Of a stretch of DNA of 34,989 nucleotides, positions 1-34,989 are shown piece after piece. The notes under the pieces were generated by a model. That model was not told where the DNA came from. It did not search any database and saw nothing but the letters and a program-made list of their open reading frames with translations. The position numbers and the translations under genes are program-made. Within the stretch, counting starts at the first letter, position 1. The number at the start of each line of letters is the position of its first letter. Source of the DNA: Solirubrobacterales bacterium (GTDB taxonomy: Bacteria; Actinomycetota; Thermoleophilia; Solirubrobacterales; Solirubrobacteraceae); assembly GCA_025964355.1 (NCBI GenBank), contig JAOPZB010000126.1, positions 1 to 34,989 on the forward strand. The letters run 5' to 3'.

Positions 1-114
1 AAGCTCACCGTGCACAACCTCGACCAGATCCTCGAGGGAGACCTTGATGAGCTCACCGCCGCGCTTCAGGCCGACGAGAAGCGCCGGCGGCTGGAGGCTC
101 ACGCCGCGGTGTGA
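1..114 (+). CDS. prfA: Peptide chain release factor 1, C-terminal end only
   Basis: The window opens inside this gene, in frame 1, and shows its last 37 residues before TGA at 112-114. The visible motif NLDQILEGDLDELTAAL followed by a charged tail is the typical RF1 C-terminus. RF1 ends translation at UAA and UAG; its GGQ and PxT motifs lie upstream of the window. The stop overlaps the ATG of prmC (TGATG), which fits translational coupling between the factor and the methyltransferase that modifies its GGQ glutamine. RF2 also ends in a similar DGDLDGFV segment, but an RF2 gene is present elsewhere in this window and prmC normally follows prfA. Confidence 0.88.
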   Translation, partial: KLTVHNLDQILEGDLDELTAALQADEKRRRLEAHAAV

Positions 115-1043
115 TGCGCGACCACGCCCGCGACGAGCGCCTGGACGCTGCTTCGGAGCGTCGAGCCGGCGCCAGCAGGGCCTGGGGAGCCCATTCAGCA
201 CGCGACGCGCTGGACGGCGCGATCACCGCGATCGCGGCCGCCGGATGCGAAACCCCACGGCTCGACGCCGAACTGCTACTTGCGGACGTGCTCGGCGTCT
301 CCCGCGCACAACTGATCGCCGACCGCGACCTGGCAGTCGAAGGTCCCGCGATCCGGGCCTTCCAGGATGCCGTCCGCCGCCGGGCCGTCCAACGAGAGCC
401 CGTCGCCTACATAGTCGGACGGCGAGGCTTCCGTCGCCTGGAGCTCACCGTCGATGAGCGGGTGCTGATTCCACGTCCCGAGACCGAGCTGCTGGTGGAG
501 GTGGCGCTCTCCCTGAGCTACGGTGCACACTTGCTAGACGTCGGCACCGGCAGTGGCGCCGTGGCGCTCGCCCTCAAGGACGAGCGTCCCGACCTCGACG
601 TGGCGGGCAGCGAGGTCAGCGAGGAGGCGCTCGAGGTGGCGCGAGCCAACGGCCGGCGCCTCGGCGTCGACGTGCGCTGGATGTCCGCCGACCTGCTCGA
701 CGGCGTCCCTGACGAGTTCGACGCCGTCCTGGCCAACCTGCCCTATGTCGCCGACTCCGAGCGGGCCGAGCTCGCGCCCGAGATCTCACGGCACGAGCCG
801 CAGGGAGCGGTCTTCTCCGGCCCCGAGGGGCTCGACGCGATCCGCGGCCTGCTCGAGCAGTTAGCACGGCGCGAGCGCGTCGAGCTCGTCGCGCTCGAGG
901 TCGGCGCCGGCCAGGCGCCCGCCGTTGCCCGGCTGACCCGCGCAGCCGGCTTTGGAGCGGTGCGCAGCCAACGCGACCTGGCAGGTATCGAGCGGGTCGT
1001 CGTGGGGGAACGGGAGCGGGTCGTCGTAGGGGAACGGCGATGA
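114..1043 (+). CDS. prmC: Release factor glutamine methyltransferase PrmC
   Basis: 309-residue class I SAM-dependent methyltransferase that N5-methylates the GGQ glutamine of release factors in the cytoplasm. The N-terminal helical domain (about 30-105) contains the family signature TPRLDAELLLADVLG. The SAM loop LLDVGTGSG is at about 140-148. The usual catalytic NPPY is NLPY at 208-211, followed by family-like sequence (EISRHEPQGAVFSGPEGLDAI). ATG at 114 overlaps the prfA stop; GTG at 111 is possible but adds only one residue. The last 18 residues contain a duplicated ERVVVGER, encoded by a 24-base tandem repeat. The stop overlaps the tsaC start (ATGA), so prfA, prmC and tsaC form one tight operon. 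Confidence 0.93.
   Translation: MRDHARDERLDAASERRAGASRAWGAHSARDALDGAITAIAAAGCETPRLDAELLLADVLGVSRAQLIADRDLAVEGPAIRAFQDAVRRRAVQREPVAYIVGRRGFRRLELTVDERVLIPRPETELLVEVALSLSYGAHLLDVGTGSGAVALALKDERPDLDVAGSEVSEEALEVARANGRRLGVDVRWMSADLLDGVPDEFDAVLANLPYVADSERAELAPEISRHEPQGAVFSGPEGLDAIRGLLEQLARRERVELVALEVGAGQAPAVARLTRAAGFGAVRSQRDLAGIERVVVGERERVVVGERR
990..1037 (+). repeat. 24-base tandem duplication at the end of prmC
   Basis: Two adjacent 24-base units (990-1013 and 1014-1037) differ at one base (G versus A at unit position 15). Both are read in frame as ERVVVGER. The second unit supplies the GGGGAA purine stretch 6-7 bases before the tsaC ATG at 1040, so the duplication also copies the likely ribosome binding site of tsaC. 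Confidence 0.9.
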
Positions 1044-1672
1044 GCCCGATGCTCGACGCTGATGACGCGGCCCGCCTGCAGGACTGCGTGGCCGGCGGCG
1101 GTGTCGCCGTCTTTCCCACCGACACCGTCTACGGCGTCTGCTGCGACCCCGACAGCGAGCCGGCGGCGCGGCGCCTCTACGACCTCAAGGGCCGACCTCC
1201 GTCACGTGCCTGCGCGGTCATGTTCTTCGCGCTCGAGCCCGCGCTGCAGACGCTCGGCGAGCTTCCCGACAGCGAGCGCAGGGCACTGACCGCGCTTCTT
1301 CCAGGGCCCGTGACCCTGCTGCTGGCAAACAGGGGGCTCCACTTCACGGCGGCCTGCCGGACGGATCCGCTGACCCTCGGCCTGCGGGTGCCGCGCCTGC
1401 CCGGGTCGCTGCACGCCCTGTCCGCGATCACCCGTCCGGTGATGCAGTCGAGCGCCAACCGGTCCGGTGAGCCCGACGCACGCTCGCTCGACGAGGTGCC
1501 GTCGAGCCTGCTCGACAGCGTGGACCTCGTGCTGGACGGGGGCGAGCTTCCCGGCAGGGCCTCCACCGTGATCGATCTGCGCGACTACGCGCTGCAACGC
1601 CGCTGGCACGTCCTGCGCGAGGGAGCGCTCGCGAGCGACGACGTGCGTGAACTGCTCGCGTCCTCAGGCTGA
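1040..1672 (+). CDS. tsaC: L-threonylcarbamoyladenylate synthase (TsaC/Sua5/YrdC family)
   Basis: 210 residues, the length of a single YrdC domain without the Sua5 C-terminal extension. The enzyme makes threonylcarbamoyl-AMP from threonine, bicarbonate and ATP for the t6A37 modification of ANN-decoding tRNAs. Family signatures are [16 protein letters not shown] near the N-terminus, the basic [14 protein letters not shown] nucleotide-binding segment, and [13 protein letters not shown] in the C-terminal half. ATG at 1040 overlaps the prmC stop by ATGA and follows GGGGAACGGCG. The 3' end runs almost directly into the glyA promoter and ZTP riboswitch, so the upstream operon probably ends here, although no clear terminator is visible. 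Confidence 0.92.
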
Positions 1673-1693
1673 GGGACGGGGGTCCCTTGCTGG

Positions 1694-1702
1694 TGCTAGC
1701 CT
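1694..1702 (+). promoter_or_regulatory. Extended -10 promoter of glyA
   Basis: TGC followed by TAGCCT forms an extended -10 element. It ends seven bases before the first paired base of the ZTP aptamer at about 1709-1710, where transcription should start. No good -35 is visible. The ahcY promoter has the same form (TGC-TACCTT) placed identically before its riboswitch, which supports both calls. Confidence 0.6.
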
Positions 1703-1708
1703 CGTGGC

Positions 1709-1784
1709 AGCTGCCGCGACTGGCGCTGTGAGGTGGAATCGACCACCGGGAAGCGGTCAGCCGAACCGCCGCGCGCCTGGGCAC
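1709..1784 (+). promoter_or_regulatory. ZTP/ZMP riboswitch (pfl motif) upstream of glyA
   Basis: The conserved pfl core is present in order. P1 is GCTGCCGC (1710-1717) pairing with GCGGTCAGC (1753-1761, one bulged T). Inside it lie GACTGGCG and the hairpin GGTGG-AATCGA-CCACC (1732-1747), followed by GGGAAGCG. The 3' domain ends with CGCCTGGGCA (to about 1783). The motif senses ZTP or ZMP, which accumulate when 10-formyl-tetrahydrofolate is short, and switches on one-carbon genes such as glyA. No intrinsic terminator lies between the aptamer and the AGGAG at 1800-1804, so control of translation start is more likely than termination; that is inference. Confidence 0.94.
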
Positions 1785-1811
1785 AAAGTCGCCGATCTCA
1801 AGGAGAGCGCC

Positions 1812-3110
1812 GTGAGTGAGCCCAGCCCCGATTACTTCAACCGGCCCCTGGCCGAGGTAGATCCCGAGATCGCCGAGGTGCTGCGTGGCGAGCTCGAGCG
1901 CGAGCAGCGCACGCTCGAGATGATCGCCTCGGAGAACTTCGTCCCGCTCGCCGTGCTCGAATGCCAGGGCTCGGTGCTGACGAACAAGTACGCCGAGGGG
2001 TATCCCGGCCGCCGCTACTACGGAGGCTGCGAGTGGGTCGACATCTCCGAGCAGCTCGCCATCGACCGTGCCAAGGCGCTGTTCGGCGCCGAGCACGCCA
2101 ACGTCCAGCCGCATTCCGGCTCGCAGGCGAACGCCGCCGTCTACCACGCCCTGCTCGAGCCCGGCGACACGATCATGGGCCTCTCCCTCGCACATGGCGG
2201 CCACCTCACGCACGGCATGCGCCTCAACGTCTCCGGCCGCCTTTACGAGATCGCCGCCTATGAGGTCGATCGCGAGACGAGCCTCATCGACATGGACGAG
2301 GTCGCACGCATCGCTCGCGAGCGCCGCCCGAGGCTGCTGCTGGCGGGCTGGTCGGCGTATCCGCGCGAGCTCGACTTCGCTCGCTTTCGCCAGATCGCCG
2401 ACGAGGTCGGCGCGCTGCTGATGGTCGACATGGCCCACTTCGCCGGCCTCGTGGCGGCGGGGCTGCACCCGAACCCGATCGACTACGGCGCCGACGTCGT
2501 CACGACCACGACCCACAAGACTCTCGGCGGCCCGCGCGCCGGCGTGATCCTCTGCAAGCGGGAGTTCGCAAAGAAGATCGACTCCGCCGTGTTCCCCGGC
2601 CAGCAGGGTGGCCCGCTCGAGCACGTGATCGCGGCCAAGGCCGTGGCGTTCAGGCTCGCGGCGAGCGAGCTGTTCGCCGAGCGCCAGCAGCGCACCGTCG
2701 ACGGCGCCCGCGCGCTGGCCGCCGAGCTGATGCAGGCCGGCCACGGCGTGAACGTCCTGACCGGCGGCACCGATGTCCACCTCGTGCTCGTCGACCTGCG
2801 TGACACCGGCCCGACACTCACCGGCAAGCAGGCCGAGGACCGCCTGGCCGAGATCCAGATCACGGTCAACCGCAACGCGGTCCCGTTCGACCCGCGGCCG
2901 CCGATGGAAGCCTCGGGGCTGCGGATCGGAACGCCGGCCCTCGCCACGCGCGGCCTGCAGGGCGAGGACTTCAGCGAGGTCGGGCGGATACTCGCGATCG
3001 CGCTCACACCCGAGTACGAATCTCGCGCCGGCGAGCTGGCCGAGCGCGTCGCGGCGCTCGTCGATCACTACCCCCTCTACGAGACGCTCGCGAGCCCGGC
3101 GGCGGCCTAG
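1812..3110 (+). CDS. glyA: Serine hydroxymethyltransferase
   Basis: 432 residues, normal for bacterial SHMT. This PLP enzyme converts serine plus tetrahydrofolate to glycine plus 5,10-methylene-THF. The PLP lysine is K236 in [14 protein letters not shown]. Other hallmarks are the N-terminal [25 protein letters not shown], the [13 protein letters not shown] aspartate strand and the C-terminal [17 protein letters not shown] at 1812 is chosen because AGGAGA lies 6-7 bases upstream, the residues before it are riboswitch sequence, and [19 protein letters not shown] is a normal N-terminus. The gene stands under a ZTP riboswitch, so it should be induced when formylated folate is short. wecA follows 54 bases downstream. 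Confidence 0.97.
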
Positions 3111-3164
3111 CTGGCGCCCCGCGGCGCTTGCGACCTCGGTGCGTGCGATGCTGTGCGCCAGTCG

Positions 3165-4514
3165 ATGGCGCATCCCAACGAGCTCGACGCGCTTTACGCC
3201 TTCCTGGCCGCCGCGGTCGTCACCGCGCTGCTGACGCCGCTCACGATGAGGTTCGCGAGGGCCGTCGGCGCGATCGACGAGCCGCGCGAGCGCGGCCTGT
3301 CCGAGCGCCCGACGCCGCTGCTGGGCGGCCTCGCGATCTTCGCGGGGCTGCTTGTCGCGGCGCTCCTGTGGCTGCCGGCCGGCTACCGCGGAGACCACCA
3401 GCTGTGGCACGGCGTGCTTCTGGCCGCGGCCGTGATCACGCTCGTCGGGGCGCTTGACGATCGCTTCGACCTGCCGCCGGCCGTGAAGCTGGCGGGACAG
3501 GTGCTCGCCGCGGTGATCGCCGTGCACTACGGCGTCGCCGTGAAGGTGATCACGCTGCCGTTCATCGGCCTGCTGCACTTCCCCAACGCGGGAGTGACGA
3601 ATGCCGGCCCGCTGCTGACCGTCGTCGGCCTCGTGGCGATGATGAATGTCGTCAACTTCTCCGACGGCGTCGATGGGCTCGCTGCCGGCGTCTGCGTGAT
3701 CATCGCGGCCGCGATCGCGATCATCGCCTTCGACCTGAGTCGCGGCCAGCCGGGGGTGCTCGCGGCGATCACGGCGGGCGCGGCGCTCGGCTTCCTGGTC
3801 TTCAACTTCCCGCCGGCGTCCAGCTTCATGGGCGACTGCGGAGCCCAGCTGCTGGGCCTGTTGATGGGCGTCATCACCGTCGAGGCGGCGGTCAAGACGC
3901 CGGTGATCGTCTCCTTCGTGCTGCCGTTGATCCTGCTCGCAGTGCCATTCCTGGACACGACCTTCGTGGTGCTCAAGCGGTTGAAGTACAGGCAGCCGAT
4001 CTACCGGTCAGACAGCGAGCACTTCCATCACCGCATGGCCCGCATCGGCTTCAGCAGCAGACGCACGATCGCCTACCTCTACGCCTGGACGCTGATGCTC
4101 GCGGGGCTGGCGCTCGCGCTGCGCTTCGTCCCGTACAGCGATCACAAAGGCCACCTGCACACCGGCTGGACGCTCGTCCTGGTCGGGCTCGGCCTGATCG
4201 TCGCGGCGGCGAGCGTCTACCTCGTCTACCTGCTCGAGATACTCAAGTTCAGGCGCCTGGACACGATGCGCCTGCTGCGGCTGCGACCGGAAGCGTCACC
4301 AGCGGAGATCGACCTCGACGTCGCCAAGCATCTGGAAACCGGCGAGTTCCAGGCGGTGTCGAGCTCCGGGGACGGCGATGTGCAGGTGCGGGGCGGGACG
4401 CGCCCGGGCCGGGCTGAGGATGGGGTTGGCCAGCGAGAGGTGAATCAGGATCGCGTACGCGCAGAAGAGCAGCGTGGCGACGCGCAGGCGCCGATCGCCG
4501 CCGACCGCCGCTAG
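3165..4514 (+). CDS. wecA: Undecaprenyl-phosphate N-acetylhexosamine-1-phosphate transferase, WecA/TagO-like
   Basis: 449-residue polytopic membrane enzyme of the MraY/WecA family. It would transfer a GlcNAc-type sugar-1-phosphate from a UDP-sugar to a polyprenyl phosphate, the first step of a lipid-linked envelope glycan. Catalytic landmarks are ALDDRFD (D98, D99), NFSDGVDGLA (N164, D167), FMGD (221-224) and the HFHHR cytoplasmic loop (286-290). About ten membrane segments fit. ATG 3165 is chosen over GTG 3153. CTGGCGC (3111-3117) can pair with GCGCCAG (3156-3162) just before the start. Family-like sequence ends near HLETGEFQAV (about 4362); the last 50 or so residues are low-complexity and lie antisense to the convergent mannosyltransferase gene. 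Confidence 0.93.
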   Translation: MAHPNELDALYAFLAAAVVTALLTPLTMRFARAVGAIDEPRERGLSERPTPLLGGLAIFAGLLVAALLWLPAGYRGDHQLWHGVLLAAAVITLVGALDDRFDLPPAVKLAGQVLAAVIAVHYGVAVKVITLPFIGLLHFPNAGVTNAGPLLTVVGLVAMMNVVNFSDGVDGLAAGVCVIIAAAIAIIAFDLSRGQPGVLAAITAGAALGFLVFNFPPASSFMGDCGAQLLGLLMGVITVEAAVKTPVIVSFVLPLILLAVPFLDTTFVVLKRLKYRQPIYRSDSEHFHHRMARIGFSSRRTIAYLYAWTLMLAGLALALRFVPYSDHKGHLHTGWTLVLVGLGLIVAAASVYLVYLLEILKFRRLDTMRLLRLRPEASPAEIDLDVAKHLETGEFQAVSSSGDGDVQVRGGTRPGRAEDGVGQREVNQDRVRAEEQRGDAQAPIAADRR

Positions 4515-5819
4515 GGGCAGCAGCCAGATCGCATACCAGGGCAGCAGCCAGGCAGTCGACAGCAGCAGCGCGAGCATCGACCACCCGGCGGCCACACGCC
4601 AGTCGGCGCCCCGCGCGGTGCGCCACAGGGCAGCGGCCAGGACGAGCAGAAAGCCGATGACGTACGCATGGCGCCACCATGCCGGCGTGCCGCTCAGCCC
4701 CACCAGCCGCGCCGTCTCGGCGGGGATGCTGTGGGTCGCCACCAGCTGCTGCTGCTCGCCGACCGCGTTGAGAAAGCCCAGCGCATGCCCGCCGAAGCCG
4801 ACCAGCGCCAGCAGCGCCAGCGCCCCCAGGCACAGCAGCGCGCTCACCGCCGTCCTGATGCGCTCGCGCGCGTTCGGAGCGCCCAGCACGAGGAACGGCA
4901 GCACGAGGCCGCTGGTGACCTTGACGCCGACGCCCGCGACCAGCGTCGCCGCGCCCGCGCGCAGGTGCGGGTCGGCGCCCGCGGTGAGCGCGAGGGCGAC
5001 GGCGAGCACCAGCAGGATCAGCGTGTCGTTGTGTGCGCCGCCGACCGCCAGCACGAGCAGAACCGGGTTGAGTCCCACGAACGCGGCCGCCGAGGCAGGG
5101 GAATGACCGAGACGCCGGGCCGCGCGTGCCACGAGCGCCACCGCCCCGAGGCTTGACGCGGCGGCGACCGCTTTGAGCACCCACAGGCCGCCCGCGACGC
5201 CGAGCGGCGCGGTCGCGTAGCTGAGCAGCGTGTAGAGCGGACCGTAGGGGGAGTGCTTGAACGGCCAGCCGATGAACCGGAAGACCGGATCTGTGCTCGC
5301 TTCGGCGGCGATGTGCGTGTAGGGGTCCAGTCCGTGCAGCGCGCCCATCCGAGCGAATGCGAGGTAGCCGAAGACGTCCTGGGATATCAGGGGCGGCCCG
5401 AGGGCCAGGATCACGTGCGCCAGCACGATGGCGCCCGCGAGCGAGCGCCCGCACACTGCTCGGGCGCAGACCAGCACGAGCAGATAGCTCGCGCACATGA
5501 TCAGCATCAGCACCTGAAAGCCGTCTCTGGTGAGGGCCGCTCCGAGCCCCTGCAGCGGTCCCGCCAGCCAGTCCGGCCAGCCGCCGACGCGGGCCGGGAC
5601 GTATTCCGACGGTTTCGCGGCGGCGTCGGCGCTCAGCAGCAGCGCCGTGGTCAGCACCCCCACCAGGCCGAGCGCACCGAGCCCGCGCAGGACTCGGGAG
5701 GGGGCTTGCCCGTCAGCCGTCCTGCCGGCCTGCGGGGGCGTCTCTCCGGGGATCTGGACGCGGGCTGTGGGGGTCGCGGCCTGAATGACGGTTATTGTTG
5801 CGTCTAGTCCGACCTGCAA
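4296..5819 (-). CDS. Polytopic membrane mannosyltransferase (MptA/MptB-like, GT87-type)
   Basis: About 507 residues with roughly a dozen hydrophobic segments, typical of GT-C glycosyltransferases that use polyprenol-phosphate sugars outside the membrane. The loop SQDVFGYLAFARMGALHGLDPYTH-like region near residue 148 (QDVFGY, then GLDPY) has the acidic residue and GxxPY signature of actinobacterial alpha-1,6-mannosyltransferases, and FKHSPYGPLYT is also family-like. The donor is inferred. The start is uncertain: TTG 5819 (used here) follows CAGGACGC, GTG 5912 is possible, and no other start occurs before the first membrane helix. The C-terminal 45 residues after LANPILSP are antisense to the 3' end of wecA and lack family character. 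Confidence 0.75.
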   Translation of the reverse strand: MQVGLDATITVIQAATPTARVQIPGETPPQAGRTADGQAPSRVLRGLGALGLVGVLTTALLLSADAAAKPSEYVPARVGGWPDWLAGPLQGLGAALTRDGFQVLMLIMCASYLLVLVCARAVCGRSLAGAIVLAHVILALGPPLISQDVFGYLAFARMGALHGLDPYTHIAAEASTDPVFRFIGWPFKHSPYGPLYTLLSYATAPLGVAGGLWVLKAVAAASSLGAVALVARAARRLGHSPASAAAFVGLNPVLLVLAVGGAHNDTLILLVLAVALALTAGADPHLRAGAATLVAGVGVKVTSGLVLPFLVLGAPNARERIRTAVSALLCLGALALLALVGFGGHALGFLNAVGEQQQLVATHSIPAETARLVGLSGTPAWWRHAYVIGFLLVLAAALWRTARGADWRVAAGWSMLALLLSTAWLLPWYAIWLLPLAAVGGDRRLRVATLLFCAYAILIHLSLANPILSPARARPAPHLHIAVPGARHRLELAGFQMLGDVEVDLRW

Positions 5820-5836
5820 GCGTCCTGCAGGCGCGC

Positions 5837-5842
5837 TAGCCT
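5837..5842 (+). promoter_or_regulatory. Candidate -10 element upstream of the fusion glycosyltransferase
   Basis: TAGCCT here is identical to the glyA -10 hexamer, with CTGCAA at 5814-5819 as a weak -35 (17-base spacer). It would start a transcript near 5849, giving a leader of about 145 nt before ATG 5993. The opposite-strand mannosyltransferase start region lies immediately beside it, so this is a divergent promoter area. Confidence 0.4.
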
Positions 5843-5848
5843 GTGGCC

Positions 5849-5992
5849 GCTGCCATGCCCGCCGGGAGGATAGGCCGCGGGTGCAACCCGCGCCGAGGCC
5901 GGCGAGCCGCACCGTCTATGCGACGTAGCTACCGCAAACGCACTCCCCGCCGGATTCGAGAGCGATCCGGCTCAGGAGGCCCGCTGCCCGGA
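5849..5992 (+). promoter_or_regulatory. Structured 5' leader of the fusion glycosyltransferase, class unknown
   Basis: A two-tier stem-loop occupies 5860-5904. Outer stem CGCCGG (5860-5865) pairs with CCGGCG (5899-5904); an asymmetric purine-rich internal loop follows; inner stem CGCGGGT (5876-5882) pairs with ACCCGCG (5886-5892) around a GCA triloop. A second hairpin, GCCGGAT/ATCCGGC with a 9-base loop, lies near 5950-5972, and AGGAGG follows at 5974-5979. The layout resembles a riboswitch leader, but I could not match it to cobalamin, ydaO or other consensus sequences I know. The alternative is that ATG 5918 is the true start and the distal part is coding. Confidence 0.35.
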
Positions 5993-7927
5993 ATGGCGCC
6001 CCGGCGGGTGCTGATCCTGTCGGCCGAGGTCGGTGAGGGCCACGCCGCGGCCGCCCGTGCCCTGGCCCAGCAGGTCGAACGCTCCCCGCAGGCGACGGAC
6101 GTGGTGCTGATCGACGGTCTCGCGGCCATGGGGCCGCTGTTGCGCCCGGTGGTAGAGGACGGCTACCGCGTCCAGCTGCGCTTCTTCCCGTGGACCTACA
6201 CGCTCGTCTACTGGATGCTCGAGCACGTCGCCCCGATCCGGGCGGTCGCGCGTGAGCTGCTCTGCCGGCTCGGCTCGCGGCCGCTCGCGCGCCGCATCGC
6301 CGAGTACGACCCCGACGTCGTCGTCTCGACCTATCCGGCGGTGACGGTGGTGCTGGCGCGGCTGCGCCGCACAGGAGCGATCCAGTGCCCGACCGTCGCG
6401 ACGATAACCGACCTGACCGGGCTGTTCTTCTGGGCGCAGCCCGGGATCGACATGCATCTGGTGATGTACGGCGAGTCGATGCGGTCGGTCGAGCGGATCG
6501 CCGGCGATGGCAGCGCCAGGCTGGTGCGGCCGCTGATCTCCGCCGAGTTCCTCGAGCCCCGCTGCCCGTTCGACACGCGCCGCGCGCTAGGACTGCCCGA
6601 GGAGGGGCGCATGGTCGTCGTGTCCGGCGGCGGCTGGGGGGTCGGGGACATCGCGGGGGCCGTCCTGGAGTTCACGCGGGTGCCCGAGGTGAGCAGCATC
6701 GTCTGCCTGGCCGGTCGCAACGAGCCGCTCGCGCACAAGCTTCGCACCGCGTTCGCCTCCGAGCCACGCGTGCACGTCTACGAGTTCACCGACAAGATGC
6801 CCGAGCTGCTCGCCGCCGCCGACGTGCTCGTGCACTCCACCGGCGGAGTCACCTGCCTCGAGGCTCGAGCGGCGGGCACGCCCGTCGTCTCCTACGGCCT
6901 GCCGGTCGGCCATGCACGTCTCAACACCCGGGCGATGGCGGCGCTCGATCTCGTGCGGCTCGCCAACGACACCGACGAACTGCGCAAGCACGTGCAGGCC
7001 AGCTTCGCCTCCGTCCTACCGCAGCCGAACGGGAGCTCGCCGGGCGGCGCGCGGCTGGGAGCGGACGCCGTCGACGTCGTGCTCGACGTGCCGCGGAGGG
7101 TCCGGCCGATCCCGCTCTGGCGTCTGCGCCTGGCGGCCGCGGCCACTCAGCTGGTGCTGCTGCTCGGCGTCGCCTCGTGGATGCTGTCGACCGACGAGGT
7201 CACCGCCGTGGCGGGGAAGTTCCTCGACGTGCATCCGCTGACGCACGTCAAGACCACCCAGCCGGAGGTGGGCGTGATCGTGCACATGCCCTCGCAGGAC
7301 ATCAGCACGGTCGCGACCCAGCTGGCCGGCCGTGGCATCCACCTCTCCTTCGCCGACGATGCGGCCGTTCCGTCGCCCTCGCGGATCACCACGCTGCGCT
7401 CGCTCGAAGACGAACTGATGCCCGAAGTGCCCGCATCGGCGCCCCTGAGATGGGTCGACACGCGCGGCGTGCTGCGCTCACAGGCGCGCGCGCTCGGCCT
7501 GCGCCACAGCTTCTACTACCTGCAACCGCCCGGCGGCCTCTCGGTCGGTCAGATGGTGCTCGCGCGCACCGCTGGGGCCACGCCGGTGAAAGGTGCGCTT
7601 CGGGTCAGCGCGACCGGCCCGCTGCCTCAGCGCCCGATGCGCGCCGGAGACGTCCTCGTCGTCGAGCTCGACGGGTCGCCGTCGTCTGTGGCGGGCTTCG
7701 AGCGGATCGTGTCCTGGCTGGCAGCCGGCGGGCTCGGCGTCGAGCCGATCGGGTGGCTCACAGGCTCGCCGGCCATCAAGGCCAACAGGAGCGGCGAGCG
7801 CGCGAGCGCCGCCGCGCCGGCGATCAGCAGCCCCAGCGACAGCGCCAGCGGCACGCCGCCGAGTGGAGTGGCCCCGAAGTTCTCCCCTAGCAGCAGCGGC
7901 GCGAGCACGACCGGGATCATCGTCTGA
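5993..7927 (+). CDS. MGDG synthase/MurG-like glycosyltransferase fused to a degenerate NodB deacetylase-like domain
   Basis: 644 residues. Residues 1-370 form a two-lobed GT-B glycosyltransferase of the monogalactosyldiacylglycerol-synthase/MurG type: N-lobe [12 protein letters not shown] with an activated GHxxAA motif, C-lobe VVVSGGGWG and the nucleotide-sugar segment [19 protein letters not shown] (about 280-298). A single membrane helix follows at about 378-397. Residues about 420-590 read like a polysaccharide deacetylase fold without its metal site: [25 protein letters not shown] in place of RPPYG, and [11 protein letters not shown] in place of GDIVLLHDG. Donor and acceptor are unknown; a lipid acceptor is plausible. 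ATG 5993 lies 13 bases after AGGAGG; ATG 5918 would add 25 basic residues. The last 50 residues are low-complexity and antisense to the neighbouring transporter gene. Confidence 0.78.
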
Positions 7928-8622
7928 GTCACGAACACGAGCGGCGCGACCTGGATCGCCGGCCGCGACTGCAGCGCGCTCATCTCGCTCAACACGCCGA
8001 CCGCTGAAGCGATCGCCGTCGACAGCGCCCACGCGGCGGCCGGCAACAGGTGATGGCCGGCCAGGTCGTCGGACGCGAGCTTGGTGGCGACGCCGCTCCA
8101 GCCAAAGGCCAGACCCGCGCCGAGCATCGTGACCACGGCGTTCGAGCGCCCGAGGACGCGCAGGAGGTAGGGCAGCAGGCTGGCGAGAGCCAGCGCGGCC
8201 AGCACGAGCGTGATCGTCAGCTCCTCTGACGTGTGAGTCGTACTGCGCGCCGGCGCTGTCAGGCCCGCGCCGATGACGCCGGCGACGATCGCCAGCATGG
8301 CGATGTGCTCATAGCGCCCGGCGTGCTCACCGAGCATGCGCTCGGCCACGAGCATGAGCACCAGCAGGCCAGCGGCGAGCGCCGGCTGCACGACCACGAG
8401 CGGCGCCAGCAGCAGGGCAACGACCTGCAGCGGGAAGCCCAGGATCGACAGCCCGGTGCCGAGCAGCCAGCGCGAGCGCCTGACCAGGCCCCACGCGAGC
8501 GCCAGGCGCAGATGCTCCTCGCGGGGCGCCTCCTTGGCGTCCATCGCCTGAAGCGCGATCCCTAGGCTGTAGAACGTCGAAGCCCCAACCGCCGCCAAGA
8601 TTCCGAGCACAAGATCAACCAT
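7627..8622 (-). CDS. Drug/metabolite transporter (EamA/NIPA-like) membrane protein
   Basis: 331 residues, with about nine or ten hydrophobic helices in two similar halves, as in the DMT superfamily. The first helix [21 protein letters not shown] and the loop [20 protein letters not shown] resemble actinobacterial EamA/NIPA-like proteins, some of which are annotated as Mg2+ transporters; the substrate cannot be read from the sequence. ATG 8622-8620 is used because MVDLVLGIL begins the first helix; GTG 8643 would add seven residues. Its ATG overlaps, on the opposite strand, the ATG of the deacetylase. The last 45 residues, after LLALMAGEP, are polar, low-complexity and antisense to the fusion glycosyltransferase gene. 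Confidence 0.78.
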
Positions 8623-9340
8623 GTACGCGCCCGATGATCGCACTCCCCGGCTACCGATCGCGGGTGCACTCGCCGGCGTGGCCGCCGTCGGCTACGCGCT
8701 TCCCGGGCTCGCCGCCGTCTGGCCCGGCCTGCGCGGGCCGCTCGGGATCGAGGATCACACGGCGACCGGGCGGGGCTACGCGCTCACCTTCGACGATGGG
8801 CCGCACGCCCAGGGAACGCCCGCCATGCTCGAGATCCTCAGCGCCGCGAACGTGCGGGCGACCTTCTTCCTGGTCGGCGAGCAGGTGCGCCGCAACCCGG
8901 CCCTCGCGCGGGAGATCGTCGATGCCGGGCATGCGATCGGCCTGCACTGCGACCGCCACCGCAACCTTCTGCGTCTTGCCCCACGGCAGGTGCGCGAGGA
9001 CATCGAGCGTGCGCACGAGATCATCGAGGCGAGCACCGGCCTGTCGCCGGGGCTCTACCGCCCGCCGTACGGTCTCGCCAACGCGTCGGCGCTGCATCTG
9101 GCGCGGCGGCGCGGCTGGCGCACGCTGCTGTGGACTCAGTGGGGCCGAGACTGGGAGATGCGCGCCACCCCTCAGTCGATCTCGGCGCGCGTGACAGACG
9201 GCGCGCGCGAGGGGTCCGTGCTGCTGCTGCACGACGCCGACGACTACTCCGCCGAGGGCTCATGGAGGCGGACCGCCGCCGCCCTCCCGCGCGTGCTCGA
9301 GACTCTCGCCGAACGGGGGCTGGCGGACACGCTTCCGTGA
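8621..9340 (+). CDS. Polysaccharide deacetylase (NodB/CE4), membrane-anchored
   Basis: 239 residues. An N-terminal hydrophobic stretch (about 11-33) should act as signal anchor, placing the catalytic domain outside the membrane. All CE4 motifs are present: TFDDGP (56-61, base D58 and metal D59), the metal-binding HxxxH (H109, H113), RPPYG (147-151), the motif-4 region with WTQWGRDW, and LLLHDAD (H204). It would remove N-acetyl groups from a glycan such as peptidoglycan or an envelope polysaccharide. ATG 8621 shares its bases with the opposite ATG of the transporter gene. CAAGAT five bases before the start could be the -10 of a leaderless mRNA. No ribosome binding site is visible. Confidence 0.92.
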   Translation: MYAPDDRTPRLPIAGALAGVAAVGYALPGLAAVWPGLRGPLGIEDHTATGRGYALTFDDGPHAQGTPAMLEILSAANVRATFFLVGEQVRRNPALAREIVDAGHAIGLHCDRHRNLLRLAPRQVREDIERAHEIIEASTGLSPGLYRPPYGLANASALHLARRRGWRTLLWTQWGRDWEMRATPQSISARVTDGAREGSVLLLHDADDYSAEGSWRRTAAALPRVLETLAERGLADTLP

Positions 9341-9364
9341 CCGACGCGGCGAGCGCGCACTAGC

Positions 9365-9410
9365 CGGGCGGACCGCCCGAGTCAGCGACAGCCGGCCCGA
9401 AAGGGCGCTG
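9365..9410 (+). other. Two consecutive stem-loops in the deacetylase-PAP2 gap
   Basis: The 103-base gap holds CGGGCG-GAC-CGCCCG (9365-9379) and then a second hairpin, GCCC-GAAA-GGGC (9395-9406), extended by CAGC/GCTG with a two-base bulge (9389-9410). No T-run follows. They may act as a Rho-independent-like terminator of the deacetylase transcript or protect its 3' end. Confidence 0.5.
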
Positions 9411-9443
9411 CAACACTCCTCTCCCCGCCCTCGCGCATCCGCC

Positions 9444-10364
9444 ATGGCGGATAAGATCGTCGGCTTGTCAACCGCCGTTTCGATCGACACGCGGGGCCCC
9501 GCAGCGCCCGCCGCTGCGGCGATGGCGGCGCTGCCGCGGCCCAGTGTCCGCAGCCGCTGGTGGGTCGAGGCGCTCACGATCGCATGGCTGTGCTGGCTGT
9601 ATGACCTGGTGACCAACCTCGCGCCGCTGCGCCTGGCGCCGGCCCTCGCCCACGCCACGGGCGTCCTGCGCGTCGAGCAGACGCTCCACCTCGCGCCCGA
9701 GCTCGGGCTGGACCGCTGGCTGGCCGGCCACCATGCGATCGCGCTCGCGGTCTCCGACTACTACGACAACGCCCACTTCGTCGTGACGCTCGGGCTGCTC
9801 GGCTGGCTGTGGTGGCGGCGCGCGGACCTCTACAGGCCGCTGCGCAACATGCTCGTCGCCACGAACCTGCTCGCGTTCGCGGTCTTCTGGCTCTATCCAG
9901 TGGCTCCGCCGCGGATGCTCGGCGGCTTCACCGATGTCGTAGCCTCGACGCATGCGTTCGGCTCCTGGCATAGCGGCGCGCTTGCCTCACACGCCGACGA
10001 GCTGGCGGCCATGCCATCGCTGCACATCGCCTGGGCGGCATGGTGCACGCTCGTGCTCTGGCGCCTGTCCACGCGGCGTTCGGTGCGCGCGGCCGCCGTC
10101 CTCTACCCCTGTGTGACGGCCTTCGCCGTGCTGGCCACCGGCAACCACTTCGTGCTCGACATACTCGCCGGGCTCGCGACGATGGCGCTGGCGATGGTCT
10201 GCGTGCGCGCCGGGGGGAGCCTGCGGCGGTCGGGCGCGATCGGGCTGCGGCGAGCCGCCCGCGGGACCGCGGCGAGGCTAGGCGAGCGAGCGCTGCGGAA
10301 AAGCCGCTGGCCCGCGTACCGCATGTCACAAACTTGTTACGAAGTCCAGGACCGGGTAGACTAG
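9444..10364 (+). CDS. PAP2-superfamily membrane phosphatase/phosphotransferase (inositolphosphotransferase-like)
   Basis: 306 residues, about six membrane helices. The phosphatase-like catalytic motifs are AMPSLHIAWA (H194) and GNHFVLDILAG (H235, D239), in the arrangement of the PAP2_3/Aur1-like subgroup, whose members move phospho-alcohol head groups or hydrolyse polyprenyl or lipid phosphates. The exact substrate is unknown; in this neighbourhood a polyprenyl phosphate or phosphoinositol lipid is plausible. ATG 9444 gives the longest form. TAAGAT at 9452-9457 looks like a -10 that would start RNA at about 9464, so a leaderless TTG start at 9465 (LSTAVSID...) is a serious alternative. The last codons contain the -10 of the atp operon. 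Confidence 0.83.
   Translation: MADKIVGLSTAVSIDTRGPAAPAAAAMAALPRPSVRSRWWVEALTIAWLCWLYDLVTNLAPLRLAPALAHATGVLRVEQTLHLAPELGLDRWLAGHHAIALAVSDYYDNAHFVVTLGLLGWLWWRRADLYRPLRNMLVATNLLAFAVFWLYPVAPPRMLGGFTDVVASTHAFGSWHSGALASHADELAAMPSLHIAWAAWCTLVLWRLSTRRSVRAAAVLYPCVTAFAVLATGNHFVLDILAGLATMALAMVCVRAGGSLRRSGAIGLRRAARGTAARLGERALRKSRWPAYRMSQTCYEVQDRVD
10334..10362 (+). promoter_or_regulatory. Promoter of the ATP synthase operon
   Basis: TTGTTA (10334-10339), a 17-base spacer and TAGACT (10357-10362) form one of the best sigma-70-like promoters in the window. The -10 overlaps the last codons and stop of the PAP2 gene. Transcription should start near 10369. Confidence 0.7.
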
Positions 10365-10368
10365 CGCC

Positions 10369-10732
10369 GCCGCCGCAGACGGCTAGGGGACACTTCGTCG
10401 CAGACTGCGCGTGGACGTTTCCGTCTGTAGGGTGGCGCGTACCGACATGCGAGATCTTGACGCCAACGAGGACGATGCACGCCTGCCCGCAGCAGACACG
10501 GGGGGCTCCGCCGACGCCCCCGGTGGTCCGGTTGTCCGCCGCCTGCGGGCGGTCGCGCGCACGCGACGCTTCGCCTGCCAGCGCGTGGGGGTGGCGCGCG
10601 CACTGCCGCGTGCCAGAGCTACACGGCGGCGCTGTCCCGACGGACGGCCACTCGCCATGCTGACGACGACGCCGCAGCGCAGGCGTCTGTGGACCCCGTG
10701 CCACGGACGGCCGCCCGGACCCGCAAGCTGAC
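10369..10732 (+). promoter_or_regulatory. Long structured leader of the atp operon
   Basis: No convincing gene occupies these 364 bases: open frames here are Arg-rich and lack any family signal. Several stems can form: CAGACGG/CCGTCTG (10376-10382 with 10421-10427) enclosing CGTC/GACG (10396-10399 with 10414-10417) and GCA/TGC; GGGGGC/GCCCCC (10501-10506 with 10516-10521); and CCGCC-TGCG-GGCGG (10539-10552). I recognise no riboswitch consensus. No Shine-Dalgarno precedes the first gene of the operon. Confidence 0.45.
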
Positions 10733-11122
10733 GTGTTCTTCCTGCGCTATCTCGACGTGTGCCTGGTGCTCGCGACGGGCCCGTTCGTGCTCATCGGCGG
10801 AATGCCGGCGTTCGGCTACCTCGTCGGCGCGACCGCCTGGCTGCTGACGCGACTCGGCACCGCCTACGTATACGAGCGGGCGCGGCGGATCGCTGACCCG
10901 AAGGTGAAAGCCGGCCTGCAGGTCGCCGCGATGATGGGTCGTGTCTGGATCGTGGCGCTCGCCGTGATCCTCGCCAAGTACGCCGGCAGCAAGAGCGACG
11001 GCATCATGGCGGCCGCGGTCGTGCTCGCGGCGTTCACCGTGTACTTCGCAATGTCGTTCGTGATGCGCCCCGGAGCGCTGCCCGGTGGTTCCCGTGCGCA
11101 CGGACGACCGAGCGCATCGTGA
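10733..11122 (+). CDS. atpI: Small membrane protein at the head of the atp operon (AtpI-like)
   Basis: 129 residues with three or four hydrophobic segments (about 4-40, 60-83, 89-110). Position directly before atpB and this size fit AtpI, the small protein that helps assemble the c-ring, and gene order in actinobacteria supports it. Sequence similarity to characterised AtpI is too weak for me to see by eye, so the name rests mainly on context. GTG 10733 is the first start in frame after the upstream stop, and no ribosome binding site is evident. Its TGA overlaps the GTG of atpB (GTGA), indicating coupled translation. The last 15 residues are polar. Confidence 0.65.
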   Translation: MFFLRYLDVCLVLATGPFVLIGGMPAFGYLVGATAWLLTRLGTAYVYERARRIADPKVKAGLQVAAMMGRVWIVALAVILAKYAGSKSDGIMAAAVVLAAFTVYFAMSFVMRPGALPGGSRAHGRPSAS

Positions 11123-12042
11123 ACGCCACCACGCACGACGCCCGCCCGAAGCGCAGCGTCAAACGCACCCTGCTGATCCTGTTCGGCATCTACCTCGCGG
11201 GCCTGATCGCGCTGATCGCCATCTACGGCTTCAAGGGCCAGCGCAACAACATCTACAAGCCCCAGGACGAGTTCAAACTCGAAAACTGGGTGAACCTCGG
11301 GATCTTCTCGATCAACAAGGCCGTCGTCTACCTGTTCCTGGCCGCCGCTCTGACCTGCGTGAGCATGATCTACATCGCGCGGCGGATGCAGCAGCGCCCG
11401 AACAAGGTGCAGACCGCAGTCGAGCTGCTGTTTCAGCTTATGCGCGACAACATCACCGGCAGCTCCATGGACAGCAGGACGGCCGCCAGGTGGTTTCCGT
11501 TCATCGGCACGCTGTTCCTGTTCATCCTCTTCTCCAACCTCGTCGGCTACATACCGCTGCCGACCAACACGTCCGCGAAGATCGACGTGCTCGGCGTGCA
11601 CATCCCGTCGTTCTCGATCTACGCCGCCACCGCCAACCTCTCGGTGCCGCTTGCCCTGGCGCTTGTCGTATTCGTGTCCTACACCGTGGAAGGCGTGCGC
11701 GCCAAGGGTCCGATCGGCTATCTCAAGGGGCTGATCCCCGGTGGAGTGAAGGGCGCGATAACGGTCCCGCTCTTCTTTCTCGAGCTGCTGTCGAACGTCA
11801 TGCGCGTGCTCTCGCTGACGATTCGTCTGTTCGCCAATATCCTGGCGGGCCATCTCATCATCCTGTTCATGGCGGGGGCGCTGGCCGTGATCCTCGGCGC
11901 CACCTGGCTCGGCTGGTTCACTCTCCCGTTCGGCATCCTGCTGTACGCATTCGAGATCGGCCTGGTCGCCGCCCTGCAGGCGTTCATCTTCGCCCTGCTC
12001 ACCGCTATCTACCTCGGCGGCGCCGTCGCCGAGGAACACTAA
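11119..12042 (+). CDS. atpB: F1Fo ATP synthase subunit a
   Basis: 307-residue membrane subunit that forms the two proton half-channels against the c-ring. The essential arginine is R236 in LTIRLFANILAGHLI; the preceding ELLSNVMRVLS is also conserved. Five or six membrane helices are visible, the first at about 15-35. GTG 11119 overlaps the stop of the preceding gene by four bases. The stop is followed by AAAAGGAGC, the strong ribosome binding site of atpE. Confidence 0.97.
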   Translation: MNATTHDARPKRSVKRTLLILFGIYLAGLIALIAIYGFKGQRNNIYKPQDEFKLENWVNLGIFSINKAVVYLFLAAALTCVSMIYIARRMQQRPNKVQTAVELLFQLMRDNITGSSMDSRTAARWFPFIGTLFLFILFSNLVGYIPLPTNTSAKIDVLGVHIPSFSIYAATANLSVPLALALVVFVSYTVEGVRAKGPIGYLKGLIPGGVKGAITVPLFFLELLSNVMRVLSLTIRLFANILAGHLIILFMAGALAVILGATWLGWFTLPFGILLYAFEIGLVAALQAFIFALLTAIYLGGAVAEEH

Positions 12043-12057
12043 AAGGAGCTAATCGCC

Positions 12058-12327
12058 GTGCACATCGCTCTCATAACCATCCTTGCGGCCACCGAAGAAA
12101 TCGCCAAGGCCGGCAAGTCGATCGGCCTCGGCGTCGGCGGCGGCCTCGGGGCCGTGGGTGCCGGCGTCGGCATCGGCCTCGTGTTCGGAAAGGCGATCGA
12201 AGGGATCACCCGCCAGCCCGAGATGCGCGACGAGATCACCCAGCTCCAGTTCCTGGGGTTCGCGCTGACCGAGGCCTGCTTCTTCTACGGGCTGGTGGCC
12301 GGCCTGCTGGCCGCGTTCATCGTCTAG
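12058..12327 (+). CDS. atpE: F1Fo ATP synthase subunit c
   Basis: 89 residues, two-helix hairpin that oligomerises into the rotor ring. The N-terminal helix carries the packing motif GAVGAGVGIG, the polar loop is RQPEMRD, and the ion-carrying carboxylate is E72 in FALTEACFFYGL. The positions that make sodium-type rings (Gln in the GIGxG region, Ser-Thr after the Glu) are Leu and Ala-Cys here, so proton coupling is inferred. GTG start lies eight bases after AAGGAG, a better ribosome binding site than those of its neighbours, fitting the high c-subunit stoichiometry. Confidence 0.96.
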   Translation: MHIALITILAATEEIAKAGKSIGLGVGGGLGAVGAGVGIGLVFGKAIEGITRQPEMRDEITQLQFLGFALTEACFFYGLVAGLLAAFIV

Positions 12328-12329
12328 GC

Positions 12330-12893
12330 ATGCTCGCCTCGCTCGTACACGCCCCTCTCGCCGCATCCAACGGCAGCTTTCTGATCAAGCCGAGCATCGG
12401 CCTGATGGTCTGGACGCTGCTGGTGTTCGGCGCCACGATGGTCCTGCTCGGCAAACTCGCGTTTCCCCGCATCAGCGAGGCGCTGGAACGCCGGCAGCGA
12501 ACGATCGAGGACTCGATCGAGACGGCCGAGCGCACCCGTGCCGAAGCCGAGCAGCTGCTCTCCGAATACCGCGAGCGGCTCAAAGAGGCCAGGGCGCAGG
12601 CCGAGGAGATCGTCCAGCGCGCCCGCCAGACCGCCGAGGCCCGCGAGCACGAAGCCAAAGAGCGCGGCCACGAGCTGGTCGCCGAGGCCTCCAAACGTGC
12701 CCAGCGCGACATCGAAGCGGCCACCAAGCGAGCGCTCGACGAAGTGCGCAAGGAAGTCGTCGAGCTCACGATCCTCGCGACCGAGAAGGTCACGCGTAAG
12801 GCGCTCGACGACTCCGATCAAAAGCGCCTCGTAGAGGAAGCGCTCGGCGAACTCGACTTCGCCGGGCTATCCGCGAGCGCCTCGCGCAACTGA
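12330..12893 (+). CDS. atpF: F1Fo ATP synthase subunit b
   Basis: 187 residues: one N-terminal membrane helix (about 22-42, SIGLMVWTLLVFGATMVLLG) followed by a long charged helix (45-170) rich in Glu, Arg and Ala that forms the dimeric peripheral stalk. ATG 12330 begins two bases after the atpE stop; MLASLVHAPLAASNG is a short external N-terminus. The open frame extends much further upstream, but only by out-of-frame shadow of atpB and atpE. The TGA overlaps the atpH ATG (TGATG). Confidence 0.95.
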   Translation: MLASLVHAPLAASNGSFLIKPSIGLMVWTLLVFGATMVLLGKLAFPRISEALERRQRTIEDSIETAERTRAEAEQLLSEYRERLKEARAQAEEIVQRARQTAEAREHEAKERGHELVAEASKRAQRDIEAATKRALDEVRKEVVELTILATEKVTRKALDDSDQKRLVEEALGELDFAGLSASASRN

Positions 12894-13426
12894 TGGAAGA
12901 GCTCGCCAGGGTCTACGCACGGTCGCTGTTCGAGGTCGCCCGCGAGCACGGCAAGCTCGACGTGCTGCGCGAGCAGCTCGGGCAGTTCGCGGACGCGCTC
13001 GGCGACAACCGCGAGCTCGCCGTGTTCTTCTTCTCGCCCTACTTCTCCACGCAGGAGAAGGAGGAAGGGCTCGGGCGCCTCCTCGACGGCGCCGACGAGG
13101 CGCTGCTGAACTTCCTCAAGCTGCTGATCGAGAACCACCGCATGCCGGTCATCTTCCGCATCCGCACGCGGTTCGAGCGCCTGTGGGAAGAGGAGAACCG
13201 GATGCTGCCCGTGGAGGTGACCAGCGCGATCGCGCTCGATCCCGACACCACCGAGGCCCTCGGCCGGAGCATCGGCGAGCGCGCCGGGCGCCGCGTGAAG
13301 CTGGCCGCGCGCGTCGACCCTGACATCCTGGGTGGCATCGTGGTCAGGGTGGGCAACTCGATCCTCGATGCCTCTATTCGCAACCGACTGGAGCAGCTGC
13401 GCAGGCACGTTGCCCAAGGAGCCTGA
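12893..13426 (+). CDS. atpH: F1Fo ATP synthase subunit delta
   Basis: 177 residues, normal for bacterial delta (OSCP-like), which joins the peripheral stalk to the top of F1. Family signatures are the N-terminal ARVYARSLFEVAREHGKLD and the C-terminal DPDILGGIVVRVGNSILDASIRNRLEQL. Start overlaps the atpF stop. A long GC-rich stem-loop sits between this gene and atpA. Confidence 0.95.
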   Translation: MEELARVYARSLFEVAREHGKLDVLREQLGQFADALGDNRELAVFFFSPYFSTQEKEEGLGRLLDGADEALLNFLKLLIENHRMPVIFRIRTRFERLWEEENRMLPVEVTSAIALDPDTTEALGRSIGERAGRRVKLAARVDPDILGGIVVRVGNSILDASIRNRLEQLRRHVAQGA

Positions 13427-13442
13427 TAGGGGCCCAGTCCGA

Positions 13443-13477
13443 CCGCCCAGCCGGCCGCAGGCCGGCGAGCCGGGCGG
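13443..13477 (+). other. Intercistronic stem-loop between atpH and atpA
   Basis: CCGCCC (13443-13448) pairs with GGGCGG (13472-13477), enclosing CCGGCC-GCA-GGCCGG (13451-13465). No T-run follows, and the operon continues with a clear AGGAGA ribosome binding site for atpA. An RNA processing or stability element is more likely than a terminator. Confidence 0.65.
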
Positions 13478-13510
13478 CAGGGCACCTCATCATCAATTAG
13501 GAGACAGACC

Positions 13511-15064
<1,554 letters not shown>

Positions 15065-15080
15065 CCGCCTGCAGTCACCC

Positions 15081-15992
15081 ATGGCCAGCCAGCGCGACGT
15101 CAGGAACAGGATCTCCTCGGTGAAGAACATCCAGAAGATCACGCGCGCGCTCGAGACCGTCGCCGGCGCGCGACTGCGACGCGCCGAGCAGCGGATCGAG
15201 GCGCTGCGCCCCTACGCCGAGGCCATCCGCCGCATGACCCGCCAGGCGGCCGAGGCGGCGGGCGCCGAGGCCACCAGGCTGCCGCTGCTCACCGAGCACG
15301 AGTCGGAGAAGAACGTGGCCCTGCTGCTGATCACCGGCGATCGTGGCCTCGCGGGAGCATTCAACTCGCAGGTCATCCGCGCCGGCGTGCGAGCGGCCGC
15401 CGAGCTGACCGACAGCCAGCGCAGCCCCGTCTGGTATGCGACCGGTCGGCGGGGGGTCTCCTCGCTGACCTTTCGCGGCTATGACGTCAAGGGCAGCTAC
15501 ACGGGCTTTGCCGACCGTCCCGGCTACGCCGACGCGCGTTCGGTCGCCGACGACCTCATGACCGGCTACATCGACGGGCAGATCGACCGGGTGGAACTCA
15601 TCTTCAACGGCTATATCTCCCCATTGAGCCAGCGGGTGCGGCGTGAAACGCTGCTGCCGCTGTCCCAGGCCACGGTCACCGGCGTGCCCGACGATGCCGA
15701 GCGTGACGCCGAGCCCGAGCCCGACGGACCACAGGCGCTCGTCGAATACGAGCCCGGGCCCGAGGAGATCCTCAGGCGCCTAATTCCCGACTACATCGAG
15801 ATCTCGATCTACCGCGCTCTCGTCGAGTCGGCCGCCGGCTTCTTCGGCGCGCAGATGACCGCCATGCGAAGCGCATCCGACAACGCCGGCGAACTCATCA
15901 CCGATCTGACGCTGCAGATGAACCGTGCCCGCCAGGCCGAGATCACCCAGGAGATCATGGAGGTCGTGGCGGGGGCAGAGGGCCTCACCTAG
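15081..15992 (+). CDS. atpG: F1Fo ATP synthase subunit gamma
   Basis: 303 residues, the central rotor shaft of F1. The N-terminal coiled coil begins ASQRDVRNRISSVKNIQKIT and pairs with the C-terminal helix (MRSASDNAGELITDLTLQMNRARQAEITQEIMEV region). The central fold has LLLITGDRGLAGAFN. A charged insert (about 210-235, DDAERDAEPEPDGPQ) distinguishes it from shorter gammas and is common in actinobacteria. ATG 15081 is chosen by homology; only the hairpin at the atpA stop precedes it, so translation may be coupled to atpA. Confidence 0.96.
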   Translation: MASQRDVRNRISSVKNIQKITRALETVAGARLRRAEQRIEALRPYAEAIRRMTRQAAEAAGAEATRLPLLTEHESEKNVALLLITGDRGLAGAFNSQVIRAGVRAAAELTDSQRSPVWYATGRRGVSSLTFRGYDVKGSYTGFADRPGYADARSVADDLMTGYIDGQIDRVELIFNGYISPLSQRVRRETLLPLSQATVTGVPDDAERDAEPEPDGPQALVEYEPGPEEILRRLIPDYIEISIYRALVESAAGFFGAQMTAMRSASDNAGELITDLTLQMNRARQAEITQEIMEVVAGAEGLT

Positions 15993-17530
<1,538 letters not shown>

Positions 17531-17531
<1 letters not shown>

Positions 17532-17938
17532 TGGCGCGCACCAGCTTCCCCGCCGAAGTGCTGACGCCGGAGGGCGAGGTGTTCTCCGAGGAGGTCGAGA
17601 TGCTCTCGACGCGCACCGCCGTCGGCTCGATCGGGATCCTCGCCAACCACGAGCCCGTCCTGGCCATGCTCGAACCTGCCGAGCTGCGGCTGTACCGCTC
17701 GGACTCCGACATCGTGCGCTTCGCCCAGGCCGAGGGCTACCTGCAGTTCTCGGAGAACCGTGCCCTCGTGCTCGTCGAGGAGGCGATCGCGCCGGATGCG
17801 CTCGATCGCCCGACCATCGAGACCAAGCTCTCGGAAGCTCGCGCCGGCGCCGAGCGGGCCGACGAGGGCAGCGAGGAGCAGGCCCGCGCAGAGCGCGACA
17901 TACGGCGCTACGAGGCGTTCCTCGCCGTCGGCGGATAA
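17531..17938 (+). CDS. atpC: F1Fo ATP synthase subunit epsilon
   Basis: 135 residues. The N-terminal beta-sandwich (1-85) has FPAEVLTPEGEVFSEEVEML and the conserved GSIGILANHEPVLAMLEP; the C-terminal helical hairpin (90-135) is charged and Glu/Ala/Arg-rich, the part that inhibits ATP hydrolysis in other bacteria. It is the last gene of the atp operon by function, but the next gene begins only 11 bases later, so the transcript may continue. Confidence 0.96.
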
Positions 17939-17949
17939 GGCTCGCCGAA

Positions 17950-18429
17950 GTGCCGGACGCCAGCCCCGCAACTGCCCACTTCGCGCGCAGGCGCCCAGGG
18001 TGGTTCACGACCCATGTGTTCAACCCGCTCGTCGCCGCCATCACCCGGCGCCTCGGCGTCAGCATGCTCGGCTCCCGCGTCCTCGAGGTTCGCGGGCGCA
18101 CCTCAGGAGAGCCGCGCCGAACGCCGGTGAACCTGCTCACGGTGGAAGGCGAGCGCTACCTCGTGGCCCCACGGGGCGAGACGCAGTGGGTGCGAAACCT
18201 GCGGGCCAGCGGCGAGGGGCGGCTGCTTCTCGGCCGGCGCAGCGAGCCGTTTCACTCCGTCGAGATCGGTGACGAGCAGAAGGTGCCCATCCTTCGCGCC
18301 TACCTCAAGCGCTGGAAGGCCGAGGTGGGCGTGTTCTTCGACGGCGTGGGACCCGACTCGTCCGAGCAGGAGATGCGCGGGGCGGCACCCAAGCACCCCG
18401 TCTTCCGGCTTTCGCCTCCCGCCTCGTGA
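17950..18429 (+). CDS. F420-dependent nitroreductase-family protein (DDN-like)
   Basis: 159 residues of the deazaflavin (F420H2)-dependent nitroreductase family, a split-barrel fold typical of actinobacteria. Signatures are the N-terminal helix region FNPLVAAITRRLG, VLEVRGRTSGEPRRTPVNLL, and YLVAPRGETQWVRNLRASGEGRLL-like sequence for cofactor phosphate and ring contacts (APRG, WVRNLR). Members reduce quinones or small electrophiles; the physiological substrate here is unknown. GTG 17950 lies just after atpC and may be co-transcribed with it. It suggests that the host makes coenzyme F420. Confidence 0.87.
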   Translation: MPDASPATAHFARRRPGWFTTHVFNPLVAAITRRLGVSMLGSRVLEVRGRTSGEPRRTPVNLLTVEGERYLVAPRGETQWVRNLRASGEGRLLLGRRSEPFHSVEIGDEQKVPILRAYLKRWKAEVGVFFDGVGPDSSEQEMRGAAPKHPVFRLSPPAS

Positions 18430-18474
18430 TCGCGCCGGCCCGGGCCGGACGCACCGCCACCGCCTCGCACCGAC

Positions 18475-18480
18475 TACCCT
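18475..18480 (+). promoter_or_regulatory. Candidate -10 element of ugd
   Basis: TACCCT ends ten bases before ATG 18491, so a transcript would start within about four bases of the start codon. There is no ribosome binding site, consistent with near-leaderless initiation. No -35 is recognisable. Confidence 0.4.
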
Positions 18481-18490
18481 TCGCCGCCTC

Positions 18491-21253
18491 ATGAGCGCCG
18501 CGCGTCAGCCAATCGGAGTCATCGGCACCGGCTATGTCGGCCTGGTGACGGCGGCCGGCTTCGCCGAGCTCGGCAGCGACGTCTGGTGCGTGGACATCGA
18601 CGCCGAGAAGATCGAGCGCCTGCTTGCCGGCGAGGTGCCGATCTACGAGCCCGGGCTCGAGGAGCTGCTCGCGCGCAACTCCGAGCGCCTGCACTTCTCC
18701 ACCGACCTCGCGCCGGCGCTCGAGCATGCGCGGCTGCTGTTCGTCGCCGTGGGAACGCCGCCGACCTATTCCGGGGACGCCGACCTCTCCGCGGTGCACG
18801 CCGTCGTCGATGCGATCCCGGCATCAGATGCGCACGCGCTCGTGATGAAGTCGACGGTGCCCTGTGGCACAGGCGCGTCGCTCGCACGTGCGTTTCGCGA
18901 GCAGGGCAAGGATGGGCTCGGATACGTCTCCTGTCCGGAGTTTCTCAAGGAGGGCTCTGCCGTCAATGACTTCCTGCATCCCGACCGCGTCGTCGTGGGC
19001 GACGACCACGACTGGGCCGGCGACGCGGTCGTCGAGCTCTATGCGCCGCTGAATGCCCCGCTCGTGCGCACGGACGTCGCCAGCGCCGAGATGGTCAAGC
19101 TCGCTTCCAACGCCTTCCTCGCGACCAAGATCTCCTTCATCAACGAGATCGCCAACGTCTGCGAGGAGACCGGCGCCGACGTGGTCGAGGTTGCGCGCGG
19201 GATGGGACTCGACGACCGCATCGGGCCGAAGTTCCTGCAGGCGGGCATTGGGTTCGGCGGGTCGTGCTTCGCACGCGAGGAGACGGCGCTGGTCCGCTTG
19301 CACGGCCGCACGACGCTGCTGAGCTTCGAGCAGCTCTGGGATCGCCTCGGCCCGACTGGTGCTCACGTCGACTCTGCGGAAGCGCTGCGCGCCTACGGCG
19401 TCGGCTCGAGCACCGAGGTGCTGGAGCCAGACGGGCTCGAAGTGCTCTCCTGGGTCCGCGACGAGGAAGAACCGCGGTTTCTGCCGGTGATGGCACTGAC
19501 CAAGCGGCCGTACGGAGGTGAGCTGATCGAGGTTCGCACCAAGATGGGCCGTCGCGTTCGCACCACGCCAGACCATCCCTGGCTCGTCGGGGCCGGTCGC
19601 GGAGCTGAGACGACGGTAAAGCTGGCCTTCGAGTTGACCACACAGGATTGGGTGCCGCTGGCCGCAGCGCGCGCCGACCTTGGCCATAGCTCGGGCGCCC
19701 TTCTCCCCCTGGATTCGGCGCTCGAGCCGGCAGGCCTTGCGTTCGGCGATGTGATCGTGCGGATGCCGCGGGAGCGCATCGACGAGCTGGTCTCGCGCCC
19801 GATCGCGGCACGTCGATCGGTGTTCACGCACGCACGCGGCGCCGCCGCGCGGGCCGGAGACGTCAAGCGCAGTGGAGCGCTGCGCCTCGACGAGGCCCTG
19901 CGCGCTGATCTGCCATGGCACGAGGGCACCCTCGGAACGGCCACGAACGGCGCGTACCTGCCGACTGCCATCGCGATCGACGCCACGTTTTGGCGCGTGG
20001 TTGGTCTTTATCTGGCCGAGGGCAACGCTTCGTTCGAAGCGAACGGGACAACGAAGATCTACTGGTCGTTCCACCGGACGGCCGAGCAGCATCTCGTCGA
20101 GGAGGTGCTCGCTTTCTGGTCGAGTTACGGGGTGCGGGCAAGAGCCCGAAGATCAGCCACCGCGCACCAGGTCATCGTTCAGTCGCGGTTGCTCGGCGGC
20201 TTCTGGCGAGGAATGCTTGGCCTGGGACGCAACAGCTACGAGCAGCGCCTTCCTGACCTGATCTGGGATTCCCCGAGAGAGGACAAATGGGCGCTGCTCT
20301 CAGGCCTGTGGGAGGGAGACGGCTCATGGTCGCTCGTGAACGGCGGCCCGAGCGTGGTGCTGGATTTGGGCACCGTCTCCGACGAGCTGGCCGACGGCGC
20401 GCTCCGCCTGCTCGGGGACCTCGGAATCACGGCCTCCCGTCATATCGGTCGCACGAAGAAGTCCACGAAGGACACTCATTGGATCCGGATCAGCGGCGCC
20501 GACCAGATCGAACGTGCGATTGCGTTGGTGCCCGAGCGTGATCGGCCGGGCGTCCTCGCTGCGCTCGCTGCTCAGCGCAAGCGCATCGCACCCACGGGCT
20601 ATCGCCGCTTCGGGGCTGGTCCCTCTTGGGTGAGGATCTCCGAGCTCCGGCGGGAGCGCTATGACGGCAACGTCTATTCGCTCGAGGTTCCCTACTCTCA
20701 CACAGTCGTCACGAGCGGGGGCGTCACGACGTCCAACTGCTTCCCCAAGGATGTCGACGCGCTCAAGCAGCTGGCGGGCAACTCCGGCTATCACTTCCAG
20801 CTGCTGACCGCCGTGATCGAGGTCAACGAGCTGCAGAAGCGCCGAGTGATCGGCAAGCTGCACAAGCACCTCGGTGGGCTCGTCGGCAAGCGGGTCGCGC
20901 TGCTGGGCCTCGCCTTCAAGCCGAACACCGACGACATGCGCGAGGCCTCCTCACTCGTGCTCTCCGCGCGGCTGAACGCGGACGGGGCGGCGGTAAGCGC
21001 CTACGACCCCGTGGCCGAGGAGCAGGCGCGCAAGCTGGTCTCGGGAATCACGTTCGCCGACTCGCCGCTGAGCGCCGTGCGCGACGCCGACGCCGTCGTG
21101 CTGGTGACCGAGTGGCAGGAGCTGATCGAGCTCGACTGGGCCGAGGTCGCCGAGGCAATGAGCGGGGATCTCGTGATCGATGGCCGCAACGCGCTTGACC
21201 CGGAGGCCGTGCGCGCGGCCGGCCTCTCCTACGAGGGCATCGGCAGGCGGTGA
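18491..21253 (+). CDS. ugd: UDP-glucose 6-dehydrogenase precursor containing an intein
   Basis: The 920-residue precursor contains a 429-residue enzyme once residues 259-749 are removed, the usual length. It oxidises UDP-glucose to UDP-glucuronate with 2 NAD+. The N-terminal Rossmann fold has GVIGTGYVGLVTAAGFAELG; then SCPEFLKEGSAV-like, KLASNAFLATKISFINEIA, and FLQAGIGFGGS, where the intein starts. After the intein come CFPKDVDALKQL, GLAFKPNTDDMREA and the C-terminal domain ending in DGRNALDP. The rejoined GGS-CFPKD carries the catalytic cysteine, supplied by residue 750, the first residue after the intein. The enzyme should therefore be inactive before splicing. ATG 18491 begins at the dinucleotide-binding strand; the open frame upstream overlaps the DDN-like gene and is not protein-like. 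Confidence 0.95.
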   Translation: MSAARQPIGVIGTGYVGLVTAAGFAELGSDVWCVDIDAEKIERLLAGEVPIYEPGLEELLARNSERLHFSTDLAPALEHARLLFVAVGTPPTYSGDADLSAVHAVVDAIPASDAHALVMKSTVPCGTGASLARAFREQGKDGLGYVSCPEFLKEGSAVNDFLHPDRVVVGDDHDWAGDAVVELYAPLNAPLVRTDVASAEMVKLASNAFLATKISFINEIANVCEETGADVVEVARGMGLDDRIGPKFLQAGIGFGGSCFAREETALVRLHGRTTLLSFEQLWDRLGPTGAHVDSAEALRAYGVGSSTEVLEPDGLEVLSWVRDEEEPRFLPVMALTKRPYGGELIEVRTKMGRRVRTTPDHPWLVGAGRGAETTVKLAFELTTQDWVPLAAARADLGHSSGALLPLDSALEPAGLAFGDVIVRMPRERIDELVSRPIAARRSVFTHARGAAARAGDVKRSGALRLDEALRADLPWHEGTLGTATNGAYLPTAIAIDATFWRVVGLYLAEGNASFEANGTTKIYWSFHRTAEQHLVEEVLAFWSSYGVRARARRSATAHQVIVQSRLLGGFWRGMLGLGRNSYEQRLPDLIWDSPREDKWALLSGLWEGDGSWSLVNGGPSVVLDLGTVSDELADGALRLLGDLGITASRHIGRTKKSTKDTHWIRISGADQIERAIALVPERDRPGVLAALAAQRKRIAPTGYRRFGAGPSWVRISELRRERYDGNVYSLEVPYSHTVVTSGGVTTSNCFPKDVDALKQLAGNSGYHFQLLTAVIEVNELQKRRVIGKLHKHLGGLVGKRVALLGLAFKPNTDDMREASSLVLSARLNADGAAVSAYDPVAEEQARKLVSGITFADSPLSAVRDADAVVLVTEWQELIELDWAEVAEAMSGDLVIDGRNALDPEAVRAAGLSYEGIGRR
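19265..20737 (+). mobile_element. Class 1 intein with LAGLIDADG homing endonuclease, in frame in ugd
   Basis: 491 residues. Splicing elements: first residue Cys (TGC 19265, then FAREETALVRL, block A); block B TTPDHPW with TxxH (precursor T359, H362); block F NVYSLEVPYSHTVV; block G GGVTTSN ending in Asn (AAC 20735-20737), followed by Cys+1 of the host. The penultimate residue is Ser rather than the usual His. The endonuclease carries two LAGLIDADG-type helices, VVGLYLAEGN (acid E510) and LSGLWEGDGS (acid D610), so both acidic residues are intact. Codon use looks less GC-extreme than the exteins, in line with mobility. Ends are exact because flanking residues rejoin into GFGGSCFPKDVDAL. Confidence 0.95.
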
Positions 21254-21257
21254 GCCG

Positions 21258-22358
21258 TTGCAGGCGGTGATCCTCGTCGGGGGGGAGGGGACGCGCCTTC
21301 GCCCGCTGACATCGACCATGCCCAAGCCGGTCGTGCCGCTGGTCGATCGGCCGTTCATCGCCTTCATGCTCGACTGGCTGCGCCAGCACGGGGTCGACGA
21401 CGTGATCATGTCGTGCGGCTTCCTGGCCACCGCTGTGCGCGAGGCGCTGGGCGATGACTCCCGACTGGGGCTCAGGCTGCGCTTCGTCGAGGAGCCCGAG
21501 CCGCGTGGCACGGCGGGTGCGCTGAAGCTGGCCGAGCCGATGCTCGACGAGCGCTTTTTGATGCTCAACGGGGACGTCCTCACCGACATCGACCTCACCA
21601 GTCAGATGGCCCAGCACGAGGCGACCGGCGCGCGTGCCACGCTCGCCCTCGTCCCGGTTGCCGACCCGACGGCATACGGCGTCGTCCTGCTCGAGGAGGA
21701 CGGCTCCGTCCGCGAGTTCATCGAGAAGCCCAGCTCCGACAGGGTGCCTGGCAACCTGATCAGCGCCGGCGCCTACGTGCTCGAGCGCACCATCCTGGAG
21801 CTCGTCCCGCCGGACCGGAACATCTCCATCGAGCGCGAGATCTGGCCGCTGCTGGTTGGCGACGGGCTCTACGGCTTCGCGTCAGACAGCTACTGGCTGG
21901 ACATCGGCACGCCCGCTCGTTACCTGCAGGGGACGTTCGACATCATCGAGGGCAACGTCACGACGGCGGTGCGCGAGCGGCTTGGGGACGACTGGCTGGC
22001 GATCGACGACGGAGCCGTGCTGGAGGGGCGGGTCATCCCGCCGGCCGTGCTCGAGCGCGGCGTGCGGATCGCCGCCGGCGCGCACGTCGGCAGCCTCGTG
22101 GTTCTCGGCGCCGACGTCTCGATCGGCGCGGGCAGCACGGTGGAACGCGCGGTCGTGCTCGAGGGGACCCAGGTCGGCGAGGGATGCGAGCTGCGCGACT
22201 GCATCGTCGCGGCGCGCTGTCGCGTCGGGGACCGCAGCCGGATCACCGGCGGCGCGGTGCTCGGCGAGGGCGTCTCCGTCGGGGCTGACAACGTCATCAC
22301 CCGTGGGGCGCGTATCTTCCCTGGTGTCGCGCTGCCCGACGGCGCGATCGAATTCTAG
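21258..22358 (+). CDS. Sugar-phosphate nucleotidylyltransferase, mannose-1-phosphate guanylyltransferase type
   Basis: 366 residues. N-terminal nucleotidyltransferase domain with VGGEGTRLRPLT (7-18), PKPVVPLVDRPF and the FLMLNGDVLTDID metal site; the central VREFIEKP contains the sugar-contacting Glu-Lys. A C-terminal left-handed beta-helix (about 255-366, many hexapeptide repeats such as VLGADVSIGAGSTVERAVV) follows. The family makes GDP-mannose or related NDP-sugars; the exact base and sugar cannot be fixed by eye. TTG 21258 is chosen because the resulting MQAVILVGGEGTR is the standard N-terminus and GGCGG lies upstream; GTG 21267 is an alternative. It follows ugd by four bases. Confidence 0.87.
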   Translation: MQAVILVGGEGTRLRPLTSTMPKPVVPLVDRPFIAFMLDWLRQHGVDDVIMSCGFLATAVREALGDDSRLGLRLRFVEEPEPRGTAGALKLAEPMLDERFLMLNGDVLTDIDLTSQMAQHEATGARATLALVPVADPTAYGVVLLEEDGSVREFIEKPSSDRVPGNLISAGAYVLERTILELVPPDRNISIEREIWPLLVGDGLYGFASDSYWLDIGTPARYLQGTFDIIEGNVTTAVRERLGDDWLAIDDGAVLEGRVIPPAVLERGVRIAAGAHVGSLVVLGADVSIGAGSTVERAVVLEGTQVGEGCELRDCIVAARCRVGDRSRITGGAVLGEGVSVGADNVITRGARIFPGVALPDGAIEF

Positions 22359-22443
22359 ATATCACGCTCACGACGGCACCGGCGACCCTCACATACGACC
22401 CCATGGCCATGACTTCCACAGCCCGACAGGAGACGAGCACCAG

Positions 22444-23526
22444 ATGAGCGAAGGCAGCGTCACAGCCACACCTGCCGCACAAGAGCTCACGCGCGCGGCC
22501 ATCGCCCAGGTCGACGTGTCCGACCAGCTGGGCGACGTCCTTGCGCTCCCCGAGCATCTGCGCGACGCCGTGTGGCGGGTGGAGTCGGCCATCATGCAGG
22601 ACTGGGACACCTCCGACGGGCTCGTCGTCGCCGGGATGGGTGGCTCGGCGATCGGCGGCGCGCTGGCGCGGGCCGCGCTCGGCGACCATACCTCGCGGCC
22701 GATCTTCGTCACCCGCGCCTACGGCCTTCCGACCTGGACGACTCCCGACACGATGGTGCTCCTCGCGAGCTACTCGGGCGACACCGAGGAGACGCTGGCC
22801 TGCTACGAGTCGGCCGGCGCCCTCGGCGCCAAGCGCATGGTGGTCACGACCGGCGGCCGCCTCGGCGAGATGGCCCGCGCCGACGGCGTGCCCGTGATAC
22901 CGCTGCCGGCCGGGTTTCAGCCCAGGGCAGCCGTCGCCTACATGATCGTCGCCGCGCTCGAGGTCGCCGCCCTATCCGGCGCCGGGCCGCGACTGACCGC
23001 CGAGATCGACGTTGCGGCGTCGCATGTCGAGCAGCTGGTGGCCGAGTGGGGCCCCGACGCGCCCGAGGACTCGCTGGCCAAGGAAGTCGCGCGCCGTCTG
23101 CACGGCACGATCCCGGTCATCGCCGGCGCGGGGCTGACGACGCCGATCGCCTACCGCTGGAAGACGCAGATCAACGAGAACGCCAAGCAGCCCGCGTTCT
23201 CCCACGAACTGCCGGAGCTCGACCACAACGAGATCGCCGGCTGGGAAGGCGCGCGCGAGCTGGGACGCTTCGCCGCGGTTTTCCTCGACGACTCCGACGC
23301 CCACCCGCGGGTCAAGGAGAGGATGGATCTCACCGAGCGCCTGATAGCCGACAACGCCGTCGCCAGCTGCCGCCTGGAGACGCGCGGCGAGACGGCGATC
23401 GAGCGCGTCATCTCGCTCGTCCTGCTCGGCGATCTCGTCTCGATCTACCTCGCCGCGCTGCGCGGCGTTGATCCCGGGCCGGTGAAGGTGATCGACGAGC
23501 TCAAGGCCGCGCTCGCCCGACGCTAG
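22444..23526 (+). CDS. Bifunctional phosphoglucose/phosphomannose isomerase, SIS-domain
   Basis: 360 residues with two SIS domains, as in the archaeal/actinobacterial PGI-PMI family that interconverts fructose-6-phosphate with glucose- and mannose-6-phosphate. Signatures are VAGMGGSAIGGALAR (62-76), the phosphate-binding SYSGDTEETLACY, and KTQINENAKQPAFSHELPELDHNEI with the catalytic Glu and His. ATG 22444 follows CAGGAGACGAGCACCAG. Next to a nucleotidylyltransferase it would feed mannose-6-phosphate toward GDP-mannose; no phosphomannomutase is in the window. From memory, mycobacteria keep a similar SIS gene with their mannose genes in the wider sahH region. Confidence 0.9.
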   Translation: MSEGSVTATPAAQELTRAAIAQVDVSDQLGDVLALPEHLRDAVWRVESAIMQDWDTSDGLVVAGMGGSAIGGALARAALGDHTSRPIFVTRAYGLPTWTTPDTMVLLASYSGDTEETLACYESAGALGAKRMVVTTGGRLGEMARADGVPVIPLPAGFQPRAAVAYMIVAALEVAALSGAGPRLTAEIDVAASHVEQLVAEWGPDAPEDSLAKEVARRLHGTIPVIAGAGLTTPIAYRWKTQINENAKQPAFSHELPELDHNEIAGWEGARELGRFAAVFLDDSDAHPRVKERMDLTERLIADNAVASCRLETRGETAIERVISLVLLGDLVSIYLAALRGVDPGPVKVIDELKAALARR

Positions 23527-23540
23527 GCCCGATGGCGCTG

Positions 23541-23549
23541 TGCTACCTT
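23541..23549 (+). promoter_or_regulatory. Extended -10 promoter of ahcY
   Basis: TGC-TACCTT lies seven bases before the first base of the SAH aptamer, the same arrangement as TGC-TAGCCT before the ZTP aptamer of glyA. No clear -35 is visible. Confidence 0.6.
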
Positions 23550-23555
23550 CTTGGG

Positions 23556-25115
<1,560 letters not shown>

Positions 25116-25136
25116 CGCAAGCAGTCCGGGCGCGCG

Positions 25137-26126
25137 ATGAGAGCGATGGTCCTCGCGGCCGGTCTCGGCACGCGCCTGCGGCCGCTGACCTACGAGATCA
25201 CCAAGCCGATGGTGCCGGTGCTCGACAGGCCGGTCATGGAGCACATCGTCGACCTGCTCGACAGGCACGGCTTCGACGAGGTCATCGCGAACTTGCACTA
25301 CTTCCCGGAGACCATCAGCGAGCATTTCGGCGAGCGCCTGCGATATCACCTCGAGCCCGAGCTGCTCGGCACCGCCGGCGGTGTGCGCGCGTGCGCCGAC
25401 TTCTTCGGCGATGACGCCTTCCTCGTGATCTCCGGCGACGCGCTCACCGACATCGACCTGCGAGCCCTCGCGGCCAGGCACCGTGAGGCCGGCGGGATCG
25501 CGACGCTGGCCGTCAAGCAGGTGCCGGACACGAGGGAGTTCGGGGTCGTCCTGCACGACGACGACGGGCGCATCACCGGCTTTCAGGAGAAGCCCGAGCC
25601 CGAGGAGGCCCTCTCAGACCTCGGCAACTGCGGGATCTACGTCTTCGACCCCAAGATCTTCGACTACTTTCCCGCCCGCCCGTTCGTCGACTGGGCAAAG
25701 GACGTCTTCCCTGTGCTGCTCCAGAAGGATGTGCCGTTCTTCATCCATGAGCTCGACGAGTACTGGAACGACGTCGGCTCGCTGAGCGAGTTGCGCGAGG
25801 GCACCTTCGACGCCCTGCGCGGCGAGTTGCACCTGGAGATCGACGGTGAGGAGCTCTGGCCGGGCGTGATCGTCGCGGGAGAGTCGCCGCTGCACGAGGA
25901 CACCGAGATCGAAGCGCCGGCCTGGATCGGGCGCGACGTGCGGATCGGCGCCGGCGTGCGGCTGATGGGGCCGATCGTGCTCGGCGACGGAGCGATCGTC
26001 GGCGACCACTCCCAGCTGCGGGCGAGCATCGTCTTCCCGGGCACCGAGATCGCCGCGGACTCGATCCTGATCGGGGCGATCTGCGGGCACAGCGGCATCC
26101 TGCAGAGCCTGCGCAGCAGGCGCTAG
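25137..26126 (+). CDS. Second NDP-sugar pyrophosphorylase (mannose-1-P guanylyltransferase-like)
   Basis: 329 residues. Nucleotidyltransferase domain with LAAGLGTRLRPLT (6-18), TKPMVPVLDRPV, FLVISGDALTDIDL and FQEKPEPEE, then a shorter left-handed beta-helix (about 245-329). It is a paralogue of the enzyme at 21258 but differs clearly: AAGLGTR instead of VGGEGTR, and fewer hexapeptide repeats. It probably makes another NDP-sugar, or the two share GDP-mannose synthesis; specificity is not readable by eye. ATG 25137 gives MRAMVLAAG; ATG 25146 is possible. The 3' end converges on ctaG with an 11-base gap, and a GCCTGC-GCA-GCAGGC stem (26107-26121) lies in its last codons. Confidence 0.87.
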   Translation: MRAMVLAAGLGTRLRPLTYEITKPMVPVLDRPVMEHIVDLLDRHGFDEVIANLHYFPETISEHFGERLRYHLEPELLGTAGGVRACADFFGDDAFLVISGDALTDIDLRALAARHREAGGIATLAVKQVPDTREFGVVLHDDDGRITGFQEKPEPEEALSDLGNCGIYVFDPKIFDYFPARPFVDWAKDVFPVLLQKDVPFFIHELDEYWNDVGSLSELREGTFDALRGELHLEIDGEELWPGVIVAGESPLHEDTEIEAPAWIGRDVRIGAGVRLMGPIVLGDGAIVGDHSQLRASIVFPGTEIAADSILIGAICGHSGILQSLRSRR

Positions 26127-26137
26127 GGCAGCTCCGC

Positions 26138-26950
26138 TCAGACCAGGCCGTAGCGCTCGCGCCGCTGCTGCTCGCGCTCGGACTCCGTCAGCGCCCGCAC
26201 GAACAGCACGACCAGCGCGACTCCCATCACGATCGACTGCTCGACGGCCATGATCAGGCCCGCCAGAGACTGGTCTTCACCCGCGCTCAGGCCCCAGACC
26301 CGAGGCAGGTGCTCGTAGTAGGGGTAGAGCGCCGACGGCGCGAACGCCAGCGCCATGCCGAGCGCGCCGACGAACAGCTTGGTGGACGCCATATACACGA
26401 CCGGTCCCAAGCCCTGCAGGCGCATGCGCCCGCGGATCGGCGAGAGCAGATGCCACCAGTAGAGCGAGCCGGCGACCAGGAAGCTGAAGTGCTCGAGCAC
26501 GTGCACGAACGGGTGGCGCACGGCGAAGTCGTACGCCGACGGAACGTGCCAGGCCCAGATCACCGCGATGTAGAGGAAGACGGCGAACGCCGGATGCGCG
26601 AGAACGCCGGCGCGGCGCTCGAGGTCGTGGACGGTGCGCGTGACCGGCCGCAGGATCACCTTGGTGAAGGCGACAATGGCGAGGATCGGCACGAGATCCA
26701 GCAGCAGCATGTGCTGCACCATGTGCATGCAGAGCAGCTGGTCGGCGAGGGAGTCGACCGGCGAGACGAGCGCCGCGAGCGCGATCGCGACCGATCCGGC
26801 AAAGCAGCACAGCCGCCAGACCGGCGCCTCGGCCTCCCCGCGCGGGGAGGCCCTGCGCACCTGCCACCAGCGCCTGACGTAGACGCCGCTGACGAGCGCC
26901 GCGCCGATCAGCACGCCGGGGCTCAGCGTCCAGGTGATGTTCGCGCGCAT
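26138..26950 (-). CDS. ctaG: CtaG-like (caa3-type) cytochrome c oxidase assembly membrane protein
   Basis: 270 residues with seven or so membrane helices, matching the Caa3_CtaG family implicated in copper delivery to terminal oxidases. Family landmarks are the His/Met-rich helix LLCMHMVQHMLLLDLVP (a likely copper ligand set), HVLEHFSFLVAGSLYWW and the C-terminal EDQSLAGLIMAVEQ helix. ATG 26950 is preceded by GCAGCGGG; longer in-frame starts add unlikely polar residues. No oxidase subunit gene is in the window. It is transcribed away from hpf, and the two share a 92-base divergent promoter region. Confidence 0.88.
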   Translation of the reverse strand: MRANITWTLSPGVLIGAALVSGVYVRRWWQVRRASPRGEAEAPVWRLCCFAGSVAIALAALVSPVDSLADQLLCMHMVQHMLLLDLVPILAIVAFTKVILRPVTRTVHDLERRAGVLAHPAFAVFLYIAVIWAWHVPSAYDFAVRHPFVHVLEHFSFLVAGSLYWWHLLSPIRGRMRLQGLGPVVYMASTKLFVGALGMALAFAPSALYPYYEHLPRVWGLSAGEDQSLAGLIMAVEQSIVMGVALVVLFVRALTESEREQQRRERYGLV

Positions 26951-26975
26951 CCCGCTGCCATTTTGTCGAACCCGA

Positions 26976-27004
26976 TGGACATCCGCCTCGACCGGGCGTA
27001 GCAT
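26976..27004 (+). promoter_or_regulatory. Promoter of hpf
   Basis: TGGACA (26976-26981), a 17-base spacer and TAGCAT (26999-27004) make a near-consensus sigma-70-like promoter. RNA should start near 27011, giving a leader of about 32 nt with AGGGAG before ATG 27043. It may also drive the hydrolase gene downstream. Confidence 0.7.
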
Positions 27005-27042
27005 CCAGAAGGCCACAGAAAGACCACCGAAGGGAGCCTACG

Positions 27043-27417
27043 ATGCAGATTGACATCAAGGGTCGAAACGTCCCTGTCACCGACAGCATCCGCGCGCACG
27101 CGCAGCGTCGGCTGACGAAGGTCGAGCGCCAGGTCTCCGACCTCGCGCGCCTCGAGATCGAGATCTTCAAGGAGCCCAACCCGCGGGTAGCCGACCGCCA
27201 TGTGGCTGAGGCCACGCTCTACCTGAAGGGCGTGACGCTGCGCGCGCGGGACGCGTCGCCCGAGATGCTGCATTCGCTCAACCTGATGGTCGACGATCTG
27301 GCCAGGCAGGTGAAGCGCCACCGCGACAAACTTCGCCACCGCCGGGAGGCGCACGCGGCGGCCGCGCGGCAGGCGGCCCGCACGGCCGGACGCAGCGCCG
27401 CCCAGCCTTCGGTCTAG
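27043..27417 (+). CDS. hpf: Ribosome hibernation promoting factor, short form (HPF/YfiA family)
   Basis: 124 residues. The S30AE domain covers 1-100 (MQIDIKGRNVPVTDSIRAHA, then VAEATLYLKGVTLRARD and SLNLMVDDLARQVKRHRDKLRHRR), which binds the 30S decoding region in resting cells. The C-terminal dimerisation domain of long HPF, usual in actinobacteria and Firmicutes, is absent; instead there is an Ala/Arg-rich tail of about 20 residues. Hence 100S dimer formation by this protein alone is not expected by the known long-HPF mechanism. The ATG follows GAAGGGAGCCTACG. In Bacillus hpf sits directly before secA and prfB; here one gene is inserted. Confidence 0.88.
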   Translation: MQIDIKGRNVPVTDSIRAHAQRRLTKVERQVSDLARLEIEIFKEPNPRVADRHVAEATLYLKGVTLRARDASPEMLHSLNLMVDDLARQVKRHRDKLRHRREAHAAAARQAARTAGRSAAQPSV

Positions 27418-27443
27418 ACAGCCCCGCGTTTACCGATCGCCGC

Positions 27444-27461
27444 AGGCGGGTATTCCCGCCT
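27444..27461 (+). terminator. Stem-loop after hpf
   Basis: AGGCGGG (27444-27450) pairs with CCCGCCT (27455-27461) around TATT. There is no T-run, so termination is uncertain. The 3' strand ends four bases before ATG 27466 of the hydrolase gene and may also limit ribosome access there. Confidence 0.45.
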
Positions 27462-27465
27462 CCGG

Positions 27466-29760
27466 ATGAGGGTGCGCGCTGTTCTCGGGGTGATGGGATC
27501 GCTGGCGGTTGCCGGCGTGCTCGCGGCGTACCTCGCCGCCAGCGCCGTCGCCGCCTCGCTGCCAGCCAAAGAAGGCACGGCGCCGCGGCCCGGGCCCAGC
27601 GTCCTCTATGAAAAGCTCGCGCGTGCCCCGCAGCTGGAAAACGCGGGCGGCTCCATCTGGCACGCGCCGCCAATTCTCGTCTCGGGCGCGAGCGCCTACC
27701 GCAAAGGCGAGTTCGTCTACCAGGGCTACGTCTACGACGACCGCGGCGCCAAGCTGGTGACCGACCCGACGAACCCGATGCACTCGCCCGGCGGAGACTC
27801 CTCTGGCGGGGACCTCTTCTCGGCGCCCAACGGCACATATGACTATCCGACCGGCCCCGGCTACGACGAAAACGCCGCCAACCTGATCGAGCTGCGCGTC
27901 AAACCGCTCGTGACCGCGACCGCCTTTCGAATCACGCTCAACACGCTCGAGAACCCAGACCTGGTCGCCACCGCGATCGCGATCGGCGGCACGCCAGGCG
28001 AAACCCATCCGTTCCCGTTTGGCGCCAACGTGAGCGCGCCGGCGCAGTACTTCCTGACGGTTCACGGCGAAACGGCGGTGCTCACCGACGCGGTGACCGG
28101 CGCCGCGGTCCCCGGGCCGGCGCCGACCGTCAGCATCGACCTGGCGCGGCGTCAGATCACCGTCCAGGTGGCCCACAGCCAGTGGAATCCAGGCAGCTCG
28201 ACGGTCCGCCTCGCCGCCGGCGTCGGGCTCTGGAACGCCTCCACCGGCGGCTATCTGCTGCCCGTCGCCCAGAGAACCGCCACGCAGCCCGGGGGTGCCG
28301 GTCCCGACCCGGTCCCGCCCGCCTTCTTCGACGTCGCCTTCCGCTTCAACGCGCAGGAGCCGGTGCCCGGCACGCCCAGTCCTGAAACGACTGCCAACTC
28401 CGCCTACTGGCGCGAGTCCGCACAGGCGCAGGCGCTGACCAAAGGGGACATCAGCCCCTTCTCCGCCGAAGTCGACTTCGCCAAGCTGCGCGCGAAAGTC
28501 AACGACGACATGCCCAACGGACCCACCGGCATCCCTCAGACGGGCGTCTTCGACAGGATCCTCGCGTCGCACTTCTCCGACGGACAGGGTGCGGACTACG
28601 CGACCGGTGGCTGCGGCAGCTCCAGCGCCTGTATAGGTGCGATGCGCGGGCAGCTGCTCCCGTACGCGATCTACGTTCCCGCCGGTGCGCCGCCGGCGGG
28701 AGGATGGGGTCTGACGCTCCTGCTGCATTCGCTGTCGGCCAACTACAACCAGTTCGAGGGCTCGCGCAACCAGTCGCAGTTCGCCAACCGAGGCGCCGGA
28801 TCGATCGCGATCACGCCGTCCGGCCGCGGACCCGATGGCTGGTACTACGACCACGCGGGAGCCGACACATTTGAAGTCTGGGCCGACGTCGCCGCCCACT
28901 ACCAGCTCGATCCGTCGTTCACCGACATCGCCGGATACTCGATGGGCGGCTACGGCACCTACAAGTTCACCAGCCAGTTCCCTGACCTGTTCGCCAAGGC
29001 GCAGCCGACCGTCGGACCGCCCGGCCTCGGCATCTGGCTGCCACCCGGCGAACCGCAGCCCGGCGGCAACCAGTCGCTCACCGAGCGCATGCTCCCCTCG
29101 GTGCGCAACGTCCCCTTCCTGATCTGGGATGAGACGACCGACGAGCTCGTGCCGATCGCGGGCGTGCTCGAACAGGTGAAAGCCCTCGACACCCTCGGCT
29201 ACCGATACGAATTCGACCAGTTCCAGGCCGGCGACCACCTGACGCTCGCGATCAACGACGAATACTCCCCGGCCGCGGCGTTCCTCGGCACCGACACCGT
29301 CCAGCCCAACCCGTCCCACGTCACCTACGCCTACAACCCGACGATGGACTTTCCCGCCGACGGGACCACCGCCGGACACGCCTACTGGCTCTACAACGTC
29401 ACCCTTCGCGAAGCGGGCGGCAGCGCGCCACTCGGCACGCTCGACGTGCGCTCGGAGGGATTCGGCGTGGGCGACCCGACGGCGTCGGAAACCCAGCACG
29501 GCGCGGGCGCCTTGACCGGCGGGCAGATCCCGGCGATCCCCTTCACCAGCCAGGCCAAGACCTGGGGCCCCGCGCCGACCGAAGCGGCGAAGGACGTCCT
29601 GGACGTCACCGCCGCCAACGTCGCGCGCGCCAGTATCGACGCGCGGCGGGCGAAGATCGACTGCTCGGCGCACCTGAACGTCACGACCGACGGTCCTCTG
29701 AAGCTGACGCTCGCCGACTGCCCGGGCGGCGGCTCCAAGAGCTTCTCCTTCGGCGGCTGA
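27466..29760 (+). CDS. Secreted alpha/beta hydrolase with an N-terminal glucodextranase-C-like module
   Basis: 764 residues. Signal peptide at 1-30 (VRAVLGVMGSLAVAGVLAAYL, ending ...AVAA), so it is exported. Residues about 35-330 are beta-rich and resemble the C-terminal module of glucodextranase-type enzymes (weak, by eye). The hydrolase domain at about 395-620 has nucleophile S492 in GYSMGGYG, D559 in TTDELVP and H591 in AGDH, a complete Ser-Asp-His triad as in esterases/peptidases of the PHB-depolymerase-like group. A C-terminal region (620-764) holds two Cys near the end that could form a disulfide. The substrate is unknown. Codon use matches the neighbours. ATG 27466 has no good ribosome binding site. 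It sits unusually between hpf and secA. Confidence 0.8.
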   Translation: MRVRAVLGVMGSLAVAGVLAAYLAASAVAASLPAKEGTAPRPGPSVLYEKLARAPQLENAGGSIWHAPPILVSGASAYRKGEFVYQGYVYDDRGAKLVTDPTNPMHSPGGDSSGGDLFSAPNGTYDYPTGPGYDENAANLIELRVKPLVTATAFRITLNTLENPDLVATAIAIGGTPGETHPFPFGANVSAPAQYFLTVHGETAVLTDAVTGAAVPGPAPTVSIDLARRQITVQVAHSQWNPGSSTVRLAAGVGLWNASTGGYLLPVAQRTATQPGGAGPDPVPPAFFDVAFRFNAQEPVPGTPSPETTANSAYWRESAQAQALTKGDISPFSAEVDFAKLRAKVNDDMPNGPTGIPQTGVFDRILASHFSDGQGADYATGGCGSSSACIGAMRGQLLPYAIYVPAGAPPAGGWGLTLLLHSLSANYNQFEGSRNQSQFANRGAGSIAITPSGRGPDGWYYDHAGADTFEVWADVAAHYQLDPSFTDIAGYSMGGYGTYKFTSQFPDLFAKAQPTVGPPGLGIWLPPGEPQPGGNQSLTERMLPSVRNVPFLIWDETTDELVPIAGVLEQVKALDTLGYRYEFDQFQAGDHLTLAINDEYSPAAAFLGTDTVQPNPSHVTYAYNPTMDFPADGTTAGHAYWLYNVTLREAGGSAPLGTLDVRSEGFGVGDPTASETQHGAGALTGGQIPAIPFTSQAKTWGPAPTEAAKDVLDVTAANVARASIDARRAKIDCSAHLNVTTDGPLKLTLADCPGGGSKSFSFGG

Positions 29761-29799
29761 GCGGCGCCTGCAGGCGCGCGGGGCACCCTCGGCGATAGC

Positions 29800-29805
29800 T
29801 ATCCT
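29800..29805 (+). promoter_or_regulatory. Candidate -10 element of secA (leaderless)
   Basis: TATCCT ends seven bases before ATG 29813, so transcription would start at or one base before the start codon. There is no Shine-Dalgarno. A perfect 14-base palindrome, GCGCCTGCAGGCGC, at 29764-29777 lies between this and the hydrolase stop and may end the upstream transcript. Confidence 0.5.
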
Positions 29806-29812
29806 TGGGCAG

Positions 29813-32701
<2,889 letters not shown>

Positions 32702-32766
32702 GACGACCGTCCTACGGAGGAGGCGACGTCTCCGCTCCGCCCGCTGGAGCGCGCACGCTCGGCTGA

Positions 32767-32772
32767 TAGCGT
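32767..32772 (+). promoter_or_regulatory. Candidate -10 element of prfB (leaderless)
   Basis: TAGCGT ends six bases before ATG 32779, placing +1 on the start codon. A GGAGG at 32773-32777 is too close to the ATG to act as a ribosome binding site, which favours the leaderless reading. A weak TGGAGC at 32745-32750 could be the -35. Confidence 0.45.
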
Positions 32773-32778
32773 GGAGGC

Positions 32779-33895
32779 ATGGCCACTGCCGCCACGAGCG
32801 AGTCGACTCCGCAGCGCCTCGCGGCGATCCGTGAGCAGCTGAAGCTGCTCTCGGACTATCTTTGACCCGGCTGGCGTGGCAGAGCGCCTGACGGCGCTTG
32901 AGAGCGAGATGGGGGCGGCCGGGTTCTGGGATGACTCCGAGCGGGCTGCGGCGGTCACCGCGGAGCACGCGCGCGCGTCCAGGCGCCTGGAGGCGTTCAC
33001 TGCCTTGCAATCCGATGTGGCGGACCTCGACGGGCTGGTCGAGATGGCCGTCGAGGAGGAGTCGCTGCAGGCGGAGGTCGACGAGCAGATCGCCTCGGTC
33101 GAGGAGCGTTTGGCGGCCCTCGAGGAGCAGCGCCTCTTCTCCGGCCGCTATGACAGCGGCGACGCGCTCGTGACAGTCAACGCCGGGGCGGGGGGGACCG
33201 ACGCGCAGGATTGGGCGGAGATGGTGCTGCGGATGGAGATGCGCTGGGCCGAGCGCCGCGGCTTCGCGGTCGAGATCCTCGAGGCGAGCGCCGGAGAGGA
33301 AGCGGGGATCAAGTCGGCGACCTTCCGCGCGTCCGGCGAGAACGCCTATGGCCTGTTCGCCGCCGAGCGCGGCGTGCACCGGCTCGTGCGGCTGTCGCCG
33401 TTTGACTCGGCGCACCGCCGCCAGACGAGCTTCGCCGGGGTCGAGGTCGCGCCGGTCGTGCAGGATGCCGGCGAGATCGAGATCGACGAGGAGGATCTGC
33501 AGGTGGACACCTACCGCGCCTCGGGCGCCGGCGGCCAGCACGTCAACAAGACCGACTCGGCGGTGCGCATCACGCACCGGCCCAGCGGAATCGTCGTGCA
33601 GTGCCAGAACGAGCGCTCGCAGTCCTCCAACCGCGCGACGGCCATGGCGATGCTGACCGCGAAGCTGCTCGAACGCAAGGAGCGCGAACGCCAGGAAGAG
33701 ATCGCAAGGGAGAAGGGGGAGGCGCAGGACGTGAACTTCGGCTCGCAGATCCGCTCCTACGTCCTGCACCCGTACACGATGGTCAAGGACCATCGCACCG
33801 GCTATGAGATGGGCGACGTGCAGCGCGTCCTCGATGGAGATCTTGATGGGTTCGTGCGTGCGTACCTGTTGACGGCCGCGTCCTCGGACAGATAG
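32779..33895 (+). CDS. prfB: Peptide chain release factor 2, decoded by programmed +1 frameshift
   Basis: The first 28 codons (ATG 32779 to CTT 32860-32862) end at an in-frame TGA (32863-32865). Skipping one base continues at GAC 32864 in the frame of the remaining 343 codons, giving 371 residues. RF2 identity is shown by the stop-recognition tripeptide SPF in RLVRLSPFDSAHRRQTSF and by GAGGQHVNKTDSAVRITH with the catalytic GGQ. RF2 releases peptides at UGA and UAA, so low RF2 promotes the frameshift and autoregulates its synthesis. It lies 77 bases after secA, an arrangement also seen in Bacillus. nadC begins two bases after its stop. Confidence 0.96.
32857..32866 (+). promoter_or_regulatory. 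RF2 programmed +1 frameshift site
   Basis: TAT CTT TGA C, identical to the classical prfB slippery site: tRNA-Leu on CTT slips onto TTT while UGA waits for RF2. The Shine-Dalgarno-like AGGGGG that normally sits just before TAT is replaced by TCGGAC, leaving only GGA. Confidence 0.95.
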
Positions 33896-33897
33896 GG

Positions 33898-34734
33898 GTG
33901 GACGACCTCACCGCTCTCGTGCGGAGGGCGCTGGAAGAGGACATCGGTACGGGCGATGTGACCACGCAGGCCACGGTCGCGCCGGGCACACGTGCGCGCG
34001 CGCTCATCACCCAGAAGGAGCCGGGCGCGATCTACGGCCTGCTCGCCGCCGAGACGGTGTTCGCAGAGCTCGATCCCGGCGCGCGCATGCAGCGGCTGGT
34101 CGCGGAGGGGGCCTGGCGCGAGGAGGGCGGGCCGGTGATGGCGATCGAGGGCCTCGCACGCGCGCTGCTCAGCGCCGAGCGCACCGCGCTGAACTTCCTC
34201 GCGCATCTGTCCGGCGTGGCGACGATGGCTGCCCGCGCCGCCGGCGCTGTGAGCGGCACGGGCGCGCGGGTGCTCGACACGCGCAAGACGACCCCCGGGC
34301 TGCGCGCGCTGGAGAAGGCGGCCGTGGCGGCCGGCGCCGCCAGCAACCACCGGGCGGGCCTCTATGACGCGATCCTCATCAAGGAGAACCACATAGCGGC
34401 CGCAGGCGGGATCGCCGAGGCCGTCGCGCGCGCCCGGGCGGCGGCGCCCGAGCTGGCCGACACGCTCGAGGTCGAGGTGCGCGACGAAGACGAGATCGAG
34501 CAGGCGCTCGCCGCGGGCGCGCCGCGGCTGCTGCTGGACAACATGGACGATGACGAGCTGCGAGCCGCCGTCGCGCAGGTCGGCGGCCGGGCCGCGCTTG
34601 AGGCGAGCGGCGGCGTGACCCTGCAGACGCTCCGGTCGCGCGCGGAGACGGGGGTAGAATGGGTGTCGATGGGCGCGCTCACACACTCGGCGCCGGCCCT
34701 CGACCTGTCCCTGACGATGGAGTCCCTGCCATGA
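33898..34734 (+). CDS. nadC: Nicotinate-nucleotide pyrophosphorylase (quinolinate phosphoribosyltransferase)
   Basis: 278 residues. It converts quinolinate plus PRPP to nicotinate mononucleotide in de novo NAD synthesis. Signatures are [12 protein letters not shown] near the N-terminus, the active-site [49 protein letters not shown] and the C-terminal [12 protein letters not shown] 33898 lies two bases after the prfB stop and begins the standard [15 protein letters not shown]-terminus. Its stop overlaps the nadA start (ATGA), so prfB-nadC-nadA are probably co-transcribed. The order nadC then nadA is less common than nadA-nadB-nadC. Confidence 0.95.
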
Positions 34735-34989
34735 ATCTCCCCATGGCCCCGACGCTGCCGATGGCTCCAACCCTGCCGATGGCTCCGACGCAGACGACGC
34801 TGTCGGATGAGGAGATCGGCGCGCTGCAGGCCGAGGTGCGCGCCCTGGCCGAGGAGCGCGGCGCCGTGATCCTCGCGCACAACTACCAGGTGCCCGAGGT
34901 GCAGGACGCCGCGGACTACGTCGGCGACTCGCTCGGCCTCTCGCGCCAGGCAGCATCGGCCGACGGGGAGCTGATCGTCTTCTGCGGGG
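34731..34989 (+). CDS. nadA: Quinolinate synthase NadA, N-terminal part (runs off the window)
   Basis: 86 codons are visible. NadA is a [4Fe-4S] enzyme that condenses iminoaspartate with dihydroxyacetone phosphate to quinolinate, the substrate of the adjacent nadC product. The diagnostic segment [31 protein letters not shown] and the following ELIVFCG are present; the cluster cysteines lie mostly beyond the window. ATG 34731 overlaps the nadC stop. The N-terminus contains three copies of MAPT(LP), so ATGs at 34743, 34761 and 34779 are alternative starts. Confidence 0.93.
34743..34796 (+). repeat. Three tandem 18-base units at the start of nadA
   Basis: Units at 34743-34760, 34761-34778 and 34779-34796 encode [12 protein letters not shown] and MAPTQT. 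They differ at a few bases, mostly silent, so the expansion is not brand new. Each begins with an in-frame ATG. Confidence 0.9.

What the first reader, a model, noticed from the sequence alone, without database searches (positions are those of the whole stretch)
10334..10732. atp operon: strong promoter inside the PAP2 stop region and a structured leader of about 364 nt
TTGTTA-17-TAGACT overlaps the last codons of the preceding gene. The RNA then runs 364 bases before the first operon gene, with at least three stable stems and no convincing reading frame. Long leaders before atp operons can carry control by energy state; nothing here matches a known element.
Basis: partly seen in the sequence, partly recalled or inferred. 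Interest (0 to 1): 0.52.

Follow-up and report, generated by a model that had tools for sequence, protein, structure and literature searches.

The report
ATP synthase operon leader with uORF
In soil bacteria of the Solirubrobacterales, the stretch before the ATP synthase genes holds a very conserved promoter, a short folded RNA start and a small hidden reading frame that runs right up to the first gene, which together may tune how much ATP synthase is made.

Summary
The promoter is real: TTGTTA-17-TAGACT (10334-10362) sits in a 23-bp block, TGTCACAAACTTGTTACGAAGTC, found upstream of atp in 64 of 110 related genomes, 0 on the other strand, and once in its own genome. It contains two 8-bp direct repeats 11 bp apart, the geometry of OmpR/PhoB-type (MtrA-like) sites. 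The "364-nt structured leader" is not one thing. Only its first ~75 nt (10363-10436) fold better than shuffles: own z -1.72, mean -1.46 in 36 leaders. The whole stretch does not (z +0.68). The RNA's first bases pair with CCGUCUGUAGGGUGG just before a start codon (P1), enclosing one or two hairpins. In all 9 genomes of the clade that carry it, it stays in frame to a TGA next to the atpI-like start, with a strong synonymous bias at both ends. Rfam has no match. Best reading: a response-regulator-type promoter, a short folded leader over the initiation region and a translationally coupled uORF. That P1 gates translation is inferred. Main rival: TAGGGT as the -10 of a second promoter.

The parts
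9444..10364 (+). Upstream gene, PAP2-superfamily membrane phosphatase; its last codons overlap the promoter
   Evidence: PF14378 E 9e-47; ORF
10324..10346 (+). Conserved block TGTCACAAACTTGTTACGAAGTC: direct repeats GTCACAAA and GTTACGAA, 11 bp apart, second one overlapping the -35 (putative response-regulator site)
   Evidence: 64 of 110 loci, 0 controls; single copy in own genome
10334..10339 (+). -35 hexamer TTGTTA
   Evidence: position
10357..10362 (+). -10 hexamer TAGACT; start of RNA inferred at about 10368-10370
   Evidence: TAnnnT at 17-19 bp in 61 of 64 loci; start not mapped
10370..10382 (+). P1 5' strand (CCGCCGCAGACGG), the first bases of the inferred RNA
   Evidence: folds, alignment A2, duplex tests
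10421..10435 (+). P1 3' strand CCGTCTGTAGGGTGG, containing the invariant TAGGGT (10428-10433)
   Evidence: TCTGTAGGGTGGC once at 0 mismatches in own genome
10383..10420 (+). Hairpins P2/P3 enclosed by P1; degenerate in this genome, where about 10 nt are missing, and terminator-like in relatives
   Evidence: A2; terminator scan 19 of 64 leaders, not this one
10447..10731 (+). uORF, 94 codons (MRDLDANEDD...RRRLWTPCHGRPPGPAS*), stop TGA one base before GTG 10733
   Evidence: no Pfam or NCBIfam match (queried from 10450)
10733..11122 (+). First operon gene, AtpI-like membrane protein by position and length; no Pfam match above cut-off
11119..12042 (+). atpB, F0 subunit a
   Evidence: PF00119 E 5.5e-50, TIGR01131

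Best explanation
The gap is a compound control region of the atp operon. (1) A strong housekeeping promoter whose -35 is embedded in two 8-bp direct repeats 11 bp apart, where an OmpR/PhoB-family response regulator most likely binds and activates or tunes it. (2) A short 5' leader of about 65-75 nt whose first bases pair with CCGUCUGUAGGGUGG 11-13 nt before the first start codon (P1), enclosing one or two hairpins; when P1 forms it should cover the ribosome landing site. (3) A uORF of 94 codons with a conserved acidic start, an Arg-rich variable body and a conserved end, whose TGA lies one base before the atpI-like GTG, which has no visible Shine-Dalgarno sequence; atpI is then translated by termination-reinitiation. 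Shown by sequence: conservation of the promoter block, the frame and coding signature of the uORF, excess folding of the first ~75 nt. Inferred: who binds the repeats, that P1 gates initiation, that coupling occurs.
For: Promoter block in 64 of 110 genomes against 0 and 0 in two controls, -10 in register in 61 of 64; unique in own genome. Repeat geometry equals the C. glutamicum MtrA consensus, 8-bp repeats with a 3-bp linker (PMC3353115, passages). Leader folding: mean z -1.46 over 36 loci, 34 of 36 negative, own -1.72; equal-length flanks +0.41 downstream and -0.26 upstream. P1: RNAalifold proposes it unasked together with P2; 98% of cells paired, one double change, in L008. Own leader pairs with own S better than with S of other lineages: 61 of 20000 permutations reach it for 24 lineages, 109 of 20000 with one per genus, n = 9. 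uORF: in frame to the stop beside atpI in 9 of 9 genomes with lengths of 30-101 aa. Single-difference codon pairs, synonymous/nonsynonymous, in its frame 96/69 at the start and 39/24 at the end, against 5/118 and 20/123, 16/48 and 8/56 in the other frames.
Against: No transcript data; the start is inferred. P1 support is uneven: without L145 and L146 the swap test falls to 1367 of 20000; in the single-genome shuffle test the mean z is -0.73 with 13 of 38 below -1. Nearly all one-sided changes in P1 are transitions, which would keep pairing anyway. S as a Shine-Dalgarno sequence is poorly spaced (GGG lies 11-14 nt before AUG). No protein passes the MtrA model's cut-off in 61 genomes. Model R1 finds clear matches only in the clade it was built from. 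The middle of the uORF is barely conserved, so a protein function is doubtful.
Confidence: 0.5

Rival explanations
1. TAGGGT (10428-10433) is the -10 box of a second promoter that makes a nearly leaderless mRNA beginning a few bases before the uORF; the hairpin upstream ends or dampens transcripts from the first promoter.
For: In the own genome GTAGGGT followed by ATG shows 9 of 19 matches at a spacing of 6-7 nt, the signature of leaderless -10 boxes (sequences). The hexamer is TAGGGT, TAGAGT, TAGTGT or TAGGCT in different genomes, so T, A and final T stay. Spacing to the start codon is narrow. Terminator-like hairpins just upstream in 19 of 64 leaders against 5.6 expected.
Against: Spacing here is 13 nt, not 6-7; no -35-like sequence at the right distance, the place being taken by a hairpin; letters flanking TAGGGT tend to match the upstream partner strand.
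Confidence: 0.25
2. A transcription attenuator: the leader hairpin plus U-rich tail is an intrinsic terminator, and a factor or the coupled translation decides on read-through.
For: 19 of 64 leaders carry a terminator-like hairpin against 5.6 expected, most about 65-92 nt after the start of the promoter block; genus g35 has runs of 4-6 T (L105, L106, L159).
Against: The window's own leader has none, nor have most other loci; no alternative antiterminator pairing was found.
Confidence: 0.12
3. The uORF is only the remnant of a gene between promoter and atpI: an AtpZ-like gene lies there in other genera, and in parts of this genus the same start codon opens atpI itself.
For: AtpZ-like two-helix proteins between the same promoter and atpI in L018, L021, L099, L108, L133, L139 (L018 hits PF09527 at E 3e-4, below cut-off). 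MPDLDAN and MSQIDATEDH open the AtpI-like protein in frame in L085 and L088.
Against: A remnant would not keep its frame to the same stop in 9 of 9 genomes with different lengths, nor a synonymous bias at both ends.
Confidence: 0.1

Closest known systems
MtrA binding sites of Actinobacteria (OmpR-family response regulator)
   Same: Direct repeats of a GTnACA-type half-site, 8 bp with a 3-bp linker, next to or over the -35 (PMC3353115, PMC6265350, PMC13189361, passages read)
   Different: No MtrA above its model's cut-off in 61 relatives; the site is single-copy and atp-specific in its genome, whereas MtrA has a broad regulon
Pho box (PhoB/PhoP)
   Same: 11-bp direct repeats; my recollection of the E. 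coli phoA box is close (recalled, not from a call)
   Different: The genus's own candidate pho boxes before pstS read TTCACG-N5-TTCACA (11 of 13 loci), and none of the 13 has the atp block at 6 mismatches or fewer
Bacterial uORFs that couple translation to an operon, e.g. the ilvBNC uORF of Corynebacterium (PMC10272879, listing only)
   Same: Short conserved ORF in an actinobacterial leader, abutting the first gene
   Different: Longer (up to 101 aa), acidic then Arg-rich; no run of regulatory codons identified
Three-way-junction riboswitches and leaders that cover the ribosome binding site
   Same: Closing stem whose 3' strand ends just before the start codon
   Different: No Rfam match, no conserved ligand-binding core seen; inner hairpins vary strongly
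atp operon control in other Actinobacteria: Rex in Streptomyces avermitilis (PMC5355995), SigH in Corynebacterium glutamicum (PMC3917460); start of abstracts in search listing
   Same: Regulation of the same operon at its promoter
   Different: Different sequence elements; the block here is not a Rex operator (Rex consensus recalled)

Membership tests
Housekeeping (sigma-70-type) promoter | -35 and TAnnnT -10 at 16-19 bp, conserved in relatives | tested here: met
   61 of 64 loci
Housekeeping (sigma-70-type) promoter | Mapped transcription start | not testable with these tools
   no RNA data
MtrA site | 8-bp direct repeat with 3-bp linker | tested here: met
   GTCACAAA-CTT-GTTACGAA, 10325-10343; consensus from PMC3353115
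MtrA site | Genome encodes MtrA (NF040689 over cut-off) | tested here: not met
   0 of 61 genomes over the cut-off; best in own genome 216 bits against 300
Pho box | Same half-site as before pstS of the same genus | tested here: not met
   pstS boxes are TTCAC-type in 11 of 13; atp-type block in 0 of 13
Known Rfam RNA family | Match at gathering score | tested here: not met
Structured cis-regulatory RNA | Folding beyond composition | tested here: met
   first ~75 nt only
Structured cis-regulatory RNA | Compensatory changes in the closing stem | tested here: inconclusive
   one double change in the clade; swap test 61 of 20000, but 1367 of 20000 without L145 and L146
Intrinsic terminator / attenuator | GC hairpin followed by U-run in this leader | tested here: not met
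   own leader none; relatives 19 of 64
Coupled uORF | Conserved frame, stop next to the downstream start | tested here: met
   9 of 9; coding signature
Coupled uORF | Translation and coupling shown | not testable with these tools
   needs ribosome profiling and reporters

The most novel reading that the evidence does not exclude
A lineage-specific regulatory RNA class controls ATP synthase: the extreme 5' end of the atp mRNA pairs with the bases just before the first start codon, a signal bound in the enclosed junction opens it, and a coupled acidic/Arg-rich uORF passes the decision to the whole operon, so that ATP synthase output is set by an RNA sensor in addition to a two-component promoter.
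Probability: 0.2. Interest if true: 0.75.

Novelty: new member of a known kind. Interest (0 to 1): 0.48.

Why it matters
ATP synthase operons are among the most expressed in bacteria, yet little is known of leader-level control of them. Here promoter, folded leader and uORF are conserved enough across an understudied soil lineage to be tested in cultured relatives (records of Solirubrobacter, Patulibacter and Paraconexibacter appear). If the promoter repeats bind a response regulator, ATP synthase would be under two-component control in this order. The case also shows that a 'structured leader' read from raw sequence was largely coding.

Tried and rejected
Whole 364-nt leader as one structured RNA: rejected, z +0.68. 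Rfam: gathering on the window, permissive on 10300-10800 (one chance match at E 4.1), gathering on eight relatives. Pho box: rejected by the pstS comparison. S as a repeated genomic element: rejected, a single exact copy. S as a Shine-Dalgarno sequence: possible by pairing, but the spacing is long. Second genomic copy of the leader in G020 (C7): it is the end of a contig and 119 bases are identical to the atp leader on C114, so an assembly break, not a paralogue. Programmed frameshift joining uORF and atpI: considered because of TGAC; the codon before it (AGC, ATC or GAC) is not a known slippery codon (recalled); left out. CM R1 across the family: beyond the seed clade the matches are weak and mostly off the atp locus, so not used as evidence of a wider class.

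Literature: searches (leaders, RNA motifs, uORFs and atp operons) listed no description of this element. That is a statement about those searches only. Searches were for the response-regulator sites. No paper was read in full.

Full report
What the window is. The window is contig C194 of an incomplete genome; its nearest named relatives are Solirubrobacterales metagenome bins. Order here: PAP2-family gene (9444-10364), gap, an AtpI-like membrane protein (10733-11122, no Pfam match above cut-off), atpB (PF00119, 11119-12042), then further atp genes.

The promoter. I looked in 110 loci from 110 genomes (several are cut by contig ends) for the surrounding block TGTCACAAANTTGTTACNAAGT. It is there in 64 of 110 at 4 mismatches or fewer (48 at 2 or fewer), and in 0 of 110 on the other strand and 0 of 110 in reversed sequence; a TAnnnT follows at 17-19 bp in 61 of 64. 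In the genus it is in 18 of the 23 genomes looked at. It recurs in two loci of other families of the order, L026 and L029. In the own genome it occurs once. The conserved block reaches 10 bp upstream of the -35 and consists of GTCACAAA-CTT-GTTACGAA, two 8-bp direct repeats with a 3-bp linker. That is the geometry given for MtrA of C. glutamicum (PMC3353115, passages; compare PMC6265350, and PMC13189361). A model of true MtrA finds no protein over its cut-off in 61 relatives, though the own genome has 17 matches to related response regulators. The Pho-box alternative fails: before pstS the genus carries TTCACG-N5-TTCACA-type repeats in 11 of 13 loci and the atp-type block in 0 of 13.

The structured part. 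The stretch 10369-10740 as a whole is not more stable than its shuffles. Split up, the leader from about the start of the RNA to the conserved TCTGTAGGGTGGC (S) folds better than shuffles: mean z -1.46 in 36 loci, 34 of 36 below zero, 24 below -1, own leader -1.72; stretches of equal length gave +0.41 downstream and -0.26 upstream. The 36 are the loci in which S was recognised, not all 64. Folding single leaders shows the common shape: the first bases of the RNA (10370-10382) pair with 10421-10435 (P1), enclosing one or two hairpins. On nine clade members RNAalifold proposes P1 and P2 by itself, and 98% of P1 cells are paired with one true double change. Most one-sided changes are transitions that would keep pairing in any case. 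To test P1 beyond the clade I compared the pairing of each leader with its own S and with S of other lineages: 61 of 20000 permutations did as well for 24 lineages (74 in the rerun), 109 of 20000 with one locus per genus (n = 9), but 1367 of 20000 after removing L145 and L146. Against shuffled leaders the mean z is only -0.73, 31 of 38 below zero. So folding of the leader is well supported, and P1 in particular is likely but not proven. Terminator-like hairpins occur in 19 of 64 leaders against 5.6 expected, but not in this one, where about 10 nt of the hairpin region are missing.

The reading frame. An ATG at 10447 opens a frame of 94 codons that ends at TGA 10729-10731, one base before GTG 10733. 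Nine genomes of the genus have the same arrangement (L001-L009); in all nine the frame stays open to the stop beside the atpI-like start, with lengths of 30 to 101 aa; eight read TGACGTG and L008 TGAGATG. Among the other nine genus members with the promoter block, the first start after S is the atpI-like gene itself, in frame, in seven (L010, L020, L025, L030, L085, L086, L088), and a 12- or 14-codon ORF abutting or overlapping it in two (L011, L019). At the conserved ends, codon pairs with one difference are synonymous/nonsynonymous 96/69 (start, 11 sequences) and 39/24 (end, 5 sequences) in this frame, against 5/118, 20/123, 16/48 and 8/56 in the other frames. Pair counts are not independent events. 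The middle is hardly alignable: substitutions there show little codon-position bias. No Pfam or NCBIfam family matches.

Mechanism. Most likely: a response-regulator-type promoter makes an mRNA whose 5' end can fold over the region before the first start codon; ribosomes that get in translate the uORF and, stopping one base before GTG 10733, which has no visible Shine-Dalgarno sequence, restart on the atpI-like gene. The main rival takes TAGGGT as a -10 box: in this genome GTAGGGT stands 6-7 nt before an ATG in 9 of 19 matches, the mark of leaderless promoters, though here the spacing is 13 and no -35 is visible. The two readings can be separated by one 5'-end mapping experiment.

Novelty. Rfam has no such family, and the paper searches listed none. 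Structured leaders and coupled uORFs are known kinds; this is a new instance on an unusual target.

Noticed in passing
window 1706-1789 (+): ZMP/ZTP riboswitch (Rfam RF01750, 52.4 bits) at the start of a serine hydroxymethyltransferase ORF (1647-3110, PF00464); the annotated start must lie further downstream than the ORF's first GTG.
   Followed up: partly
window 23555-23627 (+): SAH riboswitch (RF01057, 49.1 bits) directly before an S-adenosylhomocysteine hydrolase gene (23646-25115, PF05221).
   Followed up: partly
L018, L021, L108, L133, L139: In genera with an AtpZ-like gene, the start codon after the leader lies 34-40 nt before the AtpZ ATG and always out of frame by +1, and its frame stays open over all or nearly all of AtpZ (in L018 and L021 ending on the ATGA of atpI): possible overlapping gene or coupling frame.
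   Followed up: no
own genome, 9 sites: GTAGGGT 6-7 nt before ATG: signature of leaderless promoters in this lineage.
   Followed up: partly
L232-L244, about 225-310 nt before the matched part of pstS: Conserved direct repeat TTCACGnnATGTTCACA, a candidate Pho box of the genus, in 11 of 13 loci.
   Followed up: no
L020 leader: The leader of this genus member carries an extra insert with a strong 11-bp hairpin (TGACGGTCTGG...TCAGACCGTCA).
   Followed up: no
window 10733-11122: The gene in the atpI position has no Pfam match above cut-off (best DUF6498, E 0.02), so its name rests on position only.
   Followed up: partly
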